Shown here: positions 1-64,000 of the stretch, piece after piece
How positions within the stretch are numbered: the stretch's first letter is position 1
Layout of the letters: each line of letters begins with the position of its first letter
Origin: Sporosarcina psychrophila
GTDB lineage: Bacteria > Bacillota > Bacilli > Bacillales_A > Planococcaceae
Assembly (NCBI RefSeq): GCF_001590685.1
Contig: NZ_CP014616.1
Coordinates: 84,501 to 148,500 of the forward strand
Direction: 5' to 3'
Length of the DNA: 64,000 nucleotides
Notes under the pieces: generated by a model
Database searches by the model: none
Told to the model about the DNA's origin: nothing
What the model saw: the letters and a program-made list of their open reading frames with translations, nothing else
Made by a program: the position numbers and the translations under genes

Positions 1-24
1 AAGTATGCCAATTGTTTTATACAT
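1..24 (-). CDS. 5' end of a gene running off the left edge
   Basis: Only the first eight codons (MYKTIGIL) are present. An AGGAGT ribosome binding site lies 6 nt upstream of an ATG whose complement is at 22-24, so a real start is likely. Nothing can be said about function. A TATACT-like -10 element and an imperfect palindrome (46-69) lie upstream on the same strand. Confidence 0.55.
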
Positions 25-45
25 GATGTCACTCCTGTCCGATTC

Positions 46-69
46 TTGCTACTACCAGTAGTATAGCAA
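46..69. promoter_or_regulatory. imperfect palindrome upstream of the left-edge gene
   Basis: The segment begins TTGCTAC and ends TATAGCAA around a TACCAGTA centre, making a near-perfect inverted repeat. It overlaps a possible -10 (TATACT on the minus strand) for the leftward gene. It could be an operator or a small hairpin. No family match is claimed. Confidence 0.25.
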
Positions 70-144
70 ATCTGAATTGGGCGAATGACCTTAAATAGGT
101 GTTATACTGTAAAGACAAACTGAATGTGAAGGAGGAATCAGATT

Positions 145-321
145 TTGAAATATTCAAGAACGAAAATGGAACAGCTTGTAAAGAATGATAAAGAGCTGTC
201 AAAACGTCTGAAACAGATAATGGCAGAGCTTGACTTAGAGAAGAGTTTTGCTTTGAAAGCGTTGTATCATGCGGATGTAAAAGACGGTGGTACGCATCAG
301 AGGAATTATCAGGAACTGTAA
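145..321 (+). CDS. small basic hypothetical protein (58 aa)
   Basis: The TTG start is preceded by GGAGG at 131-135. The product begins MKYSRTKMEQLVKNDKELSK and is highly charged and probably helical, with no signal peptide or membrane segment. The N-terminal pattern (short, basic, EQLVK-x-(D/N)K) faintly recalls the FbpB small basic protein family, but the match is too weak to assign. It is followed within 15 nt by a good intrinsic terminator, which supports an independent short transcript. A possible -10 (TATACT, 103-108) lies upstream without a convincing -35. Confidence 0.6.
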   Translation: MKYSRTKMEQLVKNDKELSKRLKQIMAELDLEKSFALKALYHADVKDGGTHQRNYQEL

Positions 322-333
322 GTACATTAAAAG

Positions 334-368
334 CGTGGAAAGTCTATTATGACTGCCACGTTTTTTTT
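334..368 (+). terminator. intrinsic terminator after the 58-aa gene
   Basis: CGTGG...AGTC pairs with GACT...CCACG (334-360) and is followed by eight T residues (361-368). Confidence 0.8.
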
Positions 369-568
369 GATGCCTTTTTCACTGGATCATTTCCAGTCCG
401 CTTTCGGCGAACTATTTATAACATCTTTACCGATGGGCAAGTGTGGCTAGGAATTGCAGTTCATTGCTCCTAGATAATCCTGTCGCATCCCTACACATCA
501 AGACATCTCGGTAATCATATAGAGGTCGTTCAATTCAAAGCAATCCAAAGTAATTGTACAAGAAGCGG

Positions 569-1062
569 CTATATATGTTGAATTAAAGAATCCTATTGAA
601 TCAGTTGTGGTGCTCAATAATGAGAGAGCTGTTATTCGGGTTGTGGATTGTAGATCGCTTGGCGCTTTGGGGATGCCTCTCGCCCTAAGCCTGGATTAGC
701 GCTTCGCATCCAGTCTTACGGCTTCGGCGACCCCTGTTAAGGCGCCTTCGCTCAGTATATATACCGGATTCAACATATATAATTATAGTCAAGAAATCCG
801 CAATCCAGGTTGCAGATTTCATCCCAGATAATGAAATGCGCTTTCTCAAATAGACCACCCAGCGCAGGCGCGTCTTCGTGGTAGCCGGAGCGATAAGACT
901 GAAAGTGGTCTCCTTTCTGGCTTATCGCGGGAGGCATCCACAAAGCGTCGAAGCGGTATTAGCAGGAATTCTAATTTGCTCTAAGTATTGGGGCTTTTTC
1001 AGTGGCCTCTCAAAAGCCCTTGTAAAGCGTATACGCCGTATTCATTTGTTCAACATATATAG
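569..1062. repeat. composite inverted repeat element, copy 1
   Basis: This gene-free stretch begins CTATATATGTTGAA (569-582) and ends TTCAACATATATAG (1049-1062), an exact terminal inverted repeat. A third copy of the end lies inside at about 770-783. Arm A (about 571-755) and arm B (about 830-985) are related to each other in inverted orientation: the complement of B shares the GGATGCCTC, AAGCC, GTCTTA and GCGC blocks of A. Both arms recur in the same order and orientation at 47180-47706, between ureC and ureE. At 994-1008 there is also a fragment matching the right end of the element at 8136-8387. No transposase is encoded. The segment 380-565 just before it shows nothing recognisable. Confidence 0.75.
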
Positions 1063-1098
1063 TGTTGGATTCAGTTATTTACTGGTTGTTTTTTAAGC

Positions 1099-1326
1099 TT
1101 AATCTTCTGGTGAACCGATTACTTCGTGTTTGATTTCATCGAATGCTTTTTGGAGGTTACGTGAATAAAGTTTTTTTACCTCTTCGTTTATAGACGTTGT
1201 TTTTCCAATCTGTTCTTCGTAATAAGAATAGGTTGAAGACAGTGATTGTGATTCGCTTATGATGAGATTTGTCATTAAGACATGTTTGAATGCGTCCAGA
1301 TAATATTCTTTTGTTCCAAGTTTCAT
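1099..1326 (-). CDS. hypothetical protein (75 aa)
   Basis: The ATG start has an AAAGGGA ribosome binding site 9 nt upstream. The protein (MKLGTKEYYLDAFKHVLM...) is acidic and soluble, predicted helical, with no cysteines or membrane segments. I do not recognise the family. It lies downstream of the cobalamin riboswitch on the same strand, but a terminator at 1355-1391 separates them, so it is probably not the riboswitch target. Its 3' end abuts the composite repeat element. Confidence 0.5.
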   Translation of the reverse strand: MKLGTKEYYLDAFKHVLMTNLIISESQSLSSTYSYYEEQIGKTTSINEEVKKLYSRNLQKAFDEIKHEVIGSPED

Positions 1327-1354
1327 TGGCTAAAATCCCTTTCTTTTATGGAAA

Positions 1355-1391
1355 TAAAAAAACATCTTCCTAGTTAAACGTAAGGAAGATG
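1355..1391 (-). terminator. intrinsic terminator, leftward
   Basis: CATCTTCC (1363-1370) pairs with GGAAGATG (1384-1391). On the minus strand this is followed by a T-run (the complement of 1355-1362). It ends transcripts coming from the cobalamin riboswitch region. Confidence 0.75.
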
Positions 1392-1571
1392 CTAGTATGC
1401 GTAAATTTGTATGGTCGCTTGTTGCCGTAACGAATGGTTCGTAAACAGAAGTACACTATTGACTGCACAGTGAAATAAGAGGTATTGAGTCCTCTTATGT
1501 TTCTTTTGTATTACGTTCTTTCGTACGGCGGCTTTTACAAGAAATTGCTCGATTATAGCCGCACTTAACAC
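1392..1571 (-). CDS. doubtful 59-codon ORF after the B12 riboswitch
   Basis: This is the only open frame between the cobalamin riboswitch and the terminator. It would start at a GTG buried in GGAGGTG, so it lacks a properly spaced ribosome binding site. The product (59 aa, arginine- and glutamine-rich) resembles nothing I recognise. It may be a chance frame or the remnant of a decayed B12-regulated gene. It is listed because a riboswitch normally has a target and none other is visible. Confidence 0.2.
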   Translation of the reverse strand: MLSAAIIEQFLVKAAVRKNVIQKKHKRTQYLLFHCAVNSVLLFTNHSLRQQATIQIYAY

Positions 1572-1602
1572 CTCCTATCCGCGTAGGGAATTGGTGTGTA
1601 CT

Positions 1603-1772
1603 GAAATAGGCAGGTCTCCTGGCTCATGATCATCGCGTTCTTTTCCCTTCCCATTCGTAACGAACAGTGGATTTGAAAAGAGTACTCCCATTTACAGTTG
1701 CGGGACAGCGTCGGTTTTTCACCGAACTTCCCTTTTAAGCTTTTATACAAACGTAAAAAAGCACCTAATTTC
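1603..1772 (-). promoter_or_regulatory. cobalamin (B12) riboswitch
   Basis: Read on the minus strand, the segment holds the conserved blocks of the family in order: AGGTGC near the 5' end, AAAAGGGAAGTTCGGTG, the GCTGTCCCGCAACTGTAA core, CCACTG, GGGAAGG and the 3' GCCAGGAGACCTGCC. The core and B12-box matches are near consensus, so recognition is secure. Binding of adenosylcobalamin normally turns off transport or B12-biosynthesis genes. Here no such gene follows: about 180 bp downstream is a terminator and then only a 75-aa gene of unknown function. Confidence 0.93.
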
Positions 1773-1924
1773 TACACGTTATTCAGTTGTGCTTTTACTA
1801 TAACATACATATTGTCTGACTTAACACGATTGCTAAACAAGGGGTTCATTAATGGCCCATTACCGCAAATTTGAACAAGAAAATGTCTATCCCTCTTACT
1901 ATAATCAAGCTGGGGGGATAGAAA

Positions 1925-3157
1925 ATGAATAAAATAAAAACAAAAGATCCATATCGAGTTTATATTTCTACATGCTTCTTATCACAATTATTTTTCACAT
2001 TTATATTTACGGTGAACTTGTTGTACCATGTGCAAACTGTAAAACTTGATCCGCTTCAACTTGTGTTAATTGGGACCGTTTTGGAGCTTTCCGTTTTTCT
2101 TTTTGAGATTCCAACTGGGGTTGTTTCGGATTTAAAAAGTCGGAAGTTATCTTTAATAATTGGGTATATATTAATAGGAATCGGTTTTTTAATTGAAGGG
2201 GTATTTCCCTATTTTGTAACAGTGCTAGTGGCTCAAATTGCATGGGGGATTGGCTATACCTTTACTAGCGGCTCTCAGCAAGCCTGGATTGCAGATGAAA
2301 TAGGGGAGGAACGTGCTTCACTGGCATTTATAAAAGGGGCAAAGGCCGGTAATCTTGGCCAAATTATAGCTATTCCGCTCAGTATTTTAATGGGCTATTT
2401 TATGATTAACCTACCAATCATTATCGGCGGGCTATGTATGATTGGATTAGCCGTCTATTTAATGATTTTTATGAAAGAAGAAAACTTCAAACCGTTAGAT
2501 AAAGAAGGAAGAATATCTACGCTGGGAAGTATGAAGGAGAATATGGGCAATATTATTTCCTATTCCAAAGCGAGCTTCATCATAAGGATGCTATTTCTCA
2601 TTGCTTTATTTATTGGGTTTTATAGTGAAGGTTTTGACCGATTATGGATCGCTCATTTTTTGGAGGTCTCAAATATATCTTCGTTAACGATTGAGAAGTT
2701 AGTTGTGATAATGGGGGGAATTCAGTTCATTGTCGTGCTTATTTCCTTTGCAGCACTCCATTTTCTGAATCGAAGTGCTATCCACCAAAATCTAAGGCAG
2801 ATTTATGTTGTTCTTTTTGTGGCCAGCTTCTTCATCGTCATTTCATTAATTGGCTTTGCATTCTCAACGTATATGATCAGCTTGCTAATTTTTTATGTAA
2901 TCATTCAAGTGACAAGGCAAGTCATGTATCCATTAGAGGATATTTGGCTTAATAAAATTATTCCTGATTCCTCTGTACGTGCAACATTCTTTTCGGTTAA
3001 GGGACAAGTGGACGCTATTGGTCAAATTGGAGGTGGTCCGGTAATTGGGATTATAGCATCGAGCTTTACAATAAAAATTGCTATCATTGTTAGTGCCATT
3101 TTGTTAACTCCTGTATTACTTTTATATAAAGTTGTCTTAAACAAGTCTAGAGAGTGA
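1925..3157 (+). CDS. MFS transporter
   Basis: This 410-aa protein has about twelve hydrophobic segments. A motif A-like loop, GVVSDLKSRKLSL (about residues 64-76), lies after the second membrane segment, as in drug- or metabolite-type major facilitator pumps. The start is an ATG with GGGGGATAG upstream. It is convergent with the AraC/GyrI-type regulator ending 5 bp away, an arrangement often seen for efflux pumps and ligand-responsive regulators, although convergence alone does not prove control. The substrate cannot be read from sequence. Confidence 0.85.
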   Translation: MNKIKTKDPYRVYISTCFLSQLFFTFIFTVNLLYHVQTVKLDPLQLVLIGTVLELSVFLFEIPTGVVSDLKSRKLSLIIGYILIGIGFLIEGVFPYFVTVLVAQIAWGIGYTFTSGSQQAWIADEIGEERASLAFIKGAKAGNLGQIIAIPLSILMGYFMINLPIIIGGLCMIGLAVYLMIFMKEENFKPLDKEGRISTLGSMKENMGNIISYSKASFIIRMLFLIALFIGFYSEGFDRLWIAHFLEVSNISSLTIEKLVVIMGGIQFIVVLISFAALHFLNRSAIHQNLRQIYVVLFVASFFIVISLIGFAFSTYMISLLIFYVIIQVTRQVMYPLEDIWLNKIIPDSSVRATFFSVKGQVDAIGQIGGGPVIGIIASSFTIKIAIIVSAILLTPVLLLYKVVLNKSRE

Positions 3158-3162
3158 ATCGA

Positions 3163-4053
3163 TCACTCTCTATTTCTTTCTTTGATCGGCAAGTAAATTT
3201 CCATATATATTTTTTCATAATCCCAGTCATGACAGTGTTCATCGTAATACTCAAAGTCATAGCTTGTTTCATCGACTTCATAAAGAGATTGAGGTAGCCA
3301 ATCTTCTAAAATATAGAGCCAAGTTCCCTTGATGGAAGAGACAAACTGTTCGACTTCAACAAATGGAGTCCTAAAAACCGCATAAGTAGCATCTGGAATT
3401 TGCAGTTTTGTCAGTCCAGCAGGTAGTTGAACATCTCGATCATAATTTACCGCGAATAAATAAGTAAATCTATCTTCTATTTCGACGCTACTAAGATTGA
3501 TACAATATTCTCCATGTTTTTTTGGAGATAATGCTTCGTACAGAGTGCTTTCGATTGATTCATCCGGGGAAATTCTTTGGTCCCAAAAGGCAGGTGCATC
3601 TCTTGTGTAAAAGACATTTTCGATAACACTCTCAAATGTTTTACCGGCAATAGTAAAAGCTGGTTTCTGAACAATTTTCGGTTGCATAACAATGCCACCT
3701 ACTTTTTTTTGCCTAAGGCTCAAAAGGTCAATTTTTTGAGGTAATGATAGCGGACAGTGGAGCCTATATAAGCTTGGTGGACTGCCAAAATATTTCTTGA
3801 AAGCCTTTGTAAAGCCAGAATGCGTCTCAAATCCATAATCTAATGCAATTTGAATTATTTTTTCGCCTTTTACTAATTCATATAACGCGTATTGCAGTTT
3901 TCTTTTTAAAACATAGTCCATAATTGTATAACCAACATGGTTATTAAAAATCCTATAAAAATGATAAGGAGAATAACCAACCAGTTTAGCTAGTTCCTCA
4001 GGTTTAATGTCCTCTTTAATATGGTCCTCCACATAATCGATTACATGCTGCAA
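3163..4053 (-). CDS. AraC-family regulator with GyrI-like ligand domain
   Basis: Residues ~1-100 are a double helix-turn-helix of the AraC/XylS type, including LAKLVGYSPYHFYRIF and ALDYGFETHSGFTKAFKKYFG. Residues ~125-290 form a GyrI/effector-binding domain of the Rob/SoxS-BmrR kind, which in relatives binds amphipathic drugs. The HTH-first order is typical of this subfamily. The start at 4053 is a TTG without a clear ribosome binding site; an ATT a few codons upstream behind AGAGGCAGG is an alternative. It probably senses small hydrophobic compounds and may control the adjacent MFS pump (inference). Confidence 0.85.
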   Translation of the reverse strand: MQHVIDYVEDHIKEDIKPEELAKLVGYSPYHFYRIFNNHVGYTIMDYVLKRKLQYALYELVKGEKIIQIALDYGFETHSGFTKAFKKYFGSPPSLYRLHCPLSLPQKIDLLSLRQKKVGGIVMQPKIVQKPAFTIAGKTFESVIENVFYTRDAPAFWDQRISPDESIESTLYEALSPKKHGEYCINLSSVEIEDRFTYLFAVNYDRDVQLPAGLTKLQIPDATYAVFRTPFVEVEQFVSSIKGTWLYILEDWLPQSLYEVDETSYDFEYYDEHCHDWDYEKIYMEIYLPIKERNRE

Positions 4054-4429
4054 TAAAATTAACTGTTGGATATCAATCGCCTGCCTCTTTGCTCTATAAA
4101 AAAGCTAATCATCCCTAACAGAGGGAACTGTCCTATAGCAACTCTATCATTTAGAAGGGGAATGTGAATACAATTTTTGGGCTTTAGGGACTCTTTTTTA
4201 TTTTGGGAATACGTTATAAAAATAGGATAATCAAAGTTTGAGAAGTTATTTTACTATGATCCAAGATTTGAATGAAAGTACAACAGGCACATGATGCATC
4301 CTTCATTTCTTGTTAATGGTGTATTTGGTTAAGTTAAAAACTAACCAACAGTTACGTTTAGTGTTAAAATTTGGGTAATTGTAAATTGGTTGAAAACATA
4401 AGAAATAAACTTACTCGATCTTTTATGCA

Positions 4430-4450
4430 CTCTATATGTTGAACAAATGT
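4430..4450 (+). repeat. fragment matching the end of the composite repeat element
   Basis: CTATATGTTGAACAAATG plus the following GTATAC is almost the reverse complement of the right end of the element at 1042-1062. It sits in the otherwise featureless 490-bp gap between the AraC-type gene and the next lipoprotein (4054-4543), where I see no gene or clear promoter. Confidence 0.4.
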
Positions 4451-4543
4451 ATACCTGCATAAAGAAAGCGAGGGCATCTTAAAAGGATTTAAACGATGAA
4501 AGTGGAAAAGTTTAATTCAATAACTTTGAGGGAGGAAGTTACT

Positions 4544-4978
4544 TTGAAGAAAATAATCATGTTATTAATAGTAATACTGGTTTTAACAGCTTGTGCAAAA
4601 AGGGTTAGCAATGATTATAAATTTAAAGGAGAAAGTGAACACTGGGAAGCCGAATATGTTTATAGGGGAACGGAAGTGTGGAAGAAAGATAACGGCGATA
4701 GAACGTACTCCAACGAAGATAGCTATCAATTTTTATTGAAATACAAAGGATCTTTAGAAGAGTTGTCTTCAATAAGGAAACTTGAATACGCTCATAAAAC
4801 GAATTCTAGTGACGGGGAAACGACGAAAGAATTTGATGGACCCCCTGAAGAGCTATTATTTACAGCTAGCGGGGCTTCAGAAGGTGGAACAAAAATAAAC
4901 GAAGATGAAGTTATACAAGTAAATGTAAAATGGGGTGACCTTGAAGAGTCATTTGAATTGCATAATAAAAGTAAGTAA
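4544..4978 (+). CDS. small lipoprotein of unknown function
   Basis: The TTG start follows GGGAGG with 9-nt spacing and was preferred to an in-frame ATG 48 bp upstream that has no ribosome binding site. The 144-aa product starts MKKIIMLLIVILVLTACAKR, a signal peptide with an LTAC lipobox, so it should be lipid-anchored on the outer face of the membrane. The mature part is polar and probably beta-rich, with paired aromatic and charged residues. I recognise no family. It appears monocistronic. Confidence 0.7.
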   Translation: MKKIIMLLIVILVLTACAKRVSNDYKFKGESEHWEAEYVYRGTEVWKKDNGDRTYSNEDSYQFLLKYKGSLEELSSIRKLEYAHKTNSSDGETTKEFDGPPEELLFTASGASEGGTKINEDEVIQVNVKWGDLEESFELHNKSK

Positions 4979-5104
4979 CCTTGTTTGGGTACTTGGTACT
5001 TGCATAAAAAAGGGGAAATAGGGGGTTTTGGCGAAAAGAAGTTTTAGAAAGGTATTTGGGTGGGGATTGTGGGCTCAAATACTTACATAAAATGAGGTGT
5101 GTAT

Positions 5105-5941
5105 ATGAAAGATCACGTGATTACAAACATTGTAGAATGTATGGCTTCCAGTGAAGAGGTTCAACGAATTCAGACAGAGCATCGTCTTAAGCTCGTTGAG
5201 TCCTGGGGAATAAAAGAAGGAAGTAGTGTTTTAGAAATCGGTTGTGGGCAGGGGGATACGACGGCTGCGTTAGCTTATATCGTTGGAGAACAAGGATTTG
5301 TTCTCGGGATAGATATTGCATCTCCAGATTATGGAGCCCCGATAACTGTAGGTGATTCTGCTCGTTATTTACAGCAGTCTAAGTTAGGAAAGCAGCTTAA
5401 AATGGAATTTAACGTTGATGTTTTATCAGCAGAGGTAGATTTTCCTGAAAAAAGTTTTGACTATATTGTTTTCTCACATTGTTCCTGGTACTTAAAATCA
5501 TTTGAGGAACTCGAGGGGATTTTAAAGAAGGTTAGAAAATGGGGCAAGACCTTATGTTTTGCTGAATGGGATTCAAGAATTCAAATGATTGAGCAATACC
5601 CTCATTTCTTGGCCGTGCTTATTCAATCCCAGTATGAGTGCTTCAAAGAAAGCAGTCTTTCAAATGTACGTACCTTATTTACACCAATGGATATAAAGCG
5701 TGTTGTCGAAAATGCAGGCTGGACAATTGTAAATGAGCAATCCGTTCATTCTCCTAAGCTACAAGATGCGGAATGGGAAATTGCGATGACCGTAGCTGAT
5801 TACAAAGAGGAGATTAATAACCTTGTTGATCTGCCTGGAAAACTAAAATCACTAATTCAATCTGAAGTGATTTTGTTAGAAGAAGCGCAAAAGAATCATG
5901 CGATTAAACCGATGTCAACCTACGTATTTATCGCAGAATAG
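5105..5941 (+). CDS. class I SAM-dependent methyltransferase
   Basis: The 278-aa protein has the Rossmann motif I VLEIGCGQGDTT near residues 43-54, an acidic LGID at the end of strand beta-2, and a post-motif region FDYIVFSHCSWYL. These define a class I methyltransferase. The substrate is unknown, and the C-terminal half is specific to its subfamily. The start chosen is the ATG at 5105, placed 5 nt after GAGGTG; a GTG at 5099 overlaps that ribosome binding site. Confidence 0.85.
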   Translation: MKDHVITNIVECMASSEEVQRIQTEHRLKLVESWGIKEGSSVLEIGCGQGDTTAALAYIVGEQGFVLGIDIASPDYGAPITVGDSARYLQQSKLGKQLKMEFNVDVLSAEVDFPEKSFDYIVFSHCSWYLKSFEELEGILKKVRKWGKTLCFAEWDSRIQMIEQYPHFLAVLIQSQYECFKESSLSNVRTLFTPMDIKRVVENAGWTIVNEQSVHSPKLQDAEWEIAMTVADYKEEINNLVDLPGKLKSLIQSEVILLEEAQKNHAIKPMSTYVFIAE

Positions 5942-6035
5942 TGAAGTTGTACGATTGTAAAGTTTTGATTTTTCATTATTTTTCAACACCCCTTATTGTA
6001 CACTGTAAGTAGGGAGTGAGAGGGGGAATGAGGGC

Positions 6036-7298
6036 GTGAAGAAGTACAGTAAAGAGGAGAACAGTTGGATTTTCTATGACTGGGCAAACTCGGCATATTC
6101 GATTATTATCACGACTGCGGTGTTTCCGCTTTATTATAAGGCGGTGGCGACGGATGCAGGCGTGAGTATGTCGAATTCAACTGCTTATTTGGGGTATACA
6201 GTTGCTATTGCAACATTCATACTCGCGATGATTGGACCTCTTTTAGGAACGATTGCCGATTATGAAGGATTAAAGAAGAAGTTCTTTCTATTCTTTTTCC
6301 TTATGGGGACAGCTGCGACACTTTCATTGGCATTCGTACCGGGCGGTAACTGGTTATGGTTATTGATCATCTACACCATCACAGCCGTTGGTTTTCATGG
6401 GGCAAATATATTTTACGATGCATTTTTAGTGGACGTTACACCAGAGGAGCGAATGAACAAGATATCGGCAAGGGGCTTCGGGTTGGGCTATATCGGGAGC
6501 ACAATTCCGTTCATTATCAGTATTGCTATTATTCTTTTAGCAGGTAAAGAGATTATTCCACTTACGACGTCAACCGCAAGTAGGATAGCCTTTGTCATTA
6601 CAGCGATTTGGTGGTTTGTGTTCACAATTCCGATGGTCAAAAATGTTCATCAGATCCATGGTATTAAGCGTGAACCAAATTTATTGGCAAGTAGTTTCAG
6701 ACGTCTTGGCGGTACATTTAAAGAAATCCGCAAATACCGGACAGTTTTTTTATTTTTATTGGCTTATTTCTTTTATATAGACGGAGTTGGAACAATTATT
6801 TCAATGTCCACGGCTTACGGATCGGATTTAGGGATTAGCGCAGAAAACCTTCTTATTATCTTGTTTGTCACGCAGGTTGTGGCGGCGCCATTCGCAATTC
6901 TTTACGGCAAATTGGCGCAGAAGTTTACCGGGAAAAAGATGTTATACGTGGGAATCTGTGTTTATATCATTGTGTGTATTTATGCGTTTTTCATGAAAAC
7001 AACGATGGACTTCTGGGTCTTGGCGATGCTCGTTGCAACGTCACAAGGCGGCATTCAAGCATTGAGTCGTTCATATTTTGCAAGGCTTGTACCAAAAGAA
7101 AAGTCGAATGAGTTTTTCGGCTTCTATAATATTTTCGGTAAATTTGCGTCCGTCATGGGGCCTTTACTGGTAGCAGTGACTGCCCAGATGACTGGAAGCT
7201 CTGCATACGGGGTATTCAGCCTGATAATCCTGTTCATTATCGGAATCATTATTCTCTCACGTGTTCCTGAACCAGATGTAAAGATAACAACGACATAA
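6036..7298 (+). CDS. UMF1-family MFS transporter (Atg22-like)
   Basis: This 420-aa polytopic protein has the family signature [13 protein letters not shown] near the N-terminus and a [14 protein letters not shown] loop after the second membrane segment, as in UMF1/Atg22-like permeases. The eukaryotic relatives export amino acids from the vacuole; bacterial substrates are generally unknown. The start is a GTG behind GAGGG. It is followed by a strong bidirectional terminator shared with the convergent CBS gene. Confidence 0.85.
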
Positions 7299-7306
7299 TA
7301 AAATTG

Positions 7307-7346
7307 AAAAGCGTTGCACACATTGTAGGATGTGTGCAACGCTTTT
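7307..7346. terminator. bidirectional terminator
   Basis: AAAAGCGTTGCACACA pairs with TGTGTGCAACGCTTTT. The A- and T-runs on both sides let it serve the UMF1 gene and the convergent CBS gene. Confidence 0.9.
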
Positions 7347-7357
7347 CGATTTATCTC

Positions 7358-7990
7358 TCAATCAACTTTATCGATTTTATCGACTTGCAGAATTCTGAAA
7401 CCGCCTTTTTCAAGTTTTTCGGTTAGTTTATCGATTTCTGCATCAGTCTTTCCGCTTTCAAGTGTGATAACTACTCTTCGAGCAAGAACGGAACCATTAT
7501 CCAGCGTGAACATGCCTTCAATGTTTTCACCGCGTAACGTTTTCGTCAGTTTTTCAATCATACCTTTAGCTTCAGTCGAAGATAGCGTAAGATTGATGCC
7601 CCCCGTTTTTAATCCGAATGCATCTTCCAACACACTTTCAACACTATTATGCGTTAATATCCCAACGAGTTTCTCGTTTTCTACAACGCTTAAAAAAGGT
7701 AGTGACTTAATTTCGATGAGTGCACTTAAAAAAGAGGAACGTTCTGTTATGAATGTATCTTGATGCTTCAACAAATGGTCGATTTTTGAATTCTCATCCC
7801 CATTGTCTTCGTACAGATATTCTATCAAGTGAACTTTATAAATCATACCTTTATAGAAGTCTTCGCTGTCAACAACGGGAATACATCTATATCCACTCGC
7901 ATTGATTTGATCCAGCACTTCTCTCACGGTTTGATCGATCTTCACTGTGGCAACTTCAAGTCGCTCTAAAAGTAGGTCTCTTACATGCAT
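7358..7990 (-). CDS. CBS-pair protein with C-terminal ACT-like domain (CbpA-like)
   Basis: The 210-aa soluble protein has two CBS motifs (about residues 1-65 and 70-130), followed by an ACT-like domain from about 133 to the end. This arrangement resembles the Listeria c-di-AMP-binding protein CbpA, so nucleotide sensing, possibly of c-di-AMP or adenine nucleotides, is a reasonable inference. No catalytic domain is present. The ATG start is preceded by GAGGAGG. It appears to be a single-gene transcript. Confidence 0.75.
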   Translation of the reverse strand: MHVRDLLLERLEVATVKIDQTVREVLDQINASGYRCIPVVDSEDFYKGMIYKVHLIEYLYEDNGDENSKIDHLLKHQDTFITERSSFLSALIEIKSLPFLSVVENEKLVGILTHNSVESVLEDAFGLKTGGINLTLSSTEAKGMIEKLTKTLRGENIEGMFTLDNGSVLARRVVITLESGKTDAEIDKLTEKLEKGGFRILQVDKIDKVD

Positions 7991-8125
7991 GCTTGTTCCT
8001 CCTCGTTATTTCATTTTTGTTATTATCACAATTTTTAGTCTATGATAGTATTTATTATAATCAAGATGTAGGAAGTTGTACAATTAATTATACAACAAAT
8101 CTTGTTAATCCCAGTATACATAGAC

Positions 8126-8397
8126 TCCAAAGGGGGGCACTGAAAAAGTATGATATCTTTCAATCCCGTTGATTTCCGTTCCGAGCGGACGCTTTCCGCG
8201 GGCACGGCTTCAGCCAATCGAACAGCAAGGGGTTCGATTTGCCGTATTTCTGCGTTCTTGGCAGAAATTAAGGCATCATTCCCTCGCGTTCCTGCGGGGT
8301 CTTCAGCTCGCGCTGTTTCCGCTGGAGTCGCCGCTCTTCACTACAATCAACTAGTTCTTACTATATAAAAAAACTTTTTCAGTGGCTTCCAAAGGGG
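8126..8397. mobile_element. MITE-like insertion with TIRs and flanking direct repeats
   Basis: The element (8136-8387, 252 bp) begins GGCACTGAAAAAGT and ends ACTTTTTCAGTGGC, a 14-bp terminal inverted repeat with one mismatch. It is flanked by exact 10-bp direct repeats TCCAAAGGGG (8126-8135 and 8388-8397), which read as a target-site duplication. The G+C-rich interior (for example GCGGACGCTTTCCGCGGGCA) is of a type I recall from many Bacillales intergenic regions. No protein of transposase kind is encoded. The remaining gap, 7991-8125 and 8398-8492, holds promoter-like A+T-rich DNA only. Confidence 0.8.
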
Positions 8398-8492
8398 TTC
8401 CATATTTTTTGCCAATCAATTGCACGAACTTCTAGTATAATAGAAAGAACGCAAAAGAATAAATCGTGAAATGAGTAAAAGGGGTAATAAAA

Positions 8493-9137
8493 ATGGAGAA
8501 TTTAAGTCTCAGTGCACTGTTAGATGTCATTGGGGAAGTGTTTTCAGATGAAATCTCTATAGTGGTGTCGAATACGGAGGAGTACCTCTATTATCTGCCC
8601 AGCAAGCGGGTTGATTTAAAAATTAGGCCGGGGGATCCCGTGAAGGAAGGCACGATCGCACAGAAGGCTATTTCCCAGAAACAAAAAGTGTCGGAGTTCA
8701 TCAACCGTGATGTGTTTGGTGTCCCTTATCATGGGATGGCGGTTCCGTTTTATCATGACGGGGAACTAGAGGGGTGTGTAACTGCAATATACCCCGTGTA
8801 TACGGATGGGAAATCTGTCGTTACCGTAAAGACACATGATGGATGGATTCCTGTTCCTTTCGCAAGCGTAAAATATGTTGAGGTGAAAGACCGGAAAACA
8901 TATGTGATGGCGGAGGGTTTTTCAGGAACTCATAAAAATACGTTACAAGAGTTTGAATATCTATTGCCGCGAGAGTCATTTGTACGATGTCATCGCTCCT
9001 TTATCGTTAATGTTCATCACATCAAGGGGATTTACCCTGATACGCACTCGACTTTTGTCTTGGAAATGGATAATGGAACAAGAATTCCAGTTAGCCAATC
9101 CTATTCCAGTTACTTTCGTAAACTTTTAGGGTTTTAA
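8493..9137 (+). CDS. LytTR-domain transcriptional regulator
   Basis: Residues ~115-214 are a LytTR DNA-binding domain: the VPFASVKYVEVKDRKTYV strand pair and the ESFVRCHRSFIVNVHHIKGI motif are characteristic. Residues 1-110 look like a PAS/GAF-type sensory region and not a response-regulator receiver, so it is not a classical two-component regulator. It lies 143 bp upstream of, and codirectional with, the CoA-transferase gene, which suggests local control of acetate or acyl-CoA metabolism (inference). The start ATG follows AAGGGG. Confidence 0.85.
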   Translation: MENLSLSALLDVIGEVFSDEISIVVSNTEEYLYYLPSKRVDLKIRPGDPVKEGTIAQKAISQKQKVSEFINRDVFGVPYHGMAVPFYHDGELEGCVTAIYPVYTDGKSVVTVKTHDGWIPVPFASVKYVEVKDRKTYVMAEGFSGTHKNTLQEFEYLLPRESFVRCHRSFIVNVHHIKGIYPDTHSTFVLEMDNGTRIPVSQSYSSYFRKLLGF

Positions 9138-9280
9138 CTTGATTCGTGCTGCTTTAATCATGTATTTTAGTGCTTCACCGGATAATTCCTTGTCCAACGC
9201 CTAATTCCTCATTCATGTAAGTGCTTAAGTTAAAATTAACTAAAAGTTATGAATTGAGGCGTCTATGGATGGGAAATCAT

Positions 9281-10783
9281 ATGGATCGAATTAAAAATGT
9301 TCAATTGAGAGACGTTGTTGTCTCACCGACAGAGGCGGCGTCTTGGATTGAAGACGGTATGACGCTAGGGTTAAGTGGATTTACACGTGCGGGTGACGCA
9401 AAAGCGGTTCCACTGGCATTGGTGAAACGTGCGGAAACCGAAACGTTCAAAGTGAATGTGTTTACGGGCGCATCGTTAGGGTCTGATATCGATCGACTGT
9501 TTGCTGAAGCTGATATTATACATAAAAGATTACCATTCCAAGCAGATCCAACGATGCGGAAAAAGATTAATAACGGCGATCTTCTATTTGTGGATCATCA
9601 TTTGTCGCATACCGCGGAACTTATTCGTGCTGAAGTCGTCGAGCCAATTGACTTTGCGATTTTGGAAGCGGTTTCAATAACGGAAGACGGAATGATTATT
9701 CCAACGACCTCGGTCGGTAACTCATTGACGTTCGCGCAACATGCAAAAGCAATTATTATAGAAATTAATATGGCGCAGTCTACACAATTGGAAGGGCTGC
9801 ATGATTTATACGATCCGGGTAAACAGGGTGAAAGGTCGCCGATTCAGTTAATGAAAGTAGATGACCGGATTGGTACGATTGGCATTCCTATTGACATGAA
9901 AAAGGTAAAAGGAATCGTCTTCACAGACCAACTGGATTCTCCTTCTACGATTGTAGCGCCTGATCAAGAAACAGAAATTATGGCAGAGCATTTATTAACG
10001 TTCCTTCGTACTGAGATTCAAGCAGGTCGGTTAACTGAACGTCTAGCACCATTACAGTCAGGAATTGGATCGGTAGCGAATGCAGTTCTTCACGGAATGA
10101 TCAACTCAGAATTCAAGGATTTAGAAGTGTATTCAGAAGTACTGCAGGATTCTGTGTTTGATTTGATTGATGCAGGAAAAGTACGTTTCGCATCTTGTGC
10201 ATCAATTACATTATCTGAAGAGAAGATGGATCAGGTCTTTAATAACTTTGAAAAGTATCGAGACAAGCTTATCATGCGTCCGCAGGAAATTTCGAACCAT
10301 CCGGAAATTATCCGTCGTCTCGGCTTAATATCCATAAATACAGCACTTGAACTCGATATCTACGGCAACGTCAATTCGACGCATGTTTCAGGGACGAAGA
10401 TGATGAACGGTATCGGCGGATCAGGTGATTTTGCCCGCAATGCACGCCTTGCTATTTTCGTTACGAAGTCAACGGCAAAAGGCGGTAACATTTCAAGTAT
10501 CGTCCCGTTCGTTTCACATGTGGACCACACAGAGCATGATGTCGACATTATTGTTACAGAGCAAGGCTATGCAGATTTACGCGGACTTGCCCCAAGGGAA
10601 CGTGTGGAGCTCATAATCGAACGTTGCGCACACCCGATGTACCGCGAGCAACTTCGCGCTTATTACGAAGAGGCGCTTGAAAGAGGCGGTCATACGCCAC
10701 ATGTCTTGGAAAAAGCATTTTCATGGCATGCAAATTTGGCGAAGAACGGAACAATGCGCGAGCTTGTTGAAGAGTTGGTATAA
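9281..10783 (+). CDS. acetyl-CoA hydrolase/CoA-transferase family protein (Cat1-like)
   Basis: The 500-aa protein belongs to the acetyl-CoA hydrolase/transferase family, with GLSGFTRAGDAKAVPLAL near the N-terminus and the C-terminal block GGSGDFARNARLA...IVTEQGYADLRG that contains the CoA-binding and catalytic region. Relatives move CoA between acetate and succinate or hydrolyse acetyl-CoA in the cytoplasm. ATG 9281 (after GGATGGG) was chosen; ATG 9269 in the same frame is also possible. The upstream gap carries AAGTTAAAATTAACT and nearby GTTA repeats that might serve the adjacent LytTR regulator. A perfect terminator follows. Confidence 0.85.
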   Translation: MDRIKNVQLRDVVVSPTEAASWIEDGMTLGLSGFTRAGDAKAVPLALVKRAETETFKVNVFTGASLGSDIDRLFAEADIIHKRLPFQADPTMRKKINNGDLLFVDHHLSHTAELIRAEVVEPIDFAILEAVSITEDGMIIPTTSVGNSLTFAQHAKAIIIEINMAQSTQLEGLHDLYDPGKQGERSPIQLMKVDDRIGTIGIPIDMKKVKGIVFTDQLDSPSTIVAPDQETEIMAEHLLTFLRTEIQAGRLTERLAPLQSGIGSVANAVLHGMINSEFKDLEVYSEVLQDSVFDLIDAGKVRFASCASITLSEEKMDQVFNNFEKYRDKLIMRPQEISNHPEIIRRLGLISINTALELDIYGNVNSTHVSGTKMMNGIGGSGDFARNARLAIFVTKSTAKGGNISSIVPFVSHVDHTEHDVDIIVTEQGYADLRGLAPRERVELIIERCAHPMYREQLRAYYEEALERGGHTPHVLEKAFSWHANLAKNGTMRELVEELV

Positions 10784-10837
10784 TAAAAAAACAGAAAAAG
10801 GGTTACCTGATTGAGGTAACCCTTTTTCTGTTTTTTT
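10784..10837 (+). terminator. strong intrinsic terminator
   Basis: AAAAAGGGTTACCT pairs with AGGTAACCCTTTTT, extended by CAG/CTG and by A and T runs on both sides. It begins directly at the CoA-transferase stop codon. Confidence 0.92.
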
Positions 10838-10853
10838 GGTGGGGGGTTATTTG

Positions 10854-11570
10854 ATAGCATGAAGCTTGCCACCCGATCAAATAGCGTGCGACCCGAGCAT
10901 AAAGTCTAGCTATCCGATCAAATAGCATGCGAACCGAGCATAAAAGTTACTACCCAATCAAATAGCGTGCGACCCGAGCATATAGGCTTGCTACCCGATC
11001 ATATAGCGTGCGACCCGAGCATAAAGGCTAGCTACCCGATCAAATAGCATGCGACCCGAGCATAAAGGCTAGCTATCCGATCAAATAGCATGCGACCCGA
11101 GCATAAAGGCTAGCTATCCGATCAAATAGCATGCGACCCGAGCATAAAGGCTAGCTATCCGATCAAATAGCATGCGACCCGAGCATAAAAGTTACGACCC
11201 AATCATATAGCGTGCGACCCGAGCATATAGGCTTGCTACCCGATCATATAGCGTAGGAACCGAGCATATAAGCTTGCTACCCGATCAAATAGCATGCGAC
11301 CCGAGCATATAGGCTTGCTAACCAATCAAATATCGTGCGACCCGAGCATATAAGTTACTACCCGATCAAATAGCATGCGACCCGAGCATATAAGCTTGCC
11401 AACCAATCAAATATCGTACGAACCGAGCAAATAAGCTAGCTACCCAATCATATAGAGTGAGAGACCGAGCATATAGGCTTGCCACCCGATCATATAGCGT
11501 ACGACCCGAGCATATAGGCTTGCCAACCAATCATAATAGCATGTGCGACCGAACCATATAACCTCCGCGA
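10854..11570. repeat. tandem array, ~41-bp unit made of two ~20-bp half-units
   Basis: About 16-17 copies of a 41-bp unit fill the gap between two convergent genes. Each unit joins half-unit 1, CCGATCAAATAGCGTGCGA, and half-unit 2, CCGAGCATAAAGGCTAGCTA. The two halves are related (both start ACCCGA-K-CA-W-A), giving an underlying period of 20-21 bp. Copies in the centre (about 11040-11180) are nearly identical; the flanks are diverged. No sustained reading frame or hairpin explains it. The shared core ACC(C)GATCATA recurs in a second array at 61990-62189. Confidence 0.92.
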
Positions 11571-11594
11571 ACGGATCAATTCATCACACTGCTG

Positions 11595-12794
11595 TTATAC
11601 TTTTGCTGCAAGTGCTCTTTCAAATTCCTCTTTCACGCGATGAAGAAGTTCGGCATCCGTTAGCAGCCTATACCCCGTAGACGCAAGTGCTTTCGCTCCT
11701 GTAATCAATGCTTGGTTGCCAAGCTCCGATTTTGCAGCTTCCCTGAATTCAACCGTATGGGCAATCAAGTCATCTGGCCCGATTTTAATGTATGGATGTG
11801 CAGTCGGAACTACATAGCTAATGTTGCCCGCATCCGTCGAACCTTTGCCTTTCCGTTTTTCGGTATGGACGACTTCACCAAGTGTTTCAAGTTCCACGTG
11901 TAACGTTTCATCCAATACGGAGTTCAGAACGAGGTCTTTCACTTCGTTTTGGAAACGTTCAATTTTAACGGTTGCACCCGTTGCAAGGGCGGCGCCTTCA
12001 GCAATATTCCGGACTTTGTCAGAAGTCTCGACTGTTTTCTGCCAAGATTCCGCACGGATGTAAAAACGTGCAGATGCGTATTCGGGAATAATATTGGGTG
12101 CATCGCCGCCGTGTGTAATAATACCGTGGATGCGGACCTCAGAAGGCAGCTGCTGACGCAGGGCGTTAATGCCGTTGAACAGTTGGATGACAGCGTCCAG
12201 CGCATTGATACCTTGTTCAGGAGAACCTGATGCGTGAGCTGGTTTTCCGTAAAAATGAAAATCGAGTGGGTCCACAGCGAGTGATTCACCTGTTGTAGCT
12301 GTCTTTCCAGATGGATGGATCATGAGCGCAACATCTACGTCCTTTAAATAACCGTGTCTAACGAAGCTGCCTTTTGCGCTGCCATTCGGACCGCCTTCTT
12401 CAGCTGGTGTGCCTAAAACGACAACGCGGCCGCCCGTTTCAGGAAGCGCTTCGGCAAGTGCAATCCCCGCTGCAACACTTGTTGTTCCAATAATATTATG
12501 TCCGCATGCATGTCCTAACCCAGGAAGTGCATCATATTCAGCAAGGTAAGCGATTGTCGGACCTTTTTTTCCACTGTCTTTCACAGCATAAAACGATGTT
12601 TCATGACCAGCAACCGCTGTTTTTACTTCAAACCCTGCATCTTCCAACAGCGCAACATGTTTAGCACTTGCATACACTTCTTCGTTTCCGATTTCCGGGT
12701 TTGCATGAATTTCCTGACTCGTTTGAATATATAAGTCATGGTTCTGTTCAATTGAATGGAATAATATGTTCGTCTTTTCATTTACAATGCTCAT
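11595..12794 (-). CDS. M20-family amidohydrolase/peptidase
   Basis: The 399-aa cytoplasmic protein is of the M20D amidohydrolase type. It shows EYDALPGLGHACGHN (metal ligands), GTPAEEGG (catalytic Glu pair), a dimerisation domain in the middle and a late metal-binding His. Relatives cleave N-acyl amino acids, aminobenzoyl-glutamate or dipeptides. It starts 20 bp after metQ on the same strand, so it is probably the last gene of the S-box-controlled metNIQ unit, hinting at release of methionine or a related amino acid from an acylated or peptide form (inference). Confidence 0.85.
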   Translation of the reverse strand: MSIVNEKTNILFHSIEQNHDLYIQTSQEIHANPEIGNEEVYASAKHVALLEDAGFEVKTAVAGHETSFYAVKDSGKKGPTIAYLAEYDALPGLGHACGHNIIGTTSVAAGIALAEALPETGGRVVVLGTPAEEGGPNGSAKGSFVRHGYLKDVDVALMIHPSGKTATTGESLAVDPLDFHFYGKPAHASGSPEQGINALDAVIQLFNGINALRQQLPSEVRIHGIITHGGDAPNIIPEYASARFYIRAESWQKTVETSDKVRNIAEGAALATGATVKIERFQNEVKDLVLNSVLDETLHVELETLGEVVHTEKRKGKGSTDAGNISYVVPTAHPYIKIGPDDLIAHTVEFREAAKSELGNQALITGAKALASTGYRLLTDAELLHRVKEEFERALAAKV

Positions 12795-12814
12795 TATGAA
12801 TGCCCCCAGTTCAA

Positions 12815-13675
12815 TTATTTTTTAAGGTCTTCAAAGACGGTATCAATCTCTTCCGGTGTTAACTTAATAAGATATGATCCGCCTTTTGTATCTTCTTCGA
12901 TAGCTTTTTCAATATCTTCTTCTTGATATAACTCAACGATCCGTTTGAATGTTTTATTGTTTTTTTCTTTCCCGCTTGCTACGATTAAATTCACATATGG
13001 GTAAATACTCTCATCGTCACTTGATTCTCTAAAGAGTGGATCCTCTCCTGGTGAAAATCCTGCTTGTCCAGCAATTCCGTTGTTAATAATCGCTGCAGTC
13101 ACATCTGGCAATATACGAGGTGTTTGTTGAGCAACCATAGGAATGATTTCTAGGTTCAATGGATTTTCAGTGATTTTTGTCGGGTCACCAAACAATCCAA
13201 AGTCATCTGAAAGTGAAATTAAATCAGCACTTTCTAGTAGGCGTAGCGCACGTGCTTGGTTTGAAGGGTCATCTGGAATCGCAATTTTGTCGCCTTCTTT
13301 GATTTCAGAAATATCCTTAATTTTTTCAGAGTAAACGCCAAGTGGTGCAAACATCGTCGAGCCAATTGGAACAAGTTCATTTTTACTTTCTTTTACATAT
13401 TGGGATAGGAACGAGAAATGTTGGAATGCATTTAAGTCGATATCGCCTTGTGCAAGTGCATTATTTGGCAATGTGTAATCTGCGAATTCGACAAGTTCGA
13501 TTTCAATTCCTTCTTTTGCCGCTTTTTCTTTCAGCAATGGCCATTGGACACCATCTGCACCGTTGACACCAATTTTCACTTTGACTGTATCACTATTTCC
13601 GCTTTCTTTACCGCCGCAAGCAGCGAGTACAATAGCAGTTAATACTGCTAAACTTACTAACCATAATTTCCTCAT
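12815..13675 (-). CDS. metQ: methionine ABC transporter substrate-binding lipoprotein
   Basis: The 286-aa protein starts with a signal peptide ending in the lipobox LAAC, then KIGVNGADGVQWPLLKEKA and the NlpA/MetQ-type body (GDIDLNAFQHFSFL, PDDPSNQARALRLL). It is the membrane-anchored receptor that delivers methionine to MetNI. It is downstream of metN and metI in the same orientation, with a 110-bp gap that carries a short repeat fragment. Regulation by the S-box upstream of metN is expected. Confidence 0.93.
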   Translation of the reverse strand: MRKLWLVSLAVLTAIVLAACGGKESGNSDTVKVKIGVNGADGVQWPLLKEKAAKEGIEIELVEFADYTLPNNALAQGDIDLNAFQHFSFLSQYVKESKNELVPIGSTMFAPLGVYSEKIKDISEIKEGDKIAIPDDPSNQARALRLLESADLISLSDDFGLFGDPTKITENPLNLEIIPMVAQQTPRILPDVTAAIINNGIAGQAGFSPGEDPLFRESSDDESIYPYVNLIVASGKEKNNKTFKRIVELYQEEDIEKAIEEDTKGGSYLIKLTPEEIDTVFEDLKK

Positions 13676-13746
13676 TTAATTAGTCTCCTTTTAGTTGAAT
13701 GATTGTATTTTTTAAAGATTATTAAGTATAAGATTCTTTGACCTGG

Positions 13747-13765
13747 AACAGTGTCTAGCTCCAGG
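13747..13765 (+). repeat. short fragment of the CTAGCTCCAG repeat
   Basis: AACAGTGTCTAGCTCCAGG matches the first bases of the longer repeat at 59707-59826. It lies in the metI-metQ intergenic gap. Confidence 0.6.
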
Positions 13766-13785
13766 CATCTTGCACTTTCCCCAGA

Positions 13786-14448
13786 TTACCGACGCATGAT
13801 TTTTTTAGAAAGTGTATTGCCAAGCCATTGTGCCAATTGCACCATGATGATTAAAATGACGACCGTAACGAGCATGACACTACCGTCGAACCGTTGATAA
13901 CCGTATGTCATCGCGACATGTCCAAGACCTCCGCCGCCAACTGTTCCGGCAACTGCCGAGAAATCGATAAGACTGACGGAAACGAAGGTAAGTCCTAAAA
14001 TAAGTGGACCCAATGCTTCTGGTATCAAAACCGTGAAGATAATCCGAAGAGGGCTTGCACCCATTGCCTGTGCTGCTTCAATAACGCCAGGATCAATGCT
14101 GACCAAGTTATTTTCAACAACTCGGGCAATGACGAATGTTGCAACAATTGTCATCGGAAAAATGGCTGCTGCAGTTCCGATTGTTGTCCCGACAACTAAT
14201 CTTGTCAGTTGTGAAATGGCTACTAAGAAGATGATGAACGGAACAGGCCGAACGATGTTAATGACTATATTTAATATTTGAGAAACAAGTTTGTTTTCCA
14301 AAATATTATTTTGCCTAGTGACAAATAATAGCAGGCCAATTGCAATTCCAAAAATGGAACCAAAAACGAGAGTGGCGATTACCATGATCAGTGTTTCGCC
14401 GGTTGCTTCTACAATCCGGGGCCAAAATGTAAGCCAATCAACGTTCAT
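13786..14448 (-). CDS. metI: methionine ABC transporter permease
   Basis: The 220-aa integral membrane protein has about five hydrophobic segments and the coupling (EAA) loop EAAQAMGASPLRIIFTVLIPEA, typical of MetI. It forms the membrane pore of the D/L-methionine importer with MetN and MetQ. Its start overlaps the 3' end of metN by 11 bp, indicating translational coupling. Confidence 0.93.
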   Translation of the reverse strand: MNVDWLTFWPRIVEATGETLIMVIATLVFGSIFGIAIGLLLFVTRQNNILENKLVSQILNIVINIVRPVPFIIFLVAISQLTRLVVGTTIGTAAAIFPMTIVATFVIARVVENNLVSIDPGVIEAAQAMGASPLRIIFTVLIPEALGPLILGLTFVSVSLIDFSAVAGTVGGGGLGHVAMTYGYQRFDGSVMLVTVVILIIMVQLAQWLGNTLSKKIMRR

Positions 14449-15463
14449 CTTTTAGGACCTCCTCTATGTCTACAATTAATTCAAGTTCTTTTAATACATG
14501 GCTTACAGCATCCGTTTCTCCTTCAAATGAAACAAGTAGATTGCCAAAAAATCGTTCCTGTAATTCTCGAACTGAACCGTAAACGATGTTGAAATCAACA
14601 TCGTGTTTACGTGTAACTTTTGAAAGAACAGGATCACTTGCAATGTCTCCTTTGAAAATAACTCGATATAACTTGGTACCACCTTTTGATTGCCACTCAT
14701 TAATCAATTTTTCTGAAGGTAGATCCTGCTGCACGGATTGGATGAATCGTTGTGTTGTCGAATGTTGAGGATCAGTAAATGTTTCAAAAACATCACCTGT
14801 TTCGATTACTTCTCCATTTTCCATGACCGCTACTTTGTCGCAAATTGTTTGAATGACATGCATTTCATGTGTGATAAGGAGGATTGTAATACCCAAATCC
14901 TTATTCACCTTTTTCAACAACCGCAGTATATCGGCGGTCGTATCAGGATCTAGTGCAGATGTGGCTTCATCACAGATAAGGATGTCTGGTGAAGTGGCGA
15001 GTGCTCTGGCTATACCTACGCGTTGCTTTTGCCCTCCTGATAGTTGGTCCGGATAATCTTTAGCTTTATCGGCCAGGCCAACGAAGTCCAATAATTCCTC
15101 GACGCGTTCCGCAATTGCTTTTTTTTGCATTCCGCCAAGTTTCAAAGGATACGCGATGTTTCCTGCAACTGTCCGTGAGTTCAGCAAGTTGAAGTTCTGA
15201 AAAATCATGCCGATGTTGCGACGTTGCGTCCGTAAATCTTTTGAGGATAATGTACTGACGTCGATGTCTCGAATGAAAACAGAGCCTGAAGTCGGGCGTT
15301 CAAGCATATTTACTAACCGTAGCAATGTGCTTTTTCCAGCGCCGCTAAAACCGATGATGCCGAAAATTTCACCTTTTTCAACGAAAAGAGAAACATCTTT
15401 TACCGCATGTACCTCACGCTTCCCAAGGGCGAACGTCTTGGATGCATTTTTAAATTCAATCAT
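14438..15463 (-). CDS. metN: methionine ABC transporter ATP-binding protein
   Basis: The 341-aa ATPase has Walker A GFSGAGKST (about residues 38-46), the signature [15 protein letters not shown], Walker B ILICDEATSALD, and a C-terminal NIL regulatory domain (about 265-341) that in MetN binds methionine for feedback inhibition. The start is the ATG at 15463 after AGGGGG; the frame stays open 198 bp upstream into the riboswitch, but that part is untranslated leader. It is the first gene of the metNIQ unit behind an S-box. Confidence 0.93.
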   Translation of the reverse strand: MIEFKNASKTFALGKREVHAVKDVSLFVEKGEIFGIIGFSGAGKSTLLRLVNMLERPTSGSVFIRDIDVSTLSSKDLRTQRRNIGMIFQNFNLLNSRTVAGNIAYPLKLGGMQKKAIAERVEELLDFVGLADKAKDYPDQLSGGQKQRVGIARALATSPDILICDEATSALDPDTTADILRLLKKVNKDLGITILLITHEMHVIQTICDKVAVMENGEVIETGDVFETFTDPQHSTTQRFIQSVQQDLPSEKLINEWQSKGGTKLYRVIFKGDIASDPVLSKVTRKHDVDFNIVYGSVRELQERFFGNLLVSFEGETDAVSHVLKELELIVDIEEVLKDER

Positions 15464-15522
15464 GTATTGACCCCCTAAGTACTTCGTTAATTCTGTGCGG
15501 ACAACGGATGCAACTAGCAAAA

Positions 15523-15565
15523 TGACTTGTGACCCCGAGCATCTGGCCGCTGAAGCTAGACAGTT
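15523..15565 (-). repeat. partial copy of the CTAGCTCCAG repeat
   Basis: Read on the minus strand, it begins ACTGTCTAGCTTCAGCGGCC and continues to GGGGTCACAAGTCA, matching the first ~45 bp of the repeat at 59707. It sits between the S-box terminator and metN. Confidence 0.65.
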
Positions 15566-15573
15566 GTAAGAAC

Positions 15574-15621
15574 GAAAAAAATCCCTCTTTTTCTTAAAAT
15601 AGATAAGAAAAAGAGGGATTC
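15574..15621 (-). terminator. S-box terminator of the met operon
   Basis: AATCCCTCTTTTTCTT pairs with AAGAAAAAGAGGGATT around a short loop and is followed on the minus strand by a T-run (complement of 15574-15580). This is the expression platform of the SAM riboswitch. Confidence 0.9.
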
Positions 15622-15639
15622 TAATAAAAGAAGCCATCT

Positions 15640-15757
15640 CGTTCTCATCTTCCAAACGCATACGCGTCTGTAGGAGTTGGCACAGTGTTCATTGGTCATG
15701 AACCTGTTGCCGAGATGTCATAGGGCCTGTCCCTCGATCTCTCTGGATAAGAAAGTG
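15640..15757 (-). promoter_or_regulatory. SAM-I (S-box) riboswitch upstream of metNIQ
   Basis: On the minus strand the segment starts CTTATCCAGAGAG and holds the conserved GAGGGACAGGCCCTATGA, the CGGCAACAG block and a closing GATGAGAA, the usual S-box order. A terminator hairpin follows. SAM binding should terminate transcription, so metNIQ and the M20 gene are expected to be on during methionine or SAM limitation. Confidence 0.95.
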
Positions 15758-15794
15758 ATGTAGTGCTATTCGATTGTTGCAAGAATTGAATCTA

Positions 15795-15823
15795 ACTCTA
15801 GTGTGCAAATTAGGTAAAGTCAA
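15795..15823 (-). promoter_or_regulatory. sigma-A-type promoter for the met S-box transcript
   Basis: On the minus strand TTGACT (complement of 15818-15823) and TAGAGT (complement of 15795-15800) are separated by 17 bp and lie about 40 bp upstream of the riboswitch aptamer. Confidence 0.6.
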
Positions 15824-15918
15824 TGAATTTACTAAAGTAAAATAATTCAGATTACTAATAGTCGTAAACAATTTCAGAATTCTGATACACTTAAAGTGAT
15901 AGAGAAAGCGGTGTGAGA

Positions 15919-16626
15919 ATGACAATTTTCATATTTATTAGCATTATACTTTTTGCGTCCATTTTACAGACAAGTACAGGGTTTGGTTTTTCGATCATGG
16001 CGACACCTTTTCTACTTATGATTTTCAATCCGATGGAGGCCATTCAGATTAACCTAGTTTTATCGCTTGTTATTTCGAGCGCACTTATTGCTAAAATACG
16101 TAAAGATGTGGATACAGACCTATTAAAAAAGTTGATAATCGGGAGCTTATCTGGACTGCCAATTGGTATCATTTTGTTCATTTCGGCGGATATCAACAAA
16201 TTGAAAACGGGCATAGGCATTGTTCTTCTTTTGCTAACACTGCTGCTTGTCCTGAACCTTCGAATTAAGAGAACTAAACGTGGGGACTTTGTTGTTGGCG
16301 GATTATCCGGTACGTTGACGACAGGAATTGGCATGCCAGGTCCGCCGCTTTTGCTCTACTTTGCAGGAACGGCTATGCAAAAAGAAACATTACGTGCAAC
16401 GACACTCGCGTTTTATTTATTCATCTATTCCGTTAGTCTACTCATTCAAGTGCTTTTTGTTGGTACAAATAAAGGTATCTGGACCTCAATCGGAATGGCA
16501 CTGCCGCTAGTATTTGCTGGATTGTATCTAGGACAACTACTATTCCGTCATATCAGTCAAAAGACCTTTCGGATCTTCACATATGGCATTTTACTATTTA
16601 CGGGCGTTTATTTATTAATAAAATGA
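15919..16626 (+). CDS. TSUP-family (TauE/SafE) anion permease
   Basis: This polytopic protein of about 235 aa has the TSUP pattern of two related halves: an N-terminal block with STGFGFSIMATPFLL and a second half with GGLSGTLTTGIGMPGPPLLLY. Members export or import sulfite, sulfoacetate or other small organic anions. It is divergent from the S-box-controlled met operon, which could hint at sulfur metabolism but is not proof. ATG 15919 was chosen; GTG 15913 is an alternative with an equally weak ribosome binding site. Confidence 0.8.
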   Translation: MTIFIFISIILFASILQTSTGFGFSIMATPFLLMIFNPMEAIQINLVLSLVISSALIAKIRKDVDTDLLKKLIIGSLSGLPIGIILFISADINKLKTGIGIVLLLLTLLLVLNLRIKRTKRGDFVVGGLSGTLTTGIGMPGPPLLLYFAGTAMQKETLRATTLAFYLFIYSVSLLIQVLFVGTNKGIWTSIGMALPLVFAGLYLGQLLFRHISQKTFRIFTYGILLFTGVYLLIK

Positions 16627-16657
16627 GAAAGTAATTTATAGAATGGAGATGTTTCTT

Positions 16658-17275
16658 ATGAAAATCGCATTGTTTGGGGCAACAGGGCGCGTGGGTGGGG
16701 AAGTCCTAAATTTAGCATTAGCAGAAGGGCATGAAGTGACGGTACTTGTCCGTTCACCTGAGAAATTGGCGCCACATGATAGGTTGACGATTATCCAAGG
16801 TGATGTCCGTGATGTTGTAGCAGTTTCGGATGCTGTTGCTGGAATGGACGTTGTATTCAGTTCGCTAGGTACAGACCAGACAACAACGTTGACTGAGGCA
16901 GTTCCTCATATGATAAGAGCGATGGAGGATACGGGAATTAATCGGCTAGTCACAATTGGGACAGCAGGCATCTTGCAAAGTAAGATTGATCCCGAAAAAC
17001 TGCGTTATGAAGCTGGAGATACAAATCGTCGACTAACTTTTGCAGCGGAGGAGCACCATAAAGTGTATGACAGGCTGCGTCAATCGGGGCTTGAGTGGAC
17101 AATTGTCTGCCCTACTTATTTACCGGATGGTGTTGCAGTGGGTGACTACAGAACTGAGCGCGACTTGTTGCCAGAGGACGGTAAACAAATATCCGTTGGT
17201 GACACAGCTGCTTTTGCTTACGGTGAACTACTGCAAGGCGATAATATCGGTTTTCGTGTCGGGATTTCATATTAG
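16658..17275 (+). CDS. NAD(P)-binding NmrA/atypical SDR-family protein
   Basis: The 205-aa protein begins MKIALFGATGRVGGEVL, a Rossmann dinucleotide-binding motif (GATGRVGG), and has the shape of atypical short-chain dehydrogenases (NmrA/SDR_a5). The classical YxxxK catalytic pair is not evident, so it may be a redox sensor or a reductase of unknown substrate. The start at 16658 has GGAG 9 nt upstream; an in-frame ATG at 16643 precedes that site. A terminator follows. Confidence 0.8.
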   Translation: MKIALFGATGRVGGEVLNLALAEGHEVTVLVRSPEKLAPHDRLTIIQGDVRDVVAVSDAVAGMDVVFSSLGTDQTTTLTEAVPHMIRAMEDTGINRLVTIGTAGILQSKIDPEKLRYEAGDTNRRLTFAAEEHHKVYDRLRQSGLEWTIVCPTYLPDGVAVGDYRTERDLLPEDGKQISVGDTAAFAYGELLQGDNIGFRVGISY

Positions 17276-17318
17276 TAAACAGAGTAGTACTGTCGTTGAC
17301 AGTGCTATTTTTGTACGG

Positions 17319-17352
17319 AAAAGCATCACTCTTTTATAGAGTGATGCTTTTT
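17319..17352 (+). terminator. intrinsic terminator
   Basis: AAAAGCATCACTCT pairs with AGAGTGATGCTTTTT, with a short loop and a T-run. Confidence 0.88.
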
Positions 17353-17396
17353 ATTTGGAAAATAAAAAGTTACTTTGCTGGCCACCATAGTAACAA

Positions 17397-17412
17397 TGTT
17401 TCATGTGAAACA
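17397..17412. promoter_or_regulatory. parS-like palindrome
   Basis: TGTTTCATGTGAAACA differs at one position from the Bacillus ParB/Spo0J site TGTTNCACGTGAAACA (central CACGTG is CATGTG here). It lies in a 300-bp intergenic stretch. A 16-bp match with one mismatch is unlikely by chance in one window, but no binding evidence exists. Confidence 0.5.
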
Positions 17413-17489
17413 CTGCGTTGTTAACCCCATAGTAACGGGCAGAACCCCCATCCCGATTGAATTTTCACTTTATAAAGGAGTTCCAAAAA

Positions 17490-17531
17490 ATGCCTGAAAC
17501 GAAAATAAAGATCATCCGTCAAATCAGTTAG
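17490..17531 (+). CDS. possible 13-aa leader peptide or gene remnant
   Basis: An ATG 9 nt after AAAGGAG opens a 13-codon frame (MPETKIKIIRQIS) that stops 44 nt before the next gene. A small hairpin (AGCAG...CTGCT) follows the stop. The quality of the ribosome binding site is the only support. It may be a translated leader for the DUF4358 operon or the start of a lost gene. Confidence 0.3.
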   Translation: MPETKIKIIRQIS

Positions 17532-17575
17532 CAGCCAAAGTAACTGCTAGTTGAAAGGTTGGGGAGGAATTTTTT

Positions 17576-18136
17576 ATGAAAAAAAAGTTTGGAATGCTTA
17601 TATGTGCAATGGTTATCTTTACGATGGTGGGTTGTTCGGGATCAGGATTAAATGACGGTATAAAGGACGAAGTTTCCGTCAAAGACATAATGGAAAGTAT
17701 TAAGGGGCAAGTTGTACAAGATATAAAAGATGCAGGATTCGACGATGGACAAACTGATGAGGAAATTCTTCAAAATTATGTGGAGACGAATTTAGTAAAT
17801 GCTAAAACAGACGATTCAATGACACAAATATTTATGGAGCGAACAGAACTTGATAAAGAGTTACTAGCAGAAGGTTTGATGTTCAACTCTATGTTTAATA
17901 TCAATTCGGATGAAATAATTGTCTTGAAAGCGAAGAATGAGAAGGACGCAGAATCATTGAAAGCCTCGTTGCAAAAAGAATTAGATGCACAAATACAAAC
18001 ATGGGAACAATATCTTCCTGATCAATATGAAAAAGTGAAAAACAATGTGTTAAAAACGACAGGTGATTTTATTCTATACGTTACGTATGGCAATGTAGAT
18101 GCAGTAGAGCAGATTTTTGATGAAAAAGTAAAGTGA
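17576..18136 (+). CDS. DUF4358-type lipoprotein
   Basis: The 186-aa protein has a signal peptide with the lipobox MVGC, then a polar body (EVSVKDIMESIKGQV, YGNVDAVEQIFDEKVK) matching the DUF4358 pattern as I remember it. Such lipoproteins are often encoded next to MBOAT acyltransferases and DHHW proteins, as here. It is likely anchored on the outer face of the membrane and may assist surface acylation. The start ATG follows GGGGAGG. Confidence 0.75.
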   Translation: MKKKFGMLICAMVIFTMVGCSGSGLNDGIKDEVSVKDIMESIKGQVVQDIKDAGFDDGQTDEEILQNYVETNLVNAKTDDSMTQIFMERTELDKELLAEGLMFNSMFNINSDEIIVLKAKNEKDAESLKASLQKELDAQIQTWEQYLPDQYEKVKNNVLKTTGDFILYVTYGNVDAVEQIFDEKVK

Positions 18137-18230
18137 ATTCTAAAGGTGCTTATTTCGCGACTTTAGAAGCCTCTAGCGGATGTCACGGATTTTGAAGGAA
18201 TCTAAGTTTGCCGCGTCCTGCGTCAATGTT

Positions 18231-18258
18231 TGCATGCCTGTATCCTGCAGGCACATGC
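18231..18258. repeat. inverted repeat inside a possible Planococcaceae intergenic repeat
   Basis: TGCATGCCTG and CAGGCACATGC form an imperfect hairpin around TATCCTG. The surrounding 18170-18305 text (CGGATGTCACGGATTTTGAA, CACGCCGAGGCGTATTTG) resembles intergenic repeats I recall from related genomes. No second copy is present in this window, so repeat status is from memory only. Confidence 0.35.
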
Positions 18259-18354
18259 TCAATTCAAGATTCGGACTAAAACACACGCCGAGGCGTATTT
18301 GAAGGGCGCTGAATAAGCGTCTTTCTACATAGCAAAAGCTAGGAGAGTGATTGT

Positions 18355-19764
18355 GTGGTATTCAGTAGCTTATTATTTCTATTTTTCTTTTTACCAACTA
18401 CATTACTCCTTTATTTTTGCGGTTCTAGAAAGATGAAAAATGGCATTCTCCTTATCGTTAGTCTTATCTTTTATGCATGGGGAGAACCTGTTTATATATT
18501 TTTAATGATTTTTTCGGCTATTACAGATTATTTTCACGGGTTATTTATTCAAAAATACAGGTTAACTGCGCCGCTTAAAGCGAAGCTCGGATTACTTTCA
18601 TCTATTGTTATTAATCTAAGTTTATTGTCTTTTTTCAAGTATGCAGACTTCCTAATTGAAAACATCAATAATTTATTCGGCATGAATGTAAATGCCTTGG
18701 ACCTTCCATTACCGATTGGCTTATCTTTTTACACATTTCAAACGATGTCGTATGCAATCGACGTGTATCGTGGACGGGTGAAAGCACAACAAAATCCGTT
18801 GACGCTTGCGCTATATGTTTGTTTGTTTCCACAGCTTATTGCAGGACCTATCGTACGATACGAAATTATTGAACATGAACTTAAAAACAGACGTGTTACG
18901 CTTAATCAATTTTCAGAAGGTGTGAAGATTTTTCTTATCGGGCTTGGTAAGAAGGTGTTGCTCGCCAATAACATAGGATTTTTATGGAGTGAAATTCAGC
19001 AGCAAAGTCCTGCCGAATTGTCAGTATTATCGGCTTGGATGGGGATTGCAGCATTTGGTTTGCAACTGTATTTCGATTTTAGCGGTTATTCTGATATGGC
19101 CATTGGCCTCGGGAAAATGTTCGGTTTTAATTTTCCGCAAAACTTCAATTATCCGTTTGTTTCCCGCAGTATCTCTGATTTTTGGCGAAGGTGGCATATG
19201 ACGCTTGGCGGTTGGTTCCGGGACTATGTGTATATACCACTAGGCGGGAGTAGAAAAGGTAAATACAGGCTCTATCTAAATTTATTCATCGTTTGGGGTC
19301 TGACCGGATTATGGCATGGGGCTGCATGGAATTTCGTGGCTTGGGGTCTTTACTTTGGTGTATTGATTGCGATTGAAAAGGCAGGGTTACTGGTGCTACT
19401 CGAAAAAATGCACCCGATTTTCCAACACATTTACGCGTTTGTTATCATCATGATTAGTTGGGTACTATTCGTTTTTGAAGACCTCTCCATGAGTTTTACC
19501 TATTTGAAAATTATGTTTGGGTTTTCGGGACAAGCATTGGTAAATGAGCGATTCATGTACGATGCGTATACAAATGCTATTCTCTTTCTGTTAGCTTTTA
19601 TTGGCTCGGTTCCAATTTTGAAAACGTTGAGGAATAAAATGACACGTTGGCATAAAGTGATTGACGAAATTTTAATTCCTGTATTTTGTTTACTTATTCT
19701 CGTCTTGTCGACCGCTTACTTAGCGGATGATTCATACAACCCATTTCTTTATTTTCGCTTCTAG
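18355..19764 (+). CDS. MBOAT-family O-acyltransferase (DltB/AlgI-like)
   Basis: The 469-aa multi-pass membrane protein has the MBOAT landmarks PIGLSFYTFQTMSYAIDVYRG, PQLIAGPIVRY, FWRRWHMTLGGWFRDYVYIPLGGS and the conserved histidine in LTGLWHGAAWNFVAWG. Relatives (AlgI, DltB, PatA) pass acyl groups across the membrane to extracellular polymers. It starts with GTG 8 nt after AGGAG and is followed 11 bp later by the DHHW gene. Together with the DUF4358 lipoprotein this suggests O-acetylation of a surface polymer whose identity is unknown. Confidence 0.9.
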   Translation: MVFSSLLFLFFFLPTTLLLYFCGSRKMKNGILLIVSLIFYAWGEPVYIFLMIFSAITDYFHGLFIQKYRLTAPLKAKLGLLSSIVINLSLLSFFKYADFLIENINNLFGMNVNALDLPLPIGLSFYTFQTMSYAIDVYRGRVKAQQNPLTLALYVCLFPQLIAGPIVRYEIIEHELKNRRVTLNQFSEGVKIFLIGLGKKVLLANNIGFLWSEIQQQSPAELSVLSAWMGIAAFGLQLYFDFSGYSDMAIGLGKMFGFNFPQNFNYPFVSRSISDFWRRWHMTLGGWFRDYVYIPLGGSRKGKYRLYLNLFIVWGLTGLWHGAAWNFVAWGLYFGVLIAIEKAGLLVLLEKMHPIFQHIYAFVIIMISWVLFVFEDLSMSFTYLKIMFGFSGQALVNERFMYDAYTNAILFLLAFIGSVPILKTLRNKMTRWHKVIDEILIPVFCLLILVLSTAYLADDSYNPFLYFRF

Positions 19765-19775
19765 GAGGTGACACA

Positions 19776-20909
19776 TTGTCTATTCATAAAAAGTGTTTTG
19801 TAGGTGTATTTTTGGTATTCATTTTTGGAATAGGGTTATTCAATGTGTTAGCTAGCGACCGTGCATTCTCTGAGAGAGAAAACCGTCCATTAGCTCAAAT
19901 GCCTGAATGGACATTGCCAAATTTTTATTCTGGAAAGTTAACGGCGCGTTATGAAACGTATATGTCTGATCAGTTTATTTGGAAAGATGGTTGGGTGAGG
20001 CTGAAGGCGATGTCGGAAAGGGCTTCATTGAAAAAAGAAAATAACGGGGTTTTCTTCGGCAAAGATGGATTCCTTATTGAACCATTTGAAAAACCTGGCG
20101 AACAGTTTGATAAAAACATTGAGTATGTGAAAAGGTTTGCTGCAAATGCAGAAGGTATTCAGTCGTATGTATTACTTGCACCAACTTCGATAGCGCTATA
20201 TGAGGACAAACTGCCCCTTTTTGCTCAAACTTCCAGCGAAAGAGAAGCATTTGAAACCGCGAAAGAAAAGTTGGATTCCGTAATGGAGGTAATTGATGTA
20301 TACGATGCGCTCAAATCGCAAAGTAACGAGCAAATCTATTTTAGAACAGATCACCATTGGACGATGCGTGGGGCATATCTAGCTTATAGAGATTCAGCGA
20401 GAGCGTTGGGGATAAAGCCATATGAAGAAGACGACTTTCGTATTAAAACGGTAGCTGAAAATTTTTTCGGAACACTCCATTCCAAGACGAATGCGATCGG
20501 TGTTGAGCCGGACAAGATTGAAGTTTATTTGCCGAATTTTGAAACTACTCAAACAGTGACCTATGAAGACGGACGACAATCTGAATCATTATACGAATGG
20601 GATTATCTTGAGAAAAAGGATAAGTATTCGCTATTCTTGGATGGTAATCATACACTTGTAAAAATTAAAACAGGGGTCGGAAATGGCCGTAAGTTGGCGA
20701 TTGTTAAAGATTCCTATGCTCATGCATTTATCCCCTTTTTAGCGAATCACTTTGAGGAAATACATGTACTAGATCTTCGATATTATCATTCGGATGTCCT
20801 TATGTATTTGAATGATCAAAACATCTCTGAAGTATTATTTTTATACAATGTTGCTAATTTTACAAAGGACCCAAATATGATTTGGTTGTCGCAAAGTACA
20901 TTGAAATAA
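19776..20909 (+). CDS. DHHW-family protein (AlgJ/SGNH-like acylation partner)
   Basis: The 377-aa protein starts at TTG after AGGAGGTG, has an N-terminal membrane anchor, and contains the family-defining TDHHWTMRGAYLAY around residues 190-203, which is the ALGX/SGNH-like catalytic motif. A late KDSYAHAFIPFL resembles the GDS-type Ser block. It should act outside the membrane, receiving acyl groups from the MBOAT partner encoded just upstream and moving them to the final acceptor. A terminator ends the operon. Confidence 0.88.
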   Translation: MSIHKKCFVGVFLVFIFGIGLFNVLASDRAFSERENRPLAQMPEWTLPNFYSGKLTARYETYMSDQFIWKDGWVRLKAMSERASLKKENNGVFFGKDGFLIEPFEKPGEQFDKNIEYVKRFAANAEGIQSYVLLAPTSIALYEDKLPLFAQTSSEREAFETAKEKLDSVMEVIDVYDALKSQSNEQIYFRTDHHWTMRGAYLAYRDSARALGIKPYEEDDFRIKTVAENFFGTLHSKTNAIGVEPDKIEVYLPNFETTQTVTYEDGRQSESLYEWDYLEKKDKYSLFLDGNHTLVKIKTGVGNGRKLAIVKDSYAHAFIPFLANHFEEIHVLDLRYYHSDVLMYLNDQNISEVLFLYNVANFTKDPNMIWLSQSTLK

Positions 20910-20979
20910 AATTTTAGTACGAATGGGATAGTTGGTTAATGCGAAGATGCTTTATTAGTGGATTGCGCTTGATGACAAG

Positions 20980-21024
20980 AAAAGGAGTTGCTTTACTCAT
21001 AATGAGTGAAGCAACTCCTTTTTT
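20980..21024. terminator. intrinsic terminator
   Basis: AAAAGGAGTTGCTTTACTCAT pairs with ATGAGTGAAGCAACTCCTTTT, followed by T residues. It may also serve the convergent VOC gene. A degenerate relative lies at 22220-22263. Confidence 0.9.
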
Positions 21025-21060
21025 AACATGAATAAGTGAGTAGTATATTTCATTAAATAG

Positions 21061-21432
21061 TTATACGGCTACTTCACTCATCAGCGCATGCGTATTCCCC
21101 TCGGTATCATTGAAAAACACCATCCACGTTTCTGTGGAGTCCATTTTTGCGACGACATGCGGTTTATCGATAAATGAAACACCTTTTTCTTTCATCTGAC
21201 TAAAGCTTGCTGTGATGTCATCTACTTTGAAATAAAAGACGGAACTTGCGTTTGTGAATTGTTCCTTTTCGGGAAGACTAAGCATTAAGCGGATACCGTC
21301 GCAGTCGAAGAAAGCCATTGTGTCTGTGTTGAATAAAAGCGGTAGTTCAAGTAAATCTTTATAAAATAAAATAGCTCGATTAATATCTTTTGCAGGAACC
21401 CCAATTTGGCCGATACTTTTTAAACTTGTCAC
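21061..21432 (-). CDS. VOC (glyoxalase/dioxygenase) family protein
   Basis: The 123-aa protein has a single VOC fold of paired beta-alpha-beta-beta-beta modules: IGVPAKDINRAILFYKDLLELP, FFDCDGIRLMLSL and WMVFFNDTEGNTHALMSEV with a terminal metal-ligand Glu. The function could be resistance, isomerase or dioxygenase; it cannot be assigned. The start is GTG 21432, 9 nt after AGGGGG, and not the ATG 33 bp upstream that lacks a site. Confidence 0.8.
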   Translation of the reverse strand: MTSLKSIGQIGVPAKDINRAILFYKDLLELPLLFNTDTMAFFDCDGIRLMLSLPEKEQFTNASSVFYFKVDDITASFSQMKEKGVSFIDKPHVVAKMDSTETWMVFFNDTEGNTHALMSEVAV

Positions 21433-21512
21433 AAAAGTAATCCCCCTATTCAGTAATCTTTTCATTTAGTATAGCATACCAGTTTTATCCAATGAAGCGG
21501 AGGGACAAGAAG

Positions 21513-22196
21513 ATGGATATTCTTTATAGTGGTTTGTTAAAAGATAATCATCCGTTTTATATTCGACGACTGCACCTGAAAGACCTTCATGAAATTATAC
21601 GTGTACAGAATGAGGTGGTTTATGTACTTGATAATCCAAGTTCGTTATCTTCATTATCCCAAAAAGAGTACGAATATATTTTGGCTGACGGCGGTAAGAT
21701 GGTAGGGGTGTTTGCAGATGAACGGCTCGTCGCATTCCGTGCATTACTTGTCCCTGGAGCAGATGAAGAGCATCTCGGTTCCGACGTTGGGCTTGATTCG
21801 GCGGAATTTGAGTCTGTTATTTATCAGGAGATATCGACTGTTTCGCCACGCTATCGTGGCTACCGTCTGCAAAAGATTATGGCAGACGTCTTAATGGAGC
21901 AGTTGAAAGTGGCAGACTATAAGTACGTTTGCGCAACGGTTGCTCCGTTTAACATCGCAAGTCTCAAGGACAAGTTTTCACAGCAGATGGAAATTGCCGC
22001 GCTGAAAAAGAAATATAACGGGGTGTTGCGTTACGTTTTTGTGAAACATCTTCATATAGAGGGGGACGAATGGGAAGTGGAGCAATTCATTCCGATGCAA
22101 GATACAAAAGCTCAGCAAAAACTGCTTGAAGAAGGATGGCGAGGGACTGGGATTTCAGGAAGTACGGATGGCTGGCTTGTACGGTATTGTAAATAG
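21513..22196 (+). CDS. GNAT-like N-acetyltransferase
   Basis: The 227-aa protein has FYIRRLHLKDLHEIIRVQNE at the N-terminus and SPRYRGYRLQKIMAD, an R-G-x-x-L-Q variant of the acetyl-CoA-binding motif A of GNAT enzymes, followed by VCATVAPFNIASLK. The acceptor is unknown. The start ATG follows GGAGGG at good spacing. Confidence 0.75.
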   Translation: MDILYSGLLKDNHPFYIRRLHLKDLHEIIRVQNEVVYVLDNPSSLSSLSQKEYEYILADGGKMVGVFADERLVAFRALLVPGADEEHLGSDVGLDSAEFESVIYQEISTVSPRYRGYRLQKIMADVLMEQLKVADYKYVCATVAPFNIASLKDKFSQQMEIAALKKKYNGVLRYVFVKHLHIEGDEWEVEQFIPMQDTKAQQKLLEEGWRGTGISGSTDGWLVRYCK

Positions 22197-22219
22197 TTTA
22201 TCGACTTTCATGACAAGTA

Positions 22220-22263
22220 GAAAAGGAGCGACTTCACCCAAATGAGTAAAGCCGCATCCTCTT
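22220..22263 (+). terminator. weak, degenerate terminator resembling the one at 20980
   Basis: AAAAGGAGCGACTTCACCC...GAGTAAAGCCGCATCCTCTTT is similar in sequence to the strong terminator 1.2 kb upstream, including the preceding GACAAG. It pairs imperfectly because of mismatches. It sits between the convergent GNAT and mgtE genes. Confidence 0.5.
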
Positions 22264-22267
22264 TGAT

Positions 22268-23626
22268 TCACATCAATTTTGAAATGAACATTGTCGCGAT
22301 TCCGAAATAAATCAAAAGCGACAATATATCATTGATGGTAGTAATAAGCGGACCCGATGCAACTGCAGGATCCACATTGAATTTGTGCAAGACGAGCGGG
22401 ATGATTGTACCCGCCAGCGTTCCGATAATAAGTGTGATAAGTAAAGAGACGCCAACGACAAGTCCGAGTACAAAACTACCTTGCCAAATATAAGCAATAA
22501 TTGAAATGACGATGGAACAGACAATACCGATAATAATCCCGACTAACAGCTCTCGAAAAATAAGTTTCAGCATCTTTTTCGTATCAAGATCCTCGGATAC
22601 AAGACCGCGGACAACGACGGCGAGTGATTGTGTTCCAGTATTCCCGGTCATTCCGGCAATCATAGGCATGAAGAAGGCGAGCGCGACAACGGCTTCAAGA
22701 GTCGCTTCGAAACGGGATATGATACTTCCAGAAACAAGTCCAATGAACAGCAGTAAAATTAGCCATGGCAAACGTCTTCTGGCGGCAACTAACGGCTTCG
22801 TTCTGAAGTCAATCGCTTTTCCAGAGGCCAGTAGCATTTCAATATCTTCATTCGCTTCCCGGACGACAATATCAAGGACGTCATCCACCGTGATGATACC
22901 GAGCAGAACACCTTCGTCATCAGTGACAGGCATTGAAACGAAATCGTAACGGCCAATAATCTTAGCAACTTCTTCTTGTTTGGTCATCACACCTACCTTG
23001 ACGATATTCCGTGACATGATGTCTTCTATTTGAGCTTCGGGTTCTGCGAGCAACAGGTCTCTGTACGATGCGACACCGATAACTTTTTTGTCATCATCTA
23101 GAACGTACAGATAGTTTAGATACTCCGCAAGTGCAGCGTAACTCTTTAGTTTCTTTACTGCCCGCTCGACAGAATATGATTTATGAATCCATACGAAGCG
23201 GTTCGTCATCGCTCTTCCGGCCGTTTTTGGCGGATAATTCATGATCTGCCGGATGATGTCCATTTCTTCTTGTTTCATTTCGGCAATTAATGCATCGGCT
23301 TCTTTTTGGGGAAGTCCCGATAACAGGAAAGCAAGGTCATCATTTTTCATAAGATCCAATATATCCGTGGAGCGGGCAGGACCGATTGTTCGCAAAGCAC
23401 GGAGCTGATCATCCTGTGATAAATGACGTAATAACCCGGTTAATTCATCTAACGTAAGGAATTCTAAAAATAACGGCCGATGTTTCACTGGTAAATTTTC
23501 ATATTGGTTTGCAATATCGAAAGGTTTCAATTCCTTCATGATTTCATGGAATGTCTCTCTTTTTCCTTCTTTTAATATATGGATTAGCGCAGTTGCGATT
23601 CCATTCTCAGGGTCTTTATGAACCAA
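22268..23626 (-). CDS. mgtE: magnesium transporter MgtE
   Basis: This protein of about 452 aa has an N-terminal MgtE helical domain, two CBS domains (about residues 130-250), and a C-terminal five-helix membrane domain with FFMPMIAGMTGNTGTQSLAVVVRG, the conserved pore region. It is a Mg2+-gated channel in which the cytosolic domains close on Mg2+ binding. TTG 23626, 8 nt after GAGG, was preferred to GTG 23635 that overlaps the site. No M-box riboswitch was found upstream. Confidence 0.92.
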   Translation of the reverse strand: MVHKDPENGIATALIHILKEGKRETFHEIMKELKPFDIANQYENLPVKHRPLFLEFLTLDELTGLLRHLSQDDQLRALRTIGPARSTDILDLMKNDDLAFLLSGLPQKEADALIAEMKQEEMDIIRQIMNYPPKTAGRAMTNRFVWIHKSYSVERAVKKLKSYAALAEYLNYLYVLDDDKKVIGVASYRDLLLAEPEAQIEDIMSRNIVKVGVMTKQEEVAKIIGRYDFVSMPVTDDEGVLLGIITVDDVLDIVVREANEDIEMLLASGKAIDFRTKPLVAARRRLPWLILLLFIGLVSGSIISRFEATLEAVVALAFFMPMIAGMTGNTGTQSLAVVVRGLVSEDLDTKKMLKLIFRELLVGIIIGIVCSIVISIIAYIWQGSFVLGLVVGVSLLITLIIGTLAGTIIPLVLHKFNVDPAVASGPLITTINDILSLLIYFGIATMFISKLM

Positions 23627-23780
23627 AATATACACCTCTCTAAAAAAATGGTGAGAGATGGATCAGAGTGCTGCCGTTTCTCTCTCTATAGCTTTATCCC
23701 CTATTTCATTCATCGGAAAACCATATTGTTTGTTTATTAAAAGGAATAATTTACTTAACTGGGTGGGAGGCGAAGATCGA

Positions 23781-25343
23781 TTGAAAAAGAGCCAGCAATT
23801 GAAGTTGATAAGCGTACTACTAGTAATTGTAATGATTGTCTTGCTGATAAACGGATTTAACGGTAAGGATAACCATACCACCGCCCCGGACAATACGACA
23901 GTATCCGTTGCTAAAGTTGATGAACCTGTTGATGAACCAGTCGATAAACCGCAAAAACCGTATGCATTTCATGACATTGACGAAATTTTGAAAGACCCGA
24001 GATTACAAGGTGCGACGACTGTGGTAAGTATTCGTGAGGCAGCAACCGGCGAAGTTGTCTATTCCCATCTAGGAGATACGCGAGTCCACCCCGCATCCGT
24101 CATGAAATTACTGACAGGCGCTGCGGCATTTGAAACACTTGGAGAAGGGCATACGTTCAAGACTGAGTTGTATATGGATGGGCGAATAGAGAACGGCGTG
24201 CTGCACGGCAATCTCTATTTAAGAGGAAGAGGCGATCCGACACTGACGAAGAACGACCTGAAGGCATTCGTATCCGAATTAAAAGCGAAGGGAATCAGCT
24301 CCATCGCAGGAAACGTCTATGGGGATGATACTTGGTACGATGACATTAGACTTTCCCAAGACCTAAACTGGTCTGATGAACCCTACTATACAGGTTCCCA
24401 GGTGTCCGCACTGACGTTATCTCCAAATGACGACTATGACGCAGGTACGGTCATTGTCGAAGTGAATCCTGCCAAGAAATCAGGACAGGCGGGACAAGTC
24501 GCCATGGTACCAGCAAATAACTACCTGACAGTCGTCAACAAGACTCAAACGGTAGCTAAAAAAGGCAAGAAAAGTATTACGGTTGAAAGGCAACACGGTA
24601 CAAATACGTTTATCGTATCCGGGACGATTCCAGAAGGCACAACAAAAACACGCACTTGGGCATCTGTCTGGGAACCGACAAACTACACGATTAGCATCTT
24701 CAAAAAAACAATTGAAGAACTGGGCATTACGTTTTCGACAGCTCCGAAAGTCGAGCGCAAAAAAGTGACTAAAGGGGCTACTTTACTGACGTCAAAAAAT
24801 TCAATGCCGCTACATGAATTGTTCATTCCCTTCATGAAATTAAGTAATAACGGACATGCTGAAGTACTAGTTAAAGAGATGGGGCGTACTATAGGTGGCG
24901 AGGGCAGTTGGGATAAGGGGCTTTCGATCATAGAAGCAACACTCTCTACTCTAGGACTTGATACAAAAAATATGCTGCTTCGCGATGGATCAGGCATGTC
25001 CCATAAAAACCTTGTCACGGCGAATGAAGTGACAAAACTGCTTTACACAGCACAGACAAAACCATGGTATCCAGCATTTTTGAATGCGCTTCCTGTAGCA
25101 GGGAATGGAGAACGGTTTGTTGGAGGAACATTGCGCAATCGTATGACAGGGACAACGGCAGCAGGCAACGTCCAAGCGAAAACGGGCGCATTGAACGGGG
25201 TCACCGCGTTGTCTGGCTACGTTACAACGAAAGATGGAGAAATACTTACTTTTTCTATTATGATTAATAACTATTTGAATGACACGACGCCTGAAATACT
25301 AGACAAAATCGCTATTACACTTGCGAACTATCAGTCAAAGTGA
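23781..25343 (+). CDS. D-alanyl-D-alanine carboxypeptidase/endopeptidase (PBP4, S13 family)
   Basis: The 520-aa protein begins with a membrane anchor and has the serine peptidase motifs HPASVMKLLTG (SxxK), DGSGMSHKN (SxN equivalent) and AKTGALNGV (KTG), with the long S13-specific insertion between the first two. It trims peptidoglycan stem peptides or crosslinks outside the membrane. The TTG start at 23781 follows GGGAGG; upstream in-frame sequence lacks a site. It is divergent from mgtE and monocistronic. Confidence 0.9.
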   Translation: MKKSQQLKLISVLLVIVMIVLLINGFNGKDNHTTAPDNTTVSVAKVDEPVDEPVDKPQKPYAFHDIDEILKDPRLQGATTVVSIREAATGEVVYSHLGDTRVHPASVMKLLTGAAAFETLGEGHTFKTELYMDGRIENGVLHGNLYLRGRGDPTLTKNDLKAFVSELKAKGISSIAGNVYGDDTWYDDIRLSQDLNWSDEPYYTGSQVSALTLSPNDDYDAGTVIVEVNPAKKSGQAGQVAMVPANNYLTVVNKTQTVAKKGKKSITVERQHGTNTFIVSGTIPEGTTKTRTWASVWEPTNYTISIFKKTIEELGITFSTAPKVERKKVTKGATLLTSKNSMPLHELFIPFMKLSNNGHAEVLVKEMGRTIGGEGSWDKGLSIIEATLSTLGLDTKNMLLRDGSGMSHKNLVTANEVTKLLYTAQTKPWYPAFLNALPVAGNGERFVGGTLRNRMTGTTAAGNVQAKTGALNGVTALSGYVTTKDGEILTFSIMINNYLNDTTPEILDKIAITLANYQSK

Positions 25344-25476
25344 GCAATTTGATATGCAATAAAATGCATATTTCGTGCATATTTATGTTTAGCAGAAAAA
25401 GAATAGGGAACGAGATAGAGAGTAAGGTAAAAACCGGAAAAACATCCGGGATGATAAAAAGGGGAGAACTTTTACT

Positions 25477-26304
25477 ATGGGGAAGTTGAAAGTACTATTT
25501 CTATTGTTAACTGTTTCGGTGTTGGTGTTATCGGCATGCGGGACAAAGAAGGATGCCGGAGCAGAAAAAAGTGACGGCGATGGAAGCTATGAACTTATGA
25601 AAAAAGGGAGTCTGACTTTTGCCGCGAGTGGTGTTTATAAGCCATTTAATTTTGAAGAAAAAGGGAAATTAACTGGTTTTGATATAGAGATTGGTGAGGC
25701 AATTGCTGACAAGATGGGGCTAGAGGCGAACCCAGTGACAAATCCCTTTGAAACAATTATGCAGGGGCTAATCGGTAAGAAGTTCGATGCAATCATTGGA
25801 TCAATGGCTTATACGAAAGAGCGTGCAAAGCAGGTGAACTTTACTGAACCTTACTATTACTCGGGCGGAATGATTTTTGTATCCGAAGATAATAAGGATA
25901 TTAAGTCTGAGGATGATTTGAAAGGTAAAAAAATCGGTGTCGTGGCCCAATCTACATATGAAAAACCCGCACAAACCCTTTCGGACAATATCCAGTATTA
26001 TAGCAGTGATGTAGTTGCACTAAAAGATTTGACTATAGAAGGCCGTCTCGATGCAGTTATCACAGCCGATATCGTAGGCTATGAAGCGATTGATAATGAT
26101 TTTAAAATTAAGGAAGTCGGAAAGCCGTTATGGGTAGAGCAGCCATCCATCGCTGTACGACCTGACAATGATGCATTAAGGCAAGACATTGACAAAGCGC
26201 TGAAAGAAATAATTGAAGATGGTACGTATGATGAAATTTCAAAGAAATGGTTTGATCGAAATCTACTAGACCTTGATCTGGAAGGTGTGGAGCTTTTAGA
26301 ATGA
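25477..26304 (+). CDS. polar amino-acid ABC transporter substrate-binding lipoprotein
   Basis: The 275-aa protein has a lipobox (LSAC) after a 20-residue signal peptide, then a type II periplasmic-binding fold with YKPFNFEEKGKLTGFDIEIGEAIADKMG, typical of the His/Gln/Cys/Arg binding family. It is the receptor for the permease and ATPase that follow at 41 and 12 bp. Upstream (25344-25476) lies an A+T-rich palindromic stretch, ATGCATATTTCGTGCATAT, which might be an operator. Confidence 0.9.
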   Translation: MGKLKVLFLLLTVSVLVLSACGTKKDAGAEKSDGDGSYELMKKGSLTFAASGVYKPFNFEEKGKLTGFDIEIGEAIADKMGLEANPVTNPFETIMQGLIGKKFDAIIGSMAYTKERAKQVNFTEPYYYSGGMIFVSEDNKDIKSEDDLKGKKIGVVAQSTYEKPAQTLSDNIQYYSSDVVALKDLTIEGRLDAVITADIVGYEAIDNDFKIKEVGKPLWVEQPSIAVRPDNDALRQDIDKALKEIIEDGTYDEISKKWFDRNLLDLDLEGVELLE

Positions 26305-26344
26305 ATGACTCCACAGACTTGACTACAGAAAGAGGGTATAACTA

Positions 26345-27013
26345 GTGCCAGAGATATTTATAACACTTTATGAGGTATTCATACGAACGTACCCAGGATT
26401 TTTAAAAGCTGCACTTATCACGTTGGAAATTACGGCAATTGCACTCGTGCTAGGTACTGCACTAGGTATAGTTTTTGCATTAATGAAGATATCCAAATCA
26501 AAAATTTTACAGACAATCGCAAACCTGTATATTACTTTAATTCGGGGGACTCCGCTGATTGTCCAAATCATGTTTCTCTATTACGGAATTACGAATATCG
26601 TCGTCCTATCGAATTTCTGGGCCGGTGCAATCGCGCTAGGTATTCATAATGGTGCTTATATCGCGGAAATTTTCCGGGGCGCCATACAGGGAATCGATCG
26701 CGGGCAAGAAGAAGCAAGTCTTGCGGTTGGTATGAACCGTCGGCAAGCAATGCGGAGAATTATTTTCCCACAAGCGCTTCGCCGTGCGATTCCGCCACTT
26801 GGAAACCAGTTTATAATTACCATGAAAGATTCATCACTTGTCTACGTTATTGGTGTTTCGGAAATGTTCGGACTGGCAAACAGGGAAGCGGCAGCATCAT
26901 TCCAACCATTCGAAACATTCCTAGTCGTCGGCGTTTATTATCTCGTACTTGTACTAATCTTCTCGGCACTGCTGAAATGGTATGAGAAAAAGCTGGATGT
27001 TGACAGTATATGA
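26345..27013 (+). CDS. polar amino-acid ABC transporter permease
   Basis: The 222-aa membrane protein has the HisM/GlnP pattern, with GAYIAEIFRGAIQGIDRGQEEA and the EAA coupling loop ASLAVGMNRRQAMRRIIFPQALR. A single permease probably forms a homodimer. The start is GTG with AGAGGG upstream. It is the middle gene of a three-gene import operon. Confidence 0.92.
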   Translation: MPEIFITLYEVFIRTYPGFLKAALITLEITAIALVLGTALGIVFALMKISKSKILQTIANLYITLIRGTPLIVQIMFLYYGITNIVVLSNFWAGAIALGIHNGAYIAEIFRGAIQGIDRGQEEASLAVGMNRRQAMRRIIFPQALRRAIPPLGNQFIITMKDSSLVYVIGVSEMFGLANREAAASFQPFETFLVVGVYYLVLVLIFSALLKWYEKKLDVDSI

Positions 27014-27025
27014 GGAGGAAATTAA

Positions 27026-27751
27026 ATGATTAAAACAAAAAACCTCCACAAGTCATTCGGCGATCTTGACGTGCTGAAAGGAATCGATCTAGATGTGGAG
27101 ACCGGAGAAGTTGTTGTGCTTATCGGAGTCAGCGGATCGGGTAAAAGTACGTTGCTTCGCTGTTTGAACTTCCTTGAAATGCCGAATGAAGGTGAAATTA
27201 TAATTGATGGACGACAAGTCGATCTGAAGAAAGATGACTTGTCGAATGTGCGTGCCGAAGTAGGAATGGTGTTCCAGCATTTTAACCTTTTCCCACATAA
27301 GACAGTGCTTGAAAACATCACGGAGGCACCAATCATTGTCAAAAAGATGAAGAAGGAACGCGCAGAGAAAGAGGCGCGTGTTATCTTGGAAAAAGTCGGC
27401 TTATCTGATAAAGCAGACGTCTATCCAGGTAAACTATCAGGCGGGCAAAAACAGCGTGTTGCTATTGCTCGGGCACTCGCAATGGAACCCAAAGCGCTCT
27501 TGTTCGACGAACCGACATCAGCGCTTGACCCAGAACTTGTCGGGGAAGTACTTCAAGTAATGCAGGATCTCGCCAATGAGGGTATGACGATGGTCGTTGT
27601 CACCCATGAAATGAAGTTTGCAAAAGAAGTTGCCGACCGAATTGTTATGCTGGACGAAGGCTGTATCATTGAAAATACAGATCCGCATACATTTTTCAAC
27701 CATTCGACCAACGAACGGACACGCCAATTTTTAGAGATGGTTGACGTATAA
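27026..27751 (+). CDS. polar amino-acid ABC transporter ATP-binding protein (GlnQ-like)
   Basis: The 241-aa ATPase has Walker [11 protein letters not shown]-loop [11 protein letters not shown], signature [15 protein letters not shown] and Walker [15 protein letters not shown]. It energises the upstream permease. A GGAGG site lies 7 nt before the ATG. A terminator follows, closing the operon. Confidence 0.93.
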
Positions 27752-27761
27752 GGCAGTGAAT

Positions 27762-27809
27762 AAAAAAGATATCCAACACCGGTGTTAGTAGGTGCGGGAT
27801 ATCTTTTTT
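27762..27809. terminator. bidirectional terminator
   Basis: AAAAAAGATATCC pairs with GGATATCTTTTTT. It lies between the amino-acid importer and the convergent rluF gene. Confidence 0.9.
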
Positions 27810-27812
27810 ATA

Positions 27813-28517
27813 TTAGCGTTTCGGTTCATAATTCAACATCTTGAACATTTCCGACAGTTCCTCGTCGGTCAAGTCACGCCACTGACCATTCGGCAAGTCA
27901 CCAAGATGGATGTTCATAATGCGCGTACGTTGTAATTTTCGAACATTATAACCAAGTGCGGAACACATGCGGCGGATTTGGCGGTTTAAGCCTTGCGTCA
28001 ATGTCATGTTGAATTTACGCGGTCCTAGTTGTTTTACTTTACATGGTTTTGTTACCGTATCTAAAATCGGGACGCCTGACTCCATCTGTCTGATGAATTC
28101 CTTCGTGATTGGTTGGTCGACAGTGACGATATATTCTTTTTCATGGCCATTTTCTTCGCGCAAGATTTCATTGACGATATCGCCGTCATTTGTCAGAAGA
28201 AGAAGTCCATCTGAGTCTTTGTCGAGTCGACCGATATGGAAAACACGTAGCGGATGATTGACGAAGTCGACGACATTACCTTTAATATGGCGTTCCGTCG
28301 TGCTAGTAATGCCAACGGGTTTATTGAGCGCAAGATAAACGAGTTGCTCTTCCGTCTTCACTAGTTTTCCATCAGCATGGACTTCGTCGCCATCTTCGAC
28401 TTTACTGCCGAGCTCGGCAAGTTGCCCGTTAATCGTAATGCGTCCATCTTCTATCCATTTATCCGCGCCACGACGGGAAACAATCCCGGCTTCGCTTAAA
28501 TACTTATTAATTCTCAT
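27813..28517 (-). CDS. rluF: RluF-type 23S rRNA pseudouridine synthase
   Basis: The 234-aa protein has an S4 RNA-binding domain ([21 protein letters not shown]), then the RsuA/RluF catalytic domain with the active Asp in [18 protein letters not shown] and the C-terminal [17 protein letters not shown]. RluF modifies the peptidyl-transferase-region uridine of 23S rRNA. ATG 28517, 8 nt after TAGGA, was chosen over ATG 28526, which abuts the site. Confidence 0.88.
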
Positions 28518-28588
28518 GTATGTCATCCTATCTAAGAAAGTTCTTTCTTCTATTGTAGCGCGTCTACGGAAAATGTTCAAAACCGTGG

Positions 28589-28700
28589 AGTTGGTATTAG
28601 AAGTGCAGAGTTGCTATTAGAATCAAGAAGTTGACATTAGAAGTTCGAAGTTGCAATTAAAACCAAAAAGTTGCAATTAGAATTCGGAATTTGCAATCGG
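28589..28700. repeat. exact 20-bp-period tandem repeat
   Basis: AGTTG recurs at 28589, 28609, 28629, 28649 and 28669, and a variant (AATTTG) at 28689, each exactly 20 bp apart. The unit is AGTTGNNATTARAA plus six variable bases. It lies between the divergent rluF and trp transcription units. The conserved core with variable tail resembles the ~20-bp logic of the arrays at 10854 and 61990, although the core sequence differs. Confidence 0.85.
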
Positions 28701-28752
28701 CGCAAAAGAAGATGCCCCGATTTTAAATCAGATACGAATGAAACAGAAAAGA

Positions 28753-28781
28753 TTGACAACTAACTCGCCTTGTAATACGAT
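28753..28781 (+). promoter_or_regulatory. trp operon promoter
   Basis: TTGACA (28753-28758) and TACGAT (28776-28781) are separated by 17 bp. Transcription should begin near 28788, about 370 nt upstream of trpE. Confidence 0.75.
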
Positions 28782-28803
28782 GGGAATAACATTTTACCAA
28801 AGA

Positions 28804-28834
28804 CGGGCAGAAGGTACCGAGAGCGGTGCCGCCC
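28804..28834 (+). promoter_or_regulatory. 5' hairpin of the trp leader
   Basis: GGGC...GGTACCG pairs with CGGTGCC...GCCC. It lies about 16 nt from the predicted transcript start and 4 nt before the triplet run at 28839. A 5' stem-loop in this place is also a feature of the TRAP-controlled B. subtilis trp leader. Confidence 0.6.
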
Positions 28835-28838
28835 ACGA

Positions 28839-28866
28839 TAGACGAGTTGAGAAGAGCATAGCTGAG
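28839..28866 (+). promoter_or_regulatory. TRAP-like (G/U)AG triplet run in the trp leader
   Basis: TAG, GAG, GAG, GAG, TAG and GAG begin at 28839, 28844, 28849, 28854, 28859 and 28864: six triplets with exact 2-nt spacers. A further in-phase GAG is at 28884. TRAP, an 11-subunit ring, binds (G/U)AG triplets spaced by 2-3 nt when loaded with tryptophan. The run lies between the 5' hairpin and T-box Stem I. Confidence 0.6.
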
Positions 28867-28869
28867 AAA

Positions 28870-29128
28870 TTGATGAATAAGAAGAGTAGCACAGGAGCGC
28901 GATTGTAGAGAGTCAGTGGGTGGTGAAAACTGATTCGCGGCCGGTGTGAATGGACTTATGAGAGTCTACTTGAATCGTTTTTCAAGTAGGACGTGAGATC
29001 CCACGTTACGGGATGTGTCTTATGGGCACGCTAAGTGGAAGCAGCAATGCTTCAATTAGAGGTGGCAACGCGGTCTATTCCGTCCTCTGCAATCGGACTA
29101 ATCTGTCCTTTTGCAGAGGACTTTTTTT
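28870..29128 (+). promoter_or_regulatory. trp T-box: Trp T-box leader with terminator
   Basis: Stem I starts with GATGAATAAGAAGAGTAGC and includes AGAGAG and the GGGTGGTGAAA loop. The specifier loop GTGAA-TGG-ACTT presents TGG at 28951-28953, the tryptophan codon. The T-box motif AGAGGTGGCAACGCGG is at 29058-29073. The terminator is GTCCTCTGCAA (29082-29092) pairing with TTGCAGAGGAC (29111-29121) and a T-run. Uncharged tRNA-Trp should favour antitermination and expression of trpEDCFBA. Confidence 0.95.
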
Positions 29129-29139
29129 ATACCCAAAAA

Positions 29140-29177
29140 GAGGAGAGTTGAGCTGAGATGAGTAGAGAACAGACGAG
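29140..29177 (+). promoter_or_regulatory. TRAP-like triplet run over the trpE ribosome binding site and start
   Basis: GAG occurs at 29140, 29145, 29150, 29155, 29160, 29165 and 29175, with CAG at 29170: seven of eight positions at exactly 5-nt period. The run covers GAGGAG, the ATG at 29158 and the first codons. Bound TRAP would block initiation of trpE. Confidence 0.6.
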
Positions 29178-30531
29178 TTTACGGACGACAATGAAGAAGT
29201 TAAATGGGGATTCATTAACACCCATATTGATTTTCAGAAGAATGCAGGGGCAGCGAAAGTTTTTATTAGAAAGTTCTTCGAAACATGAGGGATCAGGGCG
29301 CTACTCCTTCCTTGGGATGGATCCACTGAAGTCTTATAGCGGACGCGACGGAATACTTGAAGAACATGTTTATGCTACTGGCAAGAAATATGTACACGAG
29401 GGCGATTTGTTTGTGCTGTTGAAACGATTGATGCCGCGAATTACGGATGATATCGATTTTCCTTTCACAGGCGGAGCGGTCGGCTACGTTGGTTACGGAG
29501 CGGGTTCCGACAGTGTGACGCGTTCCCATGACGATATGGGATTTCCGGATGTTAATTTTAATATTTACGAAACCATTATTATTTTCGACCATGTGTTGAA
29601 TGAAGTGACATTGCTGCATACGGAAATTAATCCGGAACAAAGTGCTCCTGATTTGGATGCACTAGCTGAAAGTATGTTGTCCGGACCGGAAAAAGAAGAG
29701 TTGGCTTTTGCGCTCTCGGATTATAGCTGTTCTGTCACACAACAACAATTTGAAGAGTTGGTACGCGAAGCAAAAGGGTATATCGAGCAAGGAGAGGCTG
29801 AGCAAATCGTACTGTCTAGGCGTTTAGTGGCGGACTTTAACGGTGATCCATTTTCATTATACCGAAAGCTAAGAAAGCGTAATCCTTCACCTTATATGTA
29901 TTATATGGAATTCGATGATCACGTTGTTTTAGGTACGTCCCCAGAAAGTATCGTAAGTGTATCGAATGGCAAAGTGATGACGAATCCAATTGCAGGGACA
30001 CGCCGACGTGGTGTAGATAAAGCAGAAGATCTAGCACTAGAAAAAGAGTTGTTGGCGGATCCAAAAGAACTAGCGGAGCACGATATGTTGGTCGAGCTTG
30101 GACGTAATGATTTGAAGAAAGTGTGCCTTCCAGATTCTGTGCAAGTCACAAGTTATATGGAAGTCGTCCGTTACGAGCATGTCATGCACATTGTATCGGA
30201 AGCAGAGGGAACATTGTCGCCAGTGCTACATTCATTGGACGCGTTAACGGCATGTCTACCGGCGGGTACGGTAACAGGTACACCGAAAAAACGAGCAATG
30301 GAATTGATTGATGAATTGGAGAAAATGGACCGGGGTATTTACGGCGGGGCAATCGGGTATATCGGTTTCAACGGTAATATGGATTTTGCGTTGACGATCC
30401 GCACGATGGTTGTGAAAGACGGTAAAGCATACGTCCAGGCAGGAGCAGGAATTGTGCAAGCGTCAGATCCAACAGCAGAATTTATGGAAACGGCCAATAA
30501 AGCCAAGTCCTTGTTGGAAGTCATTAACTAA
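29158..30531 (+). CDS. trpE: anthranilate synthase component I
   Basis: The 457-aa enzyme makes anthranilate from chorismate with ammonia supplied by a glutamine amidotransferase subunit. It shows the N-terminal feedback-site region LLESSSKHEGSGRYSFLG and the C-terminal chorismate-binding domain with PIAGTRRRG, LLADPKELAEHDMLVELGRNDL and GTVTGTPKKRAMELID. It is shorter than B. subtilis TrpE by roughly 50 residues from memory, but the core is intact. No trpG follows; the amidotransferase is probably shared with folate synthesis (PabA) elsewhere. It is the first gene of the trp operon, under T-box and probably TRAP control. Confidence 0.95.
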   Translation: MSREQTSLRTTMKKLNGDSLTPILIFRRMQGQRKFLLESSSKHEGSGRYSFLGMDPLKSYSGRDGILEEHVYATGKKYVHEGDLFVLLKRLMPRITDDIDFPFTGGAVGYVGYGAGSDSVTRSHDDMGFPDVNFNIYETIIIFDHVLNEVTLLHTEINPEQSAPDLDALAESMLSGPEKEELAFALSDYSCSVTQQQFEELVREAKGYIEQGEAEQIVLSRRLVADFNGDPFSLYRKLRKRNPSPYMYYMEFDDHVVLGTSPESIVSVSNGKVMTNPIAGTRRRGVDKAEDLALEKELLADPKELAEHDMLVELGRNDLKKVCLPDSVQVTSYMEVVRYEHVMHIVSEAEGTLSPVLHSLDALTACLPAGTVTGTPKKRAMELIDELEKMDRGIYGGAIGYIGFNGNMDFALTIRTMVVKDGKAYVQAGAGIVQASDPTAEFMETANKAKSLLEVIN

Positions 30532-30551
30532 ATCGATGATGAATTGATTAT

Positions 30552-30608
30552 GAGAAAGAGCAGAGCAGAGGAGAGATTGAGATGAGAAGTTTTGTTAGAA
30601 GAGTAGAG
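30552..30608 (+). promoter_or_regulatory. TRAP-like triplet run over the trpD ribosome binding site and start
   Basis: (G/U)AG triplets begin at 30552, 30558, 30563, 30568, 30573, 30579, 30584, 30596, 30601 and 30606. All but one gap are 2-3 nt. The run spans the intergenic region, the GAGGAGAG ribosome binding site and the ATG at 30582, so TRAP binding would hinder trpD translation. Confidence 0.55.
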
Positions 30609-31613
30609 TTGGGCGAGCATTTAATGTATGAAGAAATGGTGGAAGCTTCTAAGTTGATGTTTAATGAACAAACCGCATCGCAGGACATAGTCGATTTCCT
30701 TGTGGCGTTGTCACGAAAAGAAGAAACGGCCCATGAAGTAGCGGCTCTTGCTTCGGTTATGAAATCGTTCGCGCTGCGGGTAAATGTTCCACGGGAAACA
30801 TTTATGGATAACTGCGGAACAGGCGGAGACGGCTCAAATACGTTCAATATTAGTACGGCATCCGCGTTCGTATTGGCAGGAGCCGGCGCATCCATCGCTA
30901 AGCATGGTAATCGGAAAGTTTCGAGTGCCGCGGGAAGTTCTGATGTATTGGAAGCCCTTGGCATTCATATAGACTTCAGCTTAGATGAAACCATCGAACT
31001 TCTTCAACAGGAAGGAATCACCTTCTTATATGCGCCAAATGTTCATCCGAAAATGAAACGAATTGGTGCAATCCGGCAGCAAATTGGCAAGCCGACTATC
31101 TTTAATCTAGTAGGTCCTTTGACAAATCCAATCCCATTGAAAACACAGTTCACGGGTATTAACAGACCGGACTTCACGATGGAATACGCATCCGTATTGC
31201 GCATGCTTGGCAGAGAGCGGGCAATTGTCGTATCGGGCGCGGGGGGAATGGACGAAGCGTCACTTGCGGGACAAAATGCATTTGTCCTTCTTGATAAAGG
31301 CGATTTGATCCCATTTTCGCTGACAGCAGATGATGTGGGGCTTGCATATGCTCCGATTTCAGCTATACGTGGAGGCGATGCGAAGGAAAATGCTGCAACC
31401 ATTCGGGCGATTTTCAATGGACGACGCGGTCCTCATTTCGATACAGTCGTTTTCAATGCAGGCATCGGATTATTTGCAAATGGGCGAGCAGCGACAATTC
31501 AAGAGGGCGTAAAACAGGCGACTGAAAGTATTTTATCTGGCAAAGCATTGCAAAAGCTTGACGCTGTCGTAGCATTCAGTCAGAAAATCGGTGCAAAGGC
31601 GGTGGCAAGATGA
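30582..31613 (+). CDS. trpD: anthranilate phosphoribosyltransferase
   Basis: The 343-aa enzyme joins anthranilate to PRPP. Key blocks are DNCGTGGDGSNTFNIST (PRPP-binding glycine loop), KHGNRKVSSAAGSSDVLEALG and NLVGPLTNP. It begins 50 bp after trpE, in an unusually GAG-rich gap that looks like a TRAP site. It ends in an ATGA overlap with trpC. A parS-like 16-mer (30785-30800) lies inside the coding sequence. Confidence 0.95.
   Translation: MRSFVRRVELGEHLMYEEMVEASKLMFNEQTASQDIVDFLVALSRKEETAHEVAALASVMKSFALRVNVPRETFMDNCGTGGDGSNTFNISTASAFVLAGAGASIAKHGNRKVSSAAGSSDVLEALGIHIDFSLDETIELLQQEGITFLYAPNVHPKMKRIGAIRQQIGKPTIFNLVGPLTNPIPLKTQFTGINRPDFTMEYASVLRMLGRERAIVVSGAGGMDEASLAGQNAFVLLDKGDLIPFSLTADDVGLAYAPISAIRGGDAKENAATIRAIFNGRRGPHFDTVVFNAGIGLFANGRAATIQEGVKQATESILSGKALQKLDAVVAFSQKIGAKAVAR
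30785..30800. promoter_or_regulatory. parS-like 16-mer within trpD
   Basis: TGTTCCACGGGAAACA differs by one base from TGTTCCACGTGAAACA, the Bacillus ParB site. It encodes part of NVPRETF in trpD, so chance or codon constraint is possible. Confidence 0.3.
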
Positions 31614-32398
31614 CGATTTTAGACAAGATTTTACACGAGAAACGGTTTGAAGTACAAGACATGTTGGCAGAGCAGGATGTACGACAAGAAGCACGTCCAG
31701 CGCGTCCGTCTTTATTCAACAAGCTATATAAAACAGAGCATTTGCAAGTCATCGCGGAAATGAAGCGCGCATCTCCTTCGAAGGGGCTTATCGCGGAAGG
31801 CGCTGATCCCGTTGCACAGGCAATTTCTTACCATCGCGCAGGTGCAGCGTGCATCTCTGTATTGACGGATAGTCACTTTTTCAAGGGGTCATTCGAAGAC
31901 CTAGCAGCTGTCGCAGACAATGTTCCTATTCCGTTGCTATGCAAGGATTTTATCATCCATCCTGTACAGATTGACCGAGCAAAAAGGGCCGGAGCCTCTG
32001 TCATCCTGTTGATTGTTGCTGCACTAACTGAAGATGAACTCGCTGAATTTCATGCCTACGCGCTACAATCTGGCTTGGAAGTATTGGTAGAAGTACATGA
32101 TGAGGCTGAACTGAAACGCGCAATTGCCATCAACGCAAAATTGATTGGTGTAAATAATCGTGATCTTCGTACATTTAAAGTGGATTTAAAGAGAACAGAA
32201 GAGATTGCAGCCCTGTTTCCGTTCGATGAAGAACGTGTCCTCATCAGCGAAAGTGGTATCTGGGAATCGGAAGATGCGTTATTTGTAGCAGATGCTGGCG
32301 CAAGTGCAGTGCTCGTTGGCGAATCGTTAATGCGAAGTGGTGAAGTCGCTACAGCTATCCAATCACTGCAAGTCGCATTACCGAGGGTAGTCCGATGA
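31610..32398 (+). CDS. trpC: indole-3-glycerol phosphate synthase
   Basis: The 262-aa (beta/alpha)8 barrel protein has the catalytic motifs VIAEMKRASPSKG, LLCKDFIIHPVQID, VEVHDEAEL and GVNNRDLRTFKVDL. It converts CdRP to indole-3-glycerol phosphate with loss of CO2 and water. It overlaps trpD and trpF by 4 bp on each side, so the three are translationally coupled. Confidence 0.95.
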   Translation: MTILDKILHEKRFEVQDMLAEQDVRQEARPARPSLFNKLYKTEHLQVIAEMKRASPSKGLIAEGADPVAQAISYHRAGAACISVLTDSHFFKGSFEDLAAVADNVPIPLLCKDFIIHPVQIDRAKRAGASVILLIVAALTEDELAEFHAYALQSGLEVLVEVHDEAELKRAIAINAKLIGVNNRDLRTFKVDLKRTEEIAALFPFDEERVLISESGIWESEDALFVADAGASAVLVGESLMRSGEVATAIQSLQVALPRVVR

Positions 32399-33009
32399 CG
32401 AAGGTAAAAATTTGTGGACTAATGGAATCACAACACGTGAAAACGGCAGTCGATGCTGGAGTAGATGCAATCGGCTTTGTCTTTGCTCCAAGCCGACGAC
32501 AAGTGACAATTGCCAAAGCGCAAGAGTTGGCAAAGAATATTCCACCTGGAGTGCTGAAGATAGGGGTATTTGTTGATGCATCACAAGATGATATTGAGCA
32601 AACTTTCCGAGAAGTACCGCTAGATTTTGTTCAATTTCATGGTGATGAAAGTTCAGATTTCATCGAAAAAGTCGGACTTCCTTCCATTAAAGTGTTATCA
32701 GTTTACAGTGATGAAGATGCAAAGCGATTCGCACACTATGAAACAGACTACTTTTTGTTTGATACACCTGGAACGGACTTTAAAGGTGGAAGCGGAAAAA
32801 CTTTTGATTGGCAACTAATGAAAGATGCTGGTGTACAATCGGACAAAGTTATTCTGGCGGGTGGACTGAACGCGGATAATGTTGCACAAGCAATCAGGAT
32901 GGTACATCCATATATGGTGGACGTTTCAAGCGGAGTAGAAGTTATGAGAAGAAAAGATGACAAGTTGATTCGCGCATTCATTAAAGCAGTCAAAGATGAG
33001 GAGAGATAA
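32395..33009 (+). CDS. trpF: phosphoribosylanthranilate isomerase
   Basis: The 204-aa barrel protein has the active-site Cys in KVKICGL, the VFAPSRRQVT loop, VQFHGDE and the phosphate-binding ILAGGLNADNV. It performs the Amadori rearrangement of PRA to CdRP. It starts in an ATGA overlap with trpC and ends 3 bp before trpB. Confidence 0.95.
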   Translation: MTKVKICGLMESQHVKTAVDAGVDAIGFVFAPSRRQVTIAKAQELAKNIPPGVLKIGVFVDASQDDIEQTFREVPLDFVQFHGDESSDFIEKVGLPSIKVLSVYSDEDAKRFAHYETDYFLFDTPGTDFKGGSGKTFDWQLMKDAGVQSDKVILAGGLNADNVAQAIRMVHPYMVDVSSGVEVMRRKDDKLIRAFIKAVKDEER

Positions 33010-33012
33010 GCA

Positions 33013-34227
33013 ATGGTACAAGAATTGGGTGCAACTCAAACTACACAGGCAGGACGATATGGACGATTTGGTGGGCAGTTTGTTCCTGAAACATTAATGA
33101 CAGCACTTATCGAACTGGAAGCTGCTTATGATGATGCGATTGCCGATCCAGCTTTCACGGACAAAGTAAATTATTACTTAAAGGATTTTGTCGGACGGGA
33201 GACGCCGCTGTACTTTGCAGAAAGACTTACTAAAGAAGCGGGCGGTGCGAAGATTTATCTCAAACGGGAAGATTTAAACCATACCGGCGCACATAAAATT
33301 AATAATACGGTTGGGCAGGCACTCCTTGCGATGCGCATGGGCAAAAAGAAAATCGTTGCGGAAACCGGGGCGGGTCAGCACGGAGTAGCGACAGCAACAG
33401 TATGTGCTTTGTTTAATCTCGAATGCGTTATTTACATGGGGAAAGAAGATATTCGCAGGCAGGAATTGAATGTGTTCCGTATGGAGTTACTTGGAGCGAA
33501 AGTCGTTTCAGTCGATAAAGGATCAGGCACACTGAAAGATGCAGTCAATGAGGCGCTGCGTTACTGGGTGGCAAATGTAGAAGACACGCATTATATATTA
33601 GGATCTGCGCTTGGTCCGCATCCATTCCCGAGAATTGTTCGTGATTTCCAACGTGTAATCGGTGTGGAAACGAGAGGACAAATTATGGAGAAAGAAGGGC
33701 GTTTGCCGGATGCAATTGTGGCGTGCATCGGCGGTGGGAGTAATGCAATCGGCATGTTCCATCCTTTTATTGATGATGAAGACGTTGCTTTGTATGGTGT
33801 TGAGGCGGCGGGAAGTGGTATTGAAACAGGACTTCACGCAGCTGCAATTGCGGATGGCAAAGAAGGCGTTCTACACGGAGCATATATGTATGTATTGCAA
33901 GACGCCGATGGATTTATCCAGGAGGCGCATTCCATTTCAGCGGGTCTCGATTACCCCGCAGTTGGTCCGGAACATAGCCATTTACATGATATCGGGCGCG
34001 TTACATACTCGTCTGTCACGGATGCGGGTGCATTGGAAGGATTGCAGTTATTGGCGAAAGTGGAAGGAATCATCCCTGCCCTTGAAAGTGCACATGCGGT
34101 TCACTATGCAGTCGAATTGGCAGGTACGATGGGGGAGGAAGAAATTCTCGTTATTTGCCTTTCAGGACGTGGCGATAAAGATGTCCAAACGGTACGCGAT
34201 GCTTTAGGAGGTGGCTTGAATGACTAA
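33013..34227 (+). CDS. trpB: tryptophan synthase beta chain
   Basis: The 404-aa PLP enzyme shows [13 protein letters not shown], the PLP-lysine motif [24 protein letters not shown], the phosphate-binding [10 protein letters not shown] and a C-terminal CLSGRGDKD. It condenses indole with serine. It has an internal channel shared with TrpA, whose gene overlaps by 8 bp. Confidence 0.96.
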
Positions 34228-35008
34228 GCAAGACTTAACTAACGCGATTACTGATTGTGTAACCCGAGGCGATAAAGCATTTGTGCCCTACATAATGGCG
34301 GGCGACGGCGGTCTTGAAACGATTAAGAAAAACATATTATTTCTCCAACAAACAGGTGTGACTGCAATCGAACTGGGTATTCCTTTTTCGGATCCGGTCG
34401 CAGATGGCCCAGTGATTGAACAAGCGGGAGAACGAGCACTTGCTAAAGGGGTAACACTTCGTAAGGTATTGAAAGAACTCACTTTATTCAAGGATGAAGT
34501 CACTGTTCCGCTTGTAATCATGACTTATTTGAATCCGATTTTGAGCTATGGCATTGATCAATTTGCGAAGGATTGCCAGAACAGCGGTATCAGTGGACTT
34601 ATTGTGCCTGACTTGCCACACGAAGAAAGTGGACTATTGCAGAATTCTCTTACAAAATCCGAGATTGCACTCATTCCACTAGTCTCGCTAACGAGCCCAC
34701 CAGAACGGATTAAGAAAATAACAGCGGCAGCTGAAGGCTTTGTGTACGCAGTGACGGTAAACGGTATTACAGGGGTGCGGGATGGATTTGGCGATGATCT
34801 TGCTGCCCATTTGGAGCAGCTGAAAGCGGTAAGTCCTGTCCCTGTACTAGCAGGGTTCGGTATTTCAACACCTGAACAGGTCCGGTCAATTGGTGCACTT
34901 GCAGACGGAGTCATTGTTGGAAGTGCGATTGTTGCTGCTTTTCATAGAAATGACTTGACGTCAGTCGAGGCATTAGTAAAAATGTCGAAAAAAGAAATAT
35001 ATAGTTAA
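34220..35008 (+). CDS. trpA: tryptophan synthase alpha chain
   Basis: The 262-aa barrel protein has [21 protein letters not shown] with the catalytic Glu/Asp, IVPDLPHEE and the phosphate-binding [10 protein letters not shown] and GVIVGSAIV. It cleaves indole-3-glycerol phosphate. It is the last gene of the trp operon and is followed by a terminator. Confidence 0.96.
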
Positions 35009-35059
35009 GAAAAACGCCCTTCCTTGCGTGAGAAATCACACGAGGAGGGGCGTTTCTTA
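35007..35059 (+). terminator. trp operon terminator
   Basis: AAGAAAAACGCCCTTCCT pairs with GAGGAGGGGCGTTTCTT with a loop of about 18 nt. The T-run is short. Confidence 0.75.
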
Positions 35060-35115
35060 TACAGTGATGCTGCTTTGTCGTATAGTGCTAGAATAGGGTT
35101 GTACAGTTTCTATTT

Positions 35116-35946
35116 TTAGTCAACGACCACTTCTGACATTCTTTTTTCAGTTATCCATACAGTCCCAAACTCAACAAGCGGTTTCATCGGAACGACTTTG
35201 CAAAGGGCTTGTCCTAACTTGCCGTCGATAGCAATGCCGGGGTTCATTTCCTCGAACGCGGTACCCAATTCGGGAAAAATATCCGAATCGACATCGACCA
35301 TATCAAAAGTGGCCCAAATTCGTTCACCGTCTTGCATGATGGCTGCACCTTGAGGAGAGACTGTATATTCAGGAGCTAGGTATTCAGCTAAATGAAGTGC
35401 GGTGCATGATTCATAACTGACTCCAATCATAATGACCTTCACATCCACATTCAACATTTTTCCGAGTGGAGAACTCGTTCCGAATGAATCATCGAGCGGA
35501 TGTTCACTCATCCAGTCATCTGCGTGGCGGCCCCACGCCATGAACGAATGGGCGGGGTGAGAACTTCGAATTGTTTTTGGATGGCGATGGAAGCAGTCAG
35601 CGATTTTCCCCATTCCACGTAGATGGGTTAAGTTCGGGTCGTAAGCGGGAATAGATTGACGTATAGGTTCATGCCACGCTTCTGGGACAGGGGGAAGCAT
35701 CCAGTAAGATGGTTCCGAATTGTCGGCAGACTGCGCGGGCATGATGATTGTCCCGTTTAACGTCACTGTTTCCATCAGCGCTTCGACGACGGCTTGTGCA
35801 CCACCTGCAATCCACCCCATCAATTTAAGGGATGAATGGACAATAATATGATCACCCGATTTAACACCAAGTAAGTTAAGCTGCTCTTTTAGTGTCTCTT
35901 TCGATTGGAATGAATGGGTATCGAGAATCGTTTCAAATTCGGTCAT
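35116..35946 (-). CDS. AAC(3)-family aminoglycoside N-acetyltransferase-like protein
   Basis: The 276-aa protein has the family signatures HIIVHSSLKLMGWIAGGAQAVVEAL, GTIIMPAQSADNSEP and FHRHPKTIRSSHPAHSFMAWG, the acetyl-CoA and substrate site of the AAC(3)/YokD group. Chromosomal members are widespread in Bacillales and often do not confer clinical resistance; the natural substrate is uncertain. ATG 35946 (after GAGTG) was chosen. It is convergent with the trp operon. Confidence 0.85.
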   Translation of the reverse strand: MTEFETILDTHSFQSKETLKEQLNLLGVKSGDHIIVHSSLKLMGWIAGGAQAVVEALMETVTLNGTIIMPAQSADNSEPSYWMLPPVPEAWHEPIRQSIPAYDPNLTHLRGMGKIADCFHRHPKTIRSSHPAHSFMAWGRHADDWMSEHPLDDSFGTSSPLGKMLNVDVKVIMIGVSYESCTALHLAEYLAPEYTVSPQGAAIMQDGERIWATFDMVDVDSDIFPELGTAFEEMNPGIAIDGKLGQALCKVVPMKPLVEFGTVWITEKRMSEVVVD

Positions 35947-36064
35947 GTGGATCACTCAATTCTATAGATATTTTCGAAAAGCATAGCAAGCAAGAAAGGT
36001 TTTGCCAAGTTTTATGAAACCTTTCTTGCGGACGAGCGTACATATATAAAAGGAGATGTGTTCA

Positions 36065-37039
36065 ATGGATGCGAATGTGATTAGACAGGAAGTTGAAACG
36101 ACATATGAAAAAGTGAAGTCGTTGGCAGGTTGGACGGTGGATAAAAACGTCGTGCTGACAATTACATCGTACTATGTCACATCTGAAAGGGAGTTTGACG
36201 CGGAAAGTTTGAGTCGAGTAATGGATGCACTAAAAAGTAAATCCAGCTGGCTTTCTCCGCTACGCGGCAATCTACTTCCGATGATGGCTGCATTTCTAGA
36301 TAAGCCTGGGACAGATATCGACAAAGAGGTGAATCGTTTATTCGCGAAGCAACAAGTCTTAAAAGGTATAGGCTTCCGTAATACAATCCATTCATATTTG
36401 GCTGCGCTCCTGTTGACCAACGATACAGAGCTCTATGAAAACGAGGCGCGTCAAGCTAAAAAACTATATGATGCGATTAAGAAACGGCATTTTTTCCTGA
36501 CGTCAGACGATGATTACGCATATGCAGTATTGTTAGGGAAAAGGGGCGCTGATCCAATGGAGCATGCGAAGTCGATGCGTGCGTATTATGACTCATTGCG
36601 AACCGAGGGATTCCGTTCGGGAAATGAACTACAATGGCTGTCACAAGTGATGACTTACATACAGATCAAGTTTGATCCAAGTCTCATAACCAGGGCTGTG
36701 GAAGTACTAACTCATTTCAAGCGCAATACGAAAGTACGACCTGTGCATTATCCTATGATTGGATTTCTTACCGTATTTGGAATAGATGATATAGAACTGC
36801 AGAATATTGTCGAACTTACGCATTCATTGGAGGAATCTAAACCTTTTAAATGGAATCGGGAAATGGCGTTGTCTATCGCAATTGGGTACATTATGCATAA
36901 ATTGACTGAGAGTGCAGAAGCAGAAAGTGTTAGTCTTGCGACGTCTGTGGAATTGATTATACAAGCACAGCAAGCAGTGATGGCTGCGACGATTGCAGCG
37001 ATGGTTGCGTCTACGTCAGCAAATTCAGCAAATAATTGA
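36065..37039 (+). CDS. DUF4003-family protein
   Basis: The 324-aa soluble, largely helical protein matches the DUF4003 pattern as I recall it (LTITSYYVTSEREFD, FRNTIHSYLAALLL, KKRHFFLTSDDDYAYAVLL). The C-terminus is Ala-rich, resembling a tail rather than a domain. Function is unknown. The chosen start, ATG 36065, is 9 nt after AGGAG; the ATG at 36056 touches that site. It is followed by a terminator. Confidence 0.75.
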   Translation: MDANVIRQEVETTYEKVKSLAGWTVDKNVVLTITSYYVTSEREFDAESLSRVMDALKSKSSWLSPLRGNLLPMMAAFLDKPGTDIDKEVNRLFAKQQVLKGIGFRNTIHSYLAALLLTNDTELYENEARQAKKLYDAIKKRHFFLTSDDDYAYAVLLGKRGADPMEHAKSMRAYYDSLRTEGFRSGNELQWLSQVMTYIQIKFDPSLITRAVEVLTHFKRNTKVRPVHYPMIGFLTVFGIDDIELQNIVELTHSLEESKPFKWNREMALSIAIGYIMHKLTESAEAESVSLATSVELIIQAQQAVMAATIAAMVASTSANSANN

Positions 37040-37191
37040 TTGTGATTCGCTTAATTCCCATCCAGTTTCGATTGGCTTTTCCATCGTGGGAAAAGTAGAC
37101 CTCCAAAACTCGATTTCAACTCCGTGTACCTCGTCGATGAACTGGTAACACCTAAAAAGTTTTTAATGATGAACACGTCCTGTTGAATACA

Positions 37192-37232
37192 AAAAAAGAT
37201 TTCATTCCAAATCGGAAATGGAATCTTTTTTG
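37192..37232 (+). terminator. intrinsic terminator
   Basis: AAAAAAAGATTTCATTCC pairs with GGAAATGGAATCTTTTTT. It closes the DUF4003 transcript. The rest of the gap 37040-37488 contains the opp promoter region. Confidence 0.88.
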
Positions 37233-37384
37233 CGTTTTATAAATAAAATGACAAATTTTTATTTTTAAAACGCTAAAAGTATTTCGGGTCAGGAAATGCT
37301 TTCAGGTCAACGTTTGTAACCTATTTGTAACCTAATTGTCACACATAAAGTATTTTATGTATTTTGTATTCTGAAAAAATAGTG

Positions 37385-37413
37385 TTGTCATCCATAAATT
37401 TGTATAGTATATT
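37385..37413 (+). promoter_or_regulatory. promoter of the peptide-transporter operon
   Basis: TTGTCA (37385-37390) and TATATT (37408-37413) are separated by 17 bp, about 75 bp upstream of oppD. Confidence 0.7.
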
Positions 37414-37426
37414 GGTGCAAGTGAAT

Positions 37427-37441
37427 CAATATCAGAAAATT
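37427..37441 (+). promoter_or_regulatory. CodY-like box at the opp promoter
   Basis: CAATATCAGAAAATT matches the CodY consensus AATTTTCWGAAAATT at 12 of 15 positions and lies just downstream of the -10, where bound CodY would repress. Peptide importers are common CodY targets. Confidence 0.45.
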
Positions 37442-37488
37442 TACTATTAATAGTTTGGGAGTTTAAGTAATGTAGGGAGGAAGTTTTC

Positions 37489-38505
37489 TTGGGAAACCCG
37501 GTATTGGAAATTAAAAATCTCCGCACATCGTTTCGAATTAAAGATAACTACTATGCAGCAGTTGATGATGTATCATTGACTGTTGAAAAAAATGAACTGC
37601 TAGCCATCGTAGGAGAATCGGGTTGTGGGAAGAGTGCATTTGCTTTTTCAATAATGGGTCTGCATAGTCAAGCAAAAGTGGAAGGGAATATTTACTTTAA
37701 GGATCAGAATATAGTGAATATGTCTCCAGCTAAGCTAAATGAATTGCGTGGGAATAAAATGGGGATGATTTTTCAAGACTCGCTTTCCGCATTGAATCCA
37801 TTAATGACTATTGGCGATCAAATTGATGAGATTATATATATCCATAACAATAAGCTACCGAAAAAGGAACGGAAAGAAAGAGTCATTGATTTGCTGAATA
37901 AGGTTGGAATTGTCAATCCAGCATTTACGTACGATCAATACCCCCATGAATTATCAGGTGGAATGAGGCAGCGGGTAGTGATCGCGATGGCGATTGCCAA
38001 TGAACCGGAGCTATTGATCGCCGACGAGCCGACGACTGCCCTGGATGTGACCATTCAATCTCAAATACTTGATTTAATAAAAAAGCTCAAAGAAGAGATT
38101 CACGCGGGGATTATTTTGATTACCCATGATTTAGCGGTTGTTGCTGAAATGGCGGACCGAGTTGCTGTCATGTACGCAGGTCAAATTGTTGAGATTGCAG
38201 ATGTTTATACGTTATTCGAAAACCCTTTGCATCCTTATACAAGGTCGTTACTGAACTCAGTTCCTAATTCAAATGAAGAGCAATCTGAACTTCATGTAAT
38301 TGAGGGTATTGTCCCGTCCTTGCAGAAGTTGGTACGTAATGGTTGTCGGTTTAGTCCTAGAATTCCTTGGGTGGATGAGTCAGCTCATGAGGAGAATCCG
38401 GTATTGCACGAAGTAACCCCGGGTCACTTCGTACGCTGTACCTGTTACCGACAGTTTAGCTTCCCTGATAAAAGCAAGGAGGATCAGTACCATGGCGTTT
38501 CTTGA
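37489..38505 (+). CDS. oppD: oligopeptide ABC transporter ATP-binding protein (OppD-like)
   Basis: The 338-aa ATPase has Walker A GESGCGKSAF, signature LSGGMRQRVVIAMAI, Walker B LLIADEPTTALDVT and the C-terminal oligopeptide extension with cysteines near CRFSPRIPW...RCTCY that is typical of OppD/DppD. TTG start with GGGAGGAAG upstream. It is the first of five genes in the order D-F-B-C-A. Nickel importers share this family, but the size of the binding protein and the CodY-like box favour peptides. Confidence 0.88.
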   Translation: MGNPVLEIKNLRTSFRIKDNYYAAVDDVSLTVEKNELLAIVGESGCGKSAFAFSIMGLHSQAKVEGNIYFKDQNIVNMSPAKLNELRGNKMGMIFQDSLSALNPLMTIGDQIDEIIYIHNNKLPKKERKERVIDLLNKVGIVNPAFTYDQYPHELSGGMRQRVVIAMAIANEPELLIADEPTTALDVTIQSQILDLIKKLKEEIHAGIILITHDLAVVAEMADRVAVMYAGQIVEIADVYTLFENPLHPYTRSLLNSVPNSNEEQSELHVIEGIVPSLQKLVRNGCRFSPRIPWVDESAHEENPVLHEVTPGHFVRCTCYRQFSFPDKSKEDQYHGVS

Positions 38506-39424
38506 AGTAGAAGATTTAAAAGTCCATTTTCCGATTCAAGGTGGCGTATTTGGTAGGACTATTGACCATGTCAGAGCAGTTGATGGTGTCTCATTTTCGA
38601 TTGAAAAAGGGAAAACATATGGGCTTGTTGGTGAATCTGGGTCCGGTAAAACAACAACTGGACGGGCAATCATCGGTTTAAATAAAATTGCTTCAGGAAA
38701 AGTTACTTTTGACGGACAGGAAATAACTGATATGAGCCGTTCAAAAGTGGGTGCACGTAGGGATATACAGATGATTTTTCAAGATCCCTATTCCACATTG
38801 AATCCAAAAAAACGAGTACTTGATATTGTATCTGAACCGCTTCGTAATTACGAAAATCTTTCAAGAAGTGAAGAAAAGAAGCGTGTCGGGGAACTATTAG
38901 AGCTTGTCGGTTTAAGTCCAGAAAGTATACATAAATACCCGCATGAATTCTCAGGTGGACAACGCCAACGGATTGGGATTGCTCGGGCAATTGCTCTAAA
39001 GCCAAAGCTAATTATTGCCGATGAACCTGTGTCAGCGCTTGATGTTTCCGTTCAAGCACAGGTCTTGAACTTTATGCAGGAGATTCAGAAAGAGTTGGGT
39101 CTTACTTATCTTTTTATCAGCCACGATCTTGGAATTATCAAGCATATGTGTGATCGAATTGGGATTATGTATAAAGGACGTTATGTGGAGGAAGGGACTC
39201 CGGAAGATATCTTTAAAAATCCACAGCATATTTACTCAAAACGACTGGTTGCTGCAATCCCTGATATTGATCCTAGAAAACGTGAACAACAGGTACAATT
39301 CCGCCAAGCGGTAAAAGAAGAATATGAGCAGTCGTACGACAATTATTTCGATGACTTGGGCTTGGCCTATAAATTACAGCCTGTATCGGACACACATTTA
39401 GTGGCTTTGCCTGGGAAAGGGTGA
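38492..39424 (+). CDS. oppF: oligopeptide ABC transporter ATP-binding protein (OppF-like)
   Basis: The 310-aa ATPase has Walker A GESGSGKTTTGRAI, signature FSGGQRQRIGIARAI, Walker B LIIADEPVSALDVS and a C-terminal oligopeptide domain. It pairs with OppD in one transporter. Its start overlaps oppD by 14 bp after AAGGAGG. Confidence 0.9.
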   Translation: MAFLEVEDLKVHFPIQGGVFGRTIDHVRAVDGVSFSIEKGKTYGLVGESGSGKTTTGRAIIGLNKIASGKVTFDGQEITDMSRSKVGARRDIQMIFQDPYSTLNPKKRVLDIVSEPLRNYENLSRSEEKKRVGELLELVGLSPESIHKYPHEFSGGQRQRIGIARAIALKPKLIIADEPVSALDVSVQAQVLNFMQEIQKELGLTYLFISHDLGIIKHMCDRIGIMYKGRYVEEGTPEDIFKNPQHIYSKRLVAAIPDIDPRKREQQVQFRQAVKEEYEQSYDNYFDDLGLAYKLQPVSDTHLVALPGKG

Positions 39425-39429
39425 ATAAT

Positions 39430-40392
39430 ATGTGGAAATTCACTGTACGTCGAATTGGAATAATGATTCCGCAAATTGCATTACTCAGTATTTTGATATT
39501 TATCATGGCGAAAATGATGCCTGGTGATGCGTTAAGTGGTTTGATCGATCCGAATATTGATCCAGCTACGATTGAAGCGATGAGACAAAGACTAGGCCTA
39601 GATAATCCTTGGTATATTCAATACATGGACTGGGTTAAAGGGTTGTTTCAAGGAGATTTAGGACAATCCTTTCGCTTTAAAATGCCAGTCACCGAATTAA
39701 TTTCCCAACGACTTGTTAATACATTTTGGCTGTCTCTAGTTACGTTAATTTTGACTTATTTAATCGCGATTCCTCTTGGCATAACAAGTGGACGGTATAA
39801 CGATTCATGGGCCGACCGATTAATAACTGGTTATACGTACGTAGGATTCGCGGCTCCATTATTTATCTTTGCTCTTGTTATGGTTTGGGTCTTTGGTTTC
39901 CAATTTGGTTGGTTCCCTACTGGTGGTAGTGTAACTCCGGGGCTTAGTCCAGGTTCGTTCGAATATGTACTAAGTAAAATAAATCATTTATTGCTCCCTT
40001 CATTATCAATGGCTCTCATCGCAACGGTTTCGACCGTTCAGTATTTGCGAAGTGAGATTATTGATACAAAACAGAAGGAATTTGTGGTGACAGCACGGGC
40101 GAAAGGTGCATCTGAGTCAAGGGTCTATAACCGCCATATTTTAAGGAATTCATTATTGCCAATTGCTGCATTTTTCGGATATGAAATTACGGGATTAATC
40201 GGAGGAACTATTTTTATTGAAAGCATCTTTGGGTATCCAGGAATGGGTCAGCTGTTCCTAGAATCAATTTCACTACGTGACTTCAGTGTGGTGACATCAG
40301 TTGTTCTAATATTTGGGATTGCAGCGATTTTAGGTGCATTGCTTTCAGATATTATATTAAGTATTGTTGACCCACGTATTCGTATAAAATAA
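39430..40392 (+). CDS. oppB: oligopeptide ABC transporter permease (OppB-like)
   Basis: The 320-aa protein with about six membrane segments has the N-terminal RRIGIMIPQIALLSILIFIM, the MPGD motif and the EAA loop ARAKGASESRVYNRHILRNSLLP. ATG 39430, 9 nt after AAAGGG, was chosen over GTG 39421. Confidence 0.9.
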   Translation: MWKFTVRRIGIMIPQIALLSILIFIMAKMMPGDALSGLIDPNIDPATIEAMRQRLGLDNPWYIQYMDWVKGLFQGDLGQSFRFKMPVTELISQRLVNTFWLSLVTLILTYLIAIPLGITSGRYNDSWADRLITGYTYVGFAAPLFIFALVMVWVFGFQFGWFPTGGSVTPGLSPGSFEYVLSKINHLLLPSLSMALIATVSTVQYLRSEIIDTKQKEFVVTARAKGASESRVYNRHILRNSLLPIAAFFGYEITGLIGGTIFIESIFGYPGMGQLFLESISLRDFSVVTSVVLIFGIAAILGALLSDIILSIVDPRIRIK

Positions 40393-40421
40393 GAACTCGA
40401 TAGACTTTGAGGTGGTTTAGG

Positions 40422-41330
40422 TTGGAAATGAAAAATGTCCATTTACCCGACAGTACACTGGATGCAGATAGAAGCCCATCCGGTTGGAGTATTATCTGGC
40501 GCGAAATTGTTCGAGATAAACTAGCTTTTATATCATTAGTTTTTCTTACACTCATTATGGTATTTGTATATGGTGTATCCCTGTTTTTAGATCAGAAAGA
40601 AATTGTGACAGTAGACTTGTTTTCTATTCATAAACCTCCGTCCAAGGAGTTTTGGTTAGGCACAGATTATGGGGGACGAGATGTTTTTGGGCAGCTGATT
40701 ATCGGGACACGGAATTCACTTTCGATTGGGATTCTTGTAACAGTAATGACAGGCGTCATTGGAATTACTGTTGGCTTAGTTTCAGGTTATTTTGGTGGGA
40801 AAATTGATAATATAGTCATGCGGATTGTTGACTTTTTCATGATTTTACCGTTTCTGATGGTTGTCATTGTGTTTGTATCAGTTTCGCCTAAATATACCAT
40901 TTTGACGTTTTCCTTGATTATGACAGCCTTTTTATGGATGGGAAAAGCGCGTTTAATCCGTTCGAAAGCAATACAAGAAACAGAACTAGATTATGTGCAG
41001 GCCTCGAAGACGCTTGGTTCCTCTAATCTGAAAATTATGTTTACACAGGTGTTACCGAATTTAAGTTCAATTATTATTGTTTCGATGACATTGAGCTTAG
41101 CTGCAAACATTGGTTTGGAATCCGGGCTGTCATTTTTAGGCTTTGGTTTTCCGGAAAGTACGCCAAGCCTTGGGACACTTGTCAGTTATGCAAGAAACCC
41201 ACAAACTTTGGAGTATAGATGGTGGATCTGGTTACCTGCATCACTGCTGATTTTGGTGCTGATGTTAAGTATAAATAATGTCGGTCAAGCGTTAAAGCGT
41301 GCGACTGATGCAAGGCAAAGAAGAGGATAA
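40422..41330 (+). CDS. oppC: oligopeptide ABC transporter permease (OppC-like)
   Basis: This permease of about 302 aa has the OppC features HKPPSKEFWLGTDYGGRDVFGQLIIGTRNSL and the coupling loop VQASKTLGSSNLKIMFTQVLPN. The start is probably TTG 40422 after GAGGTGG; ATG 40428 is the alternative. It forms a heterodimeric pore with OppB. Confidence 0.88.
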   Translation: MEMKNVHLPDSTLDADRSPSGWSIIWREIVRDKLAFISLVFLTLIMVFVYGVSLFLDQKEIVTVDLFSIHKPPSKEFWLGTDYGGRDVFGQLIIGTRNSLSIGILVTVMTGVIGITVGLVSGYFGGKIDNIVMRIVDFFMILPFLMVVIVFVSVSPKYTILTFSLIMTAFLWMGKARLIRSKAIQETELDYVQASKTLGSSNLKIMFTQVLPNLSSIIIVSMTLSLAANIGLESGLSFLGFGFPESTPSLGTLVSYARNPQTLEYRWWIWLPASLLILVLMLSINNVGQALKRATDARQRRG

Positions 41331-41348
41331 GAAGGGGGAGAAATTTAT

Positions 41349-43202
41349 ATGGTAGGGAAGAAAAGTGTAAGTAAAGCTTTATTCGCATTGATGCTCGTTT
41401 TACTACTTGCGTTAGCCGCTTGTAATAAAGCAGAAGACGCGGAACCAGCGGATTCTGGAACTAAGAAAGAAGAAGGTAAGAAGGAAGAGACCAAGAAAGA
41501 GGAAGTCGCAGATGATGGACTCTATTCGATCGATGATTTTAGTAACATTAAAACCAATGAAGGTGAGGCAATCGAAGGGGGTTCATTTACATTCGGACTC
41601 GTTTCGGATACCGCTTTTGAAGGAACGTTGAACTGGAACTTCTATTCAGGCGATCCTGACTCACAAGTTCTTGAATGGTTTGATGAAGGCTTATTAACAT
41701 GGGATTCAAGTTTTGTGTATACACAGGATGGTGCTGCAACATATGATACATCTGAAGATGGAAAAACATTCACGTTTAAGATTCGTGATAATGTAAATTG
41801 GCATGATGGTAATCCAGTTACAGCTGAAGACTGGTTATTTGCACATGAAGTTCTTGGTCATGCCGACTATGATGGTCCGCGTGCTGGAGACGTTCTTAAC
41901 ATTGTAGGTATGGATGAATTCCAAGCAGGTACATCGGAAACAATTTCTGGTATTGAAGTAGTAAATGATAAAGAATTAAAAATCACATATAAAGAAGCAA
42001 CACCATCACTTATCACAGGTGGTATTTGGACATACCCACTTGCTAAGCATATTTTTGGTGATATGGATGTTAAAGATATTTCTTCTTCTCCAGAAGTACG
42101 TCAGAACCCAATTGGTTTTGGTCCATTTAAAGTTGACACAATCGTACCTGGTGAATCAGTTACGTTTACTAAAAACGAAGACTATTGGCGCGGGGCACCA
42201 AAGCTCGACACAGTTACTTTAAAAGTAATCAATCCAAACGTCGTTGTTCAATCACTTGAAAAAGGTGATGTAGACACAGTAAGTGATTTCCCAGTACCTC
42301 AGTTCCCTGATAATGCTGAGATGTCAAACGTCGAATATTTAGGCGCTGTAGATCGCGCGTATACGTATGTTGGCTTTAAACTTGGTACTTGGGATAAAGA
42401 AAAGAAAGTAGTGAAACCTAATCCCGATGCGAAGATGGGGGATGTGAATTTACGTAAAGCTATGTGGCATGCGGTTGATAATAATACGGTAGGTGAGAAG
42501 TTCTATCACGGCCTACGTTGGGCTGCAACAACATTGATCCCACCATCACACCCAGAATATCATGATGCTACAAATCCTGGTACTCCTTATGACCCTGAAA
42601 AAGCGAAACAATTGCTTGAAGAAGCTGGATTTAAAGATGTTGATGGTGATGGTATCCGTGAAGATAAAGAAGGAAAACCATTGGTTATCAATTATGCTTC
42701 TATGTCAGGCGATGACATCGCTGAACCATTGGCACAATATTATATTCAAGCATGGGAAGCTGTTGGCTTGAAAGTAGCACTGTTAAATGGTCGTTTACAA
42801 GAATTTAATACATTTTATGAAGGTGTTGGCCAAAATGGAGATGACAATCCTGAAATTGATATTTATTCAGCTGCTTGGGGTGTAGGTATCGACGTAGATC
42901 CAAGTGGTCTATACGCTAAAAACGTATTATACAACTTCGCGCGTTGGGAAAATGCAGACAATGAGCGCCTGTTAGCTGAAGGTATCTCTGAAGATGCATT
43001 CGACGTTGAGAAGCGTAAAGAAATATACAATGAGTGGCAACAACTGATGACAGATGAAGTTCCTGTATTCCCTACGTTGTATCGTGCAAAATTAGTACCA
43101 GTTAACAACCGTGTGCTAAACTATGCAATTGGTGATGGAACGGAAATGTATAAGAGTGATATCGCAGTAACGCAAGACAAGCCTATGTCGGCGAAAAAGT
43201 AA
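41349..43202 (+). CDS. oppA: oligopeptide-binding lipoprotein (OppA-like)
   Basis: The 617-aa protein has a lipobox (LAAC) after about 26 residues, a lysine/glutamate-rich linker and an extracellular type II binding fold of family SBP_bac_5, with VNWHDGNPVTAEDWLFAHEVL and NPIGFGPFKVDTIVPGESVTF. Length is in the upper range for OppA-like receptors. It is the last gene of the operon and is followed by a terminator. Confidence 0.9.
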   Translation: MVGKKSVSKALFALMLVLLLALAACNKAEDAEPADSGTKKEEGKKEETKKEEVADDGLYSIDDFSNIKTNEGEAIEGGSFTFGLVSDTAFEGTLNWNFYSGDPDSQVLEWFDEGLLTWDSSFVYTQDGAATYDTSEDGKTFTFKIRDNVNWHDGNPVTAEDWLFAHEVLGHADYDGPRAGDVLNIVGMDEFQAGTSETISGIEVVNDKELKITYKEATPSLITGGIWTYPLAKHIFGDMDVKDISSSPEVRQNPIGFGPFKVDTIVPGESVTFTKNEDYWRGAPKLDTVTLKVINPNVVVQSLEKGDVDTVSDFPVPQFPDNAEMSNVEYLGAVDRAYTYVGFKLGTWDKEKKVVKPNPDAKMGDVNLRKAMWHAVDNNTVGEKFYHGLRWAATTLIPPSHPEYHDATNPGTPYDPEKAKQLLEEAGFKDVDGDGIREDKEGKPLVINYASMSGDDIAEPLAQYYIQAWEAVGLKVALLNGRLQEFNTFYEGVGQNGDDNPEIDIYSAAWGVGIDVDPSGLYAKNVLYNFARWENADNERLLAEGISEDAFDVEKRKEIYNEWQQLMTDEVPVFPTLYRAKLVPVNNRVLNYAIGDGTEMYKSDIAVTQDKPMSAKK

Positions 43203-43221
43203 GTTAAGACGAATATCTGTG

Positions 43222-43265
43222 ACTTGTAGAGGAAAAGATTCATTTTTCTTCTACAAGTTTTTTTA
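43222..43265 (+). terminator. terminator of the opp operon
   Basis: ACTTGTAGAGGAAAA pairs with TTTTCTTCTACAAGT and is followed by a T-run. Confidence 0.88.
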
Positions 43266-43404
43266 TTGTTAAAAGAAAGTGTGAATACACTTGAAAGTAA
43301 GCTGAATGTGAACAGGAAAAGATGATTGGATAGCGGAATATGATAAGCTTATAAGGACATTAAAAATAGGCGTAACAGCTTCTTAATGAAAGGAAGTTAG
43401 CAAT

Positions 43405-44328
43405 ATGAAAATAAGACCACAGCGTCTCCAAAAAGGGGACACAATTGGCATTATTGCACCGTCGAGTCCGCCTAATCAGGAAAACTTAGAGCGCTCACTC
43501 GCGTTTCTTGAACAGCTGGGATTGAAATGGAAGTTTGGGGAACATGTCTTGAATGTCCACGGATATCTGGCAGGGACGGACGAAGAACGACTTCAAGATT
43601 TGCATGACATGTTCGAGGATCCTACTATTAAAGGAATCATCTGTGCGGGCGGAGGATACGGCTCAGCTCGCTTTACGGATAAAATCGACCTGCAGCTTAT
43701 GAAAGAGAATCCGAAAGTCCTTTGGGGATTCAGTGATATCACGTTCCTTCATACAGCGATGGGTCTGTATTCCAACCTTGTCACATTCCATGGCCCGATG
43801 CTTGCATCATGTGTTGGGAAAGATACGTTCCACGAATTGTCTGCGAAAATGTTCCAGCAGTTATTTGAGCCAATGGAACTTCATTACACGGAAGCGATTT
43901 CACCCCTTGAAACCATTACAGCGGGCGTCGCACAAGGTGAACTTGTTGGTGGGAATCTGTCGTTGCTCGCCAGTGGAATCGGCACTAAGTTTGAAGTGGA
44001 CACGAAAGGCAAGCTTCTCTTTATAGAAGATGTCGGTGAAGAGCCATATAAAGTCGATGGTCTTCTCAATCAATTGCGCATGGCTGGAAAGCTTAAAGAG
44101 GCAGTGGGAATTGTCATAGGCGACTTCTCAGATGCGGAACCCAAAAAACGAAAAGAAACACTAACTCTTGATGAAGTATTCGCAGATTACACGGCTAATC
44201 TTGGAATACCGGTTGTCAAAGGATTCAAAATTGGCCATTGTCAGCCGCACTTTGCCATACCACTTGGTGTCGGTGCAAAGCTCGATGCTGATAACAAGAC
44301 GCTGACGATATTACCTGGCGTCGAGTGA
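43405..44328 (+). CDS. S66-family LD-carboxypeptidase (LdcA/MccF-like)
   Basis: The 307-aa protein has PQRLQKGDTIGIIAPSSP at the N-terminus, the nucleophile Ser in WGFSDITFLHTA (about residue 112), the late catalytic Glu in FIEDVGEEPYKVDG and His in KIGHCQPHFAIPLG. Such enzymes cleave the tetrapeptide L,D bond of recycled peptidoglycan or, in MccF, microcin-like adducts. The ATG follows AAAGGAAG. It stands alone between opp and urease. Confidence 0.88.
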   Translation: MKIRPQRLQKGDTIGIIAPSSPPNQENLERSLAFLEQLGLKWKFGEHVLNVHGYLAGTDEERLQDLHDMFEDPTIKGIICAGGGYGSARFTDKIDLQLMKENPKVLWGFSDITFLHTAMGLYSNLVTFHGPMLASCVGKDTFHELSAKMFQQLFEPMELHYTEAISPLETITAGVAQGELVGGNLSLLASGIGTKFEVDTKGKLLFIEDVGEEPYKVDGLLNQLRMAGKLKEAVGIVIGDFSDAEPKKRKETLTLDEVFADYTANLGIPVVKGFKIGHCQPHFAIPLGVGAKLDADNKTLTILPGVE

Positions 44329-44544
44329 AACTAGATACGAAAGCGGTTTACGCGATTCAATCACATGGAGATTTGCCGCTAAATTGAGGCGGCTCTTTGT
44401 GTTTGGGCAATAATTCTTTTGGGTATCATATAGGAGAGCGCAACCAAGTAATGAAGCTGAAAATACAAGTATTTATTTGTGATAGTTAAAAGTAGAATTG
44501 TAAAAAAACAATTCCATTTTCCTATGCCTTTTTAAGTCATTAAG

Positions 44545-44573
44545 TTGAAAAAAAAGCCATAAACCATTATAAT
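44545..44573 (+). promoter_or_regulatory. promoter of the urease operon
   Basis: TTGAAA (44545-44550) and a perfect TATAAT (44568-44573) are spaced by 17 bp. This implies a long leader of about 190 nt before ureA. In the 440-bp gap 44329-44770 I see no gene; the leader contains a small GCCC...GGGC hairpin and a CodY-like box. Confidence 0.75.
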
Positions 44574-44710
44574 AGTTTAGTCATCGACATTCTTCGACAC
44601 ATTCCGCAAAAGCCCGATTTAGAAGGGCCCCAATCCACTGGACGGTTGTCCAAAATGGCATATTCATGCAAACTAAGTTTAAAAAAGTAACAGAGAACAT
44701 TAATTCAATT

Positions 44711-44725
44711 AATTTTCTGAATCGT
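44711..44725 (+). promoter_or_regulatory. CodY-like box in the urease leader
   Basis: AATTTTCTGAATCGT matches AATTTTCWGAAAATT at 12 of 15 positions, with the first eleven identical. It lies ~140 bp downstream of the promoter, a roadblock position. Urease is CodY-repressed in B. subtilis. Confidence 0.4.
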
Positions 44726-44770
44726 ACAAGATTTAGTTTTTTTATTAATTAAAAAAAGAGGTGCTTTGAA

Positions 44771-45073
44771 TTGAAATTATCACCGGTCGAACAGGAAAAA
44801 TTGCTGTTGCATGTTGCAGGAGAACTGGCAATTAAGCGTAAGGAACGCGGAGTTAAGTTGAATTATCCGGAAGCTATCGCACTAATTTGTCACTACATTA
44901 TGGAAGGCGCGCGTGACGGAAAGACTGTTGCACAACTGATGAGCGAAGGGAAACAAGTGCTTACGGTTGAGGATGTAATGGAAGGCGTCGGCGATATGAT
45001 TAGTGATGTGCAGATTGAATGTACATTCCCAGACGGAACAAAACTCGTGACGGTCCACCGTCCAATTCAATAA
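44771..45073 (+). CDS. ureA: urease gamma subunit
   Basis: The 100-aa subunit matches UreA along its whole length ([41 protein letters not shown]). It is a structural part of the Ni-dependent urease trimer. TTG start with AGAGGTG upstream. First gene of ureABC(E)FGD. Confidence 0.96.
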
Positions 45074-45088
45074 TAGGAGGCTTTAACA

Positions 45089-45457
45089 ATGATTCCAGGA
45101 GAAATTAGAACAGCTGAAGGCTTGATTGAAATAAATGCCGGACGCCCCGTGAAAGCGGTACGCGTTGCAAACACTGGCGATCGTCCGATACAAGTCGGAT
45201 CTCATTTCCATTTCATTGAGGTTAATAAATTTCTTGAATTTGACCGTGAACAGGCGGTAGGAATGCATTTGAATATCCCATCTGGTACTGCTGTACGTTT
45301 TGAACCCGGCGAAGAGAAGGAAGTTGAATTAGTTGAGTTCGGTGGAAAACGCCACGTATTCGGACTGAATAATCTGACGGAAGGTTCGACGCATAATAAG
45401 CACGAGATTTTAGATAAAGCAGCAGAAGCAGGATTTAAAGGAGCCGAGGATAAATGA
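45089..45457 (+). CDS. ureB: urease beta subunit
   Basis: The 122-aa protein has the UreB core [36 protein letters not shown] and [20 protein letters not shown]. It starts 15 bp after ureA with AGGAGG, and its stop overlaps the ureC start by 4 bp. Confidence 0.96.
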
Positions 45458-47169
45458 AAGTAACACACGAACAATATGCGAAAATGTTCGGCCCGACAGT
45501 AGGCGATAAAGTGCGTCTTGCTGATACGGATCTTTGGATTGAAATTGAAAAAGATTATACATCATACGGTGATGAAGGCGTTTTCGGTGGAGGGAAATCA
45601 CTTCGCGTATCGATGGGTCAAAATGGAAAAAATGTCCGCGCTGAAGGTGTTCTCGATACAGTCATTACCAACGTTATGATTATTGACCATACAGGTATTG
45701 TAAAAGCAGATATTGGTATTAAAGATGGCCGTATCATCGGAGTCGGAAAAGCAGGAAATCCGCTTACGATGGATGGTGTAGATCAGGATATGATTATCGG
45801 TGTAGGAACGGAAGTCTATGCAGGTGAAGGACTCATCGCAACAGCAGGTGCTGTCGACACGCATATTCATTTCATTAGTCCTCAGCAAGTCGAAACTGCA
45901 CTTAACGCTGGTACGACTACATTCATCGGTGGTGGGACAGGCCCGGCCGCAGGTTCGAAAGCGACGAGTTTGACGGCGGGCGAGTGGCATCTTCATAGAA
46001 TGTTACAAGCAGTTGAAGATTTACCAATCAACGTTGGGTTACTTGGAAAAGGGAGCGCATCTACAACGGAACCAATTATTGAACAAGTCCGTGCAGGTGC
46101 AATCGGTATGAAAATTCATGAAGACTGGGGTGCGACTCCAGATGCTCTTAATCAGAGTCTTATCGTTGCAGATGAATTCGATATCCAAGTCGCGCTTCAC
46201 TCCGATACGCTCAATGAAGCTGGATTTGTTGAAAATACGATTGAGGCAATTGACGGGCGTGTTATCCATATTTTCCATACAGAAGGAGCAGGCGGCGGAC
46301 ACGCGCCAGACCAACTGAAATTGGCTGCATACCCAAATATTTTGCCGGCATCGACGAATCCGACAAAACCATTTACGACAAATACAATCGATGAACATTT
46401 AGATATGCTTATGGTATGTCACCATTTGAAACACGATGTACCTGAAGATGTAGCATTCGCAGATTCACGTATTCGTCCTGAAACAATCGCTGCAGAAGAC
46501 ATTATGCAAGATCTAGGTATTCTTAGTATTATGTCATCCGATTCACAAGCGATGGGACGTGTAGGTGAAGTTACAATGCGTACGTTCCAAACAGCAAACA
46601 AAATGAAAATGCAACGCGGTCCACTTCCGCAAGACGAAGGAAAAGACAATGATAACTTCCGTGTAAAACGTTATATTTCAAAACTAAATATTAACCCAGC
46701 GATTGCACACGGAATCAGCCATGAAGTCGGTTCACTCGAAGAAGGGAAACTGGCGGATATTGTCCTTTGGGAGCCTGCGTTTTTCGGTGTGAAAGCAGAA
46801 GTTGTTATTAAAGGCGGAATTGCTGTTTACGCAATGACTGGTGATCCAAACGCGTCTATTCCAACTCCGCAACCGATGATGGGACGCCGTATGTTTGGTT
46901 TCCACGGTCAAGCACCACAACACGCGGCAATGACGTTCCTTCCTAAAATTGCAGTAGAAGAAGGCCTACCTGAAAAACTAGGTCTTAAGAAAATGATTGG
47001 TACTGTTAAAAACTGCCGTAATATTGGTAAAGCAGACATGAAACATAACAGTGAAACACCAGAAATTGACGTCAATCCAGAAACATATGAAGTGAAAATT
47101 GACGGCGTACTTGCTACGTGTGAACCAGTAAGCGTTCTCCCGATGGCACAACGTTATTTCCTGTTTTAA
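45454..47169 (+). CDS. ureC: urease alpha (catalytic) subunit
   Basis: The 571-aa subunit hydrolyses urea to ammonia and carbamate. It contains the nickel ligands in [13 protein letters not shown], the lysine to be carbamylated in [16 protein letters not shown], and the active-site flap [30 protein letters not shown] with Cys and His in place. Length is standard. The enzyme should be functional once loaded by UreEFGD. A 570-bp repeat-filled gap follows before ureE. Confidence 0.97.
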
Positions 47170-47179
47170 TTACTAACTA

Positions 47180-47706
47180 AATATGTTGAATAAAAGAATC
47201 CCGTTGAATCTGTTGTATCGCTCGATGATAAGGGAGTATTAATTCAGAGTGTGGATTGTAGATCGCTTGGCGCTTTGGGGATGCCTCTCGCCATGAGCCT
47301 GGATTAGCGCTTCGCATCCAGTCTCACGGCTTCGGCTACCCCTTTGCCGCGTCTGCGCTAGTGTGCACATTATTGAGAAAGTGTTGTAATTCGGAGTGTG
47401 GATTGTAGATCGTTTTGAGCTTTGGGGATGCCTTTGCCGCGCTTGCGCTAGAGTGTACATTATTGAGAGAGAGTTGTAATTCGGTATTAGGATGAATTCT
47501 AATTCTATCCATTGTATAGGGATTTTTATTACTCACCTTCGCACTGATAGATAATGAAATGCTCATTCTCACATAGATCATCTAGCGCAGGCGCGCCTTC
47601 GTGGTAGCTGGAGCGATAAGACTGAAAGTGGTCTTCTTTCCGGCTTATCGCGGGAGGCATCCACAAATCGTCGAAGCGGTATTAGGAAGAATTCTAAATC
47701 TATCCA
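47180..47706. repeat. composite repeat element, copy 2, within the urease operon
   Basis: Arm A (about 47181-47360) and arm B (about 47555-47706) correspond to those at 571-755 and 830-985. Long identical blocks include GTGGATTGTAGATCGCTTGG and GCGATAAGACTGAAAGTGGT. A partial tandem duplication (47343-47400 and 47432-47490, around GCGCTAG and TTGTAATTCGG) lies between the arms. The left end reads AATATGTTGAAT, but the right terminal repeat found in copy 1 is missing. The insertion separates ureABC from ureEFGD. Confidence 0.8.
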
Positions 47707-47738
47707 TAGTATAGGAATTCATCATAGGAGGATGCCAA

Positions 47739-48242
47739 ATGCTTATAACTAAAGTCATTGGTAACATTGGAACGGAAGAAGAAATTGCTGGTAAACAGAC
47801 AGAGTGGATTGAACTTGACTGGGAAGAATTGAGTAAACGCATTCTACGCAAAGAAACAGATCAAGGTACAGATGTCGCGTTGTCACTTGAACAACAAGAG
47901 CACCATGAGGACCACGAACATCATGACCACGACGATCATCATCATCATGAACACCAGCCGTTACAATATGGCGATATCTTATTCGAGGATGACTCACGTC
48001 GTATTGCCGTTCGCACAAAAATGGAGCCGGTTATCGTGATTAGCCCGAAAAACATGACGGAAATGGGTAAAACGGCTTTCGAACTTGGAAACCGCCATAC
48101 ACCGGCATTAATCGAGGAAAACGAAGTCATCGTGCGTGCAGATCATACGTTGAATAAATTGCTAGATGAAGTGGGTGTCGCATATGAAACAACTGAAAGA
48201 CGATTCAAACAACCATTCAAATACCGAGGACACTCTCACTGA
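47739..48242 (+). CDS. ureE: urease accessory nickel metallochaperone
   Basis: The 167-aa UreE has the N-terminal substrate-like domain (1-50), the C-terminal metal-binding domain (75-160, with GNRHTPALIEENEVIVR and the nickel His in NRH) and a C-terminal GHSH. Between them, residues 55-72 read HHEDHEHHDHDDHHHHEH, a His-rich insert. As I remember S. pasteurii UreE, that loop is short, so the insert is unusual in place. It should bind extra nickel. AGGAGG precedes the ATG. Confidence 0.95.
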   Translation: MLITKVIGNIGTEEEIAGKQTEWIELDWEELSKRILRKETDQGTDVALSLEQQEHHEDHEHHDHDDHHHHEHQPLQYGDILFEDDSRRIAVRTKMEPVIVISPKNMTEMGKTAFELGNRHTPALIEENEVIVRADHTLNKLLDEVGVAYETTERRFKQPFKYRGHSH

Positions 48243-48924
48243 TCTTGCCCTTTTACGATTAATTCAAATTCATGATTCCGCGTTTCCGATTGGGTCCTTT
48301 ACGCAGACGTATGGCATGGAGACGTATATTCAGGAAGATGTGATCCGGACGAAAGAGGATTTGGTCGCTTATTGTACGTCGTTTCTTTTTCAAAACCTGG
48401 TGCGTGGGGATGCGATTTTAATTCAAGAAGCGTATGCTGCGGCTCAGGAACAGGATATCGAGCGACTTCTCTATTTGGAGCAATTATGCGGGGCAATCAA
48501 ACTTGCGAAGGAATCACGTGAGGCAAGTGTGAAACTAGGAAGACAGTTTATTAAAACTGTGTCTCCACTCGGAACAGATGATTTCCTTGCGGACTGGAAA
48601 GCCCGTATTGATGCAAAAGAGATTAAAGGTCATTACGCCATTCTTTATGGTATTTACAGTGCGACGACAGGCGTCAGTGCGCATCATGCGGTCATGACGT
48701 ATTTGTTTGCATCGCTTAACGGACTCGTCCAAAATGCGGTCCGTGCTGTGCCGTTCGGTCAAACAACTGGCGTCCAAGTAACGTATGAATTGATTGGACA
48801 TGTGACGGAAGCGGCTAAATTAGTTGCTACGTTGACAGAAGCCGATATTAGTAATAACGCGTTAGGTATTGAACTTGCTTCTATGAAGCATGAGTATTTG
48901 TTCTCAAGATTATTTATTTCATGA
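48184..48924 (+). CDS. ureF: urease accessory protein UreF
   Basis: This protein of about 246 aa has the UreF signatures QIHDSAFPIGSFTQTYGMETYIQ and TGVSAHHAVMTYLFASLNGLVQNAVRAVPFGQT. It works with UreD and UreG in GTP-driven nickel insertion. It starts inside the end of ureE; ATG 48184 was chosen, with ATG 48166 also in frame. The N-terminal ~20 residues are poorly conserved. Confidence 0.95.
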   Translation: MKQLKDDSNNHSNTEDTLTDLALLRLIQIHDSAFPIGSFTQTYGMETYIQEDVIRTKEDLVAYCTSFLFQNLVRGDAILIQEAYAAAQEQDIERLLYLEQLCGAIKLAKESREASVKLGRQFIKTVSPLGTDDFLADWKARIDAKEIKGHYAILYGIYSATTGVSAHHAVMTYLFASLNGLVQNAVRAVPFGQTTGVQVTYELIGHVTEAAKLVATLTEADISNNALGIELASMKHEYLFSRLFIS

Positions 48925-48947
48925 TGGATTGAAAGGAGTTTTTATAA

Positions 48948-49577
48948 ATGAAACCAGTACGTATTGGCATAGGTGGACCAGTTGGATCAGGCAAAACATC
49001 GCTCGTCGACCAACTTACACGTGCGATGCACAAAGAATATAATGTAGCGGTCATTACGAACGATATTTACACGCGTGAAGACGCTCAATTTTTAATAAAT
49101 AGCGGTGTACTTGAAGCGGATCGCATTTTAGGTGTTGAAACGGGAGGTTGCCCACATACGGCTATCCGCGAAGATGCTTCTATGAACTTCGCAGCAATTG
49201 ATGAACTGAAAAGTCGTTTTGAAGACCTCGATATTATTTTCGTGGAAAGCGGCGGAGACAACTTGTCCGCTACATTTAGCCCAGAGCTTGTCGACGGCTA
49301 TATTTATGTTATCGACGTTGCAGAAGGTCAGGATATTCCGAGAAAAGGCGGACCTGCTTTGACGCGTTCTGATCTTTTATTGATCAATAAAACGGATCTT
49401 GCTCCATACGTTGGCGTTGATCTTGAACTAATGGATAGCGACGCAAAAAAAATGCGTAACGGACGTCCATACATTTTTACAGATGTAAGAACACAGAAAA
49501 ATGTTGACCAAGTTGTCGCTTGGATCAAGCACAATATGCTATTAGAAGGTGCGGGATCCGCTGGTTCAAATGCTTAA
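48948..49577 (+). CDS. ureG: urease accessory GTPase UreG
   Basis: The 209-aa GTPase has the P-loop [11 protein letters not shown], the metal-binding CPH in [24 protein letters not shown] and the [10 protein letters not shown] base motif. It powers nickel delivery. GGAGT precedes the ATG. It overlaps ureD by 8 bp. Confidence 0.97.
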
Positions 49578-50376
49578 GCCGTCTCGCGCCATCCACCACG
49601 GAAAACTTGACTTGGAATTTGAGCCAAGAAGAGGCTACACACGGATGCCCCATGTTTTCCAACAGCCTCCATTGAAGGCGAGTCGTGAACTGTACGAAGG
49701 TAAAAACCCGACAGCGACTGTCTACATAATGGAGTCCTCTGGAGGCATGGTCGCCGGGGATCGAAATGACATTACAGTGAAGCTTGCTCCAGATAGTAGC
49801 GTAAGGTTGGTTCAGCAGTCCGCTTTAAAGATCTATCCATCGTATACCGGAGACACTTGTGTACAGACCATTAACATCGAACTCGGAGAAGGGGCATGCC
49901 TTGAATGGATGCCAGAAGTAATTATTCCGTTTGTAGATGCAAAATTTCGAGGTGACACGACACTTCGAATCGCACGCGATGCAACCATATTATGGGGTGA
50001 AATCGTTGCCCCAGGACGTGAAAAGCGTGGCGAGATATTTGATTATCAATCATTCCATACGAATTTCAAAATTTTTGTCGAGGATGAATTAATTGCTTTT
50101 GACTCTCTGCATTTCTCACCAAAAGAAACGGCACTTGGTGATATCGGTGTACTGGAAACTGCAATGTATATCGGTTCAATCTGGCTCGTATCGCCGAAAG
50201 CCGCAGATGTAGACGTCCGCGCAATACAAGAAACATTGCGGGTCGAAGAAGGTTTAAAAGCTGGTATGACAAGGCTTGAAGGAAATGCAATCCATTGCAG
50301 ATGGCTTGCAGTTGATCAGTGGACCATGCAGGAAGAGATGAAGCGTGTATACGCGTTGTTGGCAGAAATAGTTTAA
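49570..50376 (+). CDS. ureD: urease accessory protein UreD (UreH)
   Basis: The protein (about 268 aa) has the UreD pattern: [47 protein letters not shown] and GRREIFD-like GEIFDYQSF. It is the scaffold for UreF and UreG on apo-urease. The ATG chosen overlaps the ureG stop (ATGCTTAA); GTG 49549 is in frame but crowds its ribosome binding site. No nickel or urea permease follows. Confidence 0.93.
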
Positions 50377-50406
50377 GAGGACACTCCAATGAGGGGTGTC
50401 CTCTTT
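50375..50406 (+). terminator. terminator of the urease operon
   Basis: AAGAGGACACTCC pairs with GGGGTGTCCTCTT. The T-run is short. Confidence 0.7.
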
Positions 50407-50423
50407 GGGTTTGAAGTTTTACA

Positions 50424-50816
50424 TCACTTCGATACCCTTTTTTTATTCCATTTTTTTATTAAAAAATCCATCAACCAGGTATAGAGAAACATCGAACCGA
50501 CTAGGACAACAGCAATGTAAATGTATTGCAAGAAAACTGGAATGTTATACTCCTTTATGAAATCCCCTGAATAAAGCATGATGAAAACCAGCGCTATAAG
50601 AAGTACAATCATACCTATCGCATAAATAACCATAGTACTTAGAGGCGTTGTCCGAAGTGTCTTACGGATGGAATCCCTAGATTTTAAAGCTCTTATAAGT
50701 AGATATAAAAATAAAACGAGTGATAGATAGTCATTTGCTACAAACAATAAAATAAGTCCAAGTAATATAATCGACCAGGTGATTTTTTCATAGTATTTAT
50801 CAATAAATTTCAGCAT
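50424..50816 (-). CDS. small integral membrane protein (unknown)
   Basis: The 130-aa protein has four hydrophobic segments (starting near residues 13, 50, 72 and 100) and basic ends. No conserved motif is recognisable. The ATG follows GGGGGAAG. It is convergent with the urease operon and divergent from the thioesterase. Confidence 0.65.
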   Translation of the reverse strand: MLKFIDKYYEKITWSIILLGLILLFVANDYLSLVLFLYLLIRALKSRDSIRKTLRTTPLSTMVIYAIGMIVLLIALVFIMLYSGDFIKEYNIPVFLQYIYIAVVLVGSMFLYTWLMDFLIKKWNKKRVSK

Positions 50817-50919
50817 TAATCTTCCCCCAGTATGTGTATACTATATATACGGAATGATTGATGGAAAAGTTTCCTTTTATCACAAATTGAATATGTTCTA
50901 CTACAAAGGAGTTTGTCGT

Positions 50920-51396
50920 ATGCAAGAAAAAAGACCAATGGGCCAATCACGAACAATCCAGACGAAGCTAGTATTGCCGCCAGATACCAATCATCTGCAG
51001 ACAATTTTCGGTGGAAAAGTTCTCGCGTATATAGATGAAATCGCTGATATCACGGCAATGAAACATTCAAAAACAGCGGTTGTAACTGCTTCAATCGATT
51101 CAGTCGATTTTGTATCGTCGGCGCGTGTTGGAGATGTACTTGAACTTGAGGCGATTGTCACGTCAACAGGCCGTACATCGATGGAAGTATTTGTATCGGT
51201 CCATTCAATGAACCTGCTTACAGGCGAAACAAAACTAACAACCGAATCCTTCCTAACGATGGTTGCCATGGATGAAAATAATAAGCCTACTCCTGTACCG
51301 GGTATTTATCCGGAAACAGAAGCTGAAAAGAGTCTATTTGAAACAGGCCCCGCACGCCGTGAACATCGGAAATTACGGAGTGAGATGAAACATTAA
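50920..51396 (+). CDS. acyl-CoA thioesterase (hotdog fold, YkhA-like)
   Basis: The 158-aa protein shows the hotdog thioesterase core TKLVLPPDTNHLQTIFGGKVLAYIDEIADITAMKHS and a second-strand block GDVLELEAIVTSTGRTSMEVFVSV. It releases CoA from medium- or long-chain acyl-CoA. The start ATG follows AAAGGAG; the frame extends upstream without a site. A TTAATTAA tandem (51397-51414) follows the stop. Confidence 0.87.
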   Translation: MQEKRPMGQSRTIQTKLVLPPDTNHLQTIFGGKVLAYIDEIADITAMKHSKTAVVTASIDSVDFVSSARVGDVLELEAIVTSTGRTSMEVFVSVHSMNLLTGETKLTTESFLTMVAMDENNKPTPVPGIYPETEAEKSLFETGPARREHRKLRSEMKH

Positions 51397-51422
51397 TTAA
51401 TTAATTAATTAATTTGTTATGG

Positions 51423-51450
51423 AAAAAGCCCACGCAAGTTGTGGTTTTTT
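51423..51450 (+). terminator. intrinsic terminator
   Basis: AAAAA-CCCAC pairs with GTGG-TTTTTT around GCAAGTT. It follows the thioesterase. Confidence 0.55.
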
Positions 51451-51549
51451 TACATTGTGTCGTGTATCATTTCAATGCCATTTCTACTTTTCACATAAAG
51501 TGTTTCATTGTAAAAACTAGTATAATCTAAATAATTCATGTTTTTTGTA

Positions 51550-51578
51550 TTGACAATCTATTTAGAAACCTGTATTGT
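51550..51578 (+). promoter_or_regulatory. promoter of the S-box operon
   Basis: TTGACA (51550-51555) and TATTGT (51573-51578), 17 bp apart, lie ~25 bp before the aptamer. Confidence 0.7.
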
Positions 51579-51603
51579 ACTAATCAACAACTAAATACGT
51601 AAC

Positions 51604-51720
51604 TTTCTTATCCAGAGAGGTGTAGGGACTGGCCCGATGATACCTCAGCAACAGACTTGTAAAAGTACTGTGCTAATTCCAGAAGCGTAAGTGTAATGCT
51701 TACTGCTTGGAGATGAGAAG
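51604..51720 (+). promoter_or_regulatory. SAM-I (S-box) riboswitch
   Basis: The sequence opens CTTATCCAGAGAGG, contains GTAGGGACTGGCCCGATGA and the CTCAGCAACAG block, and closes with GAGATGAGAAG. It is the second S-box in the window. The genes it precedes, a cyclase-family gene and a MetE-like gene, should be off when SAM is abundant. Confidence 0.95.
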
Positions 51721-51740
51721 AGCAAATAGCGAATTCGCCA

Positions 51741-51773
51741 AAACCTCTTCTTGAAATTTAGAAGAGGTTTTTT
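51741..51773 (+). terminator. S-box terminator
   Basis: AACCTCTTCT pairs with AGAAGAGGTT, followed by a T-run. It is the off-state hairpin of the riboswitch. Confidence 0.9.
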
Positions 51774-51856
51774 ATTTCGTCTAGGCTCCGGCCGCCCTTC
51801 GATTTTGTTCTTTCTGGAGACTAAAGTTACCTTCAAAAAATGAAGGGAGAATTATT

Positions 51857-52594
51857 GTGTCAAATGAATTAATCAATGCAATTGCTTTATTAAAAAAGAA
51901 AGAATGGGTTGATTTAACACATACTTTCGGGCCTGACTCACCCCGTTTTTCAGCATTTGATGCAGCAGAGTTTACAACATTATTTGATCACGATGATGGA
52001 TTTTTCGCACAGAGCTTTAAATTTGCGGGACAGTACGGCACACATATTGATGCACCCATTCACTTCGTTCGTGATACAAGATACTTGGATGAATTGGGTT
52101 TGAAAGAATTGGTATTACCGCTGGTGGTCATCGATAAATCGAAAGAATCTGATGCAAACCATGATTTTACATTAACTGTTGAAGACATTCTAAAGTTTGA
52201 AGCTCAGCACGGGCAAATTGAGGCAGGTACATTTGTGGCATTACGCACAGATTGGGGCAAACGCTGGCCGGATAATGAGGCATTTTGCAATAAAGATGCC
52301 GATGGGAATAACCGTATACCGGGTTGGGGCCTTGCTGCTTTGAAGTTTTTGTTTGATGAAAGAAAAGTAAAGGCTGTCGGTCATGAAACTTTCGATACGG
52401 ATTCAGCCATTGATTTTCAAAAGAACCAAGCTCTGTTAGGTGAATATTATGTTCTTGAACAAGATACCTACCAAATTGAGCTATTAACAAACCTAGATAA
52501 AGTGCCCTCAAAAGGCGCGGTCATTTTTAACATCGTTCCGAAGCCAGAAAAAGCATCGGGATTCCCAGTCCGCTCATTCGCGATCCTGCCGTAA
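51857..52594 (+). CDS. cyclase-family protein (KynB-like metal hydrolase)
   Basis: The 245-aa protein has the cyclase/kynurenine formamidase fold with WVDLTHTFGPDSPRF near the start and the metal motif GTHIDAPIHF around residue 60. In KynB the motif is HxGxHxDxPxH; here the first His position is Gln (GQYGTHIDAPIH), which could alter metal binding. It is the first gene after an S-box and shares a transcript with a MetE-like gene, so a role in methionine or sulfur metabolism is inferred rather than tryptophan degradation. Its last codons are repeated downstream. Confidence 0.82.
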   Translation: MSNELINAIALLKKKEWVDLTHTFGPDSPRFSAFDAAEFTTLFDHDDGFFAQSFKFAGQYGTHIDAPIHFVRDTRYLDELGLKELVLPLVVIDKSKESDANHDFTLTVEDILKFEAQHGQIEAGTFVALRTDWGKRWPDNEAFCNKDADGNNRIPGWGLAALKFLFDERKVKAVGHETFDTDSAIDFQKNQALLGEYYVLEQDTYQIELLTNLDKVPSKGAVIFNIVPKPEKASGFPVRSFAILP

Positions 52595-52665
52595 GAAAAG
52601 AAAAAAGGTCCGCTCATTCGCGTAATAGCCATAAGAAAAAAAGAGGATTTGCTCATTTGCACTTC
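52564..52665. repeat. 40-bp-period repeat derived from the 3' end of the cyclase gene
   Basis: GTCCGCTCATTCGCG at 52569 is repeated at about 52609, and a diverged form (GATTTGCTCATTTGC) at about 52647. Each is followed by a CCGTAAGAAAAG-like block. The first copy is coding (last residues and stop of the cyclase); the next two are intergenic. The internal spacing is again about 2 x 20 bp. Confidence 0.75.
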
Positions 52666-52716
52666 TGACCTAATAAAACCGTAATTTACTCCTAAAACAG
52701 AAAGAAGGAATATACC

Positions 52717-53829
52717 ATGACAAATCAATCGACAACACTAACGCAAGCACCATTCAGAGCGGATCACGTTGGAAGTTTACTACGACCAGATAATTTGCAT
52801 AAAGCGCGCAAAGACTTCAAAGAAGGCGTAGTTACTGCACAACAATTACGAGAGGTAGAAACACAGGAAATTAAACGGGTTGTTGATAAGCAAATTGAAG
52901 TTGGTTTGGAACTTGTAACAGACGGTGAATTTAGACGTACGTGGTGGCATTTAGACTTCTTGGAGCATTTGAACGGAATTGAAGGATATGTGCCAGAGAC
53001 TGGCTACGTATTTGATGGTATTGAAACAGAACGATATAACGTTCGAAACACAGGGAAAATATCTTTTGACCCTAATCATCCATTCATTCAAGACTTTGTT
53101 GAGTTTAATGAAATTGTAGGCGGCCGTGCTGTTGCGAAACAAACGATTCCAAGTCCGAATCAGCTCTTTAATATCGGAATTCGTGATGAAACGATTTATC
53201 CTGACATTGAAGAATTTGCAAACGATGTTATTCAAGCATACAAGGATGCTTTGAAAGCATTTTACGAAGCTGGTGTACGCTACTTGCAGTTGGATGATGT
53301 CTATATTGCGGGGCTTTCTGCACCGAATATCCCATTTAACGACGGAGCCTATTCAAGAGAACAACTAATCGACTTGGCACTACGCGTCATTAATGGCGTT
53401 TTGGAAGACAAACCTGAAGATCTTTTCGTAACAACACACCTATGTCGCGGAAATTACCAATCGACGTGGGCGTTTGAGGGAAGCTACGCACTGATTGCAC
53501 CCACACTTCTTGCAAAAGAAAAAGTGGATGGCTTCTTCCTTGAATATGATGATGAGCGTTCAGGAGACTTTAAACCGTTGGATCATGTGCCAAATGGCGG
53601 AGCGAAGGTTGTCCTTGGTGTTGTTACTTCGAAAAATGGAGAAGTGGAAGACAAGGATGCGGTCATTGCGCGTATTCAAGAAGCCACACAATACGTGCCA
53701 CTTGAACAACTATGCTTAAGTCCGCAATGCGGATTCGCTTCAACGCATCACGGCAATAAGCTAACAGAAGAGCAGCAATGGGAAAAGTTGAAATTCATTG
53801 TGGACGTGGCAAAGGAAGTTTGGGGTTAA
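52717..53829 (+). CDS. MetE-like methyltransferase (YxjG/YxjH type)
   Basis: The 370-aa protein corresponds to the C-terminal catalytic half of cobalamin-independent methionine synthase. It has RADHVGSLLRP, YLQLDDVYIA, the zinc-site block THLCRGNYQSTWAFEGSY and the second Cys in CLSPQCGFAST. Such short MetE-like enzymes methylate homocysteine with a methyl donor that is not settled. S-box control of YxjG/YxjH is known in B. subtilis. AAAGAAGG precedes the ATG. Confidence 0.87.
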   Translation: MTNQSTTLTQAPFRADHVGSLLRPDNLHKARKDFKEGVVTAQQLREVETQEIKRVVDKQIEVGLELVTDGEFRRTWWHLDFLEHLNGIEGYVPETGYVFDGIETERYNVRNTGKISFDPNHPFIQDFVEFNEIVGGRAVAKQTIPSPNQLFNIGIRDETIYPDIEEFANDVIQAYKDALKAFYEAGVRYLQLDDVYIAGLSAPNIPFNDGAYSREQLIDLALRVINGVLEDKPEDLFVTTHLCRGNYQSTWAFEGSYALIAPTLLAKEKVDGFFLEYDDERSGDFKPLDHVPNGGAKVVLGVVTSKNGEVEDKDAVIARIQEATQYVPLEQLCLSPQCGFASTHHGNKLTEEQQWEKLKFIVDVAKEVWG

Positions 53830-53835
53830 ACTGAT

Positions 53836-53875
53836 AAACCGGGACAAGGCTCATATGCTTTGTTCCGGTTTATTT
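53836..53875. terminator. bidirectional terminator
   Basis: AAACCGGGACAAGGC pairs with GCTTTGTTCCGGTTT. It lies between the MetE-like gene and a convergent lipoprotein gene. Confidence 0.8.
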
Positions 53876-53876
53876 C

Positions 53877-54356
53877 TTATTCCACTGAAAATGGCACAGC
53901 AACGGATAATTCGTGCATTGGCTCGCCTGTTGAAATAAATGTTTTCACAAGACGGTATTCACCTGGAATCAGTGTCACGCCGAGCGCGTCGACCGAAAAG
54001 GTCTGGCGTGCTTCACTGCCGGCTGACAACACGTTTCCATAGTCTTTGAAGGACGGATTTTTTAAGAATACGGCATCTGAATACGTAATAATATACCACT
54101 TGCCATCTTTATTTACTTCTATATGATAAAATTCGCCCAACTGGTAATCGGATGTGCTGTTATTTCGTACAAGCGTCTTAATGATGGGTGGCGAACCGAC
54201 GAATGAATCTTCGTCCAATACAAGTGATAAACCTTCTTCTGATGAAAACATTTCCTGGTCAGGCACGGGATCAGGCAGTGTAGAAACTGCGGGTTCTTTT
54301 CCGCAGGCGGAGAGGGGGAGTATAAGAACGATTGCAATTGACAGCAGTTTATGCAT
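53877..54356 (-). CDS. lipoprotein with a bacterial Ig-like domain
   Basis: The 159-aa product starts MHKLLSIAIVLILPLSACGK with an LSAC lipobox and then a beta-sandwich-like domain of about 110 residues (SLVLDEDSF, TLVRNNSTSDYQLGEFYHIEV, LIPGEYRLVKTF), resembling the Ig-like domains of Bacillales lipoproteins. The start follows GGAGGTG at 8-nt spacing. It is probably surface anchored with a binding role; function is unknown. Confidence 0.75.
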   Translation of the reverse strand: MHKLLSIAIVLILPLSACGKEPAVSTLPDPVPDQEMFSSEEGLSLVLDEDSFVGSPPIIKTLVRNNSTSDYQLGEFYHIEVNKDGKWYIITYSDAVFLKNPSFKDYGNVLSAGSEARQTFSVDALGVTLIPGEYRLVKTFISTGEPMHELSVAVPFSVE

Positions 54357-54546
54357 GATGGAAACACCTCCACTTCTAGCATATACCTTTAAGGGTGGAT
54401 AAACCTTGATTGATAGCAATAAATAGCTGTGGATAAGTTAATTCCCATGAAAATTCATTGATTGTTATCCACATGTGGGTAAAATATAATGTGTAAATGA
54501 AACTTCATCCACTTATTTTCGTATAACAGAGAAAGGGGTGGAGTCA

Positions 54547-55497
54547 ATGAGACAGGAAATACAAGAACGACAAATGGAATTGACGATGATACGTACTGAG
54601 CGCAACCGAGTGAAAAGGCGTCTTGAGGGCGCGGAGGTAAAACTTAAAGACGCGATTATACAACGTGATAACTTGCATGAAAAACTGACAAAAGAACAAC
54701 AGGATGTAGTGAAGCTTGGCAAGTTTTCTTTTATGAATAAGATAAGTGAGTGGACAGGCAAGTGGGATGAAAAAGTGGAGAAGGAGATTTCAGAAGCAGC
54801 GGATGCGGAGCTCCATTATAATGAAGCAGAAAAAGTAGTGACGGACTTGGAAGCGGAAGCGATCCGATTACGTGAAGAGATTAAAAATCCAGACTTCGAC
54901 TATATCGAGGAAGAGTGGGCGGATTTTCTGAAGGAAAAAGAGACGTGGATTCGATTCAATGACACAATTGCGAATGGGACGTTACAAAAAATAGCAGATG
55001 ATAGAGTAAGACTGCGTTCAATGCTGCGTGAAATTGACGAAGCCTGCGATGCAGGTAACAAGGCAAATCGGGCACTCGATGCGGCGCTGGAGAAGCTTGG
55101 GGCGGCAGAAGGATTGTCGGTATGGGATACGTTCCTTGGCGGTGGCTTGCTGGTATCGGCTCTTAAATACTCCGAAATTAATAGCTCCGATGATCTTGTC
55201 CATCGCGCGCAACGTGCCCTCCGCCATTTTGAGACTGAACTGATGGATGTCCAAAATGCCGCGACTGAATCATTCACGGTGAACAAAAATGATATCTTTA
55301 CATTTACTGATCTGTTTTTCGATAATATTTTTTCGGACTGGATGGTTCATTCCCGCATTACAGACGCGAAAAGTAAGCTGAACGATGTGCTTCAAGACGT
55401 ACGCAAGGTTCAAGACCGACTTGCGAGAAAGCGTGATGAATTGCTGCATGAATTAGAGAGGCTAGATGTGCAGGAGCGAGAAATTATTGAAGCGTAA
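54547..55497 (+). CDS. coiled-coil protein of unknown function (316 aa)
   Basis: The protein has a long N-terminal coiled coil (about residues 1-60 and 80-110), a middle region with FMNKISEWTGKWDEKVEKEI, a short hydrophobic Gly-rich stretch (WDTFLGGGLLVSALKYSEI, about 195-213) and a second coiled coil at the C-terminus (about 275-315). No signal peptide. I do not recognise the family; the layout suggests a scaffolding or membrane-associated helical protein. ATG 54547 was chosen over GTG 54538 that overlaps AAAGGGG. Confidence 0.65.
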   Translation: MRQEIQERQMELTMIRTERNRVKRRLEGAEVKLKDAIIQRDNLHEKLTKEQQDVVKLGKFSFMNKISEWTGKWDEKVEKEISEAADAELHYNEAEKVVTDLEAEAIRLREEIKNPDFDYIEEEWADFLKEKETWIRFNDTIANGTLQKIADDRVRLRSMLREIDEACDAGNKANRALDAALEKLGAAEGLSVWDTFLGGGLLVSALKYSEINSSDDLVHRAQRALRHFETELMDVQNAATESFTVNKNDIFTFTDLFFDNIFSDWMVHSRITDAKSKLNDVLQDVRKVQDRLARKRDELLHELERLDVQEREIIEA

Positions 55498-55660
55498 TGG
55501 ATTGTAAAGGTAATTAGGACAATTGTCATGACAACGCGTCAAACTGTCATGGCAACCGCTAAAACTATAAGTGAAAGCCACCTCATTCTTGAAACAGCAG
55601 GACGCAGCTTATGCATCCTGCTGCGCTATGAAACGAATTTTGAGCAACTTCCGTATTGCT

Positions 55661-56029
55661 TCATTCAAATTCCAAAAACTCAATTCGGTTGCCAAAAGGA
55701 TCATGTGTAAAAAAGCGTGATCGCCCTTCGATTGGAAGTTCTTCACTAAACGGATAATTAGCTTCTTCCAACCGTAATTTCAATTGCTCCAGTGCATTCA
55801 CTGTAAAACCGGGATGCGCTTTTTTCGCAGGCATGAAATCCTGCTGAATACCGATATGCACTTCTTGTGAGCCACAAAGGAACCAGCAACCCCCGCGCCC
55901 CTTCAAGTTTTCTGGTTTTGGAATCTCCTCCATACCGAGCAATTCCCCGTAAAACTTCCGTGCTTTATCTTCAGACTCGGGCGGCGCTGCAATTTGGATA
56001 TGATCAATTCCTGTTAGAAACTTGCTCAT
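55661..56029 (-). CDS. VOC (glyoxalase) family protein
   Basis: The 122-aa protein begins with IDHIQIAAPPESEDKARKFYGELLGMEEIPKP and ends in RFFTHDPFGNRIEFLEFE, the standard metal-ligand ends of a single-domain VOC protein. The reaction is unknown. The ATG follows GAGGAG. Confidence 0.82.
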   Translation of the reverse strand: MSKFLTGIDHIQIAAPPESEDKARKFYGELLGMEEIPKPENLKGRGGCWFLCGSQEVHIGIQQDFMPAKKAHPGFTVNALEQLKLRLEEANYPFSEELPIEGRSRFFTHDPFGNRIEFLEFE

Positions 56030-56201
56030 TGCTCAACACTCCTCTGAACGTAATACCTTCAGTATAATCTCCATTCAGCTGTTTCACTAATACCATTTTC
56101 CGAGACTAGTACATAAGGAATCCTTATCAGCTTGAATGAAAGTGATTGATTTTCCCAATTGGTTAAATAATCGTATACTATAAATGAAGGAAGTGTGGGG
56201 A

Positions 56202-56936
56202 ATGGATTACATACTTATATTTTTCATTGGAATGGCTGCGATGACACTTGGAACGCTTGCAGGTGGGGGTGGCCTGATTACGGTCCCGGCTATGTTGCTC
56301 ATGGGTATCCCAATTCACTCTGTCCTTGGGGCTGGGAAGATTTCAACAACAGTTAGTTCGTTTTCTACTTTTATAACAGTCCTACTGAAAAAGCAGGTTA
56401 CATTTAAAGAATCATTTTGGATTATACCTATATCACTTTTCGGTGGATTTACAGGTGGTTTTATAGCAACACGCTTGACGGAAAGTACAATGTACATTAT
56501 AGCGGTTATTCTTCTTATCATTGCTTTTCTTACATCATTCCTTTCCAAAGTAGACTTCTCAGGGGAAGAAAGCTTAAGGCCGACGAAAGTAGCGATTCCG
56601 GGATTACTCGGAATTGGAATATACGATGGGATGTTTGGACCGGGGCAAGGCACTCTACTTCTGTATTTGTTCGGTCACTTACGAATTGCGTACATTCGGG
56701 CAATTGGCTTTGGCCGTCTTGCAACGTTTTCAAGTGGATTTGGTGCAGCCATCAGCTATATTGCCATGGGTAAGATTATTTGGCCAATTGCCTTTGTACT
56801 CATGGCCGGTTCCTTATCGGGCGCACAAATCGGTGTGCGACTTGCTGAAAGGTTGAATCCGGATCACGTTAAAATATTATTGCGCATTATCACGATAGCG
56901 TTGATCATCCAGCTTATCGTCAATAGTTTTCTTTAA
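56202..56936 (+). CDS. TSUP-family (TauE/SafE) permease, second copy
   Basis: The 244-aa polytopic protein has the two TSUP halves: GTLAGGGGLITVPAMLLMGIPIHSVLGAGKISTT and GIGIYDGMFGPGQGTLLLYLF. It is only distantly similar to the TSUP gene at 15.9 kb. Export of a small sulfur-containing or organic anion is the family norm. ATG 56202 after AAGGAAG was chosen. Confidence 0.85.
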   Translation: MDYILIFFIGMAAMTLGTLAGGGGLITVPAMLLMGIPIHSVLGAGKISTTVSSFSTFITVLLKKQVTFKESFWIIPISLFGGFTGGFIATRLTESTMYIIAVILLIIAFLTSFLSKVDFSGEESLRPTKVAIPGLLGIGIYDGMFGPGQGTLLLYLFGHLRIAYIRAIGFGRLATFSSGFGAAISYIAMGKIIWPIAFVLMAGSLSGAQIGVRLAERLNPDHVKILLRIITIALIIQLIVNSFL

Positions 56937-56938
56937 CT

Positions 56939-56976
56939 AAAACACCTCATCCGCTTGAAAGGAAGAGGTGTTTTTT
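56939..56976 (+). terminator. intrinsic terminator
   Basis: AAAACACCTC pairs with GAGGTGTTTTTT around a short loop. Confidence 0.85.
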
Positions 56977-57071
56977 GAATGGGTGAATTTATCCCAACAA
57001 ATCCCTTTACAACATCCTTGCATATAGTGTACTATTTAACTAATACACCGACATGTAGAGGGGGAACGCTG

Positions 57072-57854
57072 ATGAAGCAGTGGAATGGATTGTTGAAAAA
57101 AGAATGGGTGACGTTGAAGTGGCCGTTACTCGTTAGTGCATTGCTTGGGATTATTGTAATGTCGTTTGTTCCACATCTAATAGCCAACATTTTTGGTCTT
57201 GAAGTACATGTTTTTGAAGTGGTGCTTGTTATCTGTTTTATTTGGGCGGGTGCAAGTGTATTAGCACCGGTTATTGCATTGTTTATTATGTTGGAAAGGG
57301 AAATAAAACGTCCGGATGTGTGGTTTCATTCGACGGCGTCCATTTTTAAATTGGTTGGAGCGAAAGCATTTTTTGCATCCCTTATTGGTGCTGTGGGATT
57401 GTTAATTCCAACACTGGTTCTTGCCGTTCAACACGTATTATTCAGCTCTACAATGGCTACATTTGATGATTTGTTTTTCTTTGGAAGTATTTTTATAGTC
57501 ATGATTTTTGCAGTATCGATAATATTCATGAGTATCGGGTTTTTCTTCTGGGTCATAGACCGACTTATGAAGCCATATTTAAAGGGATTTTCAATTGTTG
57601 CTACGATTATTATATTCCTTGTTGCTTCTCGGCTATATAGTTTATTTGTCCTCTCCGAACTATATGAGAAACTAATTCTAATAGGCCCTATTGATTTAAT
57701 GAAAATCAAAAATCCGAAAATTAATGTGGATTTTATTTACCTCGAGCATGCTGAAACTTTTTTTTACACGGGTGAAATTATATTCGATATTTTCTTCACG
57801 TTCATAATGTTCATTATTGCAGCTGTCCTTTTTGAGAAGAAAGTGAGGTTGTAG
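57072..57854 (+). CDS. ABC-2-like membrane protein, first of a GntR-linked module
   Basis: The 260-aa protein has about six hydrophobic segments and the start MKQWNGLLKKEWVTLKWPLL, which resembles its neighbour's start MKKWKGLLRKEWAQMKWRLV and ends in the same FEKKVRL. The two are therefore paralogues, probably permease partners of the ATPase encoded downstream. ATG 57072 after AGAGGGGG was chosen. Confidence 0.75.
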   Translation: MKQWNGLLKKEWVTLKWPLLVSALLGIIVMSFVPHLIANIFGLEVHVFEVVLVICFIWAGASVLAPVIALFIMLEREIKRPDVWFHSTASIFKLVGAKAFFASLIGAVGLLIPTLVLAVQHVLFSSTMATFDDLFFFGSIFIVMIFAVSIIFMSIGFFFWVIDRLMKPYLKGFSIVATIIIFLVASRLYSLFVLSELYEKLILIGPIDLMKIKNPKINVDFIYLEHAETFFYTGEIIFDIFFTFIMFIIAAVLFEKKVRL

Positions 57855-57859
57855 ACCAT

Positions 57860-58630
57860 ATGAAAAAATGGAAAGGATTATTGCGAAAAGAATGGGCGCA
57901 AATGAAATGGAGACTTGTTATCTTTGTATTAATCACTAGTGTGATTCAATACTTGGGAGTAAATCGCATAGCTTATGGGTTGCCGGAAGACTTTTACGCT
58001 TCAATTCAACCGATGATTGCCCTTTGTTTCATGCTCCACTTGATTATGGCGGTATCGTTATTTTTCGATAGCCTTGGAAAGGAAATGGGGCGTCTAGACA
58101 TTTGGCTTCATTCCCCAGCATCAATACGGCAGCTTGTTTACGCAAAGTTCTCACTCATTGTCCTAACTGTTGGCTGTTCGCTTTTGTTGTGCGGGACGAT
58201 TGCAGCTATCTCCAATTACGCACGCGATGGGGCGGTTCCTCTTGTAGATGATCTGTTTTTATATCTTAGTGTGGGTGTTGTCATTTTGTTGAACGCTATT
58301 TATGTAATGGCAATCGTTTTTTTCTTCTGGTCGATATACCAAGTGTTTCGTTCCCATATTGGCTTGTTCTCAATCATCGTGATTATTGCCTTGGTCAACA
58401 TATGGATCATTGGTTGGGGATATGTCTGGTTTACGGAAATACTCCAACTAGTAATGGAAATGGGGCCAATGCACGGCCCGATTAAAACGGTAGACATCTT
58501 AATGTTTAACAATTATATTGTCCCGAGCGGATCGATTTTAACAATCGGCAGTCTTATCCTCTACGGTTTGTTGACGGCACTCTATTTCGTTGCTGGAGCA
58601 ATGTTGTTTGAAAAGAAAGTGAGGTTGTAA
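57860..58630 (+). CDS. ABC-2-like membrane protein, paralogue of the preceding gene
   Basis: The 256-aa protein has about six membrane segments and shares the N- and C-terminal motifs of the upstream gene. The 5-bp spacing, and overlap with the following GntR gene, indicate one operon. Substrate unknown; related YtrCD-type modules are induced by cell-wall-active agents in B. subtilis. Confidence 0.75.
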   Translation: MKKWKGLLRKEWAQMKWRLVIFVLITSVIQYLGVNRIAYGLPEDFYASIQPMIALCFMLHLIMAVSLFFDSLGKEMGRLDIWLHSPASIRQLVYAKFSLIVLTVGCSLLLCGTIAAISNYARDGAVPLVDDLFLYLSVGVVILLNAIYVMAIVFFFWSIYQVFRSHIGLFSIIVIIALVNIWIIGWGYVWFTEILQLVMEMGPMHGPIKTVDILMFNNYIVPSGSILTIGSLILYGLLTALYFVAGAMLFEKKVRL

Positions 58631-59001
58631 TGATGGGCATAGATTTTCTTCCAGACAAACCAATTTATCAGCAGCTCATCGACCTGATTACGGGCGATAT
58701 TATTCGTGGAACGCTGAATCCTGGGGAGAAATTGCCATCCGTTCGTGATTATGCTGTTGAAGCCGGTGTGAATGCCAATACGATGCAACGCGTCTATAAG
58801 GAGCTGGAGCAGATGGAAATCACCGACACGAAGAGGGGCCAGGGATCTTTTGTGACGGAAGATGAATTGAAGATCGCTATGCTTCGTAATGAAATGAAGG
58901 AACAGCTTGTGACGTCATTCATTCAAAGTGTTGAAGCACTGGGTTTTACGACGACTGAAATGCTGCAGCACCTACAAGAACGGGGTGGAAAAGATGATTG
59001 A
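58630..59001 (+). CDS. GntR-family regulator (YtrA subfamily)
   Basis: The 123-aa protein has a winged helix (PIYQQLIDLITGDIIRGTLNPGEKLPSVRDYAVEAGVNANTMQRVYKELEQ) and a short C-terminal helix pair, the YtrA architecture. It should repress its own ABC operon. The start overlaps the previous stop (GTAATGATG). It overlaps the ATPase by 8 bp. Confidence 0.9.
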   Translation: MMGIDFLPDKPIYQQLIDLITGDIIRGTLNPGEKLPSVRDYAVEAGVNANTMQRVYKELEQMEITDTKRGQGSFVTEDELKIAMLRNEMKEQLVTSFIQSVEALGFTTTEMLQHLQERGGKDD

Positions 59002-59692
59002 ACTGAAGAATATAACGAAAAAGTACGGCCGGAGGAAAGCGCTTGAAGACCTTACGCTTTCCTTGCCGCAAGGAAAAATCATCGGCCTTGTCGGAGAGAA
59101 TGGTAGTGGAAAAACGACGCTGTTGAAACTGATTTCTGGGTTAGTGACGCCGGATTCGGGAAGGGCAACGTTCAGCGGAAGTCGCATTACACGCAAAGTG
59201 GCAAGCAATATTGCTTATATGCCAGACGCGGATCTATTCTATCCGTATTTTACGGTAGGTCAGCTTATTGAGTTTTATGAATCTCAGTTCGTTGATTTTA
59301 ATACGGCGAAAGCTAAAGAAATTGCGCAGTTTTTGAATTTATCTCTGGATTCGAAAATAAAAAATTTGTCAAAAGGGAACCGCGGACGTGTCAAAATTGC
59401 AGTGACTCTTGGGCGTGAAGCTGATTACTATTTGCTAGATGAACCGTTCTCCGGCCTGGATCCGATGGTGCGTGATGATATCGCGAAAGGGCTTATCCGT
59501 TTTACTGATCCGGAGCGACAAACCGTCCTTTTGTCGACGCATGAATTAAAAGAAGTGGAACCATTGCTCGATGAAATCGTAGTACTAAGAGGGGGACGAA
59601 TAATCGCGCACGAAGCGGTTGACATAATCCGCGATACGTACGGGAAAGATGCCACCTCATGGATGGTGTCACTGTTTAGAAGAGAAGTATAA
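58994..59692 (+). CDS. ABC transporter ATP-binding protein (YtrB-like)
   Basis: The 232-aa ATPase has Walker A GENGSGKTTLLKL, a short signature LSKGNRGRVKIAVTL, Walker B YYLLDEPFSGLDP and the usual H-loop THELKE. It completes the module with the two upstream membrane proteins. The ATG after GGGGTGG is used; the frame is open 66 bp upstream in the GntR gene. Confidence 0.9.
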   Translation: MIELKNITKKYGRRKALEDLTLSLPQGKIIGLVGENGSGKTTLLKLISGLVTPDSGRATFSGSRITRKVASNIAYMPDADLFYPYFTVGQLIEFYESQFVDFNTAKAKEIAQFLNLSLDSKIKNLSKGNRGRVKIAVTLGREADYYLLDEPFSGLDPMVRDDIAKGLIRFTDPERQTVLLSTHELKEVEPLLDEIVVLRGGRIIAHEAVDIIRDTYGKDATSWMVSLFRREV

Positions 59693-59706
59693 GTTTTTCA
59701 ATATTG

Positions 59707-59826
59707 AACAGTGTCTAGCTCCAGGCGCCAGACGCTCGGGTCATAAGTCAGCCCAGCTACTCGGCAAAGGAATGCCGCTTCGCCGGTCCGCCTTATGCCT
59801 GTCGCATCTAAAATGGCGCCTTGCGC
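59707..59826 (+). repeat. full-length CTAGCTCCAG intergenic repeat
   Basis: The ~120-bp segment starts ACAGTGTCTAGCTCCAGGCG and contains GGGTCATAAGTCAG and GGCAAAGGAATGCCGCTTCGCC (a local hairpin, AAGGAATGCCGCTTCG side by side). Its 5' part recurs at 13747 and, inverted, at 15523-15565. I recall closely similar repeats in many Bacillales. It separates the two ABC exporter modules. Confidence 0.7.
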
Positions 59827-59850
59827 TTTTCATTAGGGAGGGAAGTTGAC

Positions 59851-60774
59851 ATGGAAATGAAACCGATAGTCGAATTGAAGAATTTATCGAAAACGATTGG
59901 CAAGAAAAAAATTATCGACAACTTGAGTTTGTCACTGTATCCGGGACAAATTACAGGATTCCTCGGTCCAAACGGGGCGGGGAAAACGACGACAATTCGT
60001 ATGATGGTTGGTCTGATGGAGGCGACGGGCGGAGATATCATCATCGACGGAAAATTACTTGCTGATGATTTTGAAGAGGGGCTTTCCAAAGTCGGCGTTA
60101 TCGTTGAAAACCCGGAAATGTATAAGTTCATGTCCGGCTATAAAAACTTATTGCATTTTGCACGTATGCACGATGGCGTTACGAAGGCACGAATCGAAGA
60201 AGTTATTAACCAAGTGGGCATGCAGAACCGTATCCATGAAAAGGTCTCGACGTATTCACTTGGGATGAGGCAACGACTGGGGCTTGCGCAGGCACTTTTG
60301 CACCGTCCGAAGTTTCTGATCCTCGATGAGCCGACGAACGGACTGGATCCTGCGGGAATTCGCGAGTTCCGGACGTATCTCAAAATGATTGCGGAAGAAG
60401 AAGGTGTTTCTGTTTTTGTTTCGAGCCATATGCTGTCGGAAATTGAACTTATGTGTGACCGGATTGCGGTCATTCAGAATGGCAAACTAATTGATATTCG
60501 TGATATGACAGAGGAACAGGAATCGCATTATTACATTGAAGCATTCCCAGCGGAAACAGCGGAAAGTATGCTAAAAGCTGAAGGGTTCAATGTGGAAGCG
60601 CACAAAGAAGGATTTATCATCAATGCAGAGAAAACACAAATTCCAGGGCTCATCCAGCAGATTGCGGCACATGAGATGCAATTGTTTGCAGTTCAGCCAC
60701 ACCGCAAGACGCTCGAAGATCAATTCCTAGAAATGACTGGAGGTGGCCAGATTGCTGAAGCTCATACAAAATGA
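59851..60774 (+). CDS. ABC transporter ATP-binding protein (BcrA-like)
   Basis: The 307-aa ATPase has Walker A GPNGAGKTTTIRMMVG, signature YSLGMRQRLGLAQAL, Walker B FLILDEPTNGLDPAG and a C-terminal extension typical of bacitracin/lantibiotic-type exporters. ATG 59851 after AGGGAGG. Overlaps the permease start by 23 bp. Confidence 0.9.
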   Translation: MEMKPIVELKNLSKTIGKKKIIDNLSLSLYPGQITGFLGPNGAGKTTTIRMMVGLMEATGGDIIIDGKLLADDFEEGLSKVGVIVENPEMYKFMSGYKNLLHFARMHDGVTKARIEEVINQVGMQNRIHEKVSTYSLGMRQRLGLAQALLHRPKFLILDEPTNGLDPAGIREFRTYLKMIAEEEGVSVFVSSHMLSEIELMCDRIAVIQNGKLIDIRDMTEEQESHYYIEAFPAETAESMLKAEGFNVEAHKEGFIINAEKTQIPGLIQQIAAHEMQLFAVQPHRKTLEDQFLEMTGGGQIAEAHTK

Positions 60775-61693
60775 ATGGATGAAACTATGGAGTAAAAAAG
60801 CAACTTGGATTATGACCGGTCTACTCGTTGTTGCGATTTTAGGAATGTTAGGTCTGACGAAATGGATCGACACGATGTCTAATTACGATGAACCAGATTG
60901 GAAAACATCTGTGCAAGGCGAATTGACCATTACAAAAGAGCAGCTTGGAACCACAACACTTGTGGACAGCGAACGGGAACGTCTAGAAGACAAAGAGAAA
61001 GTTCTTGAATACCGCCTTGCGAATTCAATAGAACCGCTGAACGGCAATAGTCGGGAAAGTATGATTATGAATTCAAGTGGTATCGGCTCCATCGCTGTTT
61101 TACTGACGGTTATTGTTGCTGCGGGGATTGTCGCTTCTGAATTTACGCAAGGAACGATTAAGATGTTATTATCCCGTCCTGTAAAGAGATGGAAAATATT
61201 AACGTCGAAGTATGTGACAGTCATCTTGTTCGGTATTCTACTTATGCTCATCGGGTTCATTGTATCTATACTTGGCGCATATCTCTTCTTCCAATCCGGC
61301 CAAGGGCAAGAACTTGTTTGGAATGGTAAAGAAGTTGTTGAAGTATCTGTTTGGGGGAAAGGGCTCTATATACTGCTCCTGTCATTCGGAAATGTTTTTG
61401 TGACAGCAACGTTTGCATTCATGATTGGTAGCGTCTTCCGTTCCAGCTCACTTGCAATCGGGCTGTCATTATTCATCTACTTTATGGGCTCGACGTTGGT
61501 TATGCTGCTGGCAAAATATGAAGTCGTGAAATACATTGTCTTTACGCATATGGATTTGACAATCTATGAAACGGACTTTCGGATTGTAGAAGGCATTACG
61601 ATGTCGTTTTCACTCGCCGTTCTTGCAGTTTATATCGTGATCTTCCTCATTATCAGTTATACAACATTCATCAAACGCGATATAACCGCGTAA
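60752..61693 (+). CDS. ABC-2 type permease
   Basis: This protein of about 313 aa has a first membrane segment followed by a ~80-residue extracytoplasmic domain, then five more segments; STGIG-like NSSGIGSIAVLLTVIVAAGIVASEFTQGTIKMLLSRPVKRWKIL is the hallmark ABC-2 region (shown in part: ASEFTQGTIKMLLSRPV). The start is TTG 60752 after GGAGGTGG, not the GTG inside that site. With the ATPase it forms a two-gene exporter of unknown substrate. Confidence 0.85.
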   Translation: MLKLIQNEWMKLWSKKATWIMTGLLVVAILGMLGLTKWIDTMSNYDEPDWKTSVQGELTITKEQLGTTTLVDSERERLEDKEKVLEYRLANSIEPLNGNSRESMIMNSSGIGSIAVLLTVIVAAGIVASEFTQGTIKMLLSRPVKRWKILTSKYVTVILFGILLMLIGFIVSILGAYLFFQSGQGQELVWNGKEVVEVSVWGKGLYILLLSFGNVFVTATFAFMIGSVFRSSSLAIGLSLFIYFMGSTLVMLLAKYEVVKYIVFTHMDLTIYETDFRIVEGITMSFSLAVLAVYIVIFLIISYTTFIKRDITA

Positions 61694-61698
61694 CATGC

Positions 61699-61731
61699 AA
61701 AAAAAGCCCTCCGATAATGGAGGGCTTTTTT
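61699..61731 (+). terminator. intrinsic terminator
   Basis: AAAAAAAGCCCTCC pairs with GGAGGGCTTTTTT around GATAAT. Confidence 0.92.
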
Positions 61732-61738
61732 CATGTAC

Positions 61739-61831
61739 TTATTTATGGCTGCTGAATGTACGAATTAGACCTGCGATATTACCAACGAGTACGAATGCAA
61801 ACAGTGCGAACATGATGTATATGAACCACAT
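61739..61831 (-). CDS. 30-aa single-span membrane peptide
   Basis: An ATG preceded by AAAGGAGTG opens a 30-codon frame starting MWFIYIMFALFAFVLVGNIA and ending RTFSSHK. The N-terminal ~20 residues are strongly hydrophobic and the tail is basic, so a one-pass membrane peptide is likely. It starts well separated from neighbouring genes and is convergent with the ABC-2 operon. The function is unknown; it is below usual annotation cut-offs. Confidence 0.6.
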   Translation of the reverse strand: MWFIYIMFALFAFVLVGNIAGLIRTFSSHK

Positions 61832-61989
61832 TGACTATCACTCCTTTTAGACAATAAATCCTGTTTCCATTATACCACCACTGAGATTGACAGGCAATGT
61901 TATCTAGGCCGTGGTGTTACCAATTGTGGCGGATTGGTTATTGGATTAGATCTGTTCCTGCTTGGGGAGTGATCATATTATCCACCTTG

Positions 61990-62189
61990 ACCGAGCATAT
62001 CCATGCTAAACCAATCATATCCATTGCTAGACCAATCATATATTTAGCCAATCAATCATATCTGGCCCTAACCGATCATATCTATTGCTAGACCAATCAT
62101 AAATTTAGCCAACCGATCATATCCGGCTCCAACCGAGCATATCCATCTGCCAACCGATCATAAATAACCTCAAACCGATCAAATGCCTG
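61990..62189. repeat. ~20-bp tandem array with ACCGATCATA core
   Basis: About ten units begin ACC(A/G)A(T/G)CATAT and have variable ~10-bp tails, with a 20-21 bp period (ACCGAGCATAT at 61990, ACCAATCATAT at about 62010, and so on). The core is shared with the array at 10854-11570, and the orientation is the same. It lies between the ABC-2 operon/30-aa gene region and the convergent mscL. Confidence 0.85.
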
Positions 62190-62264
62190 ACAATCTGTTG
62201 TTTGGAGGAAGATTTTTTGGCTTTTGATAATTGGAATCGTAGAACACTATCTCTCACTATAATC

Positions 62265-62302
62265 AAAAAAAGGACAATCCCACCGTCAGGGTTGTCCTTT
62301 TT
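62265..62302. terminator. bidirectional terminator after mscL
   Basis: AAAAAAAGGACAA pairs with TTGTCCTTTTT around a CCCACCGTCAGGG loop. Confidence 0.85.
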
Positions 62303-62313
62303 CAAAATAAATC

Positions 62314-62700
62314 TTAAAGTGTTTTTCCTTCTTTCAGCAAGTCGCGGATTTCTATGAGTAGCGCTTCTTTAGGTTCCACTTCAGGTAATGCTTCTTCAAC
62401 TACTGGGTCTTCTTTTCGTTTAAATTTCATCATTAATCGGATTGCCATAAAGATTGCAAATGCGACGATGATAAAGTCGAAAACAGATTGGATGAATACG
62501 CCGTACTTGATTTCAGCTTTAAGAAAAGTATAACTGAGTCCGGAGAAATCGACGCCTCCTGAAAGTAGTCCAATTAAAGGTGTAATAATATTTTCTACCA
62601 GGGATGACACGATTTTTCCGAATGCTGCCCCTATTACAACTGCAACGGCAAGGTCGATAACATTGCCTTTGAGTGCAAATTCTTTAAAGTCTTTCAACAT
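62314..62700 (-). CDS. mscL: large-conductance mechanosensitive channel
   Basis: The 128-aa channel has the amphipathic start [21 protein letters not shown], pore helix [18 protein letters not shown], a second helix [17 protein letters not shown] and the C-terminal [13 protein letters not shown] bundle. It opens on membrane tension to release solutes under hypo-osmotic shock. The ATG follows TAGGAG; the frame is open 129 bp upstream without a site. Confidence 0.95.
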
Positions 62701-62889
62701 ATGTCTCACTCCTAATCCATTAAACCTTTCATAGAACGGGCAAGCCGTATATCGACAATACCCCCTATGGAAACAGTATAAGTTAGTTCCATAGAACTTT
62801 AATATAGATAAACGAAAGTTCCCTAACACATCCTATCATATCGATTACAGATTTACAAAAAGGGATGCTGAGAATGTACCAATCCCTCT

Positions 62890-63219
62890 TTAACCCTCCT
62901 CGCCGTCAAGAGGAAACCAGCGATATACAGTTAAATCTACCTTTCCATCCTCATTAAATTTAATTCCTTCCATCTCGAGTAATCCCCGTTGGTCATACCC
63001 TTTGCTTTCCGCATTGGCGGGAGATGAAATAGCGCCTTGTACATTGATGATTCGATGCCAAGGTAACTCATATTTTTTACTCATTGAATGCAATACCCGC
63101 ACGACTTGTCTAGCACCGCGTGGACTCCCAGCTGCAGCTGCAACTTGGCCGTACGTCATGACATGGCCAGCAGGTATACCTTGGATGATTCTGATGACAC
63201 GTTCTGTGAATAAATTCAT
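62890..63219 (-). CDS. alkyltransferase-like (ATL) protein
   Basis: The 109-aa protein has the methylguanine-methyltransferase DNA-binding domain (VMTYGQVAAAAGSPRGARQVVRVLHS), but the active-site PCHR is PWHR here (ELPWHRIINVQG). Lack of the acceptor Cys marks an ATL: it binds O6-alkylguanine without repairing it and hands lesions to nucleotide excision repair. The ATG follows GAGGAGG. Confidence 0.88.
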   Translation of the reverse strand: MNLFTERVIRIIQGIPAGHVMTYGQVAAAAGSPRGARQVVRVLHSMSKKYELPWHRIINVQGAISSPANAESKGYDQRGLLEMEGIKFNEDGKVDLTVYRWFPLDGEEG

Positions 63220-63333
63220 AAACAACAGCCTCCTCGCGTTATTTTCATTGTACCAAAATCCGAATGAAACTAATTCCATTAACGTACGTATAGTTACAAT
63301 AGAAGAGTTCGAAAATGGAAGGGATTGACTTGG

Positions 63334-63831
63334 ATGAGCGAATTATTCGCAAAGCGCACAGGTATTGGGTTCGCGTTAAAAGGTGTCGGACTGGCTGTGA
63401 TTGCATGGGGCATTATTCAGGGATTTATATTTATCATGACGTTCGGTGGGGTATTTTCGAATGGAATCGGGTTAGGCAGTTTTCTGTATCCCATTTTCAC
63501 ATATTCTATTTGTGGGATTCTAATCATCGGATTCGGGGAGGTCATTGATTTATTGCAAAAGATTCATGACCAGAATGACCCAAAAGCGCAGGCATTACAG
63601 TCTATTGAAGATAACTCGGTCGCTATTGCTAACGCGTCAATCCCTTTATCCATCGCGCAGGAAATAAAAGATTATTACTCGACTAAAAACATCTGGGCCG
63701 ACTCGATATCGCCTACGAAAACCAGTAATGTTTTCATTATAAAAATAAATGGGCGCACAGAGTACATTGAACTTGGAGGGCTTACGCCAAAAATACTTTC
63801 AGAGGAAGAAACAACCAGGTATTTTGGATAG
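63334..63831 (+). CDS. membrane protein of unknown function
   Basis: The 165-aa protein has two N-terminal membrane spans (about residues 13-35 and 43-70) and a soluble C-terminal domain ending KINGRTEYIELGGLTPKILSEEE. No family recognised. ATG 63334 is 10 nt after GGAAGGG; TTG 63325 is closer than usual to that site. Confidence 0.65.
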   Translation: MSELFAKRTGIGFALKGVGLAVIAWGIIQGFIFIMTFGGVFSNGIGLGSFLYPIFTYSICGILIIGFGEVIDLLQKIHDQNDPKAQALQSIEDNSVAIANASIPLSIAQEIKDYYSTKNIWADSISPTKTSNVFIIKINGRTEYIELGGLTPKILSEEETTRYFG

Positions 63832-63873
63832 AATGTAGTAATGCTTTCCTAATCGGAGTTTAATACGATTTTT

Positions 63874-64000
63874 ATGGGGATAGCGAGTTTTATAGTAGGT
63901 ATTAAAGCAATTAAATCAAAAGAAATTGGTTCCTTAAAATATATTGGAATGGGAATTATTTCGCTAATTATTATAGTCTATGTATTGCTGATTTTCATAG
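63874..64000 (+). CDS. possible membrane protein, open at the window edge
   Basis: The frame from ATG 63874 reads MGIASFIVGIKAIKSKEIGS and continues hydrophobic to the last base. No good ribosome binding site is near the ATG (GGAG lies 15 nt upstream), so it may be a gene fragment or a gene with an alternative start. Confidence 0.35.
   Translation, partial: MGIASFIVGIKAIKSKEIGSLKYIGMGIISLIIIVYVLLIFI

Follow-up and report, generated by a model that had tools for sequence, protein, structure and literature searches.

A trp operon leader in Sporosarcina likely to combine a T-box with TRAP-type sites in one RNA

How might a protein that senses free tryptophan and an RNA that senses tRNA charging be combined on one nascent transcript, and how do TRAP-bearing bacteria without a recognisable anti-TRAP sense the charging of tRNA-Trp? 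Textbooks present TRAP and the T-box as alternative means of trp control, and to our knowledge Bacillus subtilis links them only through a separate inhibitor gene. The trp leader of Sporosarcina psychrophila raises both questions; the initial annotation had placed the two sensors in cis within it. We analysed this leader in a 64,000-nucleotide stretch of contig NZ_CP014616.1 (hereafter the window), in the rest of the genome and in relatives. It is likely a cis-acting two-sensor switch, with a T-box for uncharged tRNA-Trp and predicted binding of TRAP to (G/U)AG triplets that would close translation of trpE and trpD.

The leader sits between a pseudouridine synthase gene on the opposite strand and trpEDCFBA, and all its elements lie on the forward strand. 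It opens with a sigma-A-type promoter, read directly (TTGACA at 28753-28758 and TACGAT at 28776-28781, with 17-nt spacing); by eye, the hairpins of relatives also have comparable promoter hexamers upstream. Just 5' of the promoter, at 28580-28700, a sequence of some 20 nt (AGTTG..ATTAGAA type) is repeated directly and imperfectly about five times, as seen by eye. The promoter is followed by a stem-loop (28805-28834; GGGC-AGAA-GGUACCG-AGAG-CGGUGCC-GCCC) made of a 4-bp lower helix, a 4-nt 5' bulge (AGAA), a 7-bp upper helix and the loop AGAG. Only 4 nt separate the end of this hairpin from an array of six triplets (28839-28866), the B. subtilis-type order of stem-loop before triplets. Direct reading of the array gives TAG GAG GAG GAG TAG GAG at 28839, 28844, 28849, 28854, 28859 and 28864, an exact 5-nt period with 2-nt spacers throughout. 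The RNA spanning hairpin and array (28788-28866) has a fold z of -2.97.

A T-box leader comes next (RF00230, 28864-29090; 113.4 bits against a gathering score of 93). Its specifier codon, identified by direct reading and by the Rfam alignment, is UGG for tryptophan (28951-28953), in agreement with the trp operon downstream. The T-box sequence AGGUGGCAACGCGG was read directly at 29060-29073, and its UGGC would pair with a tRNA ending in GCCA. An intrinsic terminator hairpin with a U run, seen by direct reading and in the predicted fold, closes the leader at 29082-29128. Thus promoter, hairpin, six exactly phased triplets, UGG T-box and terminator all stand as first annotated, upon direct reading and by Rfam. 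Elsewhere in the window, Rfam places over gathering a cobalamin riboswitch (1592-1783, reverse strand) and two SAM riboswitches (15642-15753, reverse; 51605-51719, forward). It also matches the 5' ureB sRNA at 45601-45898 on the reverse strand (65.9 bits), which may be merely conserved urease coding sequence.

The inventory of arrays was incomplete. The 5' array is real, but two others had been overlooked. Six further triplets (29140-29167) cover the Shine-Dalgarno sequence and start codon (29158) of trpE, and seven, with 2-3-nt spacers, cover the start site of trpD (30552-30586). All three arrays, of six, six and seven triplets, have the spacing of TRAP sites, that is, (G/U)AG separated by 2-3 nt. 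The gene trpE (29158-30531), for anthranilate synthase component I, has TIGR00564 as its best family, at 513.3 bits and just under the cut-off of 517.7, whereas trpD (30582-31613) matches TIGR01245 over cut-off. The operon continues with open reading frames at 31610-32398, 32395-33009, 33013-34227 and 34220-35008, which, judging by their translations, are putatively trpC, trpF, trpB and trpA.

Such triplets might be a by-product of purine-rich Shine-Dalgarno sequences and T-box flanks, unbound by TRAP, an explanation that we regard as extremely unlikely. It is true that GGAGAG, a Shine-Dalgarno sequence, occurs within the start-site arrays, and that chains of three triplets are common at starts. 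However, the longer arrays are rare and confined to trp genes and trpP. Five exactly phased triplets occur four times in the window and never in 100 dinucleotide shuffles of it, and only five times in the whole genome (4,674,191 bases). Four of these matches belong to the two arrays of six, at the 5' site and the trpE start, and the fifth lies over the start of trpP, a tryptophan transporter gene (Pfam name TrpP); the claim that phasing of this kind is improbable by chance thus holds. When spacers of 2-3 nt are allowed and both strands scanned, the window has three chains of at least five triplets, all in the trp operon. Base-shuffled array segments reached a chain of four in just 41 of 13600 trials. 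A reversed-pattern control was not clean, since GAG is unchanged by reversal, which lets the control hit true arrays. The by-product explanation is further weakened by trp leaders outside the family, discussed below, 15 of which have no such array near their T-box.

The array over trpP supports the two-sensor reading, because trpP of B. subtilis is a known target of translational control by TRAP (PMC11255114). Conversely, pabA/trpG in the window's genome has a chain of three triplets at most and no longer TRAP-type array; this differs from B. subtilis trpG and counts against the reading. Array length matters as well. Stable binding of TRAP to triplets alone is reported to take at least seven (PMC4027176), a number reached by the trpD array and missed by the 5' and trpE arrays, with six each. 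The 5' hairpin, a second array, or both would therefore probably be needed for TRAP to bind.

The initial annotation made its reading depend on the presence of mtrB, the gene for TRAP, and named rtpA, the gene for anti-TRAP, as the other gene to look for. The genome of the window has one mtrB (E 1.6e-39, with a curated equivalog match), whose product retains, at aligned positions, Glu36, Lys37, Lys56 and Arg58, the residues given as RNA contacts of TRAP in PMC4027176. The gene is present in 67 of the 68 genomes of the genus and in 260 of the 261 genomes of the family, the exception in each case being a genome that is 75% complete. Because mtrB is near-universal in the family, co-loss with the arrays offers no contrast. 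As for anti-TRAP (PF15777), no genus genome has a match over the curated cut-off (0/68); weaker matches occur in nine of them, and the window's own genome is not among these. The search was not blind, since it also gave matches in the Escherichia coli, Thermotoga and Methanosarcina controls. Several relatives (L045, L048, L050, L054, L057, L061, L089, L098 and others) have spacers between T-box and trpE that are some 150-380 nt longer than usual, in some cases with TTATGCGTGA-like or TTATGGAGTTTT-like repeats. No hidden anti-TRAP gene was recognised when the translations of 19 such longer spacers were read by eye.

If both sensors act on this RNA, the array should be kept by relatives that keep the T-box, as the initial annotation required; it is indeed conserved beside the T-box throughout the genus and at the loci sampled from the family. 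Named relatives assign the window to Sporosarcina, the best named TrpE being 96% identical. All 68 genus genomes have trpE; we fetched 67 leaders and took that of the window's genome (G000) from the window. Every leader has a T-box motif, found by regular expression, and the GAATGG specifier context. At the 5' site, 62 of the 68 have a chain of at least four triplets with 2-3-nt spacers, 49 a chain of at least five, and the remaining six have irregularly spaced chains of three. The distance from the last 5' triplet to the stem I helix is 10-13 nt in 65 of the 68 leaders. We also asked whether five-base insertions and deletions that keep the phase could serve as proof, and did not retain the argument: a single tight cluster shows the pattern clearly, with array segments of 44, 49 and 54 nt, and the overall picture is mixed.

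The hairpin is conserved as well. All 11 pairs form in 57 of the 68 leaders, the bulge starts with AG in 68 and the loop ends with AG in 67, counts that are biased toward this shape, as the parsing script took the best-scoring candidate upstream of the T-box and rewarded an AG bulge and an AG loop end. In an alignment of 40 rows (A2), 98.6% of the cells of the hairpin are paired, against at most 53.4% for slid versions. Its covariation is 0.434, compared with 0.256 after shuffling, and 46 cells are changed on both sides, compared with 14.0; none of 500 shuffles reached either value. Two other measures were no higher than in the shuffles, namely pairs changed on both sides (5 against 4.5) and further pair types (14 against 14.0). 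A2 omits 22 of the 62 distinct leaders of the larger alignment A1: 16 whose bulge of 3 nt shifts them by one base in the alignment, the irregular G026 and G054, and four near-identical rows. A1 itself omits G058 and five duplicates.

The start-site arrays are less conserved than the 5' part. We searched for chains of at least four triplets over the start of trpE and, for the trpD start, in the 300 nt after trpE. They were found in 28 and 44 of the 68 genomes, respectively, with 25 genomes having both and 21 neither. All 21 genomes of the last group have a 5' array, and the start of trpD was in view for 19 of them, lying beyond the fetched stretch in G004 and G038. Chains of three were likewise missing from both starts in 11 of the 21; several of the others have one, so a weak site may exist there. 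The retention of the 5' array without a clear start-site array, in these 21 genomes and in 10 of the 20 loci from other genera described below, suggests that the 5' site acts in some way independently of them.

These counts bear on a different use of the same sites. One TRAP ring might bridge the 5' hairpin with its six triplets, about half of the 11 sites of the ring, and the trpE array, with the T-box looped out between them; in that case the 5' array would strengthen only the repression of translation and leave the decision of the T-box untouched. The arithmetic is attractive, with six plus six triplets for 11 sites in the window's genome, six alone falling short of the reported seven (PMC4027176), and paired arrays of 5-7 triplets each in G010, G019, G020, G021, G034, G037, G041, G045, G049, G052, G053 and G067. 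We nevertheless think it rather unlikely that this is what the 5' array does, given the 21 of 68 genomes with a 5' array and no trpE or trpD chain of four (11 of them without a chain of three), the 10 of 20 other-genus loci lacking a start-site chain in the fetched stretch, and array lengths that are not anticorrelated (Spearman -0.17, p 0.16).

The arrangement of hairpin, array and T-box is not restricted to the genus. A covariance model of the hairpin, the array and the start of stem I (R1) matched 258 of the 261 family genomes at E<=0.01, with all 19 genera represented; at the stricter E<=1e-5 it still matched 252, from 18 of the 19 genera. An order-level search returned the same 261 genomes as the family search. 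Three genomes were unmatched: G129 and G131, in both of which the trpD match falls within a longer reading frame (about 545 aa), and G213, which gave no trpD at E<=1e-30. As the first part of stem I is built into R1, a weak match might come from some other T-box, and we therefore inspected loci. In a non-random sample of 20 loci from 10 other genera, chosen from the stronger matches listed, 19 carry at least four chained triplets at the 5' site, and in 10 the fetched stretch includes a start-site chain; the Rfam T-box is over gathering in 19 and scores 87.1 bits in the twentieth. We also inspected by eye another 17 matches, whose loci had all been retrieved through trpD or trpE and five of which had exceeded E 1e-5 in the family search; their arrays vary and are degenerate in some (two triplets in G232).

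One family member departs from this pattern. The trp leader of Planococcaceae bacterium Storch 2/2-2 (L192, 2238-2445) combines the hairpin with six chained triplets and gave no T-box match in Rfam; it is apparently a TRAP-only leader inside the family. Its existence lends some substance to a historical explanation, in which the 5' array and hairpin are the relic of a B. subtilis-like TRAP attenuator to which a T-box was later added, the start-site arrays alone being active now. This is very unlikely in our judgement: the covariation of the hairpin and the family-wide matches to R1 point to ongoing selection on the supposed relic, and the supposedly active arrays are the less conserved part.

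Beyond the family, no triplet chain of four was found near the T-box in 15 trp leaders that carry the T-box motif. They come from Pseudogracilibacillus, Halolactibacillus, Ornithinibacillus, Compostibacillus, Staphylococcus, Salinicoccus, a MAG and a record labelled Roseburia; a chain of four does occur in L236, but 856 nt upstream of trpE and distant from its T-box. The genomes of 14 of the 15 were searched for mtrB, which was found in five (both Halolactibacillus, Ornithinibacillus, the 'Roseburia' record and Compostibacillus) and not in the other nine. Hence the array neither belongs to the T-box itself nor has to accompany mtrB. Eight of these leaders were scanned with Rfam (L181, L183, L184, L185, L188, L189, L191 and L234), and each gave two T-box matches in tandem, both below gathering in L234. 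By comparison with these tandem leaders, the TRAP-type site of the family occupies the place of the first T-box. As a separate observation, the trpE starts of the two Halolactibacillus leaders (L183 and L185), whose genomes have mtrB, show several loosely spaced KAG triplets and no chain of three with 2-3-nt spacers; a weak TRAP site behind tandem T-boxes is possible there.

Under the preferred reading, uncharged tRNA-Trp would let transcription past the T-box terminator, while tryptophan-loaded TRAP would bind the triplet arrays and, on those at the trpE and trpD starts, block ribosomes, as it is reported to do at the starts of trpG, trpP and ycbK in B. subtilis (PMC11255114). At the 5' site, TRAP would favour T-box termination, perhaps because about 10 nt separate this site from stem I, which is transcribed later. 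Full expression would thus need uncharged tRNA-Trp plus low free tryptophan. We find an effect of 5'-bound TRAP on the decision of the T-box probable, in view of the site's position next to stem I, its earlier transcription and its persistence without clear start-site arrays. The hairpin covariation, the conservation in genus and family, and the rarity of the arrays support the reading as a whole. With mtrB present, the array conserved and no anti-TRAP over cut-off, the original proposal of both sensors in cis is, as a prediction, well supported by sequence.

The route from TRAP to terminator is less clear. Single-sequence folding of the 68 leaders, with eight structures inspected, gave no conserved pairing of the array with the T-box or an attenuator: about half of the array bases are unpaired, and the rest have variable partners, mostly other array bases or the U-rich 3' end. 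Alternative pairing between array and T-box, considered as a mechanism, was rejected for want of a conserved partner. Nor do the triplets appear to lie within an antiterminator, as in the B. subtilis attenuator, for no array-to-attenuator pairing is conserved, so that the attenuation mechanism is not simply transferable. This result, the degenerate arrays of some family members and the six genus leaders with chains of three count against the preferred reading. TRAP of B. subtilis can also cause termination without an attenuator (PMC3913778); unlike in that setting, the terminator of the Sporosarcina leader is more than 200 nt from the 5' site. More speculatively, the whole family may share one design: an 11-site TRAP ring loaded at the 5' site before stem I is made would act directly on the T-box, free tryptophan would override the tRNA signal at transcription, and TRAP would then close the trpE and trpD starts on escaped transcripts. 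The TRAP element takes the position that the first of two tandem T-boxes has in related Bacillota, and it would make anti-TRAP unnecessary. We put this extended scheme forward tentatively, as a possibility that we would not favour over its negation.

The T-box and the TRAP site are each known, and their combination in one leader is the new part. Among the matches listed in a search of titles and abstract starts in the open-licence literature, we found no leader with both, in line with the initial annotation, which knew of none; an earlier mention elsewhere is possible. A 2008 survey of T-boxes marks TRAP-bearing species and names anti-TRAP as a T-box target, and goes no further than that in the available portions of its text (PMC2494555). 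A 2025 survey of contiguous riboswitches covers tandem trp T-boxes, its main text, in the portions available, being without TRAP or Planococcaceae (PMC12452182). Both kinds of site in one RNA, model-matched in nearly all of the 261 family genomes, make a ready system for the study of combined sensing.

The comparison with known systems places this leader between several of them. Like the trp leader of B. subtilis, it has a 5' stem-loop followed by short-spaced (G/U)AG triplets in a genome with mtrB. It differs in having six triplets instead of 11 and in being followed by a T-box with its own terminator; furthermore, the start of trpE has its own array, whereas B. subtilis uses a sequestering hairpin (PMC3913778, PMC4027176 and PMC11255114). 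In contrast to the B. subtilis trp attenuator, the Sporosarcina array takes part in no conserved antiterminator pairing. The arrays over the translation starts of trpE, trpD and trpP resemble the TRAP sites of trpG, trpP and ycbK in B. subtilis, with trpE and trpD as the differing targets and pabA/trpG left with a chain of three. With the trp T-box leaders of other Bacillota, single or tandem, it shares a Trp-specific T-box with an intrinsic terminator; unlike the tandem leaders of Pseudogracilibacillus, Ornithinibacillus, Compostibacillus, Halolactibacillus and others, it has one T-box and a TRAP-type site in place of the first. Finally, as in the anti-TRAP circuit of B. subtilis, tRNA-Trp charging (through the T-box) would be combined with tryptophan (through TRAP). 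In B. subtilis, the T-box regulates another gene, which encodes an inhibitor of TRAP (PMC11255114), whereas in Sporosarcina, where 68 genomes have no anti-TRAP over cut-off, the T-box lies in cis, in the same leader as the TRAP-type site.
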